DNA of 64,000 bases from an uncultured Prevotellaceae bacterium (GTDB taxonomy: Bacteria; Bacteroidota; Bacteroidia; Bacteroidales; Bacteroidaceae): contig ONCK01000011.1 in the NCBI GenBank assembly GCA_900316315.1, forward strand, positions 1-64,000. The letters are read 5' to 3'. The translations under genes and the position numbers were made by a program. Under the pieces are notes generated by a model that worked only from the letters and a program-made list of their open reading frames with translations, did no database searches and was not told the origin of the DNA. Of the stretch, positions 1-64,000 are shown one piece after another; positions within the stretch are counted from its first letter, which is position 1, and the number at the start of each line of letters is the position of its first letter.

Positions 1-1
1 C

Positions 2-256
2 AGCCGGCCCAATATCCGCAACAATTGGGACCTCTCCTGCCTGAGAGCCTCCTCTGTCGTCCAGGCCCTGCAAAATGACTATGGCGTAGACCCCAAGCGT
101 CTCACCGCCGCTGGCCGTGGAGAGTACAATCCCGTGACCACCAATGACACCGAGGTCGGCAAGCAGCGCAACCGCCGCACCCAGATTATCATCACCCCCA
201 AGCTCGACCAGTTCATGGACTTGATTGACAAGGCTCCCGAGACCGAGCAGCGCTAG
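2..256 (+). CDS. OmpA-family protein, C-terminal end (partial)
   Basis: The open frame runs in from the left edge and stops at TAG 254-256, giving 84 residues. The visible part is the second half of an OmpA/MotB peptidoglycan-binding domain: an S.xRA.SVV.aL helix, then GVDPKRLTAAGRGEYNP, then the NRRTQIIITP strand with the arginines that hold diaminopimelate in this family. A short tail rich in acidic residues follows the domain, as in many OmpA-like proteins of the Bacteroidota. It would sit in the periplasm and tether an outer-membrane or lipoprotein part to the cell wall. The N-terminal part is outside the window, so the full architecture (barrel, lipoprotein or coiled coil) cannot be told. 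A hairpin terminator follows directly. Confidence 0.85.
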   Translation, partial: SRPNIRNNWDLSCLRASSVVQALQNDYGVDPKRLTAAGRGEYNPVTTNDTEVGKQRNRRTQIIITPKLDQFMDLIDKAPETEQR

Positions 257-289
257 ACTCCAGATTCCCTTATCTCATTCTCCATATTC

Positions 290-324
290 TCCCGACTCCG
301 CATCCGCAGAGCCGGGAATTTTTT
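290..324 (+). terminator. Rho-independent terminator after the OmpA-type gene
   Basis: TCCCGACTC (290-298) pairs with GAGCCGGGA (309-317) with one mismatch across a 10-base loop, followed by a run of T at 319-324. It lies about 35 bases after the stop codon. Confidence 0.65.
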
Positions 325-330
325 GTCACA

Positions 331-366
331 GGCGGCCTAAGGCCACGCGTAAGTTGCCTTGACAGG
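331..366 (-). repeat. Dispersed palindromic repeat, family 1, copy a
   Basis: Read on the minus strand this is CCTGTCAAGGCAACTTACGC followed by GTGGCCTTAGGCCGCC. It matches copies at 37691-37740, 37828-37862, 41391-41455, 43463-43495 and 61189-61225. The GGCCTAAGG half is palindromic. A separate perfect hairpin, CCCGCAGC...GCTGCGGG (390-410), lies just downstream. Confidence 0.55.
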
Positions 367-430
367 ACTGCGAACCGGATGGCGTGATTCCCGCAGCCTT
401 AAGCTGCGGGAGATTTTTAGGGTGTTTTGC

Positions 431-461
431 TTGGCAGAGTAAAGGTTTTGGATTAACTTTG
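431..461 (+). promoter_or_regulatory. Bacteroidota-type promoter for the gene at 541
   Basis: TTG at 431-433, a spacer of 20 bases, then TAACTTTG at 454-461, matching the Bacteroides -33/-7 pattern TTTG-N19..21-TAnnTTTG. Transcription would start near 468, giving a leader of roughly 70 bases that contains the 14-bp tandem repeat. Confidence 0.55.
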
Positions 462-500
462 CTATTCCAAAGCATTTTAACACACGGATATTTCAATATC

Positions 501-541
501 TTATTATACAAAACTTATTATACAAAACTTATTATACAAAA
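501..541 (+). repeat. Three tandem copies of a 14-bp AT-rich unit abutting the start codon
   Basis: The unit TTATTATACAAAAC occurs at 501-514 and 515-528, and again without its last base at 529-541, so that the third copy runs into the ATG at 541. Copies are identical. The array occupies the ribosome-binding region of the downstream gene, so copy-number change would alter the leader without touching the protein. Confidence 0.85.
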
Positions 542-1716
542 TGAAATCATTATGGCTATCCTTACTGCTCCTGCTGCCTGCGTCTGGCGTATGGGCCGAT
601 GAGTTGGCGACGGTACAGACGCCCCTGGGCACGCTGCCCCGGGAGATCGTGCGCGGTTCGACTTCGCCCTCGGGCAACCTCCATGTACAGGGTGTACAGG
701 TGGATGTCAAGCGCGGGTATATCTACTACAGCTTCACCACCGAACTGGTCAAGACGGACCTCAGGGGTCAGGTCGTAGGCTCGGTGACGGGCCTGACCTG
801 CCATCTGGGCTGTATAGAACTCGACACGGAGAGCGGCAAACTCTACGGTTCGATGGAGTATAAGGATGACAACATCGGCAAGGGCGTGCTCAAGGCGCTC
901 GGCAGGACGCAGGGCGGACAAGGTCAGGGCAACTACTTCTACATCGGCATCTTTGACACCGACAAGATTACGCGCGAGGGGATGAATCCCTCGACCGACG
1001 GAGTGCTCAAGACGGCGTATCTGCCTGAGGTCGTAGAGATGTATGGGGCTAAGGTCAACCAGGGCGGACAGCTCCGCGACCACCAGTACGGCTGCTCAGG
1101 CATCGACGGCATCAGCAAGGGACCGCAGTTTGGCAAGACGCAGGGCAAGCGGTACGTCAACGTGGCGCTGGGCATCTACTCCGATCTCAAGCGCACGGAC
1201 AATGACTACCAGGTTATCCTGCAGTACGATCCCGCCAAGCTCGAGCAGGTGGCTCGGCCGCTGGTAGCGGGTCAGTTCCACAAGAGCGGACTCAAGGCTG
1301 AGAAGCGCTATTTCTACTATACCGGCAATACCAACTGGGGCGTGCAAAACCTGGACTATGACCCCTATACCCACTACTGGATGGCGGCCGTCTACACGGG
1401 CAGGAAGCCCGGCTTCCCTAACTACAGCCTCTTCGCCATCGACGGCACGCGCAAGGCCAAGCGGCAGGTACTGAGGGGATTGCAGCCGACAGAGCGGGGA
1501 CTCGTGCTCCAGCAGGCTGCGGCAGGACTGCAGGACCAGACCACGGGAGTACGTGGATGGCGGTTTGCCGACGGTTCGACAGGACTGGAGAGCCTGGGCG
1601 GCGGCTACTACTATATCTCACATCCGGGCCGCGACAGCCAGGGACGGCAGCAGTGCACGCTGAGCCTCTACCGGTGGACAGGTAAGGACGACGGCCCCTT
1701 TGAGAAGGTGAAATAA
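541..1716 (+). CDS. Secreted protein of unknown function, possible beta-propeller
   Basis: A 391-residue protein with a clear signal peptide (residues 1-19, hydrophobic core then VWA before DEL). I do not recognise a named family. The mature part has repeated short strands of the type GYIYYSF, KLYGSMEY and RYVNVALG with intervening turns. It also has a Cys pair (CHLGC) near residue 90 and later KPGFPNYSLFAIDG, which together suggest a WD/YVTN-like propeller, though this is inference. The start is the ATG directly after the 14-bp repeat array; no earlier in-frame ATG fits a signal peptide. The next gene (SGNH esterase) begins 30 bases after the stop and is probably co-transcribed, so a role in secreted glycan or ester processing is possible but unproven. 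Confidence 0.8.
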   Translation: MKSLWLSLLLLLPASGVWADELATVQTPLGTLPREIVRGSTSPSGNLHVQGVQVDVKRGYIYYSFTTELVKTDLRGQVVGSVTGLTCHLGCIELDTESGKLYGSMEYKDDNIGKGVLKALGRTQGGQGQGNYFYIGIFDTDKITREGMNPSTDGVLKTAYLPEVVEMYGAKVNQGGQLRDHQYGCSGIDGISKGPQFGKTQGKRYVNVALGIYSDLKRTDNDYQVILQYDPAKLEQVARPLVAGQFHKSGLKAEKRYFYYTGNTNWGVQNLDYDPYTHYWMAAVYTGRKPGFPNYSLFAIDGTRKAKRQVLRGLQPTERGLVLQQAAAGLQDQTTGVRGWRFADGSTGLESLGGGYYYISHPGRDSQGRQQCTLSLYRWTGKDDGPFEKVK

Positions 1717-1746
1717 GTCTTTTTATATCCTTATAAATAAAAAGAG

Positions 1747-2877
1747 ATGAGAAGAGTACTGATATCCCTGGGCCTTCTGCTGATCACGCTGCAGGCGGCT
1801 GCCCAGATGGAATGGCATGACCCGATGGCGGAGAATGAGCCGCCCATCTGTGGCCGCGCGTGGAACAAGGAGATTGGCAAGGAGTATCTGCGCATGCCGC
1901 GCCGGATGAAGCCTTTGCTACGCAAGGAGGTGTGGAGCCTCGCCCATCATACGGCAGGCCTTTATCTCCATTTTAATACCAATACGAGCCACATATGGGT
2001 GCGCTATGTGCTGACCGGCTCTACGAACAAGGCGGGCAATATGTCGGCCCTGGGACACAGCGGCGTCGACCTCTACGCCTACGACCGCGAGGGCAGGATG
2101 CACTGGCTGCCCAATCAGATGTACTACAATCTGACTCTCAAGCACCAGAGCGATACGGTGCTTTTTCGCTACGATGACGCCAAGATACCTGCCGCGGGCG
2201 CCAAGGGATGGGATTATGTGCTCTATCTGCCCACGTACAACGGCGTACAGTCGTTGCAGGTCGGCGTAGACGAGGGGACAACCTTCAAGTGGTATGTGCC
2301 TAGCCAGGACAAGCCTATCGTGGTCTACGGCACGAGCATCACGCAGGGTGCCGCCTCCAGTCGCCCGGGCATGATATGGACGACGATACTGGAGCGCGAG
2401 ACGGGGCTGCCGGTGATCAATCTTGGATTTTCGGGCAACGCGCTGATGGAGCCTGAGGTATTTGACGCCGTGGCCGAGACTGACGCACGCGCCTACATCA
2501 TCGACTGCATCCCCAACAGTTTCAGATTTTACGAGGGTCAGGAGATCCAGACCCGCTATCCCGCCGGCATCCGCAAGATACGTGCCAAGAGCGATGCGCC
2601 CATCATCATGGCCGAATGCATCGTGGGGGACGACCAGCTCTTTGTGTCCAAAAAAGACGCCAAGAAACGGGCTGCCAACAAGATCCTCAGACAGGTCTAC
2701 GAGCAGTTGAAGGCGGAGGGCGTCAAGGGACTCTACTATATCTCGGCAGAGGACTTCAGCATGCCGCGCGACGCGATGGTCGAGGGCACTCACCCCAACG
2801 ATATCGGGATGCAGATCTACGCCCGCACCTATGAGAAAGCATTGGCCAAGCTCGGCCTTCTCAGTGGGAAGAAATAG
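1747..2877 (+). CDS. Secreted SGNH/GDSL hydrolase (GxDLY + GDSL_3 type)
   Basis: A 376-residue protein with a signal peptide (1-19, ending AAAQ). The N-terminal half (about 20-180) is the beta-sandwich that carries the GVDLYAYD motif of the GxDLY domain. The C-terminal half (about 190-370) is an SGNH hydrolase: GTSITQGA holds the nucleophilic Ser, NLGFSGNA gives the Gly block, IPNS the Asn block, and EGTHPNDIG the catalytic His. The usual Asp of the DxxH block is Glu here, as in the neighbour at 3158. Such enzymes remove acyl (often acetyl) groups from carbohydrates outside the cytoplasm; the substrate cannot be told. It follows the unknown secreted gene by 30 bases. Confidence 0.9.
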   Translation: MRRVLISLGLLLITLQAAAQMEWHDPMAENEPPICGRAWNKEIGKEYLRMPRRMKPLLRKEVWSLAHHTAGLYLHFNTNTSHIWVRYVLTGSTNKAGNMSALGHSGVDLYAYDREGRMHWLPNQMYYNLTLKHQSDTVLFRYDDAKIPAAGAKGWDYVLYLPTYNGVQSLQVGVDEGTTFKWYVPSQDKPIVVYGTSITQGAASSRPGMIWTTILERETGLPVINLGFSGNALMEPEVFDAVAETDARAYIIDCIPNSFRFYEGQEIQTRYPAGIRKIRAKSDAPIIMAECIVGDDQLFVSKKDAKKRAANKILRQVYEQLKAEGVKGLYYISAEDFSMPRDAMVEGTHPNDIGMQIYARTYEKALAKLGLLSGKK

Positions 2878-3157
2878 CTGTCTAGGCCTCCCTCGGATAT
2901 AGATTCGGCGAGCGCAACCGATGGGCCCACGAGAGAGGCTGATATAGCCTTGGGCATGCATTTGATAAGCGCGGCAGAAAAGGCCCTTTTACAAGGTTCA
3001 AAACGCCCTTGGATAGGCTTCTGTTGACGTGACTGGATTGTGCCTTTTACGGGGTCTAAAATTGCCCTTATACTTGGGCTTCTTCCGGATGACTTCCACG
3101 GAGGCGGGAGCACTTCTTAATCCGTATAAATCAGTACAAAAATATAGTGATTATCAG

Positions 3158-4942
3158 ATGAAATCTCTTTTTGACAAAACTTTTTTGACAGCACTGCTGC
3201 TTGTGTGCTGTGTCTTTGCAGCTCAGGCTCAGACAGATTGGTACGACCCGATGGAGGCCGAGGAGCCCTATATCAACGGACGGGCGTGGAACCAGGAGAT
3301 CGGCCGCCACTACCAGAGGCTGCCGGAGCGCTTCAAGGACAAGGTGAGTAAGGCTGTATGGTCCCTCAGCCACCATACCGCGGGACTCTATGTTAAGTTT
3401 GTCACACGCTCGCGACATATCTCCGTGCGCTACGTCTGCACGGCCCCTACGACGGGCTATCCCAATGTGGTGGCGCTCAACCAGAGCGGTGTGGACCTCT
3501 ATGTGACAGATGTGCATGGAGCGGACCACTGGATATGCAACCGCATGGAATACAGTTTTCACCTCAACCACTCGGATACCGTCGAAATCAGATACCACGA
3601 TATCACAGTGCCCCGTCAGACGCGACAGAGTGTGGAGTATACACTCTACCTGCCGACGTACAACGGTCTGAAATCGATGCGCATAGGCGTGGACAAGGGA
3701 GAGCGCTTCCAGTTCATCCGCGACTCTCAGGAGCGTCCCATCGTGGTCTACGGCACCTCTATTGCCCACGGGGCTTCGGCCTCCCGTCCCGGCCTCATCT
3801 GGCCGACACGCGTGCAGCGGGAACTCGGGTATCCGGTGATCAACCTCGGATTTAGCGGGAGTGCCAAGATGGAGCCCGCCGTATTTGACATGCTGAGCGA
3901 GATTGACGCCCGTCTGTACGTGATCGACGCGGTGCCCAACTGTATGGGGTTGGACGACTCCACCTTCACCGCCCGTTTTCTAGGCGGTATGCGGGCGCTA
4001 CGGGCCAAGACCAAGGCGCCGATACTTGTGGCCGACGGCAACTATCTGCCCTATCACTCCTGGAATGACGGCTTCAACGGCCAGGGACGCCACAAGGACT
4101 CCCTGCAGCTGCGCCTCTTCCGCCAGCTCCAGCAGGAGGGGATGCAAGACCTCTACTACCTGAGCGAACGGGACTTCAACTTTTGCGAGGACGACTATAT
4201 CGAGGGTAGGCATCCCAATGACCTTGGCATGAAGCGCTACGCCGACGCCTACGAGGGCGCTTTGAGCCGTATCCTCATCGGGGCGGATACGATGAGAGCC
4301 TATCAGCCTTGTGTTCAGCGCAGGGACCGCATATATGAGTGGATGGAGCGGCACAACGAGGTGATTAAGCGCAACCGTGAGACACAGCCGCAGGTCGTCA
4401 TGATCGGCAATAGCATCACCCACTTCTGGGGCGGCAAGCCAGACTGCACGCTCAAGAGCGGCGAGAAGTCGTGGAATAAGCTTTTCAAGGGATGGCGCGT
4501 GACCAATATGGGATTTGGATGGGACCGCGTCGAGAATGTGTACTGGCGCCTGCGCCACGGCGAACTCGACGACTGCCGCCCGGAGCATGTGTTCTTGCTC
4601 ATAGGCATCAATAATGTGGGCCAGCCGGCGGCACAGGTGGCTTCGGGTATCGTCGACATTGTGAAGCTGATACGCAAGCTCCAGCCCCAGGCACGCCTGC
4701 ATGTCATCAAGCCCTATCCGGCCCGCAAACGCGAGCGGTGGGTTCTCGACCTCGATGCTGAGCTCGACAAGCAGCTGCAGCCCGACGCGATGACCGACGT
4801 CAGCGATCCCGGCAAGGGCCTCCTGCTCCAAGATGGGAGCGGCAAGATTGATGAGAAGTACTTCCGCGATGGCCTCCATCCGATAGAGTCAGGCTACGAG
4901 ATACTGGCCAAGACGTACAAGAAGCTGCTGAAGCGGAAATAA
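3158..4942 (+). CDS. Secreted double SGNH hydrolase (GxDLY-GDSL_3 fused to a second GDSL domain)
   Basis: The start is placed at ATG 3158, where a signal peptide begins (MKSLFDKTFLTALLLV...AQAQ); an upstream in-frame ATG at 3029 only adds a non-signal extension. The 594-residue protein repeats the architecture of the 1747 gene over residues 1-370 (GVDLYVTD, GTSIAHGA, NLGFSGSA, EGRHPNDLG). It then adds a second SGNH domain at about 400-594 with GNSITHFWGG, a GINN block and a canonical DGLHP. The second domain resembles the PAF-acetylhydrolase/GDSL class. The first domain again has Glu in place of Asp in the DxxH block. The product is presumably a periplasmic or outer-surface carbohydrate esterase with two active sites. 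A gap of 280 bases separates it from the paralogue upstream. Confidence 0.9.
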   Translation: MKSLFDKTFLTALLLVCCVFAAQAQTDWYDPMEAEEPYINGRAWNQEIGRHYQRLPERFKDKVSKAVWSLSHHTAGLYVKFVTRSRHISVRYVCTAPTTGYPNVVALNQSGVDLYVTDVHGADHWICNRMEYSFHLNHSDTVEIRYHDITVPRQTRQSVEYTLYLPTYNGLKSMRIGVDKGERFQFIRDSQERPIVVYGTSIAHGASASRPGLIWPTRVQRELGYPVINLGFSGSAKMEPAVFDMLSEIDARLYVIDAVPNCMGLDDSTFTARFLGGMRALRAKTKAPILVADGNYLPYHSWNDGFNGQGRHKDSLQLRLFRQLQQEGMQDLYYLSERDFNFCEDDYIEGRHPNDLGMKRYADAYEGALSRILIGADTMRAYQPCVQRRDRIYEWMERHNEVIKRNRETQPQVVMIGNSITHFWGGKPDCTLKSGEKSWNKLFKGWRVTNMGFGWDRVENVYWRLRHGELDDCRPEHVFLLIGINNVGQPAAQVASGIVDIVKLIRKLQPQARLHVIKPYPARKRERWVLDLDAELDKQLQPDAMTDVSDPGKGLLLQDGSGKIDEKYFRDGLHPIESGYEILAKTYKKLLKRK

Positions 4943-4988
4943 ATCCGCTAGTTTAGGCATAGGGAGTAGGAGTTGGCGGACAATGTCG

Positions 4989-5015
4989 GCACCACATCTT
5001 CCGCGATGTGGGTGC
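4989..5015. other. Hairpins in the 288-base gap before the 5231 gene
   Basis: GCACCACATC (4989-4998) pairs with GATGTGGGTGC (5005-5015) with one bulged base, and a second bulged hairpin (GCCCT..GAGAC with GTCTCAGGGC) spans about 5061-5098. Neither is followed by a T run. TAACTTTG at 5199-5206 fits a -7 box for the next gene, but I find no matching -33. Confidence 0.35.
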
Positions 5016-5230
5016 GTCCGTATGGCACATCTAAGGGGGTAAAATACGCCTTCTCAGATGGCCCTAAGAGACTCTGTTGTCCAAGCGTCTCAGGGCTCTT
5101 CGGATGAGTTGTAGGTGGCTGATGGAGGCGGATGACAGATAAGTGGAGATTTTACCTATTTTTGACGGGCGCGCGAGGGAAATGTAAGAGATTTATGTTA
5201 ACTTTGCAGAAGTAATATATCTGATTCGCT

Positions 5231-6160
5231 ATGATGAGAAAATATCTATTGTCGTGCTTGCTCGCGCTGCCTTTGCTGAGCATGGGGCAGAAGACGTGCA
5301 AGTATGACGGCGAGCGCGTTCGCCTGTCAGACAACACGGTCAAGGTGACCCACATCGGCAAACTCGCCGGGCAGAAGGGCATCACTTATCAGGGCATGGA
5401 CATTTGGGGCCATACACTCGTGAGTCTGCAGCATACGGGCGTGGCGACGCTCTACGACTTTAACGGAAAGAGCATCAAGAAGAAGGGGCAGCTGAAACTG
5501 GCCTCCTATGACAAGACCAATCACGCCAATGTCGCCTCCTTTGGGACGCAGTATGCGCAAGCCGGTGACCCGCTGCCTCTGCTCTATGTGGCGCGATGCT
5601 CAGGTAAGAAGCTCAGGGGGATGGACAACCTCTTCTTTGTAGAGCGCATCGACCCCAAGGCGATGAAGAGCGAGCTCGTGCAGCAGATCTGGCTCAATGA
5701 CTATAAGCATCATTTCGGTTCGTACTGCCTCGGAGCCGTCGACCGGCAAAACAGGATGCTCTACATGTATGCGGAGACGACTGGACGCCTCCATCCGGGG
5801 ACCAACAGGCACTGGGTGATGCAGTTCCGCTTGCCCGAGTATCGGGGGCCACAGGACAGTCTGGTCATCCTGACCGAAGACGACGCCTTGGCCCGCTACG
5901 ACATGGAGGACTCCTATACCTTTGACCACCAGCCGATCACGCAGGGCGCAACGGTATACAATGGTTTGCTCTTTCTGCCGATGGGCGTCGGTTCCAAGGC
6001 TCAGCCTAGCCTGATTTACGTCATGGATACGGGCACTCACAGGGTGCAAAATGTCGTCAATCTACAGTCGGCCATTCCACATGAGCTCGAGGATTGCACC
6101 GTATGGGGCGGCAAGATGATACTGCAGACGCAAGGGGATATCTATCAACTTGAGTTCTAG
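5231..6160 (+). CDS. Secreted protein, tandem paralogue family, member 1
   Basis: A 309-residue protein with a signal peptide (about 1-19). Two paralogues follow at 6950 and 7945. All three share QGM-IW-HTLVSLQ-TGVA-LYDFNG, then a G-LKLASY...NHANVASFG-QY segment, then LPLLYVARC, FVERIDP, a YRGPQDSLV-LTEDDAL stretch (weaker in member 3), and a C-terminal ELEDC. The repeating strand-turn pattern suggests a secreted beta-propeller, but I recognise no named family or catalytic residues. The start at ATG 5231 gives the signal peptide directly. The gene is followed after 45 bases by the TauE/SafE permease, and the whole run appears co-directional and probably co-expressed. Confidence 0.8.
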   Translation: MMRKYLLSCLLALPLLSMGQKTCKYDGERVRLSDNTVKVTHIGKLAGQKGITYQGMDIWGHTLVSLQHTGVATLYDFNGKSIKKKGQLKLASYDKTNHANVASFGTQYAQAGDPLPLLYVARCSGKKLRGMDNLFFVERIDPKAMKSELVQQIWLNDYKHHFGSYCLGAVDRQNRMLYMYAETTGRLHPGTNRHWVMQFRLPEYRGPQDSLVILTEDDALARYDMEDSYTFDHQPITQGATVYNGLLFLPMGVGSKAQPSLIYVMDTGTHRVQNVVNLQSAIPHELEDCTVWGGKMILQTQGDIYQLEF

Positions 6161-6205
6161 ACTCATCCGGTGGACGTGAGCATATAATTTGATAGGTGCT
6201 GGCGT

Positions 6206-6940
6206 ATGACAATCAATATCCTCTTCATCTTCCTGCTGACTATAGGCGCGAGCTTTATACAGCGCACGGTTGGCTTCGGATTTGGCATCTTTATCATGAC
6301 GATGCTGCCTTATCTGATGCCCTCCTACGGCGAGGCAACGACGCTCTCAGGCCTGCTAGCGCTTACCACATCGGCGGTCATCGCGTGGAAGATGAGAAGG
6401 GTGGCCGAATGGCGCAAATTGGTGTTGATACTGGCCACATTTACTCTTGTCTCAGCCTTGTGCATCTGCTGGCTCAAGCGTATCGACGACCGCGTGCTGC
6501 GCGAGATATTGGGTGTGGTCTTGGTCCTGATCGGCATCTACTTTGCCTGGATGAGCCGCCGCATCAAGATCCCCACGAGCTGGCCCTACCAGATAGGCGC
6601 AGGTACGCTGAGCGGTTTTCTGGGAGGTTTTTTCGGCATGCAGGGGCCGCCCGCAGTGCTCTATTTTATTTCCGCCTCCAAGGACAAAGAGCACTATATG
6701 GCGCTGGCACAGACCTATTTCCTCTGCGGCAATATTCTGATGACGGGAGTACGCGCGTGGAACGGGTTTCTGACGCCCGCTGTGGGACGCGGCTATCTCT
6801 ATGGTCTCGGCGGGGCGGCTATCGGCACGTCTTTGGGCGCATTTGTCTTCCGGCATATCCCCAATCGCATCTTCCGGTATATCGTCTACGCCTATATCTG
6901 CCTCGCAGGCGTCATCATCTTTGTAACCTCAGTATCTTAG
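6206..6940 (+). CDS. TauE/SafE family sulfite/anion exporter-like permease
   Basis: A 244-residue inner-membrane protein with seven to eight hydrophobic segments. It shows the two-fold repeat of TauE/SafE permeases: the N-terminal repeat contains GASFIQRTVGFGFGIF and the C-terminal repeat contains GAGTLSGFLGGFFGMQGPPAVLYF, the signature Gly/Pro-rich motif of the family. Members move small anions such as sulfite, sulfoacetate or other organosulfur compounds; the substrate here is unknown. The next gene starts 9 bases after the stop, so it is translationally coupled to or at least in one transcript with the secreted paralogues on both sides. A long open frame overlapping it in another phase (6196-7005) is a shadow. 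Confidence 0.85.
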   Translation: MTINILFIFLLTIGASFIQRTVGFGFGIFIMTMLPYLMPSYGEATTLSGLLALTTSAVIAWKMRRVAEWRKLVLILATFTLVSALCICWLKRIDDRVLREILGVVLVLIGIYFAWMSRRIKIPTSWPYQIGAGTLSGFLGGFFGMQGPPAVLYFISASKDKEHYMALAQTYFLCGNILMTGVRAWNGFLTPAVGRGYLYGLGGAAIGTSLGAFVFRHIPNRIFRYIVYAYICLAGVIIFVTSVS

Positions 6941-6949
6941 TGCTTGAAT

Positions 6950-7894
6950 ATGAACAAATTTTTTTCCATTCTCCTGTCCGCCTGTCCGATGCTCCTCGGT
7001 TTTAGCGGCATTTCGGCTCAAGTCAAGGTCTCTTATACCGGCCCTCGCATTGATCTGAGCCAGCACAGTCTCACAAGCCGCTGCCTCGGCCCCTTGCACA
7101 AGGAGGACAAAAAAAGCCTTCAGGGCATGGCAATCTGGAAAAACACACTCATAAGCTTACAAGACTACGGATATGCCAATGTCTATGACTTTGACGGCTG
7201 GCACTTGAAATACAAGGGTTCCATGAAGCTCGGTTCCTATGGCGAGGCTAACCATGCAAATGTGGCCTCGTTTGGCAATCAGTACTATCGTGAGGAAGAC
7301 AAGTTGCCGCTGCTCTATGTGACGCAGTGCAAGCGGTGGGGCAGGAAAGGCCTCAATAAGCTGCTCTTTGTCGAGCGCATCAACCCCGACAGCCTGCGAA
7401 GCGAGCTGATGCAGCGTATATGGTTTAATGACCTCAAGTCACGCTACGAGGGCAATACGCAGTACGTCGTCGACCGCGAGGCCAATATGCTCTATCTCTT
7501 TGGCAACAGCAAAGTCGGTTTGCCCGAGGATAACCGGCATCCTATTTTTAAGTTTCGCTTGCCCGAGTATCGCGGGCCGCAGGACAGCCTCGTGGTGCTC
7601 ACCGAGGACGAGGCGCTGGACAGTTTCTACGTCGAGGACATCCATCAGGAAGCGCGGCAGCACGTGGGGCAGGGCGCCTATGCCCGAAATGGCATAATCT
7701 ATTTTCCCGTCGGGGTAGGCGATGAGAAGCGCCCCTCGCTGCTCTTTGTGCTCGATGCCAACCGTCATCAGATGAGAAACGTGATAGACCTGACTAAGGT
7801 GACCAAGAGTGAGCTCGAGGACTGCGACGTATACGACGGCGATCTCATCGTACAGAGTCAAAGGGCCGGTTTGTGGCGCCTCCATTTCGAATGA
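6950..7894 (+). CDS. Secreted protein, tandem paralogue family, member 2
   Basis: A 314-residue paralogue of the 5231 protein with a signal peptide (about 1-23, ending ISAQ). The start is put at ATG 6950, nine bases after the permease stop; a TTG two codons earlier is also in frame. Conserved blocks include LQGMAIWKNTLISLQDYGYA, YDFDGW, NHANVASFGNQYY, LPLLYVTQC, LFVERINPDSL, LPEYRGPQDSLVVLTEDEAL and ELEDCDVYDG. It is closest to member 1, with which it shares an almost identical RLPEYRGPQDSLV block; member 3 lacks that block. No catalytic motif can be seen. It is probably secreted to the periplasm or attached to the outer membrane. Confidence 0.8.
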   Translation: MNKFFSILLSACPMLLGFSGISAQVKVSYTGPRIDLSQHSLTSRCLGPLHKEDKKSLQGMAIWKNTLISLQDYGYANVYDFDGWHLKYKGSMKLGSYGEANHANVASFGNQYYREEDKLPLLYVTQCKRWGRKGLNKLLFVERINPDSLRSELMQRIWFNDLKSRYEGNTQYVVDREANMLYLFGNSKVGLPEDNRHPIFKFRLPEYRGPQDSLVVLTEDEALDSFYVEDIHQEARQHVGQGAYARNGIIYFPVGVGDEKRPSLLFVLDANRHQMRNVIDLTKVTKSELEDCDVYDGDLIVQSQRAGLWRLHFE

Positions 7895-7944
7895 ATCGTC
7901 CCAATAAGTAAAACGACAACGAGCCTAAGGTATAATAAAATAAA

Positions 7945-8886
7945 ATGATGACACACGCAAAAATGACCAAGAAGGGACTCAGAGGAATGCTATTGCTCCT
8001 ACTCCTGCTCTGTATCGCGCCGGGGATGGCTCAAGCCCGACTGGTCCTGACGGCGCAGGATATATTCAGCAAGAGGTCTTTTAACTTGTCCCACAGCAGC
8101 GTGCAGGGCATGGACATCTGGGGCCACTACTTGCTGAGTCTGCAAAATACAGGTATCGCCCATTTGTACAATTTTGACGGGAGCACATTGACGCAGCTGG
8201 GCTCTTTCTCGCTCGCCTCAGCCGGCACCCTTAACCACAGTAATCTGGCTTCGTTTAGCAACCAATACTATGCCGACGGGGACAAACTGCCTCTCGTCTA
8301 TATCACCCGTGCCAATGCGACGGTCGATTCCGATGGCATGCGCAATGTGTGCTTCGTAGAGCGCATAAACCCCGACAAGATGTCATCTACTCTTATCCAG
8401 AAGATCTGCTACAAGCCAATCAATGGCGAAGGGCAATTTATCATCGACCGTCAAAACAACCTGCTCTATGTGTGGGGAAATACGATAAGCAACGGCGCCG
8501 TGGGCAATAAGCACTATGTGCGCAAGTTTAAGATCCCCGAAGTTGGCCCTGGCAAGCCGAGCCTAGTTTGGCTCACCGATGACCAGAGCCTCGATACCTA
8601 CTACTGGGAAGACTATTATACGGGCGGCGCTAACCCCGTGATACAAGGCGGCGCGATTAAGGACGACCTGATGTTTCTGCCGTGCGGATTTGATACGGAG
8701 GAGCAGCCTTCTGTGCTCTATGTGTGGGACCTCAAGAACCACAAAATGCTGAAGGAGTTGAGCCTGACCGGATATTTCAGCGGCGAGCTCGAGGATTGCT
8801 CGGTCAATGTCGACGGCTGGCTCGTCTTGCAGGCCAATCCTAACCATATCTATATGATGTCGATTAAAAACATCAAGTGCTGGTGA
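7945..8886 (+). CDS. Secreted protein, tandem paralogue family, member 3
   Basis: A 313-residue paralogue of the 5231 and 6950 products. The signal peptide follows a short charged leader (MMTHAKMTKKGLRG then a Leu-rich core to AQA); ATG 7963 (MTKKG) is an equally good start. It shares VQGMDIWGHYLLSLQNTGIAHLYNFDG, a LNHSNLASFSNQYY block, FVERINPDKM and ELEDCSVNVDGW. Compared with its paralogues it lacks the early 20-residue insert and has a reduced YRGPQD region (VGPGKPSLVWLTDD), so it is the most diverged of the three. It is the last gene of the secreted run; hflX begins 45 bases later. Confidence 0.8.
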   Translation: MMTHAKMTKKGLRGMLLLLLLLCIAPGMAQARLVLTAQDIFSKRSFNLSHSSVQGMDIWGHYLLSLQNTGIAHLYNFDGSTLTQLGSFSLASAGTLNHSNLASFSNQYYADGDKLPLVYITRANATVDSDGMRNVCFVERINPDKMSSTLIQKICYKPINGEGQFIIDRQNNLLYVWGNTISNGAVGNKHYVRKFKIPEVGPGKPSLVWLTDDQSLDTYYWEDYYTGGANPVIQGGAIKDDLMFLPCGFDTEEQPSVLYVWDLKNHKMLKELSLTGYFSGELEDCSVNVDGWLVLQANPNHIYMMSIKNIKCW

Positions 8887-8931
8887 GATAGACAGCGCTA
8901 TCTGACGCAATCAAAATAAAGAAATAGCAGG

Positions 8932-10197
8932 GTGAAAGAATTTGTAATCTCAGAAGCTAAGACGGAAACAGCCGTGCTCGTCGCGCTGATTACACCACAG
9001 CAGGATGAACGTAAGACGAAGGAGTATCTGGACGAACTCGAGTTTCTCGCAGAGACGGCCGGAGCCAAGACCATACGTCGATTTACCCAGCGCACAGGAG
9101 GTCCCAACAGCACGACCTATGTGGGCAAAGGTAAGCTGGAGGAGATTGCTGCCTTTATCAAGGAGGAGGAAGATGCTGAGCGCGAGGTCGGTATGGTCAT
9201 CTTTGACGATGAACTCTCCGCCCGCCAGCTCAAGAATATAGAGGCCGAACTCAAAGTCAAGATCTTGGACCGTACATCGCTCATACTGGACATCTTTGCC
9301 ATGAGAGCCCAGACGGCCAACGCCAAGACCCAGGTGGAGCTCGCCCAGTACCGTTATCTGCTGCCAAGACTGACCCGCCTATGGACCCACCTCGAGCGAC
9401 AAGGCGGCGGCTCTGGCTCGGGCGGCGGCAAGGGAAGTGTCGGACTGCGCGGACCGGGCGAGACACAGCTCGAGATGGACCGACGCATCATCCTGGATCG
9501 TATGAGCCTGCTCAAGAAGCGCCTTGTGGAGATAGACCGGCAGAAGACGACGCAGCGTAAAAACCGCGGCCGCTTGATACGCGTGGCCCTCGTAGGATAT
9601 ACCAATGTGGGCAAGTCCACCTTGATGAATCTGCTGGCCAAGAGCGATGTGTTTGCTGAGAACAAGCTCTTCGCTACGCTGGATACCACGGTGAGAAAGG
9701 TGGTCGTGGGCAATCTCCCATTTCTCCTGGCCGATACGGTAGGATTTATACGCAAGCTCCCGACAGACTTGGTAGACTCGTTCAAGTCAACACTTGACGA
9801 GGTGCGCGAGGCAGATTTGCTCGTGCATGTGGTCGATATCAGCCACCCCGACTTTGAGGAACAGATAGAGGTGGTCGAGCGTACACTTGCCGAGATAGGT
9901 GCCGGCGGCAAGCCAAGTATAGTGGTATTCAACAAGATAGATGCCTACACCTACGTGCACAAGGATACCGACGACCTCACTCCACGTACTAAGGAGAACT
10001 GGTCGCTCGATGAACTCGAACAAAGCTGGATGGCAAAGCTGGAGGGCGAGTGCATCTTCATCTCTGCGCGTGAGAAGACGAATATTGAGGCTTTGCGCAA
10101 GAAGCTCTATACAATGGTACGACAGCTGCATGTCCAGAAATATCCGTACAACGATTTCCTCTATCCGTCAGCCGATGATTTGGAGTCAATAGAATAA
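8932..10197 (+). CDS. hflX: GTPase HflX, ribosome-associated
   Basis: A 421-residue protein with the HflX layout. The N-terminal HflX domain (about 1-195) has the glycine-rich linker GGGSGSGGGKGSVGLRGPGETQLE. The G domain has G1 GYTNVGKST (about 223), G3 DTVGFIRKLP and G4 NKID, and a short C-terminal helical part follows. HflX binds the 50S subunit and splits stalled or heat-damaged ribosomes. The start is GTG 8932; the next in-frame ATG, at 9004, would cut into the conserved N-terminal domain. It lies 36 bases upstream of the fumarase gene and could share a transcript with it. Confidence 0.95.
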   Translation: MKEFVISEAKTETAVLVALITPQQDERKTKEYLDELEFLAETAGAKTIRRFTQRTGGPNSTTYVGKGKLEEIAAFIKEEEDAEREVGMVIFDDELSARQLKNIEAELKVKILDRTSLILDIFAMRAQTANAKTQVELAQYRYLLPRLTRLWTHLERQGGGSGSGGGKGSVGLRGPGETQLEMDRRIILDRMSLLKKRLVEIDRQKTTQRKNRGRLIRVALVGYTNVGKSTLMNLLAKSDVFAENKLFATLDTTVRKVVVGNLPFLLADTVGFIRKLPTDLVDSFKSTLDEVREADLLVHVVDISHPDFEEQIEVVERTLAEIGAGGKPSIVVFNKIDAYTYVHKDTDDLTPRTKENWSLDELEQSWMAKLEGECIFISAREKTNIEALRKKLYTMVRQLHVQKYPYNDFLYPSADDLESIE

Positions 10198-10233
10198 CTA
10201 ACAGATACGCAACAATATATAACTTACACAGAT

Positions 10234-11886
10234 ATGGCACAAACACCAAAATTCAAGTACGCGCCGATGTTTCAGGTCGGCAAGGATGACACAGAGTACC
10301 GCCTTCTCACAAAGGAGGGCGTGAGCCTGTCTTCGTTTGAGGGAAAACCTATACTCAAGGTGACCCCTGAGGCTCTTACCTTGCTCAGCCAGCAGGCTTT
10401 TCATGATGTCGAGTTTATGCTTCGCCGTAAGCACAATGAGCAGGTAGCCGCTATACTCGACGATCCCGAGGCCTCAGAGAATGACAAATATGTCGCCCTA
10501 ACGCTCCTGCGCAATGCAGAGACCAGCGTCAAGGGAGTGCTCCCCTTCTGCCAAGATACGGGTACAGCCATCATTCACGGTGAGAAGGGACAGCAAGTGT
10601 GGACCGACTTCGACGACGCAGAGGCACTCTCCCGCGGTGTCTACAATACCTACACTCAGGATAATCTGCGCTACTCCCAGAACGCTCCGCTCAATATGTA
10701 CGACGAAGTTAACACCAAGTGCAACTTGCCTGCTCAGATAGACATCGAGGCTTGTGAGGGCGCTGAGTATCGCTTTGTCATGGTGGCCAAGGGCGGTGGC
10801 TCGGCCAACAAGACCTATCTCTATCCGATGACTAAGGCCATCATCCAGAATGAGCAGACACTGATCCCCTTCCTTGTCGAAAAGATGCGCAGCCTCGGTA
10901 CTGCTGCTTGCCCTCCGTATCATATCGCCTTTGTCATCGGAGGTACAAGCGCAGAGAAGAATCTCCTGACGGTCAAACTGGCTTCTATCCATTATTACGA
11001 CAATCTGCCGACTACGGGCGATGAGACAGGCCGCGCCTTCCGTGATCTCGATTTGGAGGCCAAGTTGCTTAAGGAGGCCCAAAAGATAGGCTTTGGCGCT
11101 CAATTCGGTGGAAAAGCCTTTGCCCACGATGTCCGCGTCATACGCTTGCCTCGTCATGGCGCGAGCTGCCCGATCGGTCTCGGAGTGAGCTGCTCAGCAG
11201 ACCGCAATATCAAGGCAAAGATTAATGCTGACGGCATTTGGCTCGAGAAGATGGATGACAATCCAGCTTCTCTCATTCCTAAAAATGAGCAAAAGCCCGG
11301 TGAATCCGGCGGCGTCAAGATTAACCTCGAGGATGGTATCCAGCAGGTTTGCAAACAACTGACCAAGTATCCGGTCTCTACTCGTCTGAGCCTGACGGGT
11401 ACAATCATCGTCGCCCGCGATATTGCGCATGCTAAGCTCAAGGCACGTCTCGATGCCGGCGAGGATCTGCCCGAGTACTTCAAGAAGTATCCTGTCCTCT
11501 ATGCAGGACCAGCCAAGACTCCAGAGGGCATGCCTTGTGGATCGATGGGTCCTACAACTTCCAACCGAATGGATCCCTATGTCGATGAATTCCAGGACCA
11601 TGGAGGCTCGATGATTATGATAGGTAAAGGTAATCGTACCCAGGCCGTGACGGATGCTTGCCAGAAGCATGGCGGATTTTATCTGGGCACGATTGGCGGC
11701 GTCGCAGCCGTACTCTCTCAGACTCATATCAAGAGTATCGAGTGTGTAGAGTATCCCGAGCTCGGCATGGAGGCTATATGGAAGATTACAGTTGAGGATT
11801 TCCCCGCCTTTATCCTGGTCGATGACAAGGGACATGACTTCTTTAAGGAGCTCAAGCCCTTCTGCCCGAAGTGTGGGCTGAAGTAG
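10234..11886 (+). CDS. Class I fumarate hydratase (iron-sulfur)
   Basis: A 550-residue protein of the FumA/FumB type, which catalyses the reversible hydration of fumarate to malate in the cytoplasm. The N-terminal catalytic half contains [10 protein letters not shown] with a cluster Cys, then [18 protein letters not shown], then [14 protein letters not shown] with the other ligand Cys region. The C-terminal beta half has [26 protein letters not shown]. Length is normal for the family. The oxygen-sensitive 4Fe-4S enzyme fits an anaerobe that runs the reductive branch to succinate. A strong hairpin terminator follows the stop. Confidence 0.95.
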
Positions 11887-11958
11887 CAAAGTGAGATAAA
11901 GAAGCCTACTGTCATGACGCGCTCTCTCTAACGCGCGTACATTATATAAATATATAAA

Positions 11959-11997
11959 GGCCGCATCACGTATCTATATGACGTGGTGCGGCCTTAT
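11959..11997 (+). terminator. Strong hairpin terminator after fumarase
   Basis: GGCCGCATCACGT (11959-11971) pairs with ACGTGGTGCGGCC (11981-11993) through 13 base pairs including one G-U, with a 9-base loop, followed by TTATA. Confidence 0.75.
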
Positions 11998-12248
11998 ACT
12001 GTATAGATAAATTTCTCGTATAGGTGCGATTTGATGCTGTATAAGAAGATAAAATTCTTGTATAGCCTTATATAGTATAAGAAGATGGCCCCTGCTCATC
12101 TTAGATAAATCCTACTCTAAATATAGGTTGACCTTTTTAAAAAGATGCAGACGGCATCTTGGGATAAGGCTTGGCGTAAATGCGACTTACTTAGGCCGCT
12201 TATTTACGTAATTTCTCCTGAAAATAGCACTGATAAATCTAAAAGGTA

Positions 12249-12465
12249 GAAATTACATTCAAAAATAATACAAAATGAAAATATATTACAGTAAATTTCG
12301 TCTGAATGTATTGAAAAGCGTGTTTATTTCGCCAAAATGTAATTTCAAGACCTTTAGATTGTAAGGCTCACTTTCAAAAATCAAATTTTTAACCTTGAAA
12401 AATGACGTTTTTAAGATAAAATCGCTATAAAAATAGCAATATGCAAGATTATTTTGGTTACATTC
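12249..12465. promoter_or_regulatory. Cluster of TTACATT inverted half-sites upstream of glnB
   Basis: GAAATTACATT (12249-12259) and AATGTAATTTC (12336-12346) are perfect inverted copies. TACATTCA (12254-12261) and TGAATGTA (12303-12310) form a second, nested inverted pair. A fourth copy, TTACATTC, lies at 12458-12465 inside the spacer of the likely promoter. This looks like an operator array for a transcription factor acting on the nitrogen genes; the factor is unknown. Confidence 0.45.
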
Positions 12466-12485
12466 TTAAAAGTGTCGTAATTTTG
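12453..12485 (+). promoter_or_regulatory. Promoter of glnB-amtB
   Basis: TTTG at 12453-12456, spacer 21 bases, TAATTTTG at 12478-12485: a full match to the Bacteroidota consensus. Transcription would begin near 12492, about 50 bases before the ATG. Confidence 0.65.
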
Positions 12486-12540
12486 CATCGAAAAATTGAG
12501 AATAGAACAGATTTAGTTAACCATCTAAAGCAAGATCGAA

Positions 12541-12897
12541 ATGAAAAAGATTGAAGCAATCATCCGCAAAACCAGATTTGAGGATGTGAAACAAGCTCTG
12601 CTGAAGGCAGACATTGAGTGGTTTTCTTACTACGACGTACGTGGTGAGGGAAAATTGCGTCAGGCGCGTATATATCGCGGTGTCATGTATGATACAAGCT
12701 GTATAGAGCGTGTGTTGCTCAATATCGTGGTGCGTGACAAGAATGTCGAGCGCACAATCGAGGCAGTGCAGCATGCAGCATGCACAGGCGAGATAGGTGA
12801 CGGTCGCATCTTTGTTATTCCTGTCGAGGACGCCATTCGTATACGTACAGGTGAGCGTGGCGATATCGCGCTTTACAATGCGGAGCAAGAGAAATAG
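12541..12897 (+). CDS. P-II family nitrogen regulatory protein
   Basis: A 118-residue P-II protein: MKKIEAIIRKTRFEDVKQAL at the N terminus, a T-loop with IYRGVMYDTS (the Tyr at about 50 is in the position that is uridylylated in proteobacterial GlnB), and the GDGRIFVIPVEDAIRIRTGE C-terminal block that forms the nucleotide pocket. It senses ATP/ADP and 2-oxoglutarate and, in this context, should bind and block the ammonium channel encoded next. The placement directly before amtB argues for a GlnK-type role. The T-loop is typical of Bacteroidota P-II proteins rather than of E. coli GlnK. Sure of family; GlnB versus GlnK naming is open. Confidence 0.93.
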   Translation: MKKIEAIIRKTRFEDVKQALLKADIEWFSYYDVRGEGKLRQARIYRGVMYDTSCIERVLLNIVVRDKNVERTIEAVQHAACTGEIGDGRIFVIPVEDAIRIRTGERGDIALYNAEQEK

Positions 12898-13064
12898 TCA
12901 AAACTAATATAAACATCAACTAATACCATATTAAGAAAACAGAGATCATACTCGAGGTTACATCTGGGCAACAATGCAGAGAGTGATGAGAGTACAACAT
13001 TAAGTTTGGCGGGTCCGATTTGACTCGGCGGATAATAAAGATAACATTTAATCAATTTGATATT

Positions 13065-14330
13065 ATGACAGTTGAAGATTTGGGAATTTCCCTAGATACC
13101 GTGTGGATGCTACTTGCAGCCATGTTAGTATTTTTCATGCAACCAGGCTTTGCATTTTGTGAGGCGGGCTTTACTCGTAGTAAAAATACAGCGAACATCT
13201 TATATAAGAACTTTGTAGACTTCATGCTCGGAAGTATTCTCTTCTGGTTTGTAGGTTTCGGTTTTATGTTTGGTAGCGATGGGGCTGGATTTATTGGTAT
13301 GCCCAACTTCGGTGATTTGAGCTTTTACAAAAATGCAGCAGGCCTACCGACAGAAGGATTTTTAATATTTGAGACCGTATTCTGCGCTACGAGTGCAACC
13401 ATCGTTTCTGGTGCCATGGCTGAGCGTACCAAATTCTCGATGTACTGCGTCTACTCCTTCTTCATTTCCTTGCTTATCTACCCTGTGGAAGGTCACTGGA
13501 CCTGGGGCGGAGGCTGGCTTTGCAATGCCGATGCCACAAGCTTCATGATGACTACATTTGGTGAAACTTTCCATGATTTCGCAGGATCTGCAATCGTACA
13601 CTCTGTCGGTGGTGTGCTCGCTTTAGTTGGTGCTATCTTTCTTGGCCCGCGTATCGGTAAGTACGACAAGGACGGCAAGAGCCGCGCTATCCCCGGTCAC
13701 AACCTTATGGCTGCTGCTTTGGGTGTCTTCATTCTGTGGTTCGGCTGGTTCGGTTTTAACCCCGGTTCTCAGCTGGCAGCTTCTGGCGAAGTCAACCGCG
13801 TCGCTATCTCTCATGTATTCCTGACGACCAACCTCGCCGCTGTTGCAGGTGGACTTGCTACAATGTTTACGACTTGGATTAAGTACAAGAAGCCTTCCTT
13901 CTCTTTGATGCTCAACGGTGTACTCGCCGGACTTGTAGGTATCACAGCTGGATGCGACCTTGTATCTCCTGCCGGTGCTATCGCAATAGGTGCCATTTGC
14001 GGTGTTGTGCTGCCCTTCTCTATTGAGTTTATTGACAAGAAGCTCCACATAGACGACCCTGTAGGTGCAAGCTCTGTACACGGTGTCTGCGGTATCATGG
14101 GTACCCTGTTGACTGGATTGTTCTCTGTCAGCTCTGGCGCTCTCTATGGACATGGATTCGGATTCTTCGGCGCACAGTGCATGGGTATCCTCTGCATCGA
14201 TGCTTGGGCAGCTGTAACGGGTATAATTCTCTTCTGGACGATTAAGCATACTCACGGACTCCGCGTTGACAAGCGTGTTGAGGAAGAGGGACTTGATATC
14301 TACGAGCACGGAGAGACTGCTTACAACTAA
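13065..14330 (+). CDS. amt: Ammonium transporter AmtB
   Basis: A 421-residue inner-membrane channel with about eleven hydrophobic segments. Family signatures include FCEAGFTRSKNT, GAMAERTKF, DFAGSAIVHSVGG (first pore His) and SSVHGVCGIMGTLLTG (second pore His). The start is set at ATG 13065 (MTVEDLG); upstream in-frame codons would add a polar extension with no counterpart in the family. It takes up ammonium when nitrogen is scarce and is gated by the P-II protein encoded 167 bases upstream. A hairpin terminator follows at 14420. Confidence 0.95.
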   Translation: MTVEDLGISLDTVWMLLAAMLVFFMQPGFAFCEAGFTRSKNTANILYKNFVDFMLGSILFWFVGFGFMFGSDGAGFIGMPNFGDLSFYKNAAGLPTEGFLIFETVFCATSATIVSGAMAERTKFSMYCVYSFFISLLIYPVEGHWTWGGGWLCNADATSFMMTTFGETFHDFAGSAIVHSVGGVLALVGAIFLGPRIGKYDKDGKSRAIPGHNLMAAALGVFILWFGWFGFNPGSQLAASGEVNRVAISHVFLTTNLAAVAGGLATMFTTWIKYKKPSFSLMLNGVLAGLVGITAGCDLVSPAGAIAIGAICGVVLPFSIEFIDKKLHIDDPVGASSVHGVCGIMGTLLTGLFSVSSGALYGHGFGFFGAQCMGILCIDAWAAVTGIILFWTIKHTHGLRVDKRVEEEGLDIYEHGETAYN

Positions 14331-14419
14331 TTACTCCCACTATATAGGTGACACACGCACACTAAGCTTGACTCACAGCCAATTGGCTATTTCATAATAG
14401 TGTTTATTGTGTTTTCGTT

Positions 14420-14458
14420 GAGAGGGGCGGAGCCTCAGACTTTGCTCCTCTCTTTTTT
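14420..14458 (+). terminator. Rho-independent terminator after amt
   Basis: GAGAGGGGC (14420-14428) pairs with GCTCCTCTC (14444-14452) with one G-U pair, followed by TTTTTT. Confidence 0.8.
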
Positions 14459-14506
14459 CAACAAGTAAAAATTAAAAGCAATAGTTATACTTTAACCCCA
14501 ATAGGT

Positions 14507-15247
14507 ATGAAAACAAGAAAAAGTTTTGGCCTCCTCTTGGCCGTAGTTTTAGTGACATTGTCTCCTAGCGTTAAGGCGCAGGATGGTGTAGAAGCATCAA
14601 TAGGTGCCGATGTAGTCAGTCAGTATATCTGGCGTGGGCAGAATTTGGGCAATGCCGCTATCCAGCCGACCGTTGGACTCTCCTACAAGGGCCTGAGCCT
14701 ATCTGCATGGGGAAGCACGGGTATCACAGAGGCTTCAGACACAAAGGAGTTTGATCTTACACTGTCCTATGCGACAGAAGGCTTCCATGTAGGCGTGACC
14801 GATTACTGGTTTGATAAGGCTACCAATTACAAGTCAGGATATATCGAGGATGCTAAATATTTCAAGTATGGTGCTCATGGCACGACCCACACTTACGAGG
14901 CCAATGTCGGCTATGACTTCGGAATACTCTCTGTTGACTGGTACACCAACTTCGCCGGAAACGATGGTGTTGACAAGGACGGTGACCGCGCCTACTCAAG
15001 CTATTTTGAGATTAGTGCTCCTTTCAAACTCGCTACTTGCGACTGGAAAGCCACAGTCGGTGCTGTGCCTTACAGAACGGACTTCTATAGTAAGGCTAAC
15101 GGTTTTGCAGTGACCAATGTCACGCTCAAGGCAACCAAGGGCATCAAGATTACAGACAGCTTTAGCCTGCCTCTATTTGCCAGCATCACAGCCAATCCGA
15201 GTAGCCAGAAGGCCTACTTCGTCGTCGGCCTTACTTTGCAGCCCTAA
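14507..15247 (+). CDS. TorF/Gcw_chp-like outer-membrane protein
   Basis: A 246-residue protein with a signal peptide (about 1-24, ending VKAQ). The mature part begins with VEASIGADVVSQYIWRGQNL, the opening strand typical of the Gcw_chp/TorF putative porin family, followed by alternating strands (LSYKGLSLSAWGST, FDLTLSYATEGFHVGVTDYWF) and a terminal strand ending in VGLTLQP. It probably forms a small outer-membrane beta-barrel. Placement immediately after glnB-amt suggests a role during nitrogen limitation, for example letting a nitrogen compound cross the outer membrane, but this is inference. It has its own terminator, so it may be a separate unit. Confidence 0.75.
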   Translation: MKTRKSFGLLLAVVLVTLSPSVKAQDGVEASIGADVVSQYIWRGQNLGNAAIQPTVGLSYKGLSLSAWGSTGITEASDTKEFDLTLSYATEGFHVGVTDYWFDKATNYKSGYIEDAKYFKYGAHGTTHTYEANVGYDFGILSVDWYTNFAGNDGVDKDGDRAYSSYFEISAPFKLATCDWKATVGAVPYRTDFYSKANGFAVTNVTLKATKGIKITDSFSLPLFASITANPSSQKAYFVVGLTLQP

Positions 15248-15284
15248 TGTGACGCACTAGTTACCCAGATATTATATAAATGTT

Positions 15285-15325
15285 ACTCCGCCTTTCCAAC
15301 TTGCTGGGAGGGCGGAGTCTTTTTG
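15285..15325 (+). terminator. Rho-independent terminator
   Basis: ACTCCGCC (15285-15292) pairs with GGCGGAGT (15311-15318), followed by CTTTTTG. It closes the TorF-like gene. Confidence 0.8.
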
Positions 15326-16309
15326 CACTATCAGAAAAGCTCAATGAGGCGAAGGCTCAATTGGCTTTAGGAGTGTTCGCCAACAGTCTTCGGCTCCTTA
15401 GGTGACAAGTTGGCTCAGCGGAAGATCAGGGCACAGTAGATCATCAGCGGAGTCGGGCAGACAGTTGGGCAATTGGGAAGAGAAATTTCTTCTTTGCGCC
15501 AGTTCGCGGGCGACTACAGAAGCGCCTTGATGCATCAAGGAATCTTCCTGGGCATGCGAAAGAAGAACCTTATAGAAGAAGTATGGGCTTCGTCGTATAA
15601 TTGCTTGTAGAAAGCCGCATCCGTGATGTTGGACAATTTCGTACGGTCTTAAGTTCCGAGCACTTTTCAAAGCGTGCGGACGGCTTTTTTGACAGAATAA
15701 TTTTATATAATAAATTAGGCTTGCTGACTTATACAGGAGCCGATGTTGTCATTTCAAGTCTCCATGTTCGTGTAACAAGGTCGGACTTATTTTAAAATAG
15801 GTCCGATGTAGTTTAAACTAGAAGGCTATTTGCCATCGCTTGAAATTCAAGTATTTATAAAGGTAACTGGTTTTACTGTAATTATTTGGCATTCAGCGAG
15901 CTATAGAATAAATCCGGCAAGATGCCCACTTTTGCCTTTGGACATGAATGGACGAAGTTTGCTTCAATTATTTATATAAAAATTCCATCTATGAGAGCTT
16001 GATAGGAATAGGCGCTCCCAACCAGTAGTTCTGCTTCTCGCAGAATAGCTTCCGGTCAAAGGTAGAGCGACTGGGGCTGTAGGAAAGCTAGTCGGCGCTT
16101 CGTCTGTCGCTCTTCGCTTGATGAGCCAATCAGAGGTCCGACACTGGCATATACCCGTTCGTCGGCCACGAGAGCTGGGAATAGGCAACTGACAGGCTTT
16201 TAGCGGACGGTCATGAAGGCGTTATTCCCCTACGATTTTCGGCTAATACGATACTTATATTGGAAGCATTGCCCACTGCACTCGCTCGGTAGAGCAAGAG
16301 GCGCCGCGT
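15326..16309. other. About 1 kb gap between convergent genes
   Basis: No frame here looks like a gene: candidate ORFs have unlikely composition and no motif. The stretch holds copy 1 of the GTTTAAAC-type repeat (15650-15824) and a weaker partial copy near 15942-15995, in which GACATGAATGGACGAAGTTTGC is followed by TTTATATAAAAATT. Both flanking genes end towards this gap, so it is not a promoter region for either. Confidence 0.5.
15650..15824 (-). repeat. Dispersed repeat, family 2, copy 1 (GTTTAAAC type)
   Basis: On the minus strand it opens with CTTCTAGTTTAAAC and continues with GACTTGAAATGAC, ATCGGC, AATTTATTATATAAAA and later CTGTC and CCGCACG. The same blocks, in the same order and spacing, occur on the plus strand at 62405-62582. 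It also contains a near-perfect 24-base palindrome (15782-15805, CGGACTTATTTT then AAAATAGGTCCG). No protein is encoded. Confidence 0.65.
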
Positions 16310-18274
16310 CTAGTGCTTTGCCTTAAGACAAGCTTTGACGAAGTAGGTGATGAGAGCGAGGTAAGCGACCACGGAGACGACGCCACTCCAGGGGCTGGAA
16401 ACCCAGGTGTCATTGATTGGATTGAATCCGCAGAAGCGTAGTATAGCGCTCACGACGCCCATGAGTGCGCCACCGGCGATGAAGCCTGAGGCCATCAGTG
16501 TGCCAAGATTGCCGCGTGCCTTGTTGACTGCGTCATCGGAAGAGCGGTTCGTGACGAACCAATTGATGAGTCCTCCGACGAGTATAGGCAGGTTGAGGTC
16601 GAGGGGAATAAACATGCCGAGAGCAAAAGCGAGCGCAGAGACTCCGCAGAGGTCGAGTACGATGGCGATGACTGCACCGATGCCGTAGAGTAGCCATGGA
16701 GCGCCTTTACCGCTCATCAGCGGTTCAATCACGGCAGCCATAGCGTTGGCCTGAGGCGCGGCGAGCTGACCAGATGTAAAGCCGTAAGTCTTGTTGAGCA
16801 ACATGATGACGCCGCCGACTGTGGCTGCGCTCACGAGGGTGCCGAGAAACTTGAATGTCTCCTGCTTGCGAGGCGTAGCCCCCAGCCAGTAACCGATCTT
16901 GAGGTCTGTCACAAATGTGCCGGCGGTGCTCAGTGCAGTACAGATGACGCCGCCCATCAATAGGGCAGCGACCATGCCGCTTGTCCCCTTGAGGCCTATG
17001 GCTACCATGATGACAGATGCGAGTATAAGCGACATCAGCGTCATGCCACTTACGGGATTGGAGCCTACAATAGCTGTCGCATTGGCAGCGACGGTCGTGA
17101 AGAGAAATGCAATCACGGCAACAAGTATGATGGCCACGATGCTAAAGAGCAGATTGCCTTGCATGACGCCGAAGAGGAAGAAGAGGAAAATCAGAAACAG
17201 CGTGGCGACAGAGCCGATAGCGACTATTTTCATCGAGAGGTCACGCTGTGTGCGTAGGGCCATGTCATTGGACGTTCCCTTGCCCTTGAGCGCTTTGCCG
17301 GCGAGGTTGGCAGCTCCGGCAAGTATGTGGCGGCTCTTCCATATACTGATGATGCCCGCCATGGCGATGCCGCCGATACCGATACTCTTGGCGTACTTGA
17401 AGATATCATCCGGACTGGCTTGTGAAGCGACGAGGCTCGCGCCGTCAACTACCGTATTGGGGAAAAGGAAGGCAATGGCCGGTATGATGATCCACCATAC
17501 TACGGCGGAGCCGGCACAGATGATTGTGGCGTACTTGAGTCCTACGATGTATCCCATACCGAGTACTGCGGCGCCTGTATTGATCTTGAAGACCAGCTTG
17601 AGCTTGTCACTCAAGAGCTGCCCCCAGGCATAGACGCCGGTGGTAAAGGTATCTGTCCAGCTGCCAAAGGTGGCAATCACAAAGTCGTACAGACCTCCGA
17701 TGATGCCGGCGATGAGCAGTGGTTTGGCCTGCTCTCCGCCTCCTTCTCCAGAGATGAGCACCTGTGTCGAAGCCGTGGCCTCCGGGAAGGGATATTCTCC
17801 ATGCTTCTCCTTGACAAAATATTTGCGGAAGGGAATCATGAAGAGGATGCCCAGGAAGCCGCCGAAGAGGGAGGCTAAAAAGACTTTCATAAAGTCTACC
17901 GTTATCTCCGGATATTTGGCTTGTAGGATATAGAGGGCCGGCAGCGTAAAGATGGCGCCAGCTACTATCATGCCCGAGCAGGCTCCGATACTCTGGATGA
18001 TCACATTTTCTCCGAGGGTATTTTTGCGGTGTGTCGCGCTGGCCAGTCCTACGGCGATGATGGTGATGGGAATAGCTGCTTCAAATACCTGCCCGACCTT
18101 GAGTCCCAGAAAGGCGCAAGCCGCAGAGAAAATGATGGCCAAGATGATACCTAGTGTGACAGACCAAGCGGTCACCTCGCGGGGGCGCCGCTGCGGATCC
18201 ATGATAGGTTTGTACTCTTCGCCTTCCTTCAACGGGCGAAAGGCATTGTCAGGCAAATGGTCGGGATATTCCAT
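16310..18274 (-). CDS. OPT family oligopeptide/metal-chelate transporter
   Basis: A 654-residue inner-membrane protein with some 14-16 hydrophobic segments. The N-terminal cytoplasmic stretch contains EYKPIMDPQRRPREVTAWSV. The first membrane segment, with FSAACAFLGLKVGQVFEAAIPI, is diagnostic of the bacterial OPT group, as are FPEATASTQVLISGEGGGEQ and GSNPVSGMTLMSL. Family members import oligopeptides or metal chelates by proton coupling; the specific substrate is unknown. Length is normal. It is a stand-alone gene: the 3' side faces the large gap and the 5' side a 298-base gap before the GT11 gene. A TACCTTTG -7 box lies at 18315-18322 (minus) without a clear -33. Confidence 0.9.
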   Translation of the reverse strand: MEYPDHLPDNAFRPLKEGEEYKPIMDPQRRPREVTAWSVTLGIILAIIFSAACAFLGLKVGQVFEAAIPITIIAVGLASATHRKNTLGENVIIQSIGACSGMIVAGAIFTLPALYILQAKYPEITVDFMKVFLASLFGGFLGILFMIPFRKYFVKEKHGEYPFPEATASTQVLISGEGGGEQAKPLLIAGIIGGLYDFVIATFGSWTDTFTTGVYAWGQLLSDKLKLVFKINTGAAVLGMGYIVGLKYATIICAGSAVVWWIIIPAIAFLFPNTVVDGASLVASQASPDDIFKYAKSIGIGGIAMAGIISIWKSRHILAGAANLAGKALKGKGTSNDMALRTQRDLSMKIVAIGSVATLFLIFLFFLFGVMQGNLLFSIVAIILVAVIAFLFTTVAANATAIVGSNPVSGMTLMSLILASVIMVAIGLKGTSGMVAALLMGGVICTALSTAGTFVTDLKIGYWLGATPRKQETFKFLGTLVSAATVGGVIMLLNKTYGFTSGQLAAPQANAMAAVIEPLMSGKGAPWLLYGIGAVIAIVLDLCGVSALAFALGMFIPLDLNLPILVGGLINWFVTNRSSDDAVNKARGNLGTLMASGFIAGGALMGVVSAILRFCGFNPINDTWVSSPWSGVVSVVAYLALITYFVKACLKAKH

Positions 18275-18571
18275 ATCGTAATAGATGTTTTTTTGATTGA
18301 TGCTTAAAGGTATGCAAAGGTAGCGACTTCTCGCGACATTTGTCCGATTGAGTCGTACAAATCTGAGCGTATGAAGGAGGATTAGTCTTGAGGAAAAGCT
18401 CTTTCTCGTCTATGGGAGAGTATGTTTTTTTGCGAAAAGGGCTCTCCAACGGTTATCCCTTTCCTCTAGTCTGCTACAGTCGGATGTTGTGAAAAGGGCT
18501 CAAAGGCCTTGCCCCAGTCTTTTAGGAAGCGATATCAGACTGCTGCTGACGGTGTAAGGACAAGCCGTGGG

Positions 18572-19495
18572 TCAGTGTATTTTGATAAAGTCCTCTTGCA
18601 GAAGATATTGGTGCCAATCGGGATTGTTGAACCATCTGTCGGGCGAAATCACAATCTTGTTCTTCTCCCGCCCAAGGTACTGTGCCCACCACGAGAAGGT
18701 GGAGTTGCTGATGATGAAATGCTTGCAGCTGTACATCAGTCGCAGCGTCTCCCAGGCGGGATTGCCGACCGGCTCGTAAAGGCATGGCGCATCGGGATGC
18801 AGCGTGGCGCGGACCCAGGCGATATCGTCAGAGAAAAATACAAAGGTGGGTTTGCTTAGCCGTTCTTTCATCAGTTGGATAGCCTTCTGGTAATAGGCCT
18901 TATCGCATACATGGAAGTTCTTCTTCAGATTCTCCGAAAGGTAGTCGTCGCGGCGTATGTGTACACAGACCGATTGCGAGTGCAGGATTTGCTGCATTAG
19001 GACTTCGTTGCTCTTTATCACAGGTCGAACGGGAACAAACTCCTTGAGGAGTAGGGGACGGATGCCGCTGAAAAGGCTGGGATTGTCAAAGAGGCCAGAG
19101 AGGTAGATGTCCTTGTGAGTGAGGAAGTAGCTCCTTATCTCTTGGGGAAACTCTCTGATCGTATCGCAGGAGAGAAAGATACCTCGGCGGTTAAATATTT
19201 TCTCCAAAGCGTCGGTATCCTCTAGGTGGAGCAGGCGGTAGGCAGCGTAGGACAACTTCTGACTCATATTGCCGGCTCGCCAGAGCATCCCCAGATTGCT
19301 CGCCGTGAGATAAGGCAACACCTTGAAGTACTGCAATCCGTCCTCAAAGCCCTTCTCTCTCGGTCCATTGCAATGGACCAAGTAGAAGTTGAAGAGCAAC
19401 TTATCCCTCTCTCCTCTGACCGCTCTCAATTGCCGGGCAAAGGCGTACTGGAGCATCTGGTTGCCGAGACGGCCATTGTAAAATACGGCAATCAT
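18572..19495 (-). CDS. GT11 family glycosyltransferase, alpha-1,2-fucosyltransferase type
   Basis: A 307-residue protein when started at ATG 19495 (MIAVFYNGRLGNQMLQYAFAR); the longer open frame to 19630 adds 45 residues with no family match. GT11 signatures are GRLGNQM at the donor-site loop, VCVHIRRDDYLS (the HxRRxDY motif that binds GDP-fucose) and the C-terminal ISNSTFSWWAQYLG. It should transfer L-fucose from GDP-fucose to a galactose-like acceptor in a surface glycan, at the cytoplasmic face of the inner membrane. No other glycan-synthesis gene is adjacent; this is an isolated transferase. Confidence 0.9.
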   Translation of the reverse strand: MIAVFYNGRLGNQMLQYAFARQLRAVRGERDKLLFNFYLVHCNGPREKGFEDGLQYFKVLPYLTASNLGMLWRAGNMSQKLSYAAYRLLHLEDTDALEKIFNRRGIFLSCDTIREFPQEIRSYFLTHKDIYLSGLFDNPSLFSGIRPLLLKEFVPVRPVIKSNEVLMQQILHSQSVCVHIRRDDYLSENLKKNFHVCDKAYYQKAIQLMKERLSKPTFVFFSDDIAWVRATLHPDAPCLYEPVGNPAWETLRLMYSCKHFIISNSTFSWWAQYLGREKNKIVISPDRWFNNPDWHQYLLQEDFIKIH

Positions 19496-19879
19496 CTTTT
19501 TGTCGACGAGCTGTTTGTATTGATAGTCAATAGAATACGCTTGATTGAAGGTATGGCCGGAGTCCTGCGAGAAATGAACATTAAGATGCATCCGCAATGG
19601 CCTCTCCCAGAGGACTGGCTCCTTGACCATCGGGCTGGCAGACGCTGATCCGGGGAGAAAAAGGCATTCAGTCGAGATAGCTTGTCGTTCTTCCTCGATT
19701 TTATCGGAGACGGAGCATACCGCGACAATCCCATCATGTCTTTGACACCTTTTAGCAATAGAAGTCTAGCAAATCGTAGATCGGTTATCGACGTTGCCCC
19801 TCTCTTGCTTCAGGGTTTATGAAGGAGCAGAAATCCTGAGGAAACGGCAAATGCTCACCCATGCAATCGGTTTCTCGGA
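19496..19879. other. 384-base gap without a supported gene
   Basis: It lies upstream of the fucosyltransferase and downstream of the beta-barrel gene (both minus). Small frames here (for example 19492-19758) have arginine- and serine-rich shadow composition. I see no RNA gene or clear hairpin with a T run. Confidence 0.4.
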
Positions 19880-20491
19880 CTAGAAGAGGTAAGCTACTTC
19901 TACTTGGAAGCTGTTGGCCTTGAAGTCGCCTTGCTTGTCTGAGCCTGTCGTGATGCCCAGTGTTTTGGCGTATTTGGTCAGGGCGAAATTGTAGCCTACG
20001 CCGATCTCCAGATGGCTGAGTGCTTTGATTCCGGCGCCGATATTCCAATTTATATTGGCCGACTTCATCTTGTACTCACGCTGGGCGAACTGCCATGTGT
20101 TGTCTCCAATATAAAAGCCAAACTGGGGTCCCGTCTTGACATATACTGCCAAGGCGTCGAGACCAAACTGGTAGCGCAGATTGACTGGTATCTCGATAGA
20201 GCGATAGTGCTTGGTCTTTGCTGCGTCAGTGACATCCTGCTTCTGTCTGAGATCCTTTTGGGAATACTCTATTGCTGCTTCAATGCCCAGCCCGACAACG
20301 GGTACATTGATTTCTACTTTGGGACCGATATACCATCCTGCCCGATTGGAGGAGCTAATGTCAGGCATCTCGTTAAGGGATAGTTTGGAAAGATTGAGTC
20401 CGCCGGTGACGCCAAATTTAATCTGAGCACTGGCTGTGAGGGCGGTGAGGGCGAAGGCAAGCGTTAGCAAAGTAAGTCTGAATCTGTTCAT
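19880..20491 (-). CDS. Outer-membrane beta-barrel protein (PorT/OMP_b-brl_2 type)
   Basis: A 203-residue protein with a signal peptide (1-22, ending TASAQ) and a mature region that opens with IKFGVTGGLNLSKLS. This is the classic start of small eight-strand barrels in the Bacteroidota. Alternating strands follow (GWYIGPKVEINVPVVGLGIEAAIEYSQK, SIEIPVNLRYQF, AVYVKTGPQFGFYIGDN), and the last strand ends in aromatic LF, as needed for BAM insertion. The role is unknown. A TAAGTTTG -7 box is present on the minus strand at 20559-20566. It stands alone between two gaps. Confidence 0.85.
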   Translation of the reverse strand: MNRFRLTLLTLAFALTALTASAQIKFGVTGGLNLSKLSLNEMPDISSSNRAGWYIGPKVEINVPVVGLGIEAAIEYSQKDLRQKQDVTDAAKTKHYRSIEIPVNLRYQFGLDALAVYVKTGPQFGFYIGDNTWQFAQREYKMKSANINWNIGAGIKALSHLEIGVGYNFALTKYAKTLGITTGSDKQGDFKANSFQVEVAYLF

Positions 20492-20748
20492 AAGGAGACT
20501 GCGGGTTAAAGTAGATGAATGTATTTGTTATGGTGAATACGGATTCCGATATTTTCGGCAAACTTACGCAAAAAATCCCGTATTCCTCATTGTTTCAGCC
20601 AAAAATGTTGCAGCATGTGTCCCACCACCTGACCCTGGATAGGACAGAATGGTTGGTTGGGAGGGGAGGACGAGTCAAGCGGCAAGCTTTTCCTCCCATT
20701 GGGCTTATTTGATTAGAAGAGCCAAGGGCTGCCGGATGGGAATAAAAA

Positions 20749-21228
20749 TTATTTACCCCTATTCCTCAACTCATTTTTGTCAATGACGACATAGATGGTG
20801 TCAACGACGCGCCCCTGACGAGCGCCGGGCAGCCGCTTGGATACATTGGCAAAGTCCTTGTCGAGCACGGTGACACCGTCCACGAAATAGTCAGTCTCGC
20901 CGCGATTGGAGAAGACATTTTTGAGGCCCCAGACCTCATGGTACTTGATTTTGACCTTCCAGCCCTCTACCTGAGCCTGGTAAAGTAGCTTGATGAGCGG
21001 CCCCTGGTCATTGCGGTCATTGTCAAAGGAGAAGGAAAAGGGTTCGCCACTCGTATTCATGCCCGTCTGGGTCAAGTTGAGTCGGCCTTCCCACGAGTCC
21101 CAGATAACCCCTTTTTTGGTAAACTCAATCAGGTTGCCCACCTTCTCGCCATTGGAGTAGTTCTCCTTGCAGCTCATCAAGAATATGCAGCAAAATGCCG
21201 CGAGAATGGATAAAGTGAAACGTCTCAT
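20749..21228 (-). CDS. Lipoprotein of unknown function
   Basis: A 159-residue protein with a lipoprotein signal peptide; the lipobox LMSC places the lipidated Cys at residue 20. The mature part contains GNLIEFTKKGVIWDSWEGRLNLTQTGM and later VKIKYHEVW and VDTIYVV. I recall similar small lipoproteins in Bacteroidales as conserved hypotheticals but no function. A good promoter lies at 21255-21284, giving a 5' leader of only about 20 bases. Function not assigned. Confidence 0.8.
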   Translation of the reverse strand: MRRFTLSILAAFCCIFLMSCKENYSNGEKVGNLIEFTKKGVIWDSWEGRLNLTQTGMNTSGEPFSFSFDNDRNDQGPLIKLLYQAQVEGWKVKIKYHEVWGLKNVFSNRGETDYFVDGVTVLDKDFANVSKRLPGARQGRVVDTIYVVIDKNELRNRGK

Positions 21229-21611
21229 ATGAATATGTGAGATTAGAAAGGCCTCAAAAGTACGAAAAAGAATTGAGGAAACAAGTCGCGGACTGTTTTA
21301 TTTGGACTTTGTCGGGGGAGACTTGAGTGACACAGCGTGTAAGTTCTCCTCCTCCAGACTTCTCCTCTCTCCGACACAGTTCCTCTCTAGTAGGGATTAG
21401 AATGTCTGTCAATGCCCTAATAGCTGCGGATAACTCTGGCGATTCCTTGGCCACAGAAAAGAATGGAGACTCCTTTTACCCTCAGCTTGTGTCGGTGGGA
21501 AAAGAAATCCGCCATAAAATATGCGGAGACCGCTAGCAAAGTGATTTCCGCATGTGTGTAGTGTATGGTCAAGACGCTGGTTATCTTAAAATGACCATGA
21601 TGATGGGATGA
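21229..21611. other. 383-base gap between the lipoprotein and S4 genes
   Basis: It holds the lipoprotein promoter. A 66-residue frame (21254-21454, minus) overlaps the promoter and has no signal or motif, so I do not call it. Nothing else seen. Confidence 0.4.
21255..21284 (-). promoter_or_regulatory. Promoter of the lipoprotein gene
   Basis: On the minus strand: TTG (complement of 21282-21284), a 19-base spacer and TACTTTTG (complement of 21255-21262), a full TTG-N19-TAnnTTTG match. Confidence 0.6.
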
Positions 21612-22040
21612 TTATTCTTCATCATCCTCGTCGTCCTCTTCCCACGGGAAGGGATCGTCGACATAGGTGGGCGTGGTAAACTCATCCATCTTGCGGCGGT
21701 CACGCTTAGTCGGACGACCTGTACCACGGGCGCGGTCGACAAAACCGCTGATGCGGCTCATTTCAAGAAGCTCATACTGGTCGGGCCGGGTGATGTTTTC
21801 GAGTATCTCTGGCACGAGCTTCGCTCCCACGCGTTGCTGTATAGGCTGCTTGATACGAAAAGTATATGTGATGGGCGACTTACGCACATCTATCACGTCG
21901 CCGGCCTTCACGATGTGGCTGGGCTTCAGTCGGGTACCTTGTATGGTTACACGCCCATTCTTACAGGCGTCGGCGGCGAGAGTACGGGTCTTGTAGATTC
22001 GGGCGGCCCAAAGCCATTTGTCTATGCGTGCATCTGACAT
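21612..22040 (-). CDS. S4-domain RNA-binding protein (Hsp15/HslR type)
   Basis: A 142-residue protein. The S4 domain fills residues 1-60: MSDARIDKWLWAARIYKTRTLAADACKNGRVTIQG, with KAGDVIDV closing it. The basic centre GRPTKRDRRKMDEF and a strongly acidic tail (EEDDEDDEE) follow. Hsp15 binds free 50S subunits carrying nascent chains, so that translation can be recycled after stress. It is the third gene in a minus-strand run with rplY and pth, all dealing with peptidyl-tRNA or stalled ribosomes, which supports the assignment. A gap of 93 bases separates it from pth. Confidence 0.9.
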   Translation of the reverse strand: MSDARIDKWLWAARIYKTRTLAADACKNGRVTIQGTRLKPSHIVKAGDVIDVRKSPITYTFRIKQPIQQRVGAKLVPEILENITRPDQYELLEMSRISGFVDRARGTGRPTKRDRRKMDEFTTPTYVDDPFPWEEDDEDDEE

Positions 22041-22133
22041 ATCTGGTAGGTATAGGTGGGAGATATAGTATTTGATAGGATTGTCAAAGCCTGTGGCAAC
22101 TCCGTTATCTCGGGGCGAAGAATGTAGGCGAGA

Positions 22134-22697
22134 CTATTTGTTATTGTACTGATTCATGGTGTACTGTACGCCAGCCAGACAGAAGCTGACAATCATATCG
22201 TCGGCTTGCTTGATACGCTGCTCGAGGAGTTCGCTCTCCTTTTCAGGAAAGCGCCCTAATACGTAGTCGGCTTCAGCGCCACGGGGAAAATCATGACCAA
22301 TGCCAAAACGAAGGCGGGCGTACTGGTTGGTCCCCAGGCAGCTTGTGATGCTACGCAGACCATTGTGCCCACCCTCGCTGCCGGAAGGCTTCATGCGCAG
22401 AGCGCCGAGGGGTAGGGCTACGTCATCGTTGACGACGAGGAGATGGTCAAGCTCTATCTTTTTCTTTTGCATCCAGTAGCGTACGGCGTTGCCGCTGAGA
22501 TTCATGTATGTGGAAGGTTTAAGCAGGATAAGAGTCTGTCCCTTGACCTTGAGCTCTCCGACAAATCCGTAGCGCTTGTCTTCAAAACCAATATTGGACG
22601 CCTTAGCAAGGGCGTCCAATATCATAAATCCTATGTTGTGGCGGGTATGATCGTATTCGTCACCGATGTTACCCAGTCCTGCAATCAGGTAGTTCAT
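22134..22697 (-). CDS. pth: Peptidyl-tRNA hydrolase
   Basis: A 187-residue protein that hydrolyses the ester bond of drop-off peptidyl-tRNA. Family residues are visible: GLGNIGDEYDHTRHNIGFM contains the catalytic His (about 21), KPSTYMNLSG the substrate-binding Asn, VVNDDVALPLG the catalytic Asp, and GSEGGHNGLRSI the GGHNGL motif. Length is typical. It lies 30 bases downstream of rplY on the same strand, an arrangement (ctc/rplY-pth) common in bacteria. Confidence 0.97.
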   Translation of the reverse strand: MNYLIAGLGNIGDEYDHTRHNIGFMILDALAKASNIGFEDKRYGFVGELKVKGQTLILLKPSTYMNLSGNAVRYWMQKKKIELDHLLVVNDDVALPLGALRMKPSGSEGGHNGLRSITSCLGTNQYARLRFGIGHDFPRGAEADYVLGRFPEKESELLEQRIKQADDMIVSFCLAGVQYTMNQYNNK

Positions 22698-22727
22698 CTA
22701 TTCATTAGTAGAGATAGCGTACTCGAC

Positions 22728-23375
22728 CTACTTGGACTCCTCAGCGGGAGCAGCTTCAGCAGCAGGAGCCTCGCCCTCTGCAGCGCCTTCCTCGGTAGTG
22801 CTAGCGTCAACAGCACGAGTGGTGCGGACACCGCATATGAGAGAGTCTGGACGGCTTAGCAACTCTACGTTGTCAAACTTGAGATCACCAACCTTGAGGC
22901 TCTTACCAATCTCAAGATCTGTTACATCAATTGTTAATCTCTCAGGTATCTGTTCAGCCAAAGCCTTGACGGGCAGGTAGCGTACACTGGTATACAGCAC
23001 GCCACCGGCACGTACACCCTTGGCATGTCCTTCAAACTTGACAGGCACGTTCATTCTGATAGGCTGGCCAGGAGTTACCTGGTAGAAGTCTACGTGGAGC
23101 ACATTGTCCTTGACGGGATGGAATTGTATCTCGCGCATTACGGCCTGGCACTTCTCACCGTCGATATCGATATTGACCAAGTAAATATCAGGAGTGTAGA
23201 TAAGCTTGCGGATGTCGTTGAATGCAACTTCAAAGTCTGTTGCAATAGTCTTGCCTTCGGCATCTTTTTTACTGCCATAGATGACGCACGGAATGTTGCC
23301 GTTCTTTCTAGCCAAGCGGCTAGCTTTCTTACCGATCTCGGTACGCTTGGTACCTTTCAGGTTAAATTCTTTCAT
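22728..23375 (-). CDS. rplY: 50S ribosomal protein L25/general stress protein Ctc
   Basis: A 215-residue long-form L25 (CTC type). The N-terminal 5S rRNA-binding domain occupies about residues 1-90 (FNLKGTKRTEIGKKASRLARKNGNIPCVIYG) and is followed by the TL5-like C-terminal domain (QPIRMNVPVKFEGHAKGVRAGGVL). An Ala/Glu-rich low-complexity tail follows. It binds 5S rRNA in the large subunit. The promoter at 23470-23500 gives a leader of about 88 bases. It is the first gene of the rplY-pth-S4 run. Confidence 0.96.
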   Translation of the reverse strand: MKEFNLKGTKRTEIGKKASRLARKNGNIPCVIYGSKKDAEGKTIATDFEVAFNDIRKLIYTPDIYLVNIDIDGEKCQAVMREIQFHPVKDNVLHVDFYQVTPGQPIRMNVPVKFEGHAKGVRAGGVLYTSVRYLPVKALAEQIPERLTIDVTDLEIGKSLKVGDLKFDNVELLSRPDSLICGVRTTRAVDASTTEEGAAEGEAPAAEAAPAEESK

Positions 23376-23469
23376 GATTCTTTTTGTTTGTGTTACTCTA
23401 AATTAAGTGTTGCTCAATTCACCATCACACGAATGTATAGCATCCTCTGTGGGGGCTTATTTGCGGGCG

Positions 23470-23500
23470 CAAAGTTACGATATTTATCCCAAGTAGCCAA
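23470..23500 (-). promoter_or_regulatory. Promoter of rplY-pth
   Basis: On the minus strand: TTG (complement of 23498-23500), spacer 20, TAACTTTG (complement of 23470-23477). The start would be near 23463. Confidence 0.65.
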
Positions 23501-23660
23501 TATCTGCTTCAAAATCTTTGTCCTAATCAAGGCGATAAATTTATTTTCATGTACCTTTGCATAGTGGACAAGCGCGGAATTTAATCCGCAGTCTGCAATT
23601 GTATGGACAGCGTCGGATGCCGGACGCTACAGTCTTGAGACACGAAATATTAATATACAA

Positions 23661-24188
23661 ATGGACAATTCAGTATTACAAGCTATTCATACACGCCGTA
23701 GTATCCGTCATTACGACAGTCGCCAGGTTAAAGACGAGGAGCTTCAGACGGTGCTCGAAGCCGGGACCTGGGCTCCTTCAGGCATGGGCTATCAGTCGCC
23801 ATATATTGTCGCTGTGCAAAATTCTGATATCATAGCACGCCTTGTCAATCTGAATAAGCGCTTTTATCAGGGTACTGGCAATCCCTATTACGATGCGCCT
23901 ACCATTATATTGGTCTTCGGCCCCAAGCGTGAGTCATGGCGCAATACGGTGCAGGATGCTAGTCTCGTGTTGGGTACGATGATGCTTGCTGCACACTCCA
24001 TAGGCCTTGGTACATGCTGGATCAATAGGGAGATAGAGATGTTTGAGATGCCAGAAGGTCGCGAGTTGATGCACGAGTTTGGCCTTTCCGATGACTTGAT
24101 GGGAATCGGCGCGCTCTCCATAGGCTATCCTTTGAGGGAAGGGCGCGTCAAATCGCGCAAAGCCGACTATTTCAGAGTCATCAAGTAG
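23661..24188 (+). CDS. Nitroreductase-family flavoprotein
   Basis: A 175-residue protein of the NfsB/FMN reductase fold: HTRRSIRHYDSRQVKDEEL at the N terminus binds the FMN phosphate, GTWAPSGMGYQSPY forms the flavin edge, and the central LGTCWINRE with a C-terminal GYP block complete the family pattern. Such enzymes reduce nitro groups, quinones or flavins with NAD(P)H; the physiological substrate is unknown. The start is ATG 23661. TACCTTTG at 23552-23559 may be the -7 box. It is divergent from rplY. Confidence 0.9.
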   Translation: MDNSVLQAIHTRRSIRHYDSRQVKDEELQTVLEAGTWAPSGMGYQSPYIVAVQNSDIIARLVNLNKRFYQGTGNPYYDAPTIILVFGPKRESWRNTVQDASLVLGTMMLAAHSIGLGTCWINREIEMFEMPEGRELMHEFGLSDDLMGIGALSIGYPLREGRVKSRKADYFRVIK

Positions 24189-24383
24189 ACATAAGCTACC
24201 CAGTGCCGGCCTTTGGATAATAAAGCTAGGGGAGCAGGATAGATTTATCCCAGTTATATTGCACGAGACAAGGGCATGTGGCTCACAGCATAAACGTTGG
24301 CCAGATGCCAAGATGCGTTATACGCCCTTGTGGATAGGGTATGAATGGGGCATGTCGGCTTATTCCAAAATCTTGCTGAAAAC

Positions 24384-24416
24384 CTTGGGCGATTGTAAGG
24401 AATGCCGTATTTTTGT
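24384..24416 (+). promoter_or_regulatory. Probable promoter of the cytidylyltransferase-licD pair
   Basis: CTTG at 24384-24387, spacer of 21, TATTTTTG at 24409-24416. A second -7-like box, TAATTTTG, lies at 24424-24431 right before the start codon but lacks a partner. Confidence 0.4.
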
Positions 24417-24440
24417 GCAAACTTAATTTTGCTATAGCGT

Positions 24441-26258
24441 ATGCAAGCAGTGATTTTGGCCGCCGGCATGGGTAAGCGCCTCGGCGAGTATACGAGGGAC
24501 AATACCAAATGCATGGTACGTGTCAATGGCGTGAGGCTGATAGACCGGGTGCTGACCCAGCTTAGTCGTCTTAAGCTTGACCGTGTCATCATCGTCGTGG
24601 GGTACAAGGGGGAGGCTCTCAAGGCCTGTATAGGTCATCGGTACGACAACAAGCTTCATATCGAGTTTGTCAACAATCCAATCTACGACAAGACCAACAA
24701 TATATACTCCCTCTCTCTGGTTAAGGATTGTCTCTGTGAAGATGACACTTTGCTGCTGGAAAGTGATCTGATATTCGAGGACTCTTTGCTCCGGCAGATT
24801 CTGGCTAATCCCTATCCTAATTTGGCGCTGGTCGCCAAGTGGGAGACATGGATGGACGGTACTGTTGTCAGGCTTGATCAGGATCGGAATATCATCAACT
24901 TCATTTCAAAGAAGGCCTTCAATTACGCGGATGCGGATCTCTACTACAAGACAGTTAACATCTACAAGTTTAGTAAAGAATTTAGCCGGCATAAATATGT
25001 GCCCTTCCTCACGGCCTATTGTGAGGCAGTAGGCAACAATGAGTATTATGAGCAAGTGCTGCGCATTATCACCTTTTTGGACAAGAGTGATATCAAGGCG
25101 CTTCCTATTGCAGACGAAAAATGGTATGAGATAGACGATGTGGCTGATCTTGACTGCGCTTCGTCTATCTTTAAGGACAGTGTGGGGCAAGTGCAGGACT
25201 ATGCCCGTCGTGCTGGAGGTTATTGGCGCTTTCCTAGTATACTTGATTTCAGTTTGCCGACCCATCCTTACTTCCCTCCGGAGCGCATGATGGAGGAAAT
25301 GAGAGCCAACTACAATGTACTCCTGCGCAACTACCCGAGCCGGGTACATGTCAACTGCGTTTTGGGTGGAAAGTGCTTCGTCATCAGGAGCCAATATGTG
25401 GTCGTAGGCTGCGGTCTCCCTCAGATGATTGACTCTTTGCTTCGACATATCGAGGGAAAGGTGGGGATCATAGTGCCTAACATGGCATCCTATGGGAAGC
25501 AGATTCCGGAGAATCGTCTCATACCCTATCAGGCCAAAGGAAAGGACTTCAAATATGGCGTAGACGAACTGATGGCATTTTACAAAGACAAGGGCATCAG
25601 TCTCTTGATTCTGTCTAGTCCTGACCAAGTGTCTGGACAGACTATTGCCCTGCAAGATGTGCTTCGCCTCTATGAGTGGTGTGAGAACCGTCATATCCGT
25701 TTGGTCGTTGACGAGACGCTGGTAGACCTTGCCGTGGACTTGACGACAGACACTCTGCTTCGCGACAGGCTGTTGGAAAATCGAAAGATGCTCATCGTCT
25801 TGCGTGATATCGCAGAGTCCCATGGCGTGCCCGGACTCCGACTGGCTATGATGGCCACCTCGGACGAGGATATTGTGGCCCTTATGCGCCAAGATGCAGA
25901 GATGTGGCCGATCAACAGTTTCGCGGAATTTTATATGCAGATATTCAATAAGTACGATTTTCTCTACAGTCGTGCCCGTGAGCAATTTCAGAAGACACGG
26001 GAGCATCTTATTGACCTTCTGTCGACGGTCAGCTGGCTCAGAGTCATCCCTGGTGAGGCCAATTTCCTACTTTGTGAAGTCAAGGATCTCTATACTTCGG
26101 CAGGCGTTGTCAGTCAGTTGCTTCAGGAGTACAGCATCCTCGTACGGGACTGTTCCTCCGACCTGTCAGGACAAGGGCGCCAGTACATACGGATTGCAGT
26201 ACGCAGCTTGGCGGATGATGAGCGACTGATCAGTGCTCTCCTGCATTTCCATCCTTAG
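24441..26258 (+). CDS. LicC/PntC-like cytidylyltransferase fused to an aminotransferase-fold domain lacking the PLP lysine
   Basis: A 605-residue two-domain protein. Residues 1-240 are a nucleotidyltransferase of the LicC class: LAAGMGKRLGEYTRDNTKCMV is the NTP-binding loop and ESDLIFE the metal-binding acidic motif. Residues 265-605 have the fold-type I aminotransferase layout of the HisC-like domains found fused in PntC-type enzymes. However, where this family has SK(S/A)xGVPGLRLG, the sequence is RDIAESHGVPGLRLA, so the Schiff-base Lys is Glu459 (codon GAG 25815-25817). The N-P-N-N-P-T-G loop is also lost (SSPDQVSGQ, 392-400), while DET (424-426) and the GLRL Arg remain. The first domain probably makes a CDP-activated head group for the LicD protein encoded next; the second is probably structural or regulatory. 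The start gives the NTP loop at once. Confidence 0.85.
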   Translation: MQAVILAAGMGKRLGEYTRDNTKCMVRVNGVRLIDRVLTQLSRLKLDRVIIVVGYKGEALKACIGHRYDNKLHIEFVNNPIYDKTNNIYSLSLVKDCLCEDDTLLLESDLIFEDSLLRQILANPYPNLALVAKWETWMDGTVVRLDQDRNIINFISKKAFNYADADLYYKTVNIYKFSKEFSRHKYVPFLTAYCEAVGNNEYYEQVLRIITFLDKSDIKALPIADEKWYEIDDVADLDCASSIFKDSVGQVQDYARRAGGYWRFPSILDFSLPTHPYFPPERMMEEMRANYNVLLRNYPSRVHVNCVLGGKCFVIRSQYVVVGCGLPQMIDSLLRHIEGKVGIIVPNMASYGKQIPENRLIPYQAKGKDFKYGVDELMAFYKDKGISLLILSSPDQVSGQTIALQDVLRLYEWCENRHIRLVVDETLVDLAVDLTTDTLLRDRLLENRKMLIVLRDIAESHGVPGLRLAMMATSDEDIVALMRQDAEMWPINSFAEFYMQIFNKYDFLYSRAREQFQKTREHLIDLLSTVSWLRVIPGEANFLLCEVKDLYTSAGVVSQLLQEYSILVRDCSSDLSGQGRQYIRIAVRSLADDERLISALLHFHP

Positions 26259-26297
26259 ATTTAACACACAACGATTTCTTCGAATACACAAGACCCT

Positions 26298-27092
26298 ATG
26301 CGTCAGATTACAGATAAAGACGAGTTGAGGACCCTACAAAAGTCCATCCTCGATGAGATTCATAAATATTGTATAAGCCACGGAATCACGTACTATTTGG
26401 CCAGCGGCAGTCTGCTTGGTGCCGTACGTCATCAGGGGTATATCCCGTGGGACGACGATATAGATCTCTATATGCCCCGCGCCGACTATGAGCGCTTCGT
26501 CAGGGAATATCATGATGACAGTGGGCGATACGAGTTACTCGAGCCGCGGCGTACCAAGCACTATGTGTACACTTTTGCCAAGCTTAGCGATACGCGTACC
26601 ATCATGCACGAGGATGCCTACGAGGGCTATCCCATCGGGGTTAACGTAGATATCTTCCCACTTGACTATGTGTCAGACAATATGATGGTGCGTCGTCTCG
26701 TCTTTACTCTCAAACGTCAGGTGTTTCGTATATGTATCGACAAGATTGTTCCGCTGCTGCGTGACCATCGTCCATCAAATATCCTTAAGCGCTTGGTATG
26801 CAAGATGTTGCCGGTGAGCCGCCTCATGCTCATTCGGCTTATGCGTAGGCTTGAGTGGCATAAGGGCAAGTCCAGTACGGTGGTCAATATGACTGAGATG
26901 GGGCCCGGCATTGAGGCTTGCTTCTCAGCGCATGCCCTCGACGGGACGGTTGATCTGCCCTTTGAAGGCAAGATGTACAAGACCATGGCCGGCTACAAAG
27001 AGTACCTCACCTATACCTACGGAGACTATATGAAGCTCCCGCCTGTGGACCAAAGACAGACCCATAAGTTTGAGGCTTACTGGAAGGATTAG
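26298..27092 (+). CDS. LicD-family head-group transferase
   Basis: A 264-residue protein with the LicD/nucleotidyltransferase-fold signature: YYLASGSLLGAVRHQGYIPWDDDID followed by LYMPRADYERF. The DDDID acidic cluster binds metal. Family members move phosphocholine, phosphoethanolamine or aminoethylphosphonate from a CDP-activated donor onto cell-surface sugars. It begins 39 bases after the cytidylyltransferase fusion, which would supply the activated donor, so the two form a small surface-decoration operon. I see no PEP mutase, choline kinase or choline importer nearby, so the head group is unknown. Confidence 0.9.
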   Translation: MRQITDKDELRTLQKSILDEIHKYCISHGITYYLASGSLLGAVRHQGYIPWDDDIDLYMPRADYERFVREYHDDSGRYELLEPRRTKHYVYTFAKLSDTRTIMHEDAYEGYPIGVNVDIFPLDYVSDNMMVRRLVFTLKRQVFRICIDKIVPLLRDHRPSNILKRLVCKMLPVSRLMLIRLMRRLEWHKGKSSTVVNMTEMGPGIEACFSAHALDGTVDLPFEGKMYKTMAGYKEYLTYTYGDYMKLPPVDQRQTHKFEAYWKD

Positions 27093-27228
27093 TGCCTGCA
27101 GCAGCGGCCTTTACTATTAGCTCCTTTCTTTTATCTGAAGGCATTCTCAAGTAAGCGCTTGCTCTTGCATCCGATATCGGAGATGTGAGAAAAGCAGACA
27201 TTTGCAGAAGATGGACTCCATATATAAT

Positions 27229-27271
27229 TAAGGCCAAATCCCCGTCTGGAAAGAATTGGCCTTAGCGTTTT
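27229..27271. terminator. Bidirectional terminator between licD and trx
   Basis: TAAGGCCAA (27229-27237) pairs perfectly with TTGGCCTTA (27256-27264). On the plus strand it is followed by GCGTTTTTAG; on the minus strand by TTATATA. It separates two convergent genes. Confidence 0.7.
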
Positions 27272-27286
27272 TAGGGCTAATCGGAC

Positions 27287-27601
27287 TTAGAGCAGTGCGG
27301 CAGCCTTCTCCTCTACCTGCGTACCGGGTACGGCTCCGATAATCTTGTCTACGATTTCCGTCCCCTTGAGGAAGTAGATAGCGGGGATATTGCGAATGCC
27401 GAACTTGCTGGCGAGGTCGTCATTGTCATCGACATTGCACTGTCCGACGATGATTTGGCCATCATACTTCTGGGCCAGCGCTTCTATCACGGGCGCCATG
27501 CGGCGGCATGGGCCACACCACTCGGCGTTGAAATCAATTACCATGGGTTTCCCCTGCGCTGCATAATCAGCGAAATTCTGATCTGTAAAGTCTATTACCA
27601 T
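27287..27601 (-). CDS. Thioredoxin
   Basis: A 104-residue thioredoxin with the full fold in one domain and the active site WCGPC at residues 28-32. The buried Asp (VIDFNAEWCGPC), the cis-Pro loop (RNIPAIYF, usually IPT) and a C-terminal G-VPG-Q helix are present. No signal peptide, so cytoplasmic; it reduces disulfides with electrons from thioredoxin reductase. It lies downstream of dnaE (160 bases) on the same strand, an arrangement I recall in other Bacteroidales. Confidence 0.95.
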   Translation of the reverse strand: MVIDFTDQNFADYAAQGKPMVIDFNAEWCGPCRRMAPVIEALAQKYDGQIIVGQCNVDDNDDLASKFGIRNIPAIYFLKGTEIVDKIIGAVPGTQVEEKAAALL

Positions 27602-27760
27602 TTTGTGTATAATTTATTGATGATTAAAATTCTATAGTATCTTTCACGCGACTGTCGTCAACTGCTGTGCGCCTTCGTAGAGCAGAGAGGGAAGTGTCAC
27701 TTCCCGATGGCTTTGTGAAGGTTAGTGTCTTGACTGTGGCAAAAGCTATGCCAAAGCAGA

Positions 27761-30700
27761 CTAATTGACTCTATATTTCACAGGTTCCCAATGGTCGAGG
27801 AAGTCTATGACCTCTCTGTTCACGTTTACCTGGAAGTTGGTGGACTTCAGGCTGAGCTTCTGTTGCGACTGCTCGTCGTAGATCTTGAGACAGAGTTCGG
27901 CATTTCCCTTGTGGCGGTCAAGGCACGTGATAAACTCTTCTGCCGTCGTCTCATCGAGTGCCGAGAGTGGCAGTGAGACGGTCAGCTTTGTGATGAGCGA
28001 GTCTTTGACATCGGCGAGGAAATCAATCTTGTCGATTAGCAAGTCGAGCCGCTCGGGTCTCCACATGGGCGAGTCGACATGACAGTGCAGGAAGAGGGCT
28101 GCGCCGTCGGTGAAGTAGGATTTGAAGTTGGCCCAATTGTTGCCAAAGAGCGTCAGTTCCAATTCGCCTGAGAAATCCTCTATCTTGATGCGTCCGAAGG
28201 GCACATTGCGCTTGGTCAGTCGCTCTTCATGTCGGGTGACGATGCCGCCGACAGTCATGCTTGAGCCTTTCATCTCGTCCTTGAGCTCGTTGAGGTCGAC
28301 ACACTTATTGCTGCAGACTTTGTCCAGGATAACGCTGTACTCGTCCAGGGGGTGCGCAGAGAGGTACATTCCGATGAGGTCTTTCTCCTTGTTGAGACGC
28401 TCGAGGTTGGACCACTTCTTCTTGGGATCTCCGGGTTTGGGCCGGGTGATGCTAAACTCCGCTATGTCGCCAAAGAGCGTGTTGGAGTTGTCCACTTTGT
28501 CACGCTTGTAGGCTTGTCCGTAGCTGATGAGCTTGTCAAGGAAAATCTCGCCCTTGGCGTCTGGCTCAACGTATTGCTCGCGCGTCAGTCCCTCAAAGCA
28601 GTCAAAGGCTCCACAGAGCACGAGGCTCTCGATAGACTTACGGTTGCAGGCGCTCAGGTCTATGCGTTCTACGAAGTCATAGCAGTCGCGATAGGGCCCA
28701 TTCTGCTCACGCTCGTTGATGATTACCTGTGCAGCGGCGTCTCCCATGCCCTTGATGGCCGCCAGTCCAAAGCGTATCTCGCCGCGCTTGTTGACACCAA
28801 ATTCCATATAGCTCTCGTTGACATCCGGCTCCAGCGTCGGGATGCCGAGGCTCTTGCACTCATCCATGAGCTTGGTGATCTCGTTGATATCGCTGCGGCG
28901 CCGTGTCATAATAGCAGACATGTATTCCGCAGGATAATGTGCCTTGAGATAAGCGGTCTGGAAGGCTACCCAGGAGTAGCAGGCGGCGTGGGACTTGTTG
29001 AAGGCGTAGGAAGCAAACTTCTTCCACTCCTCCCATATGTTGTGGAGCGTATCGTGGTTGTATCCGTTGCGCTCGCCTCCTTCGTAGAAGAGCTTTTCCA
29101 GCTTATTCATCTGGTCAATCTTCTTTTTGCCCATCGCTTTGCGAAGCGTGTCGCTTTGGCCTCGGGTAAATCCTGCGAGTTGGCGGCTCAAGAGCATCAC
29201 CTGCTCCTGATAGACCGTTATGCCGTAGGTCTCCTTGAGGTACTTCTCCATGACCGGGATGGGGTAGGTGATAGGCTCCTGACCCAGCTTGCGTCGGATG
29301 AAGGAGGGGATATTGTCCATAGGTCCTGGGCGGTAGAGCGCGTTCATGGCGATGAGGTCGCCGAAGACTTCGGGATGGAGCTCTCTGAGGTGTTTCTGCA
29401 TGCCCGGGCTTTCAAACTGGAAGGTACCTATTGTCCGTCCCTCCTGATAGAGCTTATAGGTGAGCGGGTCGTCGATGGGTATCTTGTCGAGGTCCACGGT
29501 GTGACCCGTCGTGCGCTTAATGTTTTTGACCGCCTCTTTAAGCTCGGAGAGTGTCTTGAGCCCGAGGAAATCCATCTTGATGAGCCCTGTAGACTCGATG
29601 ACATGTCCGTCATACTGTGTGACAGGCACTTTGACGCCCTTGAAGTCGGGGTCGTCTGCTGTGCTCACGGGTACCCAGTCGCTGATGGGGTCACGGCAGA
29701 TGATGAAGCCGCAGGCGTGGATGCCGGTGCCGCGGACGGTGCCCTCCAGTTGCTTGGCATACTCAATGGTATTGTGCAGCACGGGGTCAGTGCTTGCCTC
29801 AGCCTGCTGTAGCTCAGGTACGCACTTAATGGCGTTGGTCAGATTCATCTTCATCCCATCGGGCAGGCGGTCGGGGATGGCCTTGCAGAGTCGGTTGCTC
29901 TCCTCGAGAGGGAGCTTCTCTACGCGGGCGACATCTTTGATGGAATTTTTGGTCGCCATGCTTGCGTAGGTGATGATATGGGCGCAGTTCTCGTGGCCGT
30001 ACTTGTCCATGACCCATTGGAGCACTTTGCCGCGGCCGTCGTCGTCAAAGTCAGTATCGATATCAGGCAGGCTGATACGGTCGGGGTTGAGAAATCGTTC
30101 AAAAAGCAGGTCGTACTTCAGCGGGTCGAGCTTGGTGATGCCTAGGCAATAGGCAACGACGCTACCTGCTGCGCTTCCTCGGCCGGGGCCTACCATGACG
30201 CCCAGCTTGTCGCGGGCAGAGTTGATGAAGTCTTGTACGATGAGGAAGTAGCCGGGGAAGCCCATGGTCTTCATCACGTGGAGTTCAAACTTGATGCGCT
30301 CCAGCACGTCTGGTGGCGTGGGGTCGCCGTATAAGCGCTTGGCGCCGTCGTAGGCCAGCTTGGCGAGGTAGTCGGCTTCAAACTTGATGCGGTAGATCTT
30401 ATCATATCCGCCGAGGTGCTTGATACGCTTGTCGGCATCTTCAGGTGAGAGCGGATTCTCGCCGTTCTCGTCTGAGCAGAATTCCTTGTATAGGTCCTCC
30501 TCGGTGTATTTCTTGCACCATTGATCCTTTGTGCCAAAACTCTCGGGGATGGGGAAGTTGGGCATAATCGGGTCATGGTCGATGCTGTAGATCTCTACTT
30601 TGTTGAGGATCTCAATCGTATTGTTGAGGGCTTCGGGGATGTCGCTGAAGATGTCGTTCATCTCCTGTCTGGTCTTAAACCATTCCTGCTTGCTGTATCT

Positions 30701-31474
30701 CATACGGTTGGGATCGTTGAGTTCGCTGTTGGTGGCCAGACAGAGCAGGTGGTCGTGGGCTTCGGCGGTGTTCTTGTCCTCAAAATGGCAGTCGTTGGTG
30801 CAGATGAGCTTGATGCCGTATTCGCGGGCCAGGGGAATCAACTGGGCGTTGACCTTCTGCTGCAAGGGGAAAGTCTCGCGGTTGGCGACGATATTGGGAT
30901 CGGTCACCTCGTGGCGCTGGAGCTCTAGATAGTAGTCGTCGCCAAAGAGATTTTTGTACCACTCGATAGCCTCTCTCGTGCCCGTTTCGTCGCCTTTGAG
31001 GAGCTTGTGGGGCACTTCTCCGGCCAGACAGGCTGAGCTTACGATGAGTCCCTCGTGATACTTCATCAGGTCTTTGCGGTCGGTACGCGGGCGATAGTAG
31101 TAGCCATCGACCCATGAGCGGCTGACGAGCTTGATAAGGTTTTTGTAGCCCTGGTAGTTCTTGGCGAGGACGATGAGGTGGTAGCCGCTGTTGTCGCCGT
31201 GCTCCTTGACCTTGTCCTCTTTGTTGTGATGGGCCACGTACATCTCGCAGCCGAGTATGGGCTTAAAGGGCTCCAGTCCGTCGGCCTTGCGTTGCTTGTT
31301 GACCTTGGCGCAGTAGTCGGCAAACTCCTTGATGCCGTACATGACGCCATGGTCGGTGATGGCCATGCCCTTCATGCCGTCTTTGATGGCCTTGTCGACG
31401 AGGTGGGATATCTTGCTTTGCCCGTCCAGTATGCTGTAGTAGGTGTGGACGTGCAGGTGTACGAAGTCTTCCAT
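27761..31474 (-). CDS. dnaE: DNA polymerase III subunit alpha
   Basis: A 1237-residue C-family replicative polymerase. The N-terminal PHP domain starts HLHVHTYYSILDGQSKI and has ITDHGVMYG. The palm carries the catalytic acids in SLPDIDTDFDDDGR, preceded by VGPGRGSAAGSVVAYCLGIT. Finger and thumb segments include ALYRPGPMDNIPSFI and the tandem helix-hairpin-helix region near GLAAIKGMG. The OB-fold follows at about 1040 (MTVGGIVTRHEERLTKRN). Length fits the Bacteroidota DnaE1. Long antisense frames (for example 28352-29812) are shadows caused by its codon bias. A -7 box TATATTTG lies at the complement of 31515-31522. Confidence 0.98.
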   Translation of the reverse strand: MEDFVHLHVHTYYSILDGQSKISHLVDKAIKDGMKGMAITDHGVMYGIKEFADYCAKVNKQRKADGLEPFKPILGCEMYVAHHNKEDKVKEHGDNSGYHLIVLAKNYQGYKNLIKLVSRSWVDGYYYRPRTDRKDLMKYHEGLIVSSACLAGEVPHKLLKGDETGTREAIEWYKNLFGDDYYLELQRHEVTDPNIVANRETFPLQQKVNAQLIPLAREYGIKLICTNDCHFEDKNTAEAHDHLLCLATNSELNDPNRMRYSKQEWFKTRQEMNDIFSDIPEALNNTIEILNKVEIYSIDHDPIMPNFPIPESFGTKDQWCKKYTEEDLYKEFCSDENGENPLSPEDADKRIKHLGGYDKIYRIKFEADYLAKLAYDGAKRLYGDPTPPDVLERIKFELHVMKTMGFPGYFLIVQDFINSARDKLGVMVGPGRGSAAGSVVAYCLGITKLDPLKYDLLFERFLNPDRISLPDIDTDFDDDGRGKVLQWVMDKYGHENCAHIITYASMATKNSIKDVARVEKLPLEESNRLCKAIPDRLPDGMKMNLTNAIKCVPELQQAEASTDPVLHNTIEYAKQLEGTVRGTGIHACGFIICRDPISDWVPVSTADDPDFKGVKVPVTQYDGHVIESTGLIKMDFLGLKTLSELKEAVKNIKRTTGHTVDLDKIPIDDPLTYKLYQEGRTIGTFQFESPGMQKHLRELHPEVFGDLIAMNALYRPGPMDNIPSFIRRKLGQEPITYPIPVMEKYLKETYGITVYQEQVMLLSRQLAGFTRGQSDTLRKAMGKKKIDQMNKLEKLFYEGGERNGYNHDTLHNIWEEWKKFASYAFNKSHAACYSWVAFQTAYLKAHYPAEYMSAIMTRRRSDINEITKLMDECKSLGIPTLEPDVNESYMEFGVNKRGEIRFGLAAIKGMGDAAAQVIINEREQNGPYRDCYDFVERIDLSACNRKSIESLVLCGAFDCFEGLTREQYVEPDAKGEIFLDKLISYGQAYKRDKVDNSNTLFGDIAEFSITRPKPGDPKKKWSNLERLNKEKDLIGMYLSAHPLDEYSVILDKVCSNKCVDLNELKDEMKGSSMTVGGIVTRHEERLTKRNVPFGRIKIEDFSGELELTLFGNNWANFKSYFTDGAALFLHCHVDSPMWRPERLDLLIDKIDFLADVKDSLITKLTVSLPLSALDETTAEEFITCLDRHKGNAELCLKIYDEQSQQKLSLKSTNFQVNVNREVIDFLDHWEPVKYRVN

Positions 31475-31645
31475 TGAAAAGTCTGTGTGTCTCTGAGAGA
31501 CTGTTTTCCGCTTACAAATATACTTTTTTTTTATGACGTGGCCATAATTTTTGGACCAAATTTCATCTTGATTTTCCTCCTCGATGATGTACCTTTGCCA
31601 ATGTGCTTATGGATGAGTCTTTTGGTCGTAGTGGCTACCAAAAAG

Positions 31646-31677
31646 AGACCCGGCTCCGTATTGCCGGGGCCGGGTCT
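31646..31677 (-). terminator. Rho-independent terminator after the HMA gene
   Basis: AGACCCGGC (31646-31654) pairs with GCCGGGTCT (31669-31677). On the minus strand it is followed by CTTTTTGG. It lies about 70 bases past the stop of the gene at 31746. Confidence 0.75.
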
Positions 31678-31745
31678 GATGCCTTTCGCTCATGGCAAAT
31701 CAGCCGCAGAGGGTTGCTCGTATGTGGTCGGGAGCGCTCTTGAAG

Positions 31746-32078
31746 CTACATGTTGGAGCAGGCTTGTCCCTCCTGCTTGGCGACCTTGACGCCGGGCTTG
31801 ACGGTGCGCGCGGTGTAGCCAATCTTCTTAAAGCCCTTGATGAGTTTTTGCTCGTTGGTCTTGGACGCGTCGTATTTCACCTTGACGAGTTGGCTGTCGA
31901 GTACGGTCTCGATTTGCTTCACGCCTTTCTCAAAGCGGAGGTTCTGCTTGATCTTGTTTTCGCAGCTGGCGCAGTGCATCTGGGGCTGTGTAGTGAAGAT
32001 GACGGTCTTGAGATCCTTGGCGAAGCCGCTGCCGCAGAGCAGGGCCATGAAGGTGAGGAGTGTGATGGATTTTTTCAT
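31746..32078 (-). CDS. Periplasmic heavy-metal-associated (HMA) domain protein
   Basis: A 110-residue protein with a signal peptide (1-20, ending GFA) and one HMA/CopZ-like domain (about 24-92). The metal site is MHCASCE, the usual MxCxxC, followed by KGVKQIETVLDSQLVKVKYD and a C-terminal helix-strand IKGFKKIGYTART. A further Cys and Met stand near the end (QACSNM). Being exported, it would bind Cu(I) or a similar metal in the periplasm rather than act as a cytoplasmic chaperone. It lies 67 bases downstream of a TonB-dependent receptor, which probably moves the metal or its chelate across the outer membrane. Confidence 0.9.
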   Translation of the reverse strand: MKKSITLLTFMALLCGSGFAKDLKTVIFTTQPQMHCASCENKIKQNLRFEKGVKQIETVLDSQLVKVKYDASKTNEQKLIKGFKKIGYTARTVKPGVKVAKQEGQACSNM

Positions 32079-32145
32079 GATGTTGAAAATTTTGATATGG
32101 CTAATAATAATGACGTAAATTTACTCAAAATAAATAGAATTGGGT

Positions 32146-34173
32146 TTAGAACTTCTCAAAGTTGATGCGGATGCCGGCGTAGAACATGCGGCCGTGGACC
32201 GGTCCCCATACGAGGGTGCTCTCAAAGGCTTCTCCCCAGGGATTGTCGGCGCCCATGATGGTCTGCCTTTGACGGAAATTGGTCAGGTTTTCTCCACCGA
32301 CATAGACCGATAGGTGTCGGAAGTTGCGGGTCACCTGGGCTTGTAGCTGCGGGTAGGAGTGGAACCGCGGTTGTGTTATGAGGCTACCGGGAAGGCGGCC
32401 GCCTCCGTTGAACTGGAGTGTGGCATCAGCCTGCCAGAGGCCCATACCAGGCTTGTAGGAGAGGCTGAAGAGGCTCTTGTAGCGACTCTGCATAGGAACG
32501 CGCAGGCGCTTGCCGCCATAGGTGGAGCGTGCGTCATTCCATCTCCAGGCGGCGGTGAGCGTCAGGGAGCTTATGATGGGGTAGGTGGCATCAAGTTGGA
32601 AGACGTGGCTATACGACTTTCCCTGTAGATTGTCCACGATGATCTGGTGCGGGGCGGAGTCGTAGTCGACCACGGCTTGATTGTGAAATCGGGTGTAGTA
32701 GTATTCGGCACCCAGATTGAGGATATGCTCGCCCAGGGGCACATTAAAGGCGAGAGAAGTCCCATAGTTCCAAGCCGACTCCTGTCTGAGGTTGCCGATC
32801 GTCAACTGGCGTCCTGACGCGAGCAGGTAGTGGCGCTCCACGAGGGCGTGGGGCGAACGGTAGCCCTTGCCTGCCGAGAGGCGCAGGGTGACCAGACGGG
32901 ACGGAGCCCACTTGAGGTGGAGACGAGGGGTGAGGAAGGTGCCGTAGAGCGAACTGTGGTCGAGGCGCAGACCGGCCATGGCGATCCATTTGTCGTCCTT
33001 GTTGAAGGTGTACTGGGCGTAAGCGCCGGGCACCGTCTCCCTTCGTCTCCCCAGCTGCGTGGCGTCTATCTGCCAGTACGCCTGTGGGTCAGCAGTGGAG
33101 AGGCCGAGATGCTGCTTGTAGTAGTCGTGGACGAGGCTGAGGCCCGCCGACAGGCTGTGGAGTGTGCTGAGCTGACTCTCCACCATCAACTGGGCGTAGA
33201 GGCTCTTCTGCGTGACGTCGTAGAGCTTGTGCCCATACTGGGCCGACTCATCGTGGTAGACGCCATTGGCGACGAGAGCAACATTGGTGCCGTGGGCCGG
33301 GTCGAGAATGAAGGCGTGCTTCTGGTAGAGCTCGTAGTGGTCATTGTCGAGGCGTATCTGGTAGCGCTCCAGTCCCGGGGCCATCACATGAGCGAGCTGG
33401 CCGCCGCGGCGTTTCTCGCTGAGGCCTGAGATGCCGCCGTGAAAGATGTAGCGGTCTCCCTTGTAGAGCCAGCGATTCTGGAGGTTGACCTGGCGGCGAC
33501 GCGGCTTGTCCAGGAAGTTGTCATGATTGTCGTCATGGTGGCCCCATTGGTTCTCGTAGTGGGTGAGCACCTCGGTCGACAGGTGGCTGTTGAGGTGGAT
33601 ATTGGCATCGGCGTTGGCTTCAGCCCGGCTTTTGGTGTCGCCGTAGAGATTGGCGTGGAGCGCCGGCGTATCCTCGGGCTTGAGGTACTCGAGATTGATC
33701 TGTCCCGTGATACTTTCATAGCCGTTTTTGACCGTCGCCGCGCCCTTGGAGACCTGTATGCTTTTCATCCAGGTGCCTGGTACGTAGTCGAGACCAAAGG
33801 GGTTGGAAGCGCCGCGCAGGGTAGGGATATTCTCGGCGAGCATTTGGACGTAGAGACCGGAGAGCCCGAGCAGCTTGATCTGCTTGGCGCCTGTGGCGGC
33901 ATCGTCGTAGCTCACGTCTACGCTGGGATTGGTCGAGAAGCTCTCACCCAGATTACAGCAGGCTGCCTTGAAGAGCTCGTCCTTGAGCAGCAGGTCGCCG
34001 CCCTGAGCCCCCTGGAGCTTGGCGGTGGTCTTTTTGCGGGCCGATACTGTGACCGCGCCTACTTGATAGGTCTTTGGGCCGGTAGAGTCAGCGGGAGTAG
34101 GAGAGGGTGTCTGCGCCAGCGCCTGAAGGGGCAGCAGGGGCAGTATGAGGAGGGGATAAAGGTGAATGTTCAT
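32146..34173 (-). CDS. TonB-dependent receptor, probably for metal
   Basis: A 675-residue receptor started at ATG 34173, where a signal peptide begins (MNIHLYPLLILPLLPLQALAQ); the open frame to 34230 adds 19 residues without a role. The plug begins QVGAVTVSARKK and contains LGESFSTNPSVDVSY, LLGLSGLYVQML, SIQVSKGAATVKNGYESITGQINLEY. The barrel ends in FYAGIRINFEKF, the C-terminal aromatic needed for insertion. There is no carboxypeptidase-like N-terminal domain, unlike SusC proteins. An external loop reads ENQWGHHDDNHDNF, rich in His and Asp. With the HMA protein downstream and the Cys/His protein upstream, uptake of copper or a similar metal is likely (inference). Confidence 0.92.
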   Translation of the reverse strand: MNIHLYPLLILPLLPLQALAQTPSPTPADSTGPKTYQVGAVTVSARKKTTAKLQGAQGGDLLLKDELFKAACCNLGESFSTNPSVDVSYDDAATGAKQIKLLGLSGLYVQMLAENIPTLRGASNPFGLDYVPGTWMKSIQVSKGAATVKNGYESITGQINLEYLKPEDTPALHANLYGDTKSRAEANADANIHLNSHLSTEVLTHYENQWGHHDDNHDNFLDKPRRRQVNLQNRWLYKGDRYIFHGGISGLSEKRRGGQLAHVMAPGLERYQIRLDNDHYELYQKHAFILDPAHGTNVALVANGVYHDESAQYGHKLYDVTQKSLYAQLMVESQLSTLHSLSAGLSLVHDYYKQHLGLSTADPQAYWQIDATQLGRRRETVPGAYAQYTFNKDDKWIAMAGLRLDHSSLYGTFLTPRLHLKWAPSRLVTLRLSAGKGYRSPHALVERHYLLASGRQLTIGNLRQESAWNYGTSLAFNVPLGEHILNLGAEYYYTRFHNQAVVDYDSAPHQIIVDNLQGKSYSHVFQLDATYPIISSLTLTAAWRWNDARSTYGGKRLRVPMQSRYKSLFSLSYKPGMGLWQADATLQFNGGGRLPGSLITQPRFHSYPQLQAQVTRNFRHLSVYVGGENLTNFRQRQTIMGADNPWGEAFESTLVWGPVHGRMFYAGIRINFEKF

Positions 34174-34275
34174 TGTCTTAGGGTATTCTGTATAATATGG
34201 AGGGATAATAAGATATGTAATACATACCACGATGACTGCCTTCTGACAGCCATCTGGCTAAAACATATCTTAGTA

Positions 34276-34659
34276 TCAAATCCGCAGAATACTGAGCAGA
34301 TTCAGTCTCATCCGGGGTGGATGCATATGAATCCCTTGCTGCGACCTGCTCTCCCGTGGTGGGCAAATGGCGAAGTCCGGACGGGGCAGACAGGCGAGCA
34401 TGAAGGCGGGAAGGAGAAGCACCGCGGGGAGTTGCAGGGCCTGTGTCGAAGCCGTGACGGTGGGGGCGAGACGCAGGGAAGTGACGGTCATACACGGCTT
34501 TTGACTGCCGCATGCGTCCTTGGCTGCAGCAGGAGCAGACAAATCCAGCATCTGGACCCGGTGGGTGTGGCTGCAGGTGGTCAGCGTAATGCCTGTCCCT
34601 GAGAAACATAGTACCAGGGAGATGAGCGCATAGGTCAGAAGTCGGTGTATCCAAACCAT
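34276..34659 (-). CDS. Small exported Cys/His protein, possible HYC_CC_PP-type partner
   Basis: A 127-residue protein when begun at ATG 34659 (MVWIHRLLTYALISLVLCFSGTG); ten more residues precede in frame. The N-terminal hydrophobic segment is a signal or anchor. It is followed by CSHTH, then CGSQKPC, and the chain ends PPRMRLNLLSILRI. The spacing of Cys/His motifs and the terminal Pro-Pro then aliphatic end resemble the small HYC_CC_PP proteins found before TonB receptors in the Bacteroidota, but the match is loose. It would lie in the periplasm or inner membrane and act with the TonB receptor 102 bases downstream. A real gene is likely; family assignment is uncertain. Confidence 0.5.
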   Translation of the reverse strand: MVWIHRLLTYALISLVLCFSGTGITLTTCSHTHRVQMLDLSAPAAAKDACGSQKPCMTVTSLRLAPTVTASTQALQLPAVLLLPAFMLACLPRPDFAICPPRESRSQQGIHMHPPRMRLNLLSILRI

Positions 34660-35040
34660 CTTGCTGCAAAGATACGACAAATCTCCCATTCGCGCCCCTT
34701 CTCTTGGGTAAAAGATAGTGGAAGTGCGAAGCTGCCCCCAAAAAACTGGGTGCTGTCTCCTCGGTCCGGAGGGGCTTCTGTAGTCGTCAGGAAAGGTCCT
34801 GCAAGCTCGCTTTTGCGCCTTCTCTTGGCCCTTTGCGGTTCGTTCGATAAAGAAGAATGTCTTGGGCTGAATGGGTTTATGCTGCCGCAGTCGAAAGGCC
34901 TTGCTAGCTAGCTTTAGCGCCCTTCTCTCGTCCCTTCACTTAGTCCCGAAACGGGTGAGGCTTTGCTCTGATCATGCGCCCAGTGGCGCGCTTGGAGACA
35001 GACGACGTGGCCGATGAATGATAAAAACTGAAACTTTCGC
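34660..35040. other. Gap between divergent genes, 34660-35040
   Basis: This stretch of about 380 bases lies between the Cys/His gene (minus) and the psd promoter (plus). Small frames at 34645-34911 and 34914-35168 have no motifs. No RNA gene seen. Confidence 0.4.
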
Positions 35041-35071
35041 TTGGCAATATTACAACTTTGTACTACCTTTG
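35041..35071 (+). promoter_or_regulatory. Promoter of psd-pssA-DUF4834-pyrH
   Basis: TTG at 35041-35043, spacer 20, TACCTTTG at 35064-35071. Transcription would start near 35078, so the coding region must begin after that. Confidence 0.6.
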
Positions 35072-35217
35072 CGCTCACATAATCGATTTTTTGGGGGCAT
35101 TCCGTCGCTTCCCGTCTACTTATTATCCATAAAAAGACACACGCCATCAAACGCATAAGGAAATTCAATAAGATCAGGCTCCATCACGAGGGGACGCGTA
35201 CGCTGCTCATCAGTGGT

Positions 35218-35862
35218 GTGTTTTTGCTCCTGGTCAATGCTGGACTTTACTACTTGGCAGGCAAGTGCGTCGTGACATTCATCGTCCTGGCGCTGAGCCT
35301 CACCGTCTACGCGATACTGGTCAATTTCTTCCGCTGTCCCATCCGCTATTTCAATGGCGACACAGAGGGTATCGTCGTGGCCCCGGCCGACGGCAAGGTG
35401 GTCGTCTGTGAGACGGTGGACGAGAATGAGTACTTCGGCGAGAAGCGCATCATGATCTCCATCTTCATGTCACTGCTCAATGTCCACGCCAACTGGTTCC
35501 CCGTCGACGGGTATGTCAAGTCCGTCCGCCATCAGGACGGCAACTTCCACCGCGCCTTCTTGCCCAAGGCGAGTCTGGAGAATGAGCGGTCGGCGGTCAT
35601 CATCCGTACCCCCAAGGACGGAGACATCCTCGTGCGCCAAGTCGCCGGCGCCATGGCCCGCCGCATCGTGAGCTATGCCCGCGAAGACGAGGACTGCTAT
35701 ATCGACGAGCACCTCGGTTTTATCAAGTTCGGTTCCCGCGTAGACCTCTATCTGCCTCTGGGAAGCGAAGTACTGGTCAAATTGGGGCAAAAGACGGTGG
35801 GCGACAATACCGTCATTGCCAAGTTACCCTCTTCCTGCCACGATGTCAAGTCTGATCACTAA
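35218..35862 (+). CDS. psd: Phosphatidylserine decarboxylase (short archaeal-type form)
   Basis: It makes phosphatidylethanolamine from phosphatidylserine at the inner membrane. The 214 residues shown begin at GTG 35218; membrane segments lie at about 1-35, NFFRCPIR follows, then [27 protein letters not shown] and the self-cleaving [12 protein letters not shown], where the Ser becomes the pyruvoyl group. The frame stays open upstream to 35083 and encodes [20 protein letters not shown]. That stretch matches the usual N terminus of Bacteroidota PSD (KKLRIHREGT), yet no ATG, GTG or TTG is available there. A start at ATC 35146 or ATA 35155 would restore the normal length. The 3' end overlaps pssA by 20 bases. 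Confidence 0.92.
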
Positions 35863-36556
35863 GCATATCCCCAATACTCTGACCCTCTGCAATCTGCTCA
35901 GCGGCGCAGCCGCCACAGTCTATGCGTTGGAGGGTGATTTTGTGATGGCCCTGACGATGATTATCATCGGAGCCGTCTTTGACTTCTTTGACGGTTTCAG
36001 TGCTCGCATGCTTGGGGTGTCGACAGGTATCGGCAAGGAGCTCGACTCGTTGGCCGATGACATCACCTTTGGCCTGGCACCTGCTGCCGTTGTCTTTACC
36101 CTGCTGCAGTCCTTTGTGCAGCTGGCCGACGCTCCTTGGACTTGGGTGCCGTGGATGGGCTTCTTGATTGCTGCCTTCTCGGCCCGCCGCCTCGCCGTCT
36201 TCAATCTCGATACGCGTCAGACGGGCTCCTTCATCGGCCTCGCGACACCGGCCAATGCCCTCTTCTGGGGCGCCTTCGCCATCAGCATGAAGGCCTGGCT
36301 ACTGGCCAATGGCATTGGCCTCTATCTCGTACTGGTCCTCATTGTGCTCTCCTGCTGGCTGATGAATGCCGAGCTGCCGATGTTTGCCCTCAAGTTCAAG
36401 TCCTTCGCCTGGAGGCCCAACGCCGTGAGATACCTCTTCCTGCTGTCCAGCCTGCTCATTATCCTGGGCTTTCTCCTGTTGGTTCACAGCATCGCCGGCG
36501 TGTGGATCGCCATACTCTGGTACATCGTGCTTTCCGTCGCCTTCGGAGCGCAATAG
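35843..36556 (+). CDS. pssA: CDP-diacylglycerol-serine O-phosphatidyltransferase
   Basis: A 237-residue inner-membrane enzyme that joins serine to CDP-diacylglycerol, supplying the substrate of Psd. The CDP-alcohol phosphatidyltransferase motif D-x2-D-G-x2-A-R-x8-G-x3-D-x3-D is complete: [28 protein letters not shown]. The N terminus [14 protein letters not shown] is typical of bacterial PssA. The start is ATG 35843, which overlaps the end of psd by 20 bases and implies translational coupling. About seven to eight membrane segments are present. Confidence 0.95.
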
Positions 36557-36640
36557 GAGTCCCCCTAGACGACGACGGGCTGCCTTGACGGGCATAGTCG
36601 CAGACCTACCTTAATACCATTATAGACAATATTTCGACAA

Positions 36641-36889
36641 ATGAGCCTCATACTATACCTGATTATCCTGTACCTCCTGTACTTGATTTACAAAAATCGG
36701 AGCCAGATCTTCGGCTCGCTCTTCAGTGCTCATCGCGATACGCCGCGCCGCTCTGATGAGGCGCGTCCCCGCTCCGACCGCCGCAACACGACCTCGACAG
36801 GCGAGGACATCATCAACGGCAGCGAACAGGAGTACGTGGACTTTGAGGAAGTCAAGGACGACAAGAATGGCCAGCAGAAGCAACAATAG
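36641..36889 (+). CDS. DUF4834 small membrane protein
   Basis: An 82-residue protein with one N-terminal membrane segment (LILYLIILYLLYLIY), a short basic linker with Arg-rich RRSDEARPRSDRRN, and an acidic end GSEQEYVDFEEVKDD. This is the DUF4834 pattern, and its place immediately after psd-pssA is also typical of Bacteroidales. Function unknown; it may be linked to phospholipid synthesis. The preceding 84-base gap contains a partial core of repeat family 1 (CCCGTCAAGGCA, minus strand, about 36583-36594). Confidence 0.8.
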   Translation: MSLILYLIILYLLYLIYKNRSQIFGSLFSAHRDTPRRSDEARPRSDRRNTTSTGEDIINGSEQEYVDFEEVKDDKNGQQKQQ

Positions 36890-36922
36890 CATTTTCCCAA
36901 GAAACTATCTATCTATTTGACT

Positions 36923-37633
36923 ATGAATAAGTTTAATCGTATATTGCTCAAGCTCAGCGGCGAGAGCTTGATGGGCGAGCAGGGGTATGGCATCGACGTC
37001 AACCGGCTCCACGACTATGCCGTCCAGATTAAGGAAGCCCACGATACCGGCGTACAGATTGCTATCGTCATCGGTGGAGGCAACATTTTCCGCGGGCTCA
37101 GCGGCGTCGGCAAGGGCTTTGACCGCGTTAAGGGAGACCAGATGGGCATGTGCGCCACAGTGATTAATAGCCTCGCCCTCTCCAGCGCTCTCGGAGCCCT
37201 CGGCGTCAAGGCCCACGTGCTCACGGCCATCCGCATGGAGCCCATCGGCGAGTTTTACAATAAGTGGCGCGCCATCCAGTACCTTAACCAGGGCGACGTT
37301 GTCATCTGCGCCTGTGGCACGGGCAGCCCTTATTTTACGACGGACACCGGTTCGTCCCTGCGCGGCATCGAGATCGAGGCCGACGTGATGCTTAAGGGTA
37401 CACGCGTCGACGGCATCTACACCGCCGATCCGGAGAAGGACCCCAGCGCCCGCAAGTTTGACGACATCTCCTATGACGAGATTTACCGCAGAGGACTCAA
37501 GGTGATGGACCTCACCGCTACCGCGATGTGCAAGGAGAATGGCCTGCCTATCTATGTCTTCAATATGGATAAATACGGCAACCTCGCCCGCGTCCTCCGA
37601 GGAGAACCCATCGGCACTTACGTACATAGGTAG
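36923..37633 (+). CDS. pyrH: UMP kinase
   Basis: A 236-residue amino acid kinase-fold enzyme that phosphorylates UMP to UDP. NRILLKLSGESLMG is the phosphate-binding start, IVIGGGNIFRG and ATVINSLALSSALG the nucleoside site, and TDTGSSLRGIEIEADVMLKGT the C-terminal ATP site. The start is ATG 36923; an upstream TTG in frame adds two residues. It follows DUF4834 by 33 bases and ends the psd run. Length is normal for bacterial PyrH. Confidence 0.97.
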   Translation: MNKFNRILLKLSGESLMGEQGYGIDVNRLHDYAVQIKEAHDTGVQIAIVIGGGNIFRGLSGVGKGFDRVKGDQMGMCATVINSLALSSALGALGVKAHVLTAIRMEPIGEFYNKWRAIQYLNQGDVVICACGTGSPYFTTDTGSSLRGIEIEADVMLKGTRVDGIYTADPEKDPSARKFDDISYDEIYRRGLKVMDLTATAMCKENGLPIYVFNMDKYGNLARVLRGEPIGTYVHR

Positions 37634-37690
37634 GAAGCCTAAGGGCTGGTGTCCTAAGGCCGCTCATGAATTCGCCTTCCGGCTTGCTGT

Positions 37691-37740
37691 CCTGTCAAGG
37701 CGTGATATGTGGAGCCTTAGGCTCCCGCGCGGCCTTAGGC
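37691..37740 (+). repeat. Dispersed palindromic repeat, family 1, copy b
   Basis: It begins with CCTGTCAAGGCGTGATATGT and is followed by the perfect 15-base palindrome GGAGCCTTAGGCTCC (37711-37725) and GCGGCCTTAGGC. More CCTAAGG fragments lie just upstream (37636-37662). This is the best-preserved copy. Confidence 0.65.
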
Positions 37741-37827
37741 TATTTGCAAAACAAGAGCAATTGCGCCCAAATTTTCGGTAGTGAGGTAGAGGAGAATGCC
37801 CACATCTTATTCGTTGGCTCCCAGCCC

Positions 37828-37862
37828 CCTCGGCAGGGCGAACATACGTGTGGCCTTAGCTC
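37828..37862 (+). repeat. Dispersed palindromic repeat, family 1, copy e
   Basis: CGGCAGGGCGAACATACG then TGTGGCCTTAGCTC, a diverged copy in the same order as copy a and on the same strand as copy b, 90 bases from it. Confidence 0.45.
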
Positions 37863-38243
37863 GTCTGCGCGTATCACGCCCGGACAGTGCAGGAAACGAA
37901 TGGCTGCGCAGATTATCTTCTTTATGCGGCATTTTTATTTCAACTATCCAAATGCCTCAATAGGTTAAATCTATATATTTCAGCCCAGGTGTGCTGATAA
38001 TCATGTCCTTATTTATGAGAAAATATAATAAACCTATGCCACCGATTTCCAGCAAGTTTGTATCTTTGTCAACAGAAATTATTGTTATTTGAGGAAGTAA
38101 AACGAAAAATGCATCCCCTCGGGTCTTTTGGCAGCGGCGTAATAGACGAAAAAGGCGCCCATGTGTTAGGTAGAGTGAAATCTGCCTGTCATGCAAGTAT
38201 AGTGTCATAAATTATTTTTAGTTATGGGTACTTTTGGATTGTT

Positions 38244-38411
38244 ATGGCTTTTATTGGCTGCATTGTTTTCAATCTCTGGTGGTGCGTTTATTTCATCTGT
38301 GTGGTGATAGGCATCCTCATTCAGATCGTAAATGGGTGCTACTGGGTAGTCAGGGAGATCAAACCGTATTATCAAAAGAGGAAATCAGACGAACAGAACA
38401 ATGACGAATAA
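38244..38411 (+). CDS. Small membrane protein, 55 residues
   Basis: An open frame from ATG 38244 to TAA 38409-38411. The protein is almost entirely hydrophobic and aromatic for its first 35 residues (FNLWWCVYFICVVIGILIQIVNGCYWV) and ends in a charged tail, REIKPYYQKRKSDEQNNDE. This is the layout of a single-pass or hairpin membrane protein with a cytoplasmic tail. The AT-rich codon use fits the neighbouring pseudogene rather than the core genes. It resembles no family I can name and could be a toxin-like or regulatory small protein. Another ATG at 38224 leads only to a short overlapping frame. Confidence 0.45.
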   Translation: MAFIGCIVFNLWWCVYFICVVIGILIQIVNGCYWVVREIKPYYQKRKSDEQNNDE

Positions 38412-38445
38412 GAAGGGGAGATTATTATCTCTAAAATATAGGGAA

Positions 38446-38904
38446 ATGAGACGTTTTAGATTGATGCTACTTAATGCTACTTAGTTTGGTATTGGCTTTT
38501 TCATTCGTTGCTCCTATTCACGCACGGTCAGTCAGTTATGGGAACAAGCTGCTTGATATGGATGGTTACAGTGCGGAGCTAACCATCAACAATATACTAC
38601 CTGCGGGTTAGTCGTACAAATAACCTCTGAAAAGGCCCAATTCACTAAAGAACCATTCATAATGATAAGAATCTTCAATAATGATGTTATTAGGTTTGCA
38701 GATGATAATATAATGACGGATAACAATGTGTATGGAATCCCTGCTGGCAGTACCGTTATAATGGGATCGGAAAAAGTATCAACAGCTACTTTCTCATTAT
38801 CCCAAGAGGACGTCGAGAAAATTAAAGACGGCGTTTCCAAAATTTGCTTTTCCGTATTTCCAGCTACCTTCCAAGACAAAGTATTCAAGAAAGGTAAGGT
38901 ATGA
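38446..38904 (+). pseudogene. Broken gene for a small secreted protein
   Basis: From ATG 38446 the frame reads MRRFRLMLL and then stops at 38482-38484. The sequence ATGCTACTTA occurs twice in tandem (38464-38473 and 38474-38483); removing one copy joins MRRFRLMLL to SLVLAFSFVAPIHA, a normal signal peptide, followed by SVSYGNKLLDMDGYSAELTINN. That frame stops at 38609. The next frame then continues VVQITSEKAQFTKEP and runs to TGA 38902-38904 (from ATG 38662, 80 residues: MIRIFNNDVIRFADDNIM...). So an original protein of about 140 residues appears broken twice, once by the 10-bp duplication and once near 38600. The family is not recognised. The 3' part might still be translated alone. Confidence 0.5.
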
Positions 38905-39227
38905 AAGAATCTTTATGTAAGCACAAAACAGAAAGAAGATAGTTTTTAGAGGTCAAGATTGTAATATATTTGGCCGATGAGAAGGGGTTGTAGGTGCAGG
39001 ATAGTCCGCCATCAGAATGTGGAGGGGTAGCAATCCTCTTTTACGAGACGTCCTTATAATAGCAAATAAATCTATGTAAAAACCATTTTCTAAAGAATTT
39101 TTGCTAACTTTGTTTGACCACGTTGGGGCTCCATTTGACATCTCTCTCAGCGCTATGGGAGGTGGAAAAATTCCCGGCCGTATGGGCCGCTTAGACTCGA
39201 TGTGAGGCCAAAAATGGTGGTGGAAAG
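38905..39227. other. 323-base AT-rich gap with the probable promoter of the helicase gene
   Basis: No gene. TAACTTTG at 39105-39112 fits a -7 box about 115 bases before the ATG at 39228, but no good -33 is seen. Confidence 0.4.
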
Positions 39228-41390
39228 ATGACTACATTGGACAAGGAAGAATACGTGAGACGCCATCCTCGGTGCATGTACGAATCGTCGCTGAGCACCT
39301 TCATGCGCCTTAGCCAGGGGGACATCTTGAGGAATGTCGTCATCTCGTATCATGGCGTGGTACAGGACACGCAAAACGAGGCTTGGGACGAGGAAATTGC
39401 TATACTCAAGGAGGCCTTGGCCCCTTGGCAGACGGAGCATGCTCATATTGTCTTGGAGTACGACATTCCGCGTCTGGGGAAGCGTATCGACGTGGTGCTG
39501 CTCTTGCGCGGATTGATCTTTTGCCTCGAGTTTAAGATCAACAAGCGGGAGGCGATGCAGCAAGATGTGGAGCAGGTGATGGACTATGCGCTGGACTTGA
39601 CCAATTTTCACGAGCTGAGCCAGGGTCATAAGATCGTGCCGATACTAGTGCCCACGGAGGTGAAGGACTATAGCACGAGGCTCTTGCCTCTAGAATACAG
39701 CGAGCTCATCTACAACCCGCTTATCACGGGCAAAGCCCATCTGAAGGAGACAATCCAGCGGGTACTGGACAAGGAACAGGCACAGGAAGTGGCACCTGAG
39801 GTGGACTTGAGCCGATGGATCATCAGCCCCTACAAGCCGACACCGACGATCGTGGAGGCGGCTCGACGCCTGTATGAGCACCACACGGTGGAGGATATCA
39901 CGCGCCACGAGGCGGACAAGGTGTCAACGGATGCTACGACCAACTATATCCTCAAGGTGATCGAGGAGAGCAAGGTGTACGGCCAGAAGAGCATCTGCTT
40001 CGTCACCGGCGTGCCAGGAGCTGGAAAAACGCTTGTGGGCCTCGATGTGGCGGTTAAACAGACGTATAAGGACGGTGAACAGGCTAACGAGGAGGAGGGA
40101 GCTGTCTACCTCTCGGGCAACGGTCCGCTGGTGGCGGTGCTGACGGAGGCACTGGCACGGGATAACTGGGCAAAGTGCCGGATGAGAGGAGAGAAGAAGA
40201 ATATCTCTGACTCGCGGCGTGAGGTGGGGAAATTTATCCAGATTATTCACCGCTACCGCGACAATATGCTGGCGAAGGTGAAAAACCCGATAGAGAACGG
40301 TGTGCTCGAGATTGACCCTCATCGGGCCATCCGGCAGCGCAATGCGGGCTATGGCGAGGTGGAGCATGTGGCGATCTTTGATGAAGCACAGCGCACGTGG
40401 ACGCATGAGCATCTCGCGCAGTGGCTGAAGACGGGCGGTAGCTACGGCAATAAGACGAGAATAGCAAACTTCCCGATGTCGGAGGCGGAGTTTCTCATCT
40501 GGTCTCTTGATCAGCGCGAGGACTGGGCGGTGATTATCTGCCTCGTGGGCGGAGGTCAGGAGATCAACACGGGCGAGGCGGGCATCTCGGAGTGGATCAG
40601 GGCGCTCAACGAGAGCTTCACCCATTGGCACGTGTATATCTCCCCAAAATTGACGGCGCCGGAATATGCGGAGGGCAAAGTCTCTCAGATGCTTCAAGAC
40701 CGCCAAAACGTGGTCTACAGTGACTGCCTCCATCTGGCGGTGAACCTCAGATCGTTTAGAGCTGAGAGCTTGTCGGCTTTTGTGCATCATGTATTGGCGA
40801 TAGAACGAGACGAGGCTAGGCAACTCTATGCCCAGATCAAGAGGCAGGGCTATCCGGTGCTGCTGACCCGTGATATTGCTGCGGCGAGACGATGGCTGCG
40901 GCAACACTCTGTGGGCTCACAGCGCACGGGAATCATCGCTTCGTCGGCGGCGGCACGCCTGAGGCCGCTGGCTGTGGATATCCGCGTGTCGCCAGATGCG
41001 GTACACTGGTTTCTGGAGGATAAGGACGATACGCGCTCGTCGTGCTACCTGGAGGATGTGGCAACAGAGTTTGATGTGCAGGGGCTGGAGCTGGACTACG
41101 TTTGTCTGATGTGGGACGCTGACTTCCGCTACGAGGGTGGCCACTGGAGTTACTACCGATTTAATGGATCGACGAAATGGAACCCGGTGAAGGTTGAGGA
41201 ACGTAAGAAGTATATGCTCAACGCTTATCGCGTGCTCCTCACCCGAGCTCGCCAGGGGATGGTGATCTGCGTGCCAGAGGGCAACGGACGTCTCACCGCT
41301 GAACACTTCCCCGAGGATGCGACCCGCTTACCTCAATTTTATGACGGCACCTATGACTACCTGAAGTCCTTGGGGATGGATGATCTCTAG
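39228..41390 (+). CDS. PD-(D/E)XK nuclease-DUF2075 (Schlafen-like) helicase fusion
   Basis: A 720-residue protein. The N-terminal region (about 50-165) has a restriction-nuclease-like core: RIDVVLLL gives Asp88, then LEFKINK supplies Glu101 and Lys103 of a D-x12-ExK motif, followed by a helix with two Gln (QQDVEQVMDYALDL). Residues 250-700 are a DUF2075/Schlafen-group-3 type ATPase: Walker A GVPGAGKT (261-268), Walker B IFDEAQR (383-389), a VQGLELDYV motif and the late NAYRVLLTRARQG motif of SF1 helicases. No signal peptide; cytoplasmic. Proteins of this type often lie in defence islands; here it stands alone between a broken AT-rich gene and a dead IS3 element. Defence function is inference. 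Codon use is close to that of the core genome. Confidence 0.85.
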   Translation: MTTLDKEEYVRRHPRCMYESSLSTFMRLSQGDILRNVVISYHGVVQDTQNEAWDEEIAILKEALAPWQTEHAHIVLEYDIPRLGKRIDVVLLLRGLIFCLEFKINKREAMQQDVEQVMDYALDLTNFHELSQGHKIVPILVPTEVKDYSTRLLPLEYSELIYNPLITGKAHLKETIQRVLDKEQAQEVAPEVDLSRWIISPYKPTPTIVEAARRLYEHHTVEDITRHEADKVSTDATTNYILKVIEESKVYGQKSICFVTGVPGAGKTLVGLDVAVKQTYKDGEQANEEEGAVYLSGNGPLVAVLTEALARDNWAKCRMRGEKKNISDSRREVGKFIQIIHRYRDNMLAKVKNPIENGVLEIDPHRAIRQRNAGYGEVEHVAIFDEAQRTWTHEHLAQWLKTGGSYGNKTRIANFPMSEAEFLIWSLDQREDWAVIICLVGGGQEINTGEAGISEWIRALNESFTHWHVYISPKLTAPEYAEGKVSQMLQDRQNVVYSDCLHLAVNLRSFRAESLSAFVHHVLAIERDEARQLYAQIKRQGYPVLLTRDIAAARRWLRQHSVGSQRTGIIASSAAARLRPLAVDIRVSPDAVHWFLEDKDDTRSSCYLEDVATEFDVQGLELDYVCLMWDADFRYEGGHWSYYRFNGSTKWNPVKVEERKKYMLNAYRVLLTRARQGMVICVPEGNGRLTAEHFPEDATRLPQFYDGTYDYLKSLGMDDL

Positions 41391-41455
41391 CGGCCTAAGG
41401 GCAGCCAAGGGCTGTGGGAGCCTAAGGCTCCGCGTAATTTTGCCCTGACGGGGCG
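41391..41455 (-). repeat. Dispersed palindromic repeat, family 1, copy c
   Basis: On the minus strand: CCCCGTCAGGGCAAAATTAC, then GCGGAGCCTTAGGCTCC (palindrome), then CAGCCCTTGGCTG and CCCTTAGGCCGC. It starts at the base after the stop codon of the helicase gene and might serve as its terminator on the plus strand. Confidence 0.6.
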
Positions 41456-41790
41456 GTTAACGGAAATAATAGCGTTAAGAGAATGGTGGCGCACTTGAGA
41501 CATCTGTGCCTTATCCTCGATAGCTCCGCGCCTAGTGGCTATTTCCATTTTGGAAACAACCACCTCTTTCTGCATCTCTCTTTCTTCAAAAAATGTTTGC
41601 TGATAGCTGGATTTTCTATGCCAAATAGCTGCGCTAGGACCTTTTTGGGGTAAGCTAGAGACTATTTTGGGGCTGGAAATGGGGCGCTTTGTCCTTTCCT
41701 GATTTTGGTTGACTCGGGTTTATAGATTAGAACTGGTTTAAGTTGAGTTTTTGTTGCTGTCTATAAGATTTGTTTACCATCCGAGTTTTA

Positions 41791-42790
41791 TCACTGTCTG
41801 GGGTTGATAGGAGGCCGTAGGCCGGAAGGAGACCCCAGACAGTGATCCAAAGGTAAAGATTTTTCAGTGATATCCAAGTTATCCCTGTTTTTTATTGCAT
41901 TCATCCGGTAGCTGGTCCATCTCATATTCTTATCACCGACAGCGTCAACCATATCTTCCGGCACAGACATCCCGATGCTCATATGCGGCCTTCCGTTATT
42001 GTAGAAGTCAACGGCTACCGCCGCAATGGCGTCGCTGATGTTTGTGAATACTTTATCCTTAAGCAGCTCGTTCTTCATTGTATTGTTGATTATCTCGCCC
42101 TGGGCATCTTTAGGATTGCCAGATTCTGTCATGCTGACTCGCATGTCATGATCTCTTAAGATGTTTACATATTCTCGGCTTGCATACAGGCCGCCTCGGT
42201 CCGAGTGAAGGATGAGATTTACTTCTTTGCCATCTATGCGTTTCAGAGCTATCTTTAGCGCTCTTCCATTGGATATGTGGTGTCAAGCGTTGGCCCAACA
42301 CTCCAACCTACGATTTCTTCGGTGTAGGCGTCCAAGACCAAAGACAAGTGACAGAAGTGGTAATGAGACGTCTCTTCCATGATCACCATGTATGTGAGTC
42401 GCTTACCCACAACTGATTCGCCCCGTCAGGCACAATGTCTTTGATCAGGTCCGGAATGTGGGAAGGCCATGTGCTGAGTCCGTCGTTCTGGGCTTGCGGA
42501 TTCGCAGTCTGACTTTCAGATTGTTCTCATCGATTATCCGGCAGAAGCGGTTCCGCCCGATCGGATAGTCGCATCCAAACTCAGTCTTGTACATAAGCCA
42601 GCGTTTGCCCCGCCTATACTAGGATTAAGCCTGCGGATGTCTTTGACGTACTGTCGCGAACTCCTCTCTGGCTGCTTTAGCGAGTGCCGTGTCTTCGTTG
42701 TACCGATAGTATGCCTGCTTGTTTACACCAAACAGCTCGCAAAGGAACAGGGTGCAATAGCGTCCTCGCTCCTTTGCGTGCAGGTTCTAT
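41791..42790 (-). pseudogene. IS3-family transposase OrfB (DDE integrase), degraded
   Basis: Reading the minus strand from about 42790 gives, across several frames, LCELFGVNKQAYYRYNED, then GRNRFCRIIDENNLKVRLR, RKPRTTDS, VLDAYTEEIVGWSVGPTLDTT, then IALKRIDGKEVNLILHSDRGGLYASREYV, and finally RVSMTESGNPKDAQGEIINNTMKNELL. These are the HTH_21 and rve integrase blocks of IS3 OrfB, with the HSDRG aspartate and the Glu region of the DDE triad. At least four frameshifts or stops interrupt the gene (after HPQA, in the KRWLMY region, in the THGLPT region and near 42280). Only the last 117 residues (41791-42144) remain as one open frame. It cannot give active transposase. Confidence 0.8.
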
Positions 42791-43166
42791 ACTGTTTGGT
42801 GCTAGCTTTTTTTCGTATCGGGATTCTGAACTTTGCTTCGGCCACATTGATTATCTCATCGTAGGCCTCTGCCTTGATTTCAGCCCGAAGAAGCTGCGCC
42901 TCTAACTCTTTGACTCTCGCTTGGAGTTTGTCAATCTTTTCTTTTTCATTAGAAGAGGATGCTGTCTCTTGAGGCTTTCGCATATAGTTTTCCCAGGAGA
43001 TCTTTCCTTTCTCCCTCGCAAAGGTGGCAACAATCCATCTCGAAGCTGTGGTATGGCCTATGGGTAAAACTTGCGATATTCGGTCTTTGCCATAACCTTC
43101 CTCATAATGTAGACGAATAACTTCGTCGAAGTACTTCAGCTGTTTCTCTGTGTGTAAATGATACAT
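42723..43166 (-). CDS. IS3-family transposase OrfA
   Basis: A 147-residue frame from ATG 43166 (MYHLHTEKQLKYFDEVIRLH). It has a helix-turn-helix (GYGKDRISQVLPIGHTTASRWI) and a coiled coil with leucine heptads (EKIDKLQARVKELEAQLLRAEIKAEAYDEIINVAEA), as in OrfA proteins that bind the inverted repeats. The normal OrfA end is near KKASTKQ; the remaining 28 residues read through the overlapping OrfB start, probably because a stop or frame has been lost. It is the best-kept part of the dead element. Confidence 0.75.
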   Translation of the reverse strand: MYHLHTEKQLKYFDEVIRLHYEEGYGKDRISQVLPIGHTTASRWIVATFAREKGKISWENYMRKPQETASSSNEKEKIDKLQARVKELEAQLLRAEIKAEAYDEIINVAEAKFRIPIRKKASTKQYRTCTQRSEDAIAPCSFASCLV

Positions 43167-43209
43167 CGTTAACTCTTTGTTATGAGTCAACTTTTTTCAG
43201 GGAAAGACA

Positions 43210-43513
43210 GTAGCCAAGGGTTGCGCATTTCAGTAATATTCTTACCAATTTGATTGCCTCTCGAAGCAATAAGCTGATTAATGTATGTTGGGCGAGGGAT
43301 AATCATATTATTAAGAATTGTCGGTTACGGCATTTTTTTGTAATGCGATTCCTGCAAAAACTACATCTGAAAAATAATGCTGATATTATTTCAAATGCTT
43401 CTCAAATCCATTTTGGAGGATGTGGGATTTTCGGTAGTTTCAGTTTTTTTTTCTTGAGTGGGCAGGCCGCCTGTGCGGATTACGCCTTGACAGGGGAAGG
43501 GATATACGAAAAA
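43210..43513. other. Gap between the IS remnant and the tRNA terminator
   Basis: About 300 bases. A 95-residue plus frame (43250-43537) overlaps the tRNA terminator and has shadow composition, so it is not called. The stretch includes repeat family 1 copy f. Confidence 0.4.
43463..43495 (-). repeat. Dispersed palindromic repeat, family 1, copy f
   Basis: On the minus strand: CCTGTCAAGGCGTAATCCGC then ACAGGCGGCCTGCC. The first 13 bases are identical to copy b (37691). Confidence 0.55.
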
Positions 43514-43541
43514 ACACTCACGACGATTGGGTCGTAAGTGT
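43514..43541 (-). terminator. Terminator of the tRNA-Met gene
   Basis: ACACTCACGAC (43514-43524) pairs with GTCGTAAGTGT (43531-43541), 11 base pairs with one G-U. On the minus strand the stem is followed by a run of six T. Confidence 0.85.
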
Positions 43542-43552
43542 CTGTGGGGAGG

Positions 43553-43626
43553 TAGCGCGGGACAGGCTTGAACTGTCGACCTCATGATTATGAATCATGC
43601 GCTCTAACCAGCTGAGCTATCGCGCC
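43553..43626 (-). tRNA. tRNA-Met (CAT)
   Basis: A 74-base cloverleaf on the minus strand: acceptor GGCGCGA, D arm GCTC-AGCTGGTTA-GAGC, anticodon arm CATGA-TTCATAA-TCATG with anticodon CAT, and T arm GACAG-TTCAAGC-CTGTC. The 3' acceptor is CCGCGCT plus discriminator A, so the ends pair as G1-U72, and A7-C66 is a mismatch. CCA is not fully encoded (A-CC-T). The D arm and anticodon arm fit elongator tRNA-Met; a tRNA-Ile2 (CAT, modified to lysidine) is the alternative. It has its own promoter and terminator. Confidence 0.88.
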
Positions 43627-43916
43627 AACTTTTTCTAGGGGTGTACCCCAGAATTCGGGTGCAAAGATAGGACTTATTTCGCTACCGGCCAAGAGATGGA
43701 CGGAAAAAATTTACACTGACGGTCTGGGGGCGTGCGGACGGCCCTAGTGACCTCCCGTGGGCGACGGACGGCGCAGAACTGATAAAAATGGTGAACGGCA
43801 GGGCGGGATTGATGCAAAAGTAGTAATTTTGTATCTTCAAATCAGTGCGCGGTGACGACTGGCGGACAAGTGCCGGTCGCAAGCGTCAGAATCAGGAAAA
43901 AGTGTAGACAGTACTC
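43627..43916. other. Divergent gap between tRNA-Met and lptF/G
   Basis: Just under 300 bases. It holds the tRNA promoter on the minus strand, and on the plus strand a TAATTTTG -7 box (43824-43831) about 85 bases before lptF/G, without a clear -33. Confidence 0.4.
43662..43692 (-). promoter_or_regulatory. Promoter of the tRNA-Met gene
   Basis: On the minus strand: TTG (complement of 43690-43692), spacer of 20, TATCTTTG (complement of 43662-43669). The start would be near 43655. Confidence 0.6.
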
Positions 43917-45833
43917 ATGGTAGCAGTCAAGAAGATAGACCTCTATGTGCTCCGGAAGTTCGCCAGCCTCTTTGTCGGCGCCTTCTGTATCTGCCTCTTT
44001 GTTCTGATGATGCAGTTCATGTGGCGCTACATCGACGAGCTGATTGGCAAGGGTCTGACGATGGATGTGCTGGCCGAATTCTTCTGGTACATGAGCATGA
44101 CGCTAGTGCCGATGGCTTTGCCGCTGAGCATCTTGCTGACGGCGTTGATTAGCTTTGGCAACATGGGTGAGTCGCTGGAGTTGACGGCGATGAAGAGCGC
44201 GGGCATCCCGCTGCTGCGCATCATGAGGCCGCTGATTGTGGCCTGCGGACTGACGGGGGTGGTCTCCTTCTACTTCCAAAACGTGGTCTCGCCCAAGGCG
44301 CAGAAGCAGCTTACGCGCATGTTGGTGACGATGAAGGAGACATCACCGGCCATCGAGATACCGGAAGGGGTATTTTATAATGGTATCCCCGATGTCAACC
44401 TCTACGTGAAGTCCAAGGACGTCAAGACGGGCATGCTCTACGACGTGATCATCTACAAGATGGACCAGGGTTTTGAGAATGCCCAAATCGTGGTGGCCGA
44501 CTCTGCTTGCTTGGAGACGACGGCGGACAAGCACTTCCTCAAACTGACGATCTACAGCGGCGAACAATTTGAGAACTTGCGGGCGCAGAGCAGCCAGCTG
44601 ACGACGGCGATACAGGTGCCCTATGACCGGGAGACATTTGACGAAAAGACGCTGCTGATTGACTTTGACAGCGGTTTTGAGCTTATGAACGAAGGCATGT
44701 TTAACGGCATGGCCCGCGTGAAGAACCTGAAGGAGCTCGTACGCGGTGCGGACAGTATCTACCACTACTGCGACAGCGTGGGCTACGAATACTATAAGAG
44801 TCTCGACACTAAGTATCTGGCCCTGCCGGCGGTGAGCCGCGCGGACAGCACCAAGGCGCTACTGCTGGGAAAACGCGACAATGCGGGAGTAAGGCCCACC
44901 TTTGACCAGTTGCCGCCGGACCGCCAGCTGGTGGCGGTACAGCGCGCGCAGACACAGGTCAAAAATATTATGACGGACCTCGATTGGGAACAGCCGGTGA
45001 CCAAGCAAGGCTATACCAACGCGCGACGCCACTGGATAGAGTGGCACCAGAAGTTTACGCTGTCGCTAGCGTGCCTGATCTTCTTCTTCATCGGCGCTCC
45101 GCTCGGCGCAATCATCCGCAAGGGTGGACTGGGACTGCCTACGGTGGTGTCGGTGATCATCTTCATTTTCTACTACATCATCAATACCTCGGGCATGAAG
45201 CTGGGCAAGGAGGGTAGTATACCCGTATGGCTGGGCATGTGGATGAGCACGATGGTGTTGGCCCCTTGCGGCGCATGGATTACGTGGAGGGCCAACAATG
45301 ACTCGGTGGTCTTTAACCTGAGCACCTTCACGGCGCGTCTGAGACGCTGGTGGGGCATCAGAACGAGCCGCAATTACTACCGCAAGGATGTGGTCATCAG
45401 CCAGCCCGACTACGCGGTTGAGCGCGAGCGGCTGCAGACGCTGACAGCGCAGTGCCAGGTCTATCTGGCTGAGCACCATCTGCTGCGTCTGCCCAATTAC
45501 AAGCGCCTCTACTTCGCCCCGCGGCCTGCGGATGCCATCGCGGACATCTCGAGACAGATGGAGGAAATGCTCGAACGGCTCTCCAACAGCCGCGACGCGC
45601 GTCTGCTGACGATCATGAACCGCTACCCGGAGCTGATGACGAAGGCCCATTTGTCTCCCTTTGCCCATCGTGGCACGAACTTTGCAATAGGAGTACTAGT
45701 GCCAGTCGGCATACTGGTGGCTTGGCGCATATGGCGCTGCCGCATCAGACTCTACCGCGACCTCAAACTCATCTGCAAGATAGACGGGGAGATGACGGCG
45801 CGCATTAATCAGATACTTAATCATCAATCATGA
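43917..45833 (+). CDS. LptF/LptG-family lipopolysaccharide export permease
   Basis: A 638-residue inner-membrane protein of the YjgP/YjgQ family. It has three membrane segments near the N terminus (IDLYVLRKFASLFVGAFCICLFVLMMQF, a second around LAEFFWYMSMTLVPMALPLSILL and a third before the periplasmic part). A large periplasmic beta-jellyroll follows (about 125-350, IEIPEGVFYNGIPDVNLYV). Then come three more membrane segments (FIGAPLGAIIRKGGLG) and a C-terminal extension of some 150 residues ending with another membrane segment. Members form the LptB2FG exporter that lifts LPS from the inner membrane. The extension is usual in the Bacteroidota. It is followed by ribBA after 12 bases. Confidence 0.92.
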   Translation: MVAVKKIDLYVLRKFASLFVGAFCICLFVLMMQFMWRYIDELIGKGLTMDVLAEFFWYMSMTLVPMALPLSILLTALISFGNMGESLELTAMKSAGIPLLRIMRPLIVACGLTGVVSFYFQNVVSPKAQKQLTRMLVTMKETSPAIEIPEGVFYNGIPDVNLYVKSKDVKTGMLYDVIIYKMDQGFENAQIVVADSACLETTADKHFLKLTIYSGEQFENLRAQSSQLTTAIQVPYDRETFDEKTLLIDFDSGFELMNEGMFNGMARVKNLKELVRGADSIYHYCDSVGYEYYKSLDTKYLALPAVSRADSTKALLLGKRDNAGVRPTFDQLPPDRQLVAVQRAQTQVKNIMTDLDWEQPVTKQGYTNARRHWIEWHQKFTLSLACLIFFFIGAPLGAIIRKGGLGLPTVVSVIIFIFYYIINTSGMKLGKEGSIPVWLGMWMSTMVLAPCGAWITWRANNDSVVFNLSTFTARLRRWWGIRTSRNYYRKDVVISQPDYAVERERLQTLTAQCQVYLAEHHLLRLPNYKRLYFAPRPADAIADISRQMEEMLERLSNSRDARLLTIMNRYPELMTKAHLSPFAHRGTNFAIGVLVPVGILVAWRIWRCRIRLYRDLKLICKIDGEMTARINQILNHQS

Positions 45834-45845
45834 TAGACAATCAAG

Positions 45846-47081
45846 ATGAACGACAAGAAAACGACCCTCTCCAGCGTGGAAGACGCGGTGAGAGATTTCA
45901 AAGAAGGAAAATTTGTAATCGTAGTTGACGACGAGGATCGGGAGAATGAGGGTGACCTCATCACCTCTGCCGAGATGATTACCCCGGAGAAGGTCAACTT
46001 CATGCTCATACATGCCCGCGGCGTGCTCTGCGCCCCTGTCACCATCTCCCGCTGCAAGGAGCTCGACCTGCCTCATCAAGTGGAGAACAATACTAGTGTG
46101 CTGGGTACCCCCTTTACCATCACCGTGGACAAGCTGGAGGGCTGCACGACGGGCGTGAGTGCCCATGACCGCGCAGAGACGATTAAGGCGCTAGCTGACC
46201 CAGCGTCGACGCCGCAGACCTTTGGCCGCCCGGGACACATCAATCCGCTCTATGCTCAGGACAACGGCGTGCTACGCCGCTCAGGGCACACGGAAGCATG
46301 TATCGACCTCTGCCGCTTGGCGGGGCTGTATCCGGCCGGAGCGCTGATGGAGATTATGAACGAGGATGGCACGATGGCCCGGCTGCCGCAGCTGGAGCAA
46401 ATGGCCAAGCAGTATGACCTTAAGATCATCTCCATACGCGACCTGATCGCCTACCGCCTCAAGACCGATTCGCTCGTCGAGATGGGCGAGCGCGTGGACC
46501 TGCCGACCAAGTACGGACACTTCCACCTGATTCCTTTCCGCCAGAAGAGCAACGGTTTGGAGCACATCGCCCTGATTAAGGGGGAGTGGAAGCCGGATGA
46601 GCCAGTGCTGGTGAGGGTACATTCGTCATGCGCCACGGGTGATATCTTCGGCAGCCTGCGCTGTGACTGCGGAGACCAGCTCCACAAGGCGATGGAGATG
46701 ATCGAGCGGGAAGGCAAGGGCGTGATCCTCTATCTCTCCCAGGAGGGACGCGGCATCGGCCTGATGGCCAAGATAGCGGCCTACAAGTTGCAGGAGCAGG
46801 GCTATGACACGGTGGACGCCAATATCCACCTCGGCTACGACCCCGACGAGCGCGACTATGGCATCGGCGCCCAGATCCTCTACAAGATAGGCGTGCGCAA
46901 GATGCGTCTGATGACCAACAATCCCGTGAAGCGCGTGGGACTGGAGGGCTTTGGCCTCCAGGTGAGCGAAGTGGTGCCGATAGAAATTAAGCCCAATCCC
47001 TATGACGAAAAGTACCTGCTGACCAAGAAGGAACGCATGGGACACAAGCTCCATATCAAGACGACTACAGACAATCAATAA
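45846..47081 (+). CDS. ribBA: Bifunctional 3,4-dihydroxy-2-butanone-4-phosphate synthase/GTP cyclohydrolase II
   Basis: A 411-residue cytoplasmic enzyme that makes both precursors of riboflavin. The N-terminal RibB domain (1-205) has [13 protein letters not shown], the acidic metal loop, and [18 protein letters not shown]. The C-terminal RibA domain (210-411) has [22 protein letters not shown], which carries the three zinc Cys, and [10 protein letters not shown]. All expected residues are present. I see no FMN riboswitch before it; it appears to be co-transcribed with lptF/G and is followed by the BI-1 gene after 27 bases. Confidence 0.97.
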
Positions 47082-47108
47082 TAACCCTCAATAAAAAACA
47101 GAACAACT

Positions 47109-47864
47109 ATGAACAACGACAATTTTGATCAGAATCAAAACTACGACGAGGTCACCTCGTACGACTCTGTCGGCAATCGCCGTCAGATCTTTATGGCGAC
47201 GGCCTTCAGTAGTCTGATGCGCAAGGTCTATGTGTGGATGACGCTCGCCCTGGTAGTCTCTGGACTCACGGCGCTCTATGTCTCCGGTTCAGAGGCAGCA
47301 ATGCAGGCCATCTTTGGCAACCGTGCCGGCTTCTGGATTCTGGCTATCGCTGAGTTGGCGCTGGTCATCATCCTCTCTGCACGCATCCAGCGGATGTCAT
47401 TTGCCACCGCGGGGCTTATGTTTATCGCCTATTCGATCCTCAATGGCGTGACCCTTTCCTTCATCTTCCTCGCCTATACCCGTGCGAGTATTGCCTCGAC
47501 ATTTTTTGTCACCGCCGGCACCTTTGGCGCGATGAGCCTTATAGGCTACAGCACCAAGCGCAATCTCGACGGCCTGGGACGCTATCTGCTCTATGGCTTG
47601 ATTGGACTGATCATCGCCTCGGTGGTCAACCTCTTCATCATGAGTTCTCCCTTTGACTTCGTGATCTCGATCATCGGTGTTGTCATCTTTGTGGCGCTGA
47701 CAGCTTATGATACGCAGAAGATCAAGCAGATGTTTCTCGCCTATGGACAGGACGTCAACGACTCGACCCAGAAGCTCGCGCTCCTCGGCAGCCTGACGCT
47801 CTATCTGGACTTTATCAACCTCTTCCTCTATCTGCTGCGCTTCTTTGGCAAATCAAACGATTAA
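47109..47864 (+). CDS. Bax inhibitor-1/YccA family membrane protein
   Basis: A 251-residue protein with a polar N terminus (NNDNFDQNQNYDEV) and seven membrane segments. Family pattern: FMATAFSSLMRKVYVWMTLALVVSGLTALYV, LAYTRASIASTFFVTAGTFGAMSLIGY, then a C-terminal AYDTQKIKQM and LYLDFINLFLYLLRFFG, the BI-1 hallmark end. Homologues are pH-gated calcium leak channels or modulators of FtsH. It lies between ribBA and an aminotransferase gene on the same strand; the link is probably only positional. Confidence 0.93.
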   Translation: MNNDNFDQNQNYDEVTSYDSVGNRRQIFMATAFSSLMRKVYVWMTLALVVSGLTALYVSGSEAAMQAIFGNRAGFWILAIAELALVIILSARIQRMSFATAGLMFIAYSILNGVTLSFIFLAYTRASIASTFFVTAGTFGAMSLIGYSTKRNLDGLGRYLLYGLIGLIIASVVNLFIMSSPFDFVISIIGVVIFVALTAYDTQKIKQMFLAYGQDVNDSTQKLALLGSLTLYLDFINLFLYLLRFFGKSND

Positions 47865-47880
47865 TCCGTCTACTATAAAC

Positions 47881-49077
47881 ATGAAAACAGAACTTTCTCA
47901 AAGTCTCGGCCGCCTCGAGCCCTCTGCGACCCTCGCTATGTCGCAAAAAAGCAACGAACTCAGGGCTCAAGGCGTCGATGTCGTCAATCTGAGCGTCGGA
48001 GAGCCCGACTTTCCTACGCCCGATAATGTCAAGGAGGCTGCCCATCAGGCTATCAAGGACAACTATACCCACTACAGCCCTGTGCCGGGCTATATGGCGC
48101 TCCGCGAGGCAATACAGCGAAAACTCAAGCGGGAGAACAACCTCGACTATACGACGGACGAAATCCTCTGCAGCAATGGTGCCAAGCAGTCGGTCTGCAA
48201 CGTCATTCTCGCCCTGGTCAACCCCGGAGACGAGGTTATCATCCCAGCTCCCTACTGGGTGAGCTATCCCCAGATGGTCAAGCTCGCAGGGGGTACGCCG
48301 GTCTATGTCAAGGCGCCTATCGAGCAGAACTTTAAGATTACACCCGAGCAGCTTGAGGCGGCTATCACACCGCGTACCAAGGCTCTGATCCTCTGCTCGC
48401 CCTGCAATCCTACAGGTGCTGTCTACAGCCAGGAGGAGCTCGCCGAATTGGCCAAGGTAGTCGTACGCCACGACAATATCTTTGTCATCTCCGACGAGAT
48501 CTATGAGCATATCAACTACATCGGCCGATCAGCCAGCATCGCCCGTGAGCCCCAGATGAAGGAGCGCACAATCATCATCAACGGTGTGTCCAAGGCCTAT
48601 GCCATGACTGGATGGCGCATCGGATTTATCGCCGCTCCGCAATGGATCGTCAAGGGTTGCAACAAGCTCCAGGGACAGTACACCAGCGGCCCTTGCTCAG
48701 TGAGCCAGATAGCTGCTGCAGCTGCCTTTGACGGCCCTCAGGACAGCGTAGAGGACATGCGTCAGCGCTTTGAGAAGCGTCGTGACCTCATCGTCCGCCT
48801 GTCCCGCGAAGTGCCCCTTTGGGAGGTCAACGAGCCGGAAGGAGCCTTCTACCTATTCCCCAAGGTGAGCGCTTACTTCGGCAAGAGCTACAAGCAGTAT
48901 CATATCAAGGACAGCCTCGATTTGGCTATGTATCTGCTGCTTGAGGGACACGTGGCTACCGTGGGCGGCAAGGCATTTGGAGACGACGAATGCCTCCGCA
49001 TGAGCTACGCGACTAGCGAGGACAATATCCGCGAGGCTATCTCTCGCATCAAGACGGCCCTCGCCAAGCTGCAATAA
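47881..49077 (+). CDS. Class I aminotransferase, aspartate aminotransferase type
   Basis: A 398-residue PLP enzyme begun at ATG 47881 (MKTELSQSLGRLEPSATLAMSQKSNEL); the frame is open further upstream but overlaps the BI-1 gene. Visible sites: SVGEPDFPTPDNV, SNGAKQSV for the phosphate, CSPCNPTGAVYS for the cofactor and substrate, ISDEIYEHI, and VSKAYAMTGWRIGF, where the Lys binds PLP. This is the Ib subgroup of aspartate aminotransferases (as in Thermus), which transfers the amino group of aspartate to 2-oxoglutarate and may also accept prephenate. A strong terminator follows. Confidence 0.93.
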   Translation: MKTELSQSLGRLEPSATLAMSQKSNELRAQGVDVVNLSVGEPDFPTPDNVKEAAHQAIKDNYTHYSPVPGYMALREAIQRKLKRENNLDYTTDEILCSNGAKQSVCNVILALVNPGDEVIIPAPYWVSYPQMVKLAGGTPVYVKAPIEQNFKITPEQLEAAITPRTKALILCSPCNPTGAVYSQEELAELAKVVVRHDNIFVISDEIYEHINYIGRSASIAREPQMKERTIIINGVSKAYAMTGWRIGFIAAPQWIVKGCNKLQGQYTSGPCSVSQIAAAAAFDGPQDSVEDMRQRFEKRRDLIVRLSREVPLWEVNEPEGAFYLFPKVSAYFGKSYKQYHIKDSLDLAMYLLLEGHVATVGGKAFGDDECLRMSYATSEDNIREAISRIKTALAKLQ

Positions 49078-49579
49078 GCGTCTGTGCGCTCTATACTATA
49101 GAATACTGGCACCTGAACGGAGGCAGCAACCTCCAGTCAAGTGCCAGTTTTCCTTTTGCTCCAGGGAGAAGATTTGACTGAGGGTGAGTAATTTTTGGAG
49201 GAGAGAAAAGGGCTCCCAGCGCCTCTCTGCAGCGTCTCATGGGCCTCTCCGGTCGTCATACGGATCAGAGCGGGAGAGAGACTAGTTGGGCAAAATCTTC
49301 TGAGCGAATGGTTTTCGCTCTCCGTCTTTGGGTTGTCGTTCGGAGCCGACAGGGGAGTTCTAGCAGAAAGCCTCGCATGAGTCCTCTGGATATCCTACGT
49401 AAGCTTTTTTAGAAAATATGACTTAGCACGTGTATGATTTGTCCAGACAAATGCTCGGGGCACTGCTTCTACGGAGGGCTTCTTTATCCTTTTTGATGTA
49501 TTAGGGCGCCGGGGAAGTAGCTTGGCACAATATTTGTATGAATTTCAAAAGAAAAAGATTATACATACAGATATTTACT
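49078..49579. other. 500-base gap before htpG
   Basis: It contains the terminator at 49105-49157. Beyond that I see no gene; a weak TATTTG box lies at about 49532. The polypurine/polypyrimidine mixture at 49195-49380 gives a 61-residue frame without motifs. Confidence 0.4.
49105..49157 (+). terminator. Rho-independent terminator after the aminotransferase
   Basis: ACTGGCAC (49105-49112) pairs with GTGCCAGT (49141-49148), with an inner GGAGG/CCTCC stem; TTTTCCTTTT follows. Confidence 0.8.
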
Positions 49580-51634
49580 ATGCAAAAAGGTACAATCGGG
49601 GTCACTACAGATAACATATTCCCCGTCATCAAAAAATTTCTTTATTCAGATCATGAGATTTTCCTTCGCGAGCTCGTTTCTAATGCCGTAGATGCCACGC
49701 AGAAGCTTCAGACGCTTGCCCGTAGCGGTGCGCTCAAGGAGGATTTGGGAGACTTGACCATCCACGTCAATGTCGACAAGGACAAGGGTACGCTGACTAT
49801 CAGCGACCGAGGCATCGGCATGACTGAGGAAGAGGTGCAGAAATATATCAATCAGATCGCGCTGAGTGGTGCTACTGACTTCCTGGACAAGTACAAGGAT
49901 CAAGCAGCCAATATCATCGGCCACTTCGGACTGGGATTTTACTCCGCCTTTATGGTCAGCAAGCGCGTGGAACTCGTCACCTGTAGCTGGAAAGAGGGCG
50001 CCAAGGCTGTCAAATGGAGTTGCGACGGTACACCTGCATTTGAGATCACAGACGCTGACAAGGCTGACCGCGGCACCGACGTCATCCTCTACATCGACGA
50101 CGACTGCAAGGAGTTTTTGGAGAAATACCGCGTGCTCGAACTGCTGCGCAAGTATTGCCACTTCCTGCCCGTGCCCATTGCCTGCGGCAAAAAGACGGAG
50201 TGGAAGGACGGCAAGGAGCAGGAGACCGTCGAGGACAATATCATCAATGATACCCATCCGCTGTGGACACGTAAGCCTACGGAGCTCAAGGATGAGGACT
50301 ACAAGAAGTTTTACCGCGAACTCTACCCGGAGTTTGACGAGCCGCTCTTCTGGATCCACCTCAATGTGGACTATCCCTTCAAGCTCACGGGTGTGCTCTA
50401 CTTCCCCAAGATAAAGAATACAGTCGAACTGCAGAAGAATAAGATTCAACTGTACTGCAACCAAGTCTTTGTCACGGATCAGGTAGACAATATTGTGCCC
50501 GAATTTCTCACCCTGCTCCACGGCGTCATCGACTCTCCGGACATCCCGCTCAACGTTAGCCGCAGCTATCTCCAGAGCGATGCCAACGTCAAGAAGATTT
50601 CCAAGTATATCACTAAGAAGGTGAGTGACCGCCTCGAGAGCATTTTCAAGGAGAACCGCAAGGATTTTGAAGCCAAATGGGATGATCTCAAGCTCTTTAT
50701 CAACTACGGTCTGCTGAGCGATCCGGACTTCTACGAGAAAGCAAAGGGCTACGTGCTGCTCAAGGATGTGGATGGCAAATACTTCACCTACGATGAGTAC
50801 CGCAACTTGATCAAGGACAACCAGACGGACAAGGAGAAGACCTTGGTCTATCTTTACGCCACGGACCGCGATGAGCAATACACCTACATTCACGCTGCCC
50901 AGGAGAAGGGCTATAGCGTGCTGCTTATGGACGGACAACTGGATCCCGCGCTCATCAGTATGCTGGAGCAGAAACTGGAGAAGTGCCGTTGGAGCCGTGT
51001 CGACGGCGATATTGCAGAACGCCTCATCCCCAAGGAGGACAGCAAACTTAATACGCTGGCCAAGGAGCAGAGCGAACTGCTGGCCTCCATCTTCTCCACC
51101 CAAATGCCGAAGGTCACAGGCGGCGAGTTTCACGTCGAGGCCCAGGCACAAGGAGAGAAGGCGCAGCCCCTGACGATTACTCAGAGCGAGTATATGCGCC
51201 GTATGAAGGACTTGAGCAAGATACAGCAGGGTATGAGCTTCTACGGCCAGATGCCGAATATGTACAATGTGGTGCTCAATAGCGACCACCCGCTGATTAA
51301 GTCTATCCTTGACGACGGTACCAAGGCGACGGCTGAGGCCCTCAAGCCTATCGATGCTGAACTCAAGGGGTTACATGCGCGCCAGAGCGTACTGCGTGAC
51401 CAAGAGAACAAGAAGAAGCCGGAAGAGGTCACTCAGGAAGAGAAGGACGAACTCTCCAAGTGCGACAAGGATATCTCCAGTGAGCAGCAGAAGCGCACAG
51501 ATGTGATTGCCGGCTACGCCAAGGGCAACGACAAGGTGCACCAGCTCATCGACCTGGCTCTCCTGCAGAACGGTTTGCTGCGCGGCGAGGCTCTCGTCAA
51601 GTTCATACAGCGCAGCGTGGACCTGATAAAGTAA
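49580..51634 (+). CDS. htpG: Molecular chaperone HtpG (Hsp90)
   Basis: A 684-residue protein begun at ATG 49580 (MQKGTIGVTTDNIFPVI); the frame is open to 49538 but the extra 14 residues are basic and unlike the family. The GHKL ATPase domain has the ELVSNAVDATQKL helix, ISDRGIGMTEEEV (Asp and Gly of the nucleotide pocket) and IGHFGLGFYSAFMV. The middle domain has the catalytic-loop Arg region (NVSRSYLQSD), and the C-terminal domain has the dimer helices. Cytoplasmic. Its C-terminal region is longer than in E. coli HtpG, with a charged linker, as in other Bacteroidota. Confidence 0.97.
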   Translation: MQKGTIGVTTDNIFPVIKKFLYSDHEIFLRELVSNAVDATQKLQTLARSGALKEDLGDLTIHVNVDKDKGTLTISDRGIGMTEEEVQKYINQIALSGATDFLDKYKDQAANIIGHFGLGFYSAFMVSKRVELVTCSWKEGAKAVKWSCDGTPAFEITDADKADRGTDVILYIDDDCKEFLEKYRVLELLRKYCHFLPVPIACGKKTEWKDGKEQETVEDNIINDTHPLWTRKPTELKDEDYKKFYRELYPEFDEPLFWIHLNVDYPFKLTGVLYFPKIKNTVELQKNKIQLYCNQVFVTDQVDNIVPEFLTLLHGVIDSPDIPLNVSRSYLQSDANVKKISKYITKKVSDRLESIFKENRKDFEAKWDDLKLFINYGLLSDPDFYEKAKGYVLLKDVDGKYFTYDEYRNLIKDNQTDKEKTLVYLYATDRDEQYTYIHAAQEKGYSVLLMDGQLDPALISMLEQKLEKCRWSRVDGDIAERLIPKEDSKLNTLAKEQSELLASIFSTQMPKVTGGEFHVEAQAQGEKAQPLTITQSEYMRRMKDLSKIQQGMSFYGQMPNMYNVVLNSDHPLIKSILDDGTKATAEALKPIDAELKGLHARQSVLRDQENKKKPEEVTQEEKDELSKCDKDISSEQQKRTDVIAGYAKGNDKVHQLIDLALLQNGLLRGEALVKFIQRSVDLIK

Positions 51635-51783
51635 TATAAGAGAACGAAGCAGCGGCTGCTCTCCCTGAGCGCTGCGGGCGGAGCAGACTCATTCCTGGGA
51701 GAAACGTCTGCAGAGATATAATTAACCGGGACTTCAGCTGCCGAAGCGGTTGAGGTTCCGTTTTTTGTGCGCACTGGGGCTGT

Positions 51784-52224
51784 CTAAGACGGGCAGGAGA
51801 GGGTTGTGCCGCCGCGCATCTGGCGAAAATGCTGACGGAGGGTTTGCACGATGGACTCGGGCGTATCACATGAGGCGACAATCTGCTCCAGTGGGCAGCG
51901 TGAGCCGTCCTGGGGGGTGATGATGGCGTCGACGAGCTGCCCGCAACTGTGCTTGATGCCGCACCGGTCGAGCAGGGGGAGCGCCTTGCGGCTCATGACA
52001 TCGGCATACACCTCGATGACGCCGCCATAGGCCGCCATACCGGCTGCTGCTTTGCCGATGACCTTGTCGGCTATTCGGGCCTTGCGGAGCACTTCAGGAT
52101 GATGGTCTAGGAGGTCTTCGAGGTCGCGTACTCCAGGCTTGCTGTAAGTCGTCACCTGTCCCTGAGCATCACACACAACGAGGCTGCAGCTATCCCTGTG
52201 CAAACGGTCGATCAACTGTTTCAT
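51784..52224 (-). CDS. DUF1893 domain protein
   Basis: A 146-residue protein. DUF1893 pattern: LHRDSCSLVVCDAQGQV, GVRDLEDLLDHHPEVL, ARIADKVIGKAAAGMAAYGGVIEVYADVMSRKAL and CGIKHSCGQLVDAI, with several conserved Cys and a CPLEQ block. No signal peptide, so cytoplasmic. The function of the family is unknown. It begins 6 bases after the stop of the TonB receptor gene on the same strand, so the two are almost certainly one transcript. Confidence 0.85.
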   Translation of the reverse strand: MKQLIDRLHRDSCSLVVCDAQGQVTTYSKPGVRDLEDLLDHHPEVLRKARIADKVIGKAAAGMAAYGGVIEVYADVMSRKALPLLDRCGIKHSCGQLVDAIITPQDGSRCPLEQIVASCDTPESIVQTLRQHFRQMRGGTTLSCPS

Positions 52225-52230
52225 TTACAT

Positions 52231-54120
52231 TTAGAATTTGAGGTTTACGCCCGCCATGAAGGTGGCTCTCGGCATGGGAAATCCGGCATTGATCTCGTAT
52301 CTCTGTGCCAGCAGATTTTCTCCGCGGAGCCACAGGCCCAGCGCTTTGAGGAACTGGTAGCTGACGTTGGCATTGACCATCGTATAGTTTTCCTTGTGGG
52401 CATTTGTCCCAATCAACGTGTAGAGCCCTGCAATCTGCATCACGCCGAGCCCCGCCTGCCACTTGCCTTGCCGCCATTCGCCACCGAGGTAGCCCTTGTA
52501 TTCGGGTGCGGCGATGACCTTGCGGTGCATGTGGAGCAGTGAGTGATTGGTGGAGAGAGAGAGGTGATTCGTGGCTTGCCAACGGACTTCGGCTTCAATC
52601 CCATTGTTGTGGAGTGAACCGGAGTTGACATTGCGGGGGCGTCCGTCGATACGCACGGTCTCGATGATATTGTCGGCGTCGATATGGTAGAGATTGATGC
52701 CATAGCTTAACCGCCCCTGCATGAATCGATGTCTCCAGGAGACTTCATACTGCATGAGGCGCTCTGGGCGGAGATCGGTTGTCGAAGGCGGGTAGAGGTA
52801 CATCTCTCGCATGGTCGGGTTGCGAAATCCCTTGCTGGCGGTAGCCCGGAGCTCGCCTGTCTCGATGGGACGGATGACGAAGCCGCCCTGAGGTACCCAT
52901 TCTGAGCCAGAGATATTGTGGTAGTCCAGACGCAGGCCGGCGTCAAGGGTGAGCCAGCTCGCGATATCCTGACGGAGGTCCAGATAGCCGGCTACCTCGT
53001 TGCGATGGCTGTGGCCGCTCTGCTTATTGGGCGTGTCGAGGATTTCACCGGTGGCAATGGAGGTATAATAGGCGCGGCCGTAGATATGCTGGTAGTCAAA
53101 TCCAAGTGTCAGCCGGCTGCCCTGCCAGAGACGGGCATTCTGATAGAGGGAGATGCCGGCCAGATTGTCCTTGGAGCGGAAGTAGCGCGACTGCGGCGAG
53201 GTGGGGTCGGAGGTGCCGTCGTTGATCTTGTGGCGGCCAAAATTGGTATAAGCACTGATGCGGCCGTTGGTCCAGCCATAGTCATTGTCTACGCCCAAAC
53301 TCACGTTACCACGCGTGATCCACGCCTTGGCTCCATAAAGAGGACTGCTGACGGGCCCCGGATTGGCGGCGTTGAAGTGCGTAATGTCACCATCGACAAA
53401 TGCCTTCCAGTGGGCTACGAAATCGTAGCTGAGATGGAGATATCCGCCGTATTGCTCAAAGCCCATACGGGGGCGGTGATTGTCTGTGCGGGCATAGTTG
53501 GCGGCCACGGTGCTTGAGAATCTGCCGGCCTTGACCTGTTGGGTCGCTTCGGCTTGCATTGTGCCCCAGCTGCCGGCGCCCAGACGCACCTCTGTATTGC
53601 TCCCGTCCTGCTTCATCGTGCGGGGGACGATATTGATGACGCCGCCCATGGCATTGCTGCCGTAGAGTAAGGAGGCTGGGCCATGCAAGACTTCTACGCG
53701 ATCGGCTATCATCGTCTGGTAGCTGTCGGAGAGGGGATGGCCGTAGATGCCCTGATACTGGGGATGGCCATCGATGAGAACGAGCAGCTGGCCCGAGCCG
53801 CCTGAGATGCCGCGCAGATTGATGCCGCCGGCTGCGCCAGTGGATACACCGTAGCCCATCATGCCGCGGGAGGTAGTGAAGAGACCCGGCACGAGCTCGG
53901 TCAGTGTGGAAAGAACATTGGGCCGGTCTCCCTCGGCAAGTTTGTCATGGCCGACTACGCTGACGGTGTAAGGGAGGTGGCGGACGTCGGTGGCTTCGCG
54001 CGAGCCGGTAACGACGACGTCACCGAGCCGAACGTCTGCGGAATCGATGGGTGCAGCTCCTATTGCGGTGGGTAGAAGGGAGAGAAGGCAGGTTATTTTG
54101 CCAATGTGATGATAGTTCAT
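52231..54120 (-). CDS. TonB-dependent receptor (BtuB/siderophore class)
   Basis: A 629-residue receptor begun at ATG 54120 (MNYHHIGKITCLLSLLPTAIGA); the open frame to 54186 adds 22 residues before the signal peptide. The plug has LGDVVVTGSREATDVRHLPYTVSVV, GGINLRGISGGSGQLLVLIDGHPQ and VEVLHGPASLLYGSNAMGGVINIV, all typical of BtuB/FepA/CirA receptors. The barrel ends in ATFMAGVNLKF. There is no carboxypeptidase-like extension. It would import an iron chelate, haem, cobalamin or another small ligand. On the minus strand a TAATTTTG box at 54184-54191 may be its -7. No cobalamin riboswitch was seen in the upstream gap. Confidence 0.93.
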   Translation of the reverse strand: MNYHHIGKITCLLSLLPTAIGAAPIDSADVRLGDVVVTGSREATDVRHLPYTVSVVGHDKLAEGDRPNVLSTLTELVPGLFTTSRGMMGYGVSTGAAGGINLRGISGGSGQLLVLIDGHPQYQGIYGHPLSDSYQTMIADRVEVLHGPASLLYGSNAMGGVINIVPRTMKQDGSNTEVRLGAGSWGTMQAEATQQVKAGRFSSTVAANYARTDNHRPRMGFEQYGGYLHLSYDFVAHWKAFVDGDITHFNAANPGPVSSPLYGAKAWITRGNVSLGVDNDYGWTNGRISAYTNFGRHKINDGTSDPTSPQSRYFRSKDNLAGISLYQNARLWQGSRLTLGFDYQHIYGRAYYTSIATGEILDTPNKQSGHSHRNEVAGYLDLRQDIASWLTLDAGLRLDYHNISGSEWVPQGGFVIRPIETGELRATASKGFRNPTMREMYLYPPSTTDLRPERLMQYEVSWRHRFMQGRLSYGINLYHIDADNIIETVRIDGRPRNVNSGSLHNNGIEAEVRWQATNHLSLSTNHSLLHMHRKVIAAPEYKGYLGGEWRQGKWQAGLGVMQIAGLYTLIGTNAHKENYTMVNANVSYQFLKALGLWLRGENLLAQRYEINAGFPMPRATFMAGVNLKF

Positions 54121-54186
54121 ACTACTTATTGATGAAGGTGAGAAACGAATGCCCGGCATTCTGCCGGACGATGATCGATGATGCAA

Positions 54187-54631
54187 AATTACGCTAAATG
54201 GGAGATATAGAGGGCAATGCAGATTACCTGAATGACTACCACTTTTACGGATATGTGTGCGAACGCCTTTTCAAAGGGCCTCTCAGAGGGTGCAATGGGC
54301 AGCTTATGGGTGCATGCAGGAGAGGACAGTTTTGGCGGAGACGACTCCTGAATCTTTACAAGGAAGGGCAAGGGACGACTGGGAGTGTGCGCGGCTCATG
54401 AAGGGGTAATGAATCGACCATTTGTTCGGAGCAAATTTGAAGAGAATGAGGTGAAAAATGGAGGCTTTTGGCCGAGGACGTACTTGGAGTGAAAAAGATG
54501 GCCGGCCAGTAGAACTTTGTCAAAACTTTTGTGTAAGTTTGCAGAACGACATCTGTTGAGAATCGGCGACTGTGGCATGTTCGCCATATACCGTCGGTTG
54601 GTGACTGCGACATTATTCAAAATAATCAACT
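54187..54631. other. 445-base divergent gap
   Basis: It lies between the TonB receptor (minus) and the sugar-kinase gene (plus). TAAGTTTG at 54534-54541 is the likely -7 box of the latter. Small frames here have no support, and I see no riboswitch-like conserved core. Confidence 0.4.
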
Positions 54632-55744
54632 ATGGATACAGCTAAGTTCAAAGACATTGTGGGTCAATTTGCCCTGGCAGGACCGACGACTGATATTGTC
54701 CCTCTCGGAGCAGGACTCATTAATGACACTTATCGTGTCAACTCTCTGGAGAAGGGCAAACCTGACTATGTGCTCCAGCATATCAATAATCAGATCTTCA
54801 CCGATGTGGATATGCTCATGAACAATATCGTTGCAGTGACCACCCATATCCGGCATAAACTGGAGGCAAAGGGCATGGCTGACATCGATCGTCACGTGCT
54901 GACCTACATCCCTCTCAAGAGCGATGCCTCTAAGTATTACTATCGCGATGGCGAAGGCAAATACTGGCGTATGATGATCTATATCCACGACTCGGTGACC
55001 AAGAAGGAGGTCAATCCCACCACCAGTCATGATGTCGGCATCGCCTTTGGCGACTTCCAGGCGATGCTGGCGGACCTGCCGGTGAAACTTGGCGAGACGA
55101 TACCGGACTTTCACAATATGGAATTTCGCCTGCAGCAATTGCGCGAAGCTGTGGCAAATGATGCCGCAGGACGAGTGAAAGATGTGAAGGACTTGATAGA
55201 GGCTATCATGGCTGATGCTGACGAGATGTGCCGCGCAGAGCGCCTACACAGAGAGGGTAAACTGCCCAAGCGCATTTGCCACTGCGACACCAAGGTAGAC
55301 AATCTGCTCTTTGACAAGGATGACAATGTGCTTTGCGTCATTGATCTGGATACGGTGATGCCCAATTTTGTCTTCAGCGATATCGGGGACTTCCTGAGGT
55401 CAGCGGCAAATACGAGCTGCGAGGACGAGCCCGACCTGGACAAGGTGAATTTCAATCTTGCGATCTTTGAGGCCTTTATCAGCGGCTATCTCAAGACGGC
55501 GAGCAGTTTTCTCCTGCCTATTGAGATAGAGGGCATCCCTTATGCGACAGAGCTCTTCCCCTATATGCAGGCAGTAAGATTTCTGACCGACTATCTCAAC
55601 GGCGATACGTACTACAAGATCCAGTATCCGGAGCACAACCTTGTACGTACACGCGCCCAGTACAAGCTCTATCGCAGTGTCAAGGAACATGAGCTGCAGA
55701 TGCGTGCCTTCATCAAGGGCGTGATGGCGGGGATGAGCAAGTAG
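54632..55744 (+). CDS. Aminoglycoside-phosphotransferase-fold kinase, NahK-like
   Basis: A 370-residue cytoplasmic kinase of the APH/choline kinase fold. LGAGLINDTYRV is the nucleotide loop, YVLQHINNQIF gives the ATP Lys replacement region, ICHCDTKVDNLLFD holds the catalytic Asp (HxDxKxxN), and VIDLDTVMPN the metal Asp. The close fit to N-acetylhexosamine 1-kinases (ending with a long helical lobe) suggests phosphorylation of GlcNAc or GalNAc at C1 in mucin or milk-glycan salvage. No lacto-N-biose phosphorylase lies nearby, so the substrate is not certain. Confidence 0.88.
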   Translation: MDTAKFKDIVGQFALAGPTTDIVPLGAGLINDTYRVNSLEKGKPDYVLQHINNQIFTDVDMLMNNIVAVTTHIRHKLEAKGMADIDRHVLTYIPLKSDASKYYYRDGEGKYWRMMIYIHDSVTKKEVNPTTSHDVGIAFGDFQAMLADLPVKLGETIPDFHNMEFRLQQLREAVANDAAGRVKDVKDLIEAIMADADEMCRAERLHREGKLPKRICHCDTKVDNLLFDKDDNVLCVIDLDTVMPNFVFSDIGDFLRSAANTSCEDEPDLDKVNFNLAIFEAFISGYLKTASSFLLPIEIEGIPYATELFPYMQAVRFLTDYLNGDTYYKIQYPEHNLVRTRAQYKLYRSVKEHELQMRAFIKGVMAGMSK

Positions 55745-55794
55745 ACAAAAGCTTATGAGGAGGCCGGGACGGTCAACCAAGTCTTGTCCTACAG

Positions 55795-56502
55795 ATGTCT
55801 GTAGATTTTACGAGAGAGATGATACAGATAATAGTCGTAGACGATGAACCTGACATCAGGGAAATCCTCCAGTACAACTTGGAACTGGCGGGCTATAGCG
55901 TAGTCTGTGCCCAATCGGCAGAGGAAGCGTTGGCCCGGATCACGCCTGAGTGTGCCCTTATCTTGCTTGATATCATGATGAGTGGTATGAGCGGCTATGA
56001 GATGGCAGAGCGCCTGCGGTCGGAACAGGGGAACGAGGTGCCAATCATCTTCTTGACCGCCAAGGGAGAGGAGCGAGACATGCTCAGAGGCTTCTCTGCC
56101 GGTGGAGACGACTATATCGTCAAGCCTTTCTCCGTACAGGAGGTGCTGGCCCGCGTTAGCGCCGTACTCAGACGCACGGAGGCCCGTAAGACTCCGCCAA
56201 GCCCCAGTCCCAATCAGACGAAGGTCCCCTTCTGTGTAGACTCGGAGCGCAAGCTGGTGATGGTAGACCGCCGCCAGATAAGGCTGACACCCAAGGACCT
56301 CGGCATCGTTTCCCTGCTGGCTGCCCATAGGGGACGCATCTTCAGCCGCCGCGAGATACTGGATGATGTGTGGGGCGGGGAGAGCCAAGTGCTCGAGCGC
56401 ACCGTCGATGTCCATATCGCCCATATCCGGCATCAGCTTGGTAAGTGGGGCTCTCTCATCGTGGGCCATCAGGGGTATGGATACAGCATGGAGGATGTAT
56501 AA
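55795..56502 (+). CDS. OmpR/PhoB-type response regulator
   Basis: A 235-residue regulator. The receiver domain (1-120) has VVDDEPD, the phosphoacceptor in LILLDIMMSG (Asp59 from this start), FLTAKG and VKPFS. The winged-helix DNA-binding domain (135-235) has LTPKDLGIVSLLAAHRGRIFSRREIL and RTVDVHIAHIRHQLG. ATG 55819 (MIQIIVVDDE) is an equally likely start and places the Asp at 51. The sensor kinase gene begins 30 bases after the stop. It resembles RprY of Bacteroides. Confidence 0.93.
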   Translation: MSVDFTREMIQIIVVDDEPDIREILQYNLELAGYSVVCAQSAEEALARITPECALILLDIMMSGMSGYEMAERLRSEQGNEVPIIFLTAKGEERDMLRGFSAGGDDYIVKPFSVQEVLARVSAVLRRTEARKTPPSPSPNQTKVPFCVDSERKLVMVDRRQIRLTPKDLGIVSLLAAHRGRIFSRREILDDVWGGESQVLERTVDVHIAHIRHQLGKWGSLIVGHQGYGYSMEDV

Positions 56503-56532
56503 CCAATAATAAGAGGATAGGCTTTTTCAGAT

Positions 56533-58266
56533 ATGTCGTACAGAAGCAAACTGTTTGCCAATATCTTCACAGTATTTCTGGTCTTTACGGTCATCGTAGT
56601 GGTCTTCCAGCACCGTCGAGAAGTCACTTATCGGCGTGATGTGGTGGAAAATCGCCTGTGCGGCTATGCCGATATCTATGCGAAGCTGCTCAATGATACT
56701 GTGGCCGTTGACAGCCAGCGGATGAAGGACGTGAGCCGTCTGATGCCGGCAGACCTGCGTCTTACCGTGATCGATAGGGAAGGGAATGTCGTCTATGAGT
56801 CAGCTGCCCAGCCTCAATCGATGGACAATCACCAGAACCGTCCGGAGGTGCGCCAGGCGATGAAGCAGGGCGAGGGATGGGATATTCGCTATTCCAGTAC
56901 GGAGAGCAAGGAGTACTTTTATCTGGCCAAGCGCTACGGGGCCTATACGATCCGAGTCTCCTTACCTTACGATGTCAGCCTGCAAAATCTGCTCAAGACT
57001 GACAATATCTTCCTCTGGTTCATCCTCTTGCTGCTGCCGCTGGTCATCTTCATGCTCGTCTATATCTCCGGCCATTTCGGCAAGTCGATCGCGATGCTCA
57101 AGTTTTTTGTCTCTTCGGCTGAGCGCGGCCTGATCGACTATGACCATATCAGTTTTCCACGAAGCGAATTGGGCGAGATAGGAGAGACGATAATGCAAAA
57201 GTATAAGGAGCTCGACGAGAGCAATCGCAATATCGTGCGCGAGCGAGAGAAGCTGATACGTCATTTTCTCTATTTCAAGGAAGGCATCGCTATCTTCACG
57301 CCTACCCGTGATCTGGTGTATGCCAATCCTCATTTTCTCCAGTACATCAATCTCCTCTTTGACCACCCCTCGGCTGATGTGTCCAAGATTTGGCAGCTTG
57401 ATGCACTCAAGCCTGTCATAGAGTTTCTCCAGCTCCACAGAGAGGCGGGGAAGTCTTATGACGAGGCTCCTGTATACAGCTACCCGCTGGCTGTGGGCCG
57501 GCAGATCCTCAATGTGCAGGCACTGGTATACAATGACGGTGGATTTGAAATCACGCTCTCGGACATTACAGAGACGGAAAAGACAATCCAACTGAAGCAG
57601 AAGATGAGCAACAATATCACGCACGAGCTCCGCACGCCGCTGAGCAGTATCCGGGGCTATCTGGAGACACTCCTCGCCCATCAGGACATGGACCCCGCCC
57701 GTCGCCAGCATTTTCTGAAGCAAGCCAACGACCAGACGCTCCGCTTGACCAATCTGATACGCGATGTCGCTCTGATTACCCGTGTGGACGAGGCGCCGCG
57801 GACCTTTGAGCGTGAGCCGGTCAATCTGCATAAGATCGTTTCCGACATCTGCGAGGAGTTTCATGGCGCGATCGAGCAGCACCATGCTACGATAGACAAT
57901 GAGCTACAGCCTGATCTGCAGGTGAAGGGCAATTATTCTCTCCTGTACTCTATCTTTCGCAATCTGATTGAGAACAGTCTGGCCTACGCTGGCGATGACA
58001 TCAGGATTCATGTGGAGTGCTATCGACAGGAGCAGCAGCTCTGCTTCATTGACTACTACGATACAGGAAAGGGTGTGCCTGAAGAGCATTTGCCCCACCT
58101 CTTTGAGCGCTTCTATCGTGTCAGCCAGGGTCGGACGCGCGATGATGGCGGCACAGGTCTCGGGCTGTCTATTGTGAGAAATGCTGTGCGCTTCCATGGC
58201 GGAGACATCTCCGTGCGCAACCGCAAGGGTGGCGGACTTGAGTTTCTGTTTACGCTCAGTATATGA
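56533..58266 (+). CDS. Sensor histidine kinase (PhoR/RprX type)
   Basis: A 577-residue membrane kinase. Membrane segments lie at about 8-26 and 157-177 and enclose a periplasmic sensor part with LRLTVIDREGNVVYES, a PhoR-like Cache fold. A linker and a PAS-like part (about 245-345) follow, then HisKA with NITHELRTPLSSIRGY (His364). The ATPase domain comes last: N box NLIENSLAY, G1 DTGKGVP, F LFERFYR, G2 GGTGLGLSIV. It should phosphorylate the regulator encoded just before it. The signal is unknown; in PhoR relatives it is phosphate or envelope stress. Confidence 0.93.
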   Translation: MSYRSKLFANIFTVFLVFTVIVVVFQHRREVTYRRDVVENRLCGYADIYAKLLNDTVAVDSQRMKDVSRLMPADLRLTVIDREGNVVYESAAQPQSMDNHQNRPEVRQAMKQGEGWDIRYSSTESKEYFYLAKRYGAYTIRVSLPYDVSLQNLLKTDNIFLWFILLLLPLVIFMLVYISGHFGKSIAMLKFFVSSAERGLIDYDHISFPRSELGEIGETIMQKYKELDESNRNIVREREKLIRHFLYFKEGIAIFTPTRDLVYANPHFLQYINLLFDHPSADVSKIWQLDALKPVIEFLQLHREAGKSYDEAPVYSYPLAVGRQILNVQALVYNDGGFEITLSDITETEKTIQLKQKMSNNITHELRTPLSSIRGYLETLLAHQDMDPARRQHFLKQANDQTLRLTNLIRDVALITRVDEAPRTFEREPVNLHKIVSDICEEFHGAIEQHHATIDNELQPDLQVKGNYSLLYSIFRNLIENSLAYAGDDIRIHVECYRQEQQLCFIDYYDTGKGVPEEHLPHLFERFYRVSQGRTRDDGGTGLGLSIVRNAVRFHGGDISVRNRKGGGLEFLFTLSI

Positions 58267-58412
58267 CGTCTGACAATGATAATACGCGACTTGACAGGCT
58301 CTGGCGGAGCTCAAGAGAGATCCGATATACAATAAACAAAACCAAAACGCGTTAAAGATATATATATCAATACGAAATGTGCAACAATTCTCAAAAGCAT
58401 AATGAGGTGGCG

Positions 58413-59825
58413 ATGCAGCCCTTTATTGGTCCCAACTTCCTGCTCGATACGCCTATCGCACAGCGTCTCTATCACGACTATGCTGAGGGTCAGCCCATCA
58501 TAGACTATCACAGCCATCTCTCTCCGCAGAAGATTGCTGAGGACTATCATTTTCGCTCCATCACCGAGATATGGCTTGAAGCCGACCCGCTCAAATGGCG
58601 TGCGATGCGTGCCAATGGTATTTCAGAGAAGTACATCACGGGAGAAGCGTCTGATTGGGAGAAGTTTCAGAAATGGGCTGAGACATTGCCTTACCTTTTC
58701 CGCAATCCTCTCTACCACTGGGCCCATCTTGAGCTTCAGCGCGTGTTTGGCATCTCCACGCCCTTGTCTCCTGATACTGCGGAGGAGATATATAAGCAAT
58801 GCAACGACAAGCTCCGGCAACCCGAGTTCTCAGCGCGGAGCCTGATCCGGAGATTCAATGTCAAGACAATCTGTACGTCCAATGACATCTGCGATACTCT
58901 GGTCTATCACAAGCAGATGCGCAAGGAGCACGAGCCCTTTCAGATGCTCGCCACGTGGAAGCCGGACCGCCTCTTTATGCAGGACAAGCCTGAGCGCTTT
59001 TGTCACTATATCCAGGAGCTATGCGAGTCGTCCGACATGATCATCCGCACGTTTGACGAACTACTTGAGGCCCTGCGCAAGCGCCATGCTTTCTTCCACT
59101 CCCAGGGATGCCGCATGTCCGATGTCAGTCTTGACACCTTTTACATCACTGACTATACAGCTCCGGAGGTCGACGAGATATTCCAGAAGATACTCTACGG
59201 CCACCCCCTGCCTCCCGAGGAACAGACCAAGCTCAAGGCTGCCCTCCTCATGGCTCTCTGCGAGCTCGACTACAAGGCCGGCTGGACCCAGCAGTATCAT
59301 ATCGGCAGCCTCAAGGATGTCAACACCACGATGTTTAAGGTCTTGGGGCGCCATACCGGTTTTGATGCAATTGACGACCAGGCCCAGGCATCCGCCATGG
59401 GACGTTATTTCAACCGCGTCTTTGAGCGTGGCCTTCTTTGCCGCACGATTGTGTACAATCTCAATCCGCGTGATTTTGAGATGTTTGCCGTTATGCTCGG
59501 GTGTTTTCAGGACGGGTCTTATCCTGGCAAAATGCAGCTAGGCCCCGCTTGGTGGTTTATGGAGCAGGAAGATGGTATCCGCCGTCAGATCAATGCGCTC
59601 TCCCGCCAAGGTTTGCTGAGCCGCTTTGTCGGATGGGCCACCGATTCCCACTGCTTCCTCACTTACACTCGCCACGAGTACTTCCGCCGTATCCTGTGCA
59701 ATCTGCTGGGTGATGACATCACGCGAGGACTCATCCCCGCATACGAAGAGTCCAGGGTAGGCCAGATGATAAGGGAAATATGCTACGGCAATGCTCAGCG
59801 CTACTTTCACTTCTCCAGCATGTAG
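58413..59825 (+). CDS. uxaC: Glucuronate isomerase
   Basis: A 470-residue cytoplasmic enzyme that converts glucuronate to fructuronate (and galacturonate to tagaturonate). It has IIDYHSHLSPQKIAEDY with the metal His pair, TNDICDTL and WATDSHCFLTYTRHEYFRRIL. The start is set at ATG 58413 (MQPFIGPNFLLDTPIAQRLYHDYA), which matches the family start; ATG 58377 would add 12 polar residues. No uxuA/uxuB or polysaccharide lyase lies next to it, so it may serve a dispersed uronate pathway. Confidence 0.95.
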   Translation: MQPFIGPNFLLDTPIAQRLYHDYAEGQPIIDYHSHLSPQKIAEDYHFRSITEIWLEADPLKWRAMRANGISEKYITGEASDWEKFQKWAETLPYLFRNPLYHWAHLELQRVFGISTPLSPDTAEEIYKQCNDKLRQPEFSARSLIRRFNVKTICTSNDICDTLVYHKQMRKEHEPFQMLATWKPDRLFMQDKPERFCHYIQELCESSDMIIRTFDELLEALRKRHAFFHSQGCRMSDVSLDTFYITDYTAPEVDEIFQKILYGHPLPPEEQTKLKAALLMALCELDYKAGWTQQYHIGSLKDVNTTMFKVLGRHTGFDAIDDQAQASAMGRYFNRVFERGLLCRTIVYNLNPRDFEMFAVMLGCFQDGSYPGKMQLGPAWWFMEQEDGIRRQINALSRQGLLSRFVGWATDSHCFLTYTRHEYFRRILCNLLGDDITRGLIPAYEESRVGQMIREICYGNAQRYFHFSSM

Positions 59826-59866
59826 GCGCTCCGACAAGTGTTCCTCTCACAAAAAATATATGAGCT

Positions 59867-60400
59867 ATGAAGATTAGATTGCTTTCACTTTTACTGCTCT
59901 CGCTGGTCTGCATGTCAGTGGATGGTAAGCCAGACAAGGTGCAGTCCGATTTCTGGGGCAACGGCTTTGGCGCATCGCCCGAGCAGGTCATACAGACGCT
60001 TCAACGTGAGCATATTGATGCTCAGCAAGGCCATGACCTCATCCTCTTCCGAGACGGCACCCTCACGGGATTTACCTATACTACCGTCTACATGCTCTTC
60101 TCCTCTGTAGATGGCGGACTCTACAAGGTCATCGGGTCCAATGCCTATCAGGATAAGCAGTCTGCTGAATTGGCCTTTGATACCGCTTTTGCCAAGATGC
60201 GTGAGACCTATCCCAAGGCCCAGACCCTGCGCAATCAAAATGGAGCCCAGAAGATGCTTACCTATACCGATGGGGACAATGTGGTCTATGTGGCGCTCTT
60301 TAAGTCGCGCGGTGAGGATGGAAAAGTCACCTACTTCGTTAATACTAATTTCTGGAACAAGCTCGCGCAGGATCATATCAACGAGACACGACAACAATAG
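59867..60400 (+). CDS. Secreted protein of unknown function
   Basis: A 177-residue protein with a signal peptide (about 1-20, ending VDG). The mature part begins KPDKVQSDFWGNGFGASPEQVIQTLQREHID, then GFTYTTVYMLFSSVDGGLYKVI, and later KMLTYTDGDNVVYVALF. The FGxSPEQV opening resembles small exported proteins whose N terminus carries a helical G-(x)3-EEV segment, but I cannot name a family. It lies 18 bases before nudC and probably shares its transcript. Confidence 0.75.
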   Translation: MKIRLLSLLLLSLVCMSVDGKPDKVQSDFWGNGFGASPEQVIQTLQREHIDAQQGHDLILFRDGTLTGFTYTTVYMLFSSVDGGLYKVIGSNAYQDKQSAELAFDTAFAKMRETYPKAQTLRNQNGAQKMLTYTDGDNVVYVALFKSRGEDGKVTYFVNTNFWNKLAQDHINETRQQ

Positions 60401-60418
60401 CTCCTCTCTATCTAACAA

Positions 60419-61240
60419 ATGTCTGATTCCCAATTGTGTTTCGTCTATTCCGGTGGCCGTTTGCTCCTTCTCCAGACAGGAGACGGCGGGTGCCATTTGC
60501 CGCTCCTCTCAGCATTGCCCGAGGAGGGTATCCAGCGCAAGTTGCCCTTCACATGGATAGATGGCCGTGAGGCTGTCGCGGTAGAATTATCGGAGAAAGT
60601 TCTGTCGGCTCTATCGGCTCCGTACATTCTCTATGGCCTGCGTGAGGCCTATGACAAGCTTTCTCTGGGCGACTATCGTATGGCAGGCAAGGCGGAGGAA
60701 CTGCTCGACTGGGATGCCCGTACACGCTTTTGTGGCCACTGTGGCACGCCCCTTCAGCTCAAGAGCCCCATCAGCAAATACTGTCCCCATTGCCAGCGCG
60801 AGTCCTGGCCCAAGCTCTCACCGGCTATCATCGTGCGCATCACCCGCGGCGATGAGATCCTGCTCGTCCAGTCCTTGTCCTTCAAACATGACTATTATGG
60901 CCTCGTGGCGGGCTTTGTCGAACTAGGCGAGACGCTCGAGGAATGCGTCAGACGCGAAGTGATGGAGGAGACGTCCCTCCACATCCGCAATCTGCGCTAC
61001 TTCGCCAGTCAGGCATGGCCTTATCCTCGCAATCTGATGGCGGGATTTACCGCTGAGTACGAGTCTGGAGAGCTCCATCTGCAGCATGAGGAGCTGCGCA
61101 AGGGTGGATGGTTCACCCGCAACCACATGCCGGCCATCCCTGCTAAGCTCAGTATCGCCCGTATGCTTATCGATGACTGGCTATCACTCCCGTCAAGGCA
61201 TGATACGCGAAGCCTTAGCCTTCCTCAGACGGGGCAATAA
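60419..61240 (+). CDS. nudC: NAD(+)/NADH diphosphatase (decapping Nudix hydrolase)
   Basis: A 273-residue protein. The N-terminal domain is poorly conserved. A zinc ribbon follows (FCGHCGTPL...KYCPHCQRESWPKL, about 101-124), then the Nudix domain with the box GFVELGETLEECVRREVMEETS and the NADH-specific SQAWPYPRNLM. It cleaves NADH to NMNH and AMP and can remove NAD caps from RNA. After the usual end (MLIDDWL) the protein carries some 18 extra residues (SLPSRHDTRSLSLPQTGQ) encoded by a copy of repeat family 1 (61189-61225). Confidence 0.93.
   Translation: MSDSQLCFVYSGGRLLLLQTGDGGCHLPLLSALPEEGIQRKLPFTWIDGREAVAVELSEKVLSALSAPYILYGLREAYDKLSLGDYRMAGKAEELLDWDARTRFCGHCGTPLQLKSPISKYCPHCQRESWPKLSPAIIVRITRGDEILLVQSLSFKHDYYGLVAGFVELGETLEECVRREVMEETSLHIRNLRYFASQAWPYPRNLMAGFTAEYESGELHLQHEELRKGGWFTRNHMPAIPAKLSIARMLIDDWLSLPSRHDTRSLSLPQTGQ
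61189..61225 (+). repeat. Dispersed palindromic repeat, family 1, copy d, inside the nudC 3' end
   Basis: CCCGTCAAGGCATGATACGC then GAAGCCTTAGCCTTCC. It matches copies b and f in order and spacing. It lies within the last codons of nudC and so has become coding. Confidence 0.6.
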
Positions 61241-61267
61241 ATTGGCTGGCCGCCCAACAAATAAGCG

Positions 61268-62206
61268 ATGCAATTAATTACTATACTTGGTCCTACGGCG
61301 AGTGGCAAGACGGCCTTGGCCGCCCATTTAGCTAAACAGATTCATGGGGAAATCATCTCCGGCGACAGCCGGCAGGTCTACCGAGGCATGGATATCGGCA
61401 CAGGCAAGGACCTGGAGGACTATGTGGTCGACGGGCAGCCGATACCCTATCATCTGATTGATATCTGCGAGCCGGGGGAGAAGTACAATATCTTTCAGTT
61501 TCAGACCGATTTTATCCAAGCCTATCACGACATCCTCCGCCGTCAGCGCCAGCCGATCTTGTGTGGCGGATCGGGTCTCTATATAGAGTCCGTACTCAGG
61601 GGCTATGCCTTGTCCCCTGTGCCGCAGGACGACAATTTGCGCCAATCACTTCAGGGTAAAAGCCTGGACCAGCTGACGGAGATCCTCCAAGACCTTAAGC
61701 AGAAGACGGGCAGCAAGATGCACAATACCACCGATGTCGATACCGCGCAACGAGCCATCCGTGCTATCGAGATAGAGACATACAATCTCGGGCACCCCAC
61801 AGACCGTCGCATGATACCCAGGGTGCCCTCATTGGTAGTCGGCGTGGATATCAGTCGTGAGGAACGGAGGCGACGGATTACCGCCCGTCTGCGCGAGCGT
61901 CTTGAGAAGGGTATGGTCGATGAAATACGGTGCTTGCTGGACCAAGGCGTCAGCGCGGAGTCCCTCATCTACTACGGACTGGAGTACAAGTACATCACAG
62001 AGTATGTCATCGGCCAAATGAGTTACGAGGAGATGTTTTGCCAGCTCGAAATTGCCATCCATCAGTTCGCCAAGCGTCAGATGACATGGTACCGCGGCAT
62101 GGAGCGTCGCGGCGTTACCATTCACTGGATCGACGGACTGCTCCCTATGGAGGAAAAGGTCAACCAGATTATCGCCCTCGCCTCCGAATCCCCTCACTCG
62201 CTTTGA
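61268..62206 (+). CDS. miaA: tRNA dimethylallyltransferase
   Basis: A 312-residue enzyme that adds a dimethylallyl group to A37 of tRNAs reading U-starting codons. LGPTASGKTALA is the P-loop, SGDSRQVYRGMDIGTGK the family motif with the catalytic Asp and Arg, and GGSGLYIESVL and FAKRQMTWYRG follow. The start ATG 61268 is directly before the P-loop, and lies 27 bases after nudC. Bacteroidales often carry two MiaA-type genes; this one has a relatively short insert region, so it may be the second (MiaA2-like) form. Confidence 0.93.
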   Translation: MQLITILGPTASGKTALAAHLAKQIHGEIISGDSRQVYRGMDIGTGKDLEDYVVDGQPIPYHLIDICEPGEKYNIFQFQTDFIQAYHDILRRQRQPILCGGSGLYIESVLRGYALSPVPQDDNLRQSLQGKSLDQLTEILQDLKQKTGSKMHNTTDVDTAQRAIRAIEIETYNLGHPTDRRMIPRVPSLVVGVDISREERRRRITARLRERLEKGMVDEIRCLLDQGVSAESLIYYGLEYKYITEYVIGQMSYEEMFCQLEIAIHQFAKRQMTWYRGMERRGVTIHWIDGLLPMEEKVNQIIALASESPHSL

Positions 62207-62780
62207 GTACTTCTGCCGTTACCCATAATACAGACAGCTCGTTCTTGACAAAATTCGCTGGAAATAAAATTTTATATCCCATTTAACTCCCAATACAAGA
62301 AGTGGGTGTTCTTATATGTTTTCTGCAAATCGCTGATTACCAAATGATTATTGTAAAATTTGACGTTCAAATAATACTTTGACTTTCAGACGATAACAAG
62401 GTGTCTTCTAGTTTAAACCACATTGGACTTAGTTTAAACTACATCCGATCTTGTAGCGCTTGTAAGGCGACTTGAAATGACGAAGTCGGCATTTAAAAAG
62501 AGCGTATTCCAATTTATTATATAAAAATCAACGGCCTGTCTGAAAAAGGCGCCAAGCGACCGCACGTTAATGCACTGTTGAACTCCAATTTGCTACAAAA
62601 GGGTGTCTTGTGCAGGGCTGGTTTACCTTAGCTCTCGCGAATTTTTGCCAACGTCTGTTAGGGTGTTTACAATAGTGGGAGAGAAGGGCCTTCTATGGCA
62701 AATATACTTTTCTAGGACAGTTGGGGCCCTGGCAGAGCTACGGCAGTTACGGTATGGATAAGCTCGGGGTCTGGCAGAGA
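62207..62780. other. 574-base gap between convergent genes
   Basis: AT-rich and without a supported gene. It holds copy 2 of the family 2 repeat. Near 62700-62780 a GGGxCTGGCAGAG phrase occurs twice (62725-62737 and 62766-62778), close to the end of the peptidase gene. Confidence 0.5.
62405..62582 (+). repeat. Dispersed repeat, family 2, copy 2 (GTTTAAAC type)
   Basis: CTTCTAGTTTAAAC at 62405, a second TAGTTTAAACTACATCCGAT (62430-62449), then GACTTGAAATGACGAAGTCGGC, AATTTATTATATAAAA, CTGTC and CCGCACG. The blocks are those of copy 1 (15650-15824, minus) in the same order. Here the central palindrome is TAGTTTAAACTA rather than TATTTTAAAATA. Confidence 0.65.
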
Positions 62781-64000
62781 CTACCAGATGTCAACTCGCT
62801 TAGCCTTGGGAACGTAGAGCGGGTCAGAACGCTTGATATTGAATGCCTTGTACCACTCGTCTATCTGGGGTAAGGCACCATCTACTCGCCACTTAGCCGG
62901 CGCGTGAGGATCGGACGTGTTGTAGAGGCGGAGCAGTTCGGGCTGGATATTCTCAGCCCAAGTGATGCCGTAGGCAATAAAGAAGCGTTGGTCAGCTGTC
63001 AGTCCGTCGACGGTGGGGAGAGGATGGTTCTTGGTCGCATTTTTGTAAGCTAGCCAGGCAATCTTTAGACCACCGTGGTCGGCTATATTCTCGCCGAGCG
63101 TGAGTTCGCCATTGATCTTGAGGCCAGGGAGCAGTGTGATGCCGCTGAAGTAGTTGGATATGACTTTGGTACGCTTGTTAAACTCCTCTTTGTCGCGCTG
63201 TGTCCACCAGTTCTTGACATTGCCATCCTTGTCAAATTGGCTTCCTTGATCGTCAAATCCATGGGTCATCTCGTGTCCGATGGTAGCGCCAATGCCGCCA
63301 TAGTTGTAGGCTTCGTCAGCGGTCGAGATAAAAAATGGCGGCTGCAAGATGCCGGCAGGGAAGCAAATCTCATTGGTGGAGGGATTGTAGTAGGCGTTGA
63401 TGGTCTGTGGGGTCATGAGCCACTCGGACTTGTCGACGGGCTTGTTGACTTTCTTCTGGATCTGGTAGTCATACTCGTAGACAGCGGCGCGGCGTAAGTT
63501 GGCAAAGTAGGAGAGACTGTCGTCTACTTGCAGGCCGTTGTAGTCCCGCCACGTGTCAGGGTAGCCTATCTTGACGATGAAGTGGTGCAGCTTGTCGATA
63601 GCTTGCCGCTTGGTTGCGGGCTGCATCCATGTGACAGCTTGAATCCGCTCCTCAAAGGCCTTCTTGAGGTTGTCTACGAGCGTGAGCATCTGGCGCTTGC
63701 TGCTCTCGGGGAAGTATTTCTCCACATACATTTTACCGACGGCCATACCCAGTATTTCATTTACCATACTTACGGCTCGCTTCCAACGTGGACGGTCCAC
63801 CTTGGCACCGCGGAGTACCTTGCTGAACTCAAAGCTGGTGGCTCTCCATTGATCGTCGAGCTCGTTGGCCGAAGCCATCAGGATGCGGCTTACAGCGTAG
63901 GTCTTGAGATCTTCGAGCGATGTAGACTGGAGAATCCGCTCTACGGCATGTATGGGCTCTGGCTGACTGACGGAGATGTGCGTAATCGAGGGGAAGCCGA
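62781..64000 (-). CDS. M13 family zinc metallopeptidase (PepO/neprilysin type), C-terminal part
   Basis: The frame is open to the right edge of the window, so the N terminus (and presumably a signal peptide) is outside. The 405 residues seen cover the catalytic domain: NAYYNPSTNEICFPAGILQPPFF, then IGHEMTHGFDDQG with the zinc-binding HExxH, then GENIADHGGL with the third ligand Glu and the Asp that positions it. The end ...AKRVDIW carries the final Trp of the family. It cleaves oligopeptides, probably in the periplasm or at the cell surface. Gene length should be near 680 residues in full. Confidence 0.93.
   Translation of the reverse strand, partial: GFPSITHISVSQPEPIHAVERILQSTSLEDLKTYAVSRILMASANELDDQWRATSFEFSKVLRGAKVDRPRWKRAVSMVNEILGMAVGKMYVEKYFPESSKRQMLTLVDNLKKAFEERIQAVTWMQPATKRQAIDKLHHFIVKIGYPDTWRDYNGLQVDDSLSYFANLRRAAVYEYDYQIQKKVNKPVDKSEWLMTPQTINAYYNPSTNEICFPAGILQPPFFISTADEAYNYGGIGATIGHEMTHGFDDQGSQFDKDGNVKNWWTQRDKEEFNKRTKVISNYFSGITLLPGLKINGELTLGENIADHGGLKIAWLAYKNATKNHPLPTVDGLTADQRFFIAYGITWAENIQPELLRLYNTSDPHAPAKWRVDGALPQIDEWYKAFNIKRSDPLYVPKAKRVDIW

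What the first reader, a model, noticed from the sequence alone, without database searches (positions are those of the whole stretch)
24441..26258. LicC-like cytidylyltransferase fused to a transaminase domain without its PLP lysine
Seen: in the C-terminal aminotransferase fold the strongly conserved SK-x-x-GVPGLRLG motif reads RDIAESHGVPGLRLA. Glu459 (codon GAG, one base from AAG) stands where the Schiff-base Lys should be, and the NPNNPTG loop reads SSPDQVSGQ. The rest of the fold, DET and the GLRL Arg, remains. Known: PntC-type fusions of a cytidylyltransferase with an active transaminase make CMP-aminoethylphosphonate. Inference: here the transaminase half is a pseudoenzyme, perhaps an allosteric or scaffolding part that binds a head-group ligand and hands it to the LicD protein encoded 39 bases on. 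No PEP mutase or choline uptake gene is in the window, so the head group is open.
Basis: partly seen in the sequence, partly recalled or inferred. Interest (0 to 1): 0.75.

Follow-up and report, generated by a model that had tools for sequence, protein, structure and literature searches.

The report
Surface-sugar enzyme with dead half
A two-part bacterial enzyme that probably prepares a small group for attachment to surface sugars has kept its first half almost unchanged, while its second half has lost the residues needed to hold its vitamin B6 cofactor, a loss not seen in any of the relatives read here.

Summary
The 605-aa protein joins a LicC-like nucleotidyltransferase half to a fold-type I PLP half closest to CobD and HisC, not to PntC's class V transaminase. 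Glu459 stands at the Schiff-base lysine column. The other 93 family genes matching the PLP half, in a 399-genome sample, and 80 from another collection (overlapping sets) all have Lys. This is no point error: of columns invariant in 88 relatives, the PLP half lost 28 of 77, the first half 1 of 68. Only the PLP half evolved fast, with no stop. The Glu is private to this lineage: a young pseudoenzyme domain, not a conserved design.

Surroundings tell more. Elsewhere the gene travels with one of two unrelated opine-type dehydrogenases (86 of 94 genomes with it, 19 of 305 without), sometimes in one polypeptide, often near LicD. All ten same-genus genomes with an intact gene have exactly one of them; the window's genome has neither, though five other genomes with an intact gene also lack both. 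I infer that a module building an N-carboxyalkylated amino-alcohol phosphate head group was lost, leaving a nucleotidyltransferase that feeds the neighbouring LicD. Selection on the dead half beyond its open frame is not shown.

The parts
24441..25175 (+). Nucleotidyltransferase half (aa 1-245), LicC/PntC-like, probably CTP-using
   Evidence: PF12804 6.9e-12; 1jyk 2.3e-9 and 6pd1 1.7e-8; keeps 67 of 68 invariant columns
25224..26255 (+). Degenerate fold-type I PLP half (aa 262-605), CobD/HisC-like
   Evidence: PF00155 1.1e-17; 6oux 5.1e-24, 1lc5 1.7e-20; Foldseek TMt 0.78-0.85 to 6oux and CobD; keeps 49 of 77 invariant columns (aa 246-605)
25815..25817 (+). Codon GAG, Glu459, at the Schiff-base Lys position
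25803..25847 (+). Cofactor motif RDIAESHGVPGLRLA (KSISKSYGVPGLRLG in most relatives); R467 kept
25617..25637 (+). SPDQVSG in place of NPDNP(S/T)G
25710..25730 (+). DETLVDL in place of DESFVDF; D424 and E425 kept
25407..25424 (+). GCGLPQ in place of GNGAAE
25476..25502 (+). PNMASYGKQ in place of PTFEEYPNR; Lys353 is new (0 of 88 relatives)
26298..27092 (+). LicD-family phosphotransferase gene, 39 bases downstream, same strand
   Evidence: PF04991 4.2e-42; 64% to the LicD next to the nearest homologue
27287..27601 (-). Gene of 104 aa, thioredoxin-like; its homologue also lies beside the intact gene in two same-genus genomes (positional orthology)
   Evidence: cluster 19; named by eye from the WCGPC motif of the homologues

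Best explanation
The gene encodes a working nucleotidyltransferase (probably CTP-using) that still carries a dead PLP-enzyme half. In its relatives both halves would work together: the CobD-like half makes an amino-alcohol phosphate from a phospho-amino acid (phosphoserine to phosphoethanolamine is my best guess), the first half activates it as a CDP derivative, an opine-type dehydrogenase N-carboxyalkylates the amine, and LicD moves the head group onto a surface glycan. In this lineage the PLP half lost its cofactor lysine and much of the surrounding pocket, and the genome has neither of the two dehydrogenases. The protein therefore feeds the neighbouring LicD with a simpler head group whose phosphate precursor comes from elsewhere. 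The dead half is kept as an unbroken, probably folded, structural extension. Shown: loss of the residues, loss restricted to one half, open frame, absence of both dehydrogenase families, LicD next door. Inferred: every substrate and reaction, their order, and the structural role.
For: Lys at the column in 80 of 80, 10 of 10 and 85 of 85 other sequences, overlapping sets. First half keeps 67 of 68 invariant columns, PLP half 49 of 77; leave-one-out maximum loss among 88 relatives 2 and 1. Trees: first-half distance to L085 0.550 for the window against 0.544 for its sister L004; PLP half 2.061 against 0.817; PLP-half terminal branch 1.474, median of others 0.139, highest other 0.605. No stop where neutral estimates expect 6.6 or 9.2. 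AF2 model mean pLDDT 89.7, Foldseek to CobD and 6oux. Gene with a dehydrogenase: 86 of 94 genomes against 19 of 305 without the gene; 7 single polypeptides of fusion plus dehydrogenase and 6 of dehydrogenase plus LicD. Own genome: no PF02317, no PF02423, nothing over the CobD cut-off.
Against: Formerly invariant columns changed (28 of 74 in aa 262-605) about as often as I estimate by hand for the variable ones since the split, and the hydrophobic core is only slightly better kept than under neutral change (9 non-hydrophobic of 103 against 14.8 expected, P 0.07; the variant gave 10 of 19 against 11.2 expected, no excess). So the dead half may be decaying with only its frame protected. Seven other genomes have the gene with Lys (two of them split into two frames) but neither dehydrogenase, so the two need not go together. 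The concerted loss is a single event. Lys353 is new and in a pocket loop. No substrate has been tested.
Confidence: 0.6

Rival explanations
1. The PLP half is simply decaying: a non-functional tail on its way to deletion, tolerated because a stop or frameshift would harm the first half or the translation of licD 39 bases on.
For: Old invariant columns are no slower than others; core test P 0.07 and no excess; the Glu form was found in one lineage only.
Against: No stop where 6.6-9.2 are expected neutrally; one gap column against L004 in the PLP half.
Confidence: 0.26
2. The half has a new, selected role: it binds a ligand or a partner (allosteric, scaffold, or LicD docking), as LCB1 does for LCB2 in serine palmitoyltransferase.
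For: Frame kept; D424, E425, R467 and R584 kept; precedent that LCB1 lacks the PLP lysine (PMC3794620, passages).
Against: No close paralogue to pair with was found in the genome: the hits are one HisC-like gene among his genes (by eye) and other aminotransferase-like frames, none over the CobD cut-off. With one sequence no conservation pattern can be tested.
Confidence: 0.1
3. Catalysis persists without the lysine, with PLP or PMP held non-covalently or through another lysine such as Lys353 (recalled precedent: the His-bearing dehydratases ColD and E1).
For: D424 and R467 kept; Lys353 is new in a pocket loop. In Tde1415 (PntC-AEPT) PLP was seen non-covalently bound in the crystal and the enzyme was still active (PMC6697681, passages).
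Against: Both serines beside the lysine, Asn393, Asn396 and Phe348 are lost as well.
Confidence: 0.03
4. Sequencing or assembly error.
For: Only one sequence of this form was found.
Against: Dozens of substitutions confined to one half with an intact frame.
Confidence: 0.01

Closest known systems
PntC-AEPT of Treponema denticola (Tde1415; 6pd1, 6pd2)
   Same: N-terminal LicC-like cytidylyltransferase fused to a fold-type I PLP enzyme; top Foldseek hit by E-value
   Different: Its C half is named aminotransferase class V and has the features for classical catalysis (PMC6697681, passages); here it is class I/II, CobD/HisC-like, and without the lysine. Full-length superposition is poor (rmsd about 22, TM 0.38), so the domains match singly.
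LicC, CTP:phosphocholine cytidylyltransferase (1jyk)
   Same: First half, E 2.3e-9; LicD encoded next door
   Different: Fused; substrate unknown; no choline kinase over the Pfam cut-off in this genome; licB was not searched for
CobD L-threonine-O-3-phosphate decarboxylase (1lc5) and SMUL_1544 (6oux)
   Same: Fold and best sequence matches of the PLP half
   Different: Both have Lys where the window has Glu. The intact relative L004 scores 188.9 bits on TIGR01140, under its cut-off of 290.55
LCB1 subunit of serine palmitoyltransferase
   Same: PLP-enzyme homologue without the PLP lysine (PMC3794620, passages)
   Different: LCB1 pairs with the active LCB2; no such partner was found here

Membership tests
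PntC-AEPT fusion | LicC-like N-terminal nucleotidyltransferase | tested here: met
PntC-AEPT fusion | Class V AEP transaminase C half | tested here: not met
   PF00155 class I/II; sequence hits CobD and HisC; 6pd1 matches only aa 2-207 by sequence
LicC/PntC cytidylyltransferase | CTP and head-group specificity | not testable with these tools
   needs an enzyme assay
Active fold-type I PLP enzyme (CobD/HisC) | Schiff-base lysine | tested here: not met
   Glu459 against Lys in the relatives read
Active fold-type I PLP enzyme (CobD/HisC) | Fold | tested here: met
   AF2 pLDDT 89.7, TMt up to 0.85 to CobD; a prediction, made with 48 relatives in its alignment
CobD (TIGR01140) | Score over the curated cut-off | tested here: not met
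   113.6 bits against 290.55
LicD family (downstream gene) | PF04991 over cut-off | tested here: met
   145.2 bits against 22.6
LCB1-type pseudoenzyme subunit | Active paralogous partner | tested here: inconclusive
   none found in own genome, but the other aminotransferase-like frames were not examined one by one

The most novel reading that the evidence does not exclude
Bacteroidales widely make a CDP-activated 'opine' head group for surface glycans: nucleotidyltransferase and phospho-amino-acid decarboxylase in one protein, an octopine-type or an unrelated mu-crystallin-type dehydrogenase that N-carboxyalkylates the amine, and LicD as transferase. The window shows a lineage that dropped the amine-making and opine-making steps together and kept the rest, turning half of a bifunctional enzyme into a structural pseudoenzyme.
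Probability: 0.35. Interest if true: 0.72.

Novelty: new variant of a known kind. Interest (0 to 1): 0.52.

Why it matters
It is a clean natural case of one half of a bifunctional enzyme going dead while the other stays strictly conserved. The comparison also exposes a widespread head-group gene set in Bacteroidales in which two unrelated opine-type dehydrogenases replace each other. I found no paper on it: searches listed none by title or start of abstract (one search listed 12 of 272), and (octopine with LicD) found none; the library holds open-licence papers only. Zwitterionic glycan decorations of gut bacteria matter for host immunity (general knowledge), and this makes a specific chemical structure testable.

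Tried and rejected
Point mutation or sequencing error: rejected, 28 invariant columns of the same half are lost. Conserved pseudoenzyme family: rejected, no Glu in any other relative read. Domain swap or horizontal transfer of the PLP half: not supported, L004 is the sister in both half trees (its support value was not printed). Phosphonate head group through a PntC-AEPT route: not supported for this locus; the PEP mutase cluster on contig 21 has phosphonopyruvate decarboxylase and an iron alcohol dehydrogenase next to it, not an AEP transaminase. Choline kinase: only a match under the cut-off in the own genome (26 bits). dS was saturated (NG86 gave no value, YN00 failed), so no dN/dS. A first motif search missed 16 of 86 loci, for a reason I did not trace; an alignment read all 86. 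A first OCD comparison picked the wrong frame and was redone. Paper searches gave nothing used; one search listed PMC6461909, later read as passages.

The Fisher value (2.5e-58) ignores the relatedness of the genomes and should not be read as a probability. The genome lists were typed from the tables; four PF02423 genomes under the cut-off were left out. 'With the gene' there means a match to the PLP half at E <= 1e-20; 89 of these 94 lie in frames of 603 aa or more, five (G173, G248, G258, G349, G350) in frames of 299-447 aa.

Full report
What is there. The frame 24441-26258 (+) codes for 605 aa. Pfam gives NTP_transf_3 on residues 3-134 and Aminotran_1_2 on 319-600. By sequence the first half matches LicC (1jyk) and the PntC half of 6pd1; the second half matches 6oux (SMUL_1544, titled a decarboxylase), Salmonella CobD and HisC. 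The AlphaFold2 model (mean pLDDT 89.7) matches 6oux and CobD with TM-scores of 0.78 to 0.85 on the target length, and PntC-AEPT only domain by domain. LicD follows after 39 bases.

The lysine. In the alignment with CobD (1lc5) Glu459 stands opposite the lysine that counts out to 216 in that chain (that Lys216 is CobD's Schiff-base lysine is recalled). In the 399-genome family sample 94 genomes match the PLP half: besides the window's own, 85 were read and the remaining 8, so 93 of 93 others have Lys. The 80 overlap with these.

More than one residue. Over 88 distinct relatives, 68 columns of residues 1-245 are invariant and the window keeps 67; 77 columns of 246-605 are invariant and it keeps 49. 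Lost ones include N275, N324, E328, T347, F348, E350, R354, N393, N396, P397, S426, F427, K455, S456, S458, K459, G469, N490 and K574. Treated the same way, no relative loses more than 2 in the first half or 1 in the second. D424, E425, R467 and R584 are kept.

Timing and rate. L004 (60% identity; the same sequence as L084 of a same-genus genome) is the sister in both half trees. For the first half the window and L004 lie equally far from L085 (0.550, 0.544); for the second half 2.061 against 0.817. The loss therefore came after the split from L004 and touched one half only. dN between window and L004 is 0.165 and 0.496 for the two halves, against 0.184 and 0.293 for L004 and L085.

Is the dead half selected? 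With about 177 excess nonsynonymous changes, 9.2 stops are expected neutrally and none is seen. A simulation tuned to the loss at old invariant columns expects 6.6 stops; none of 500 runs had zero. So the frame is protected. The fold is less clearly so: 9 of 103 core columns are no longer hydrophobic, where neutrality expects 14.8 (P 0.07), and of 19 core columns with a residue new to the family 10 stayed hydrophobic where 11.2 were expected. The frame alone could be kept for the sake of the first half or of licD.

What the intact relatives do. In 75 of 86 loci with a recovered gene (L009 and L021 dropped, window not counted, eight loci with short flanks) an octopine-type dehydrogenase (PF02317) or an ornithine-cyclodeaminase/mu-crystallin-type protein (PF02423) is fused to it or lies within four genes; LicD in 57 of 86 (the two families named from one member each). 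Seven loci have the fusion and the dehydrogenase in one protein of 943-953 aa, and six have dehydrogenase and LicD in one protein. Genome-wide, 86 of 94 family genomes with the gene carry one of the two dehydrogenases (59 PF02317 only, 25 PF02423 only, 2 both), against 19 of 305 without. Two unrelated families that both hold reducers of imines between amines and 2-oxo acids (general knowledge) replacing each other suggests an N-carboxyalkylated amine as product.

The window's genome. It is 99% complete and has no PF02317, no PF02423 and nothing over the CobD cut-off. All ten genus genomes with an intact gene have exactly one dehydrogenase: four PF02317 (G002, G008, G015, G016), six PF02423 (G001, G004, G006, G007, G010, G012). 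The PF02423 proteins of these six are 49-63% identical to the one beside the gene in L007; in G001, G004, G006 and G010 they lie on another contig than the gene. Of the eight genus genomes without the gene, two have a PF02423 protein (G013, G014). Against strict coupling: G133, G146, G251, G289 and G320 have an intact gene and neither dehydrogenase, and G173 and G248 carry the gene in two frames without one. Next to some of these lie other NAD-binding-like proteins (by eye).

Locus. A thioredoxin-like gene beside the locus in the window also adjoins the intact gene in G001 and G010, and a nitroreductase-like gene lies nearby in all three (Pfam in the window; by eye in the others), which supports positional orthology.

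Verdict. The PntC comparison and the idea of a conserved design are not supported. The dead half is private as far as read, young, and best read as a retained shell after loss of a head-group module; plain decay is the main rival. The chemistry of that module is inferred. Papers: PMC6697681, PMC10434233, PMC3794620, PMC6461909 and PMC8092220 were seen as passages only. That SMUL_1544 acts on serine phosphate is recalled; the calls show only its title as a decarboxylase and, from a title in a reference list, its role in norcobamide synthesis.

Noticed in passing
own genome contig C21, L112:5061-9327 (-): A 666-aa protein with NTP_transf_3, a second cytidylyltransferase-like domain and PEP mutase, then phosphonopyruvate decarboxylase and an iron alcohol dehydrogenase (best NCBIfam model PsrA, under its cut-off): looks like CMP-hydroxyethylphosphonate synthesis.
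   Followed up: partly
L011, L017, L019, L020, L025, L029, L033: Nucleotidyltransferase, PLP half and octopine-type dehydrogenase in one protein of 943-953 aa (Pfam scan of L019).
   Followed up: yes
L023, L054, L057, L062, L068, L075: Dehydrogenase and LicD in one protein of about 600 aa.
   Followed up: yes
G005:C19, G018:C46, G017:C41, G004:C124, G016:C17: Unfused version in the same genus: LicD, a nucleotidyltransferase and an aminotransferase on one stretch (coordinates).
   Followed up: no
L232 (G248) and L233 (G173): The gene lies in two overlapping frames: a natural break or split. G258 and G350 also have short frames there.
   Followed up: no
L227, L228 (G133, G146): Genomes with an intact gene but neither dehydrogenase have an unidentified 331-aa NAD-binding-like gene next to it, perhaps a third alternative (by eye).
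   Followed up: no
L022:4412-5941, L026: A LicD domain in one frame with an IspD/TarI-like cytidylyltransferase just upstream of the gene (LicD by phmmer; IspD/TarI by eye).
   Followed up: no
window 25497-25499: Lys353 occurs in none of 88 relatives and lies in the loop PNMASYGKQ beside the old cofactor pocket.
   Followed up: partly
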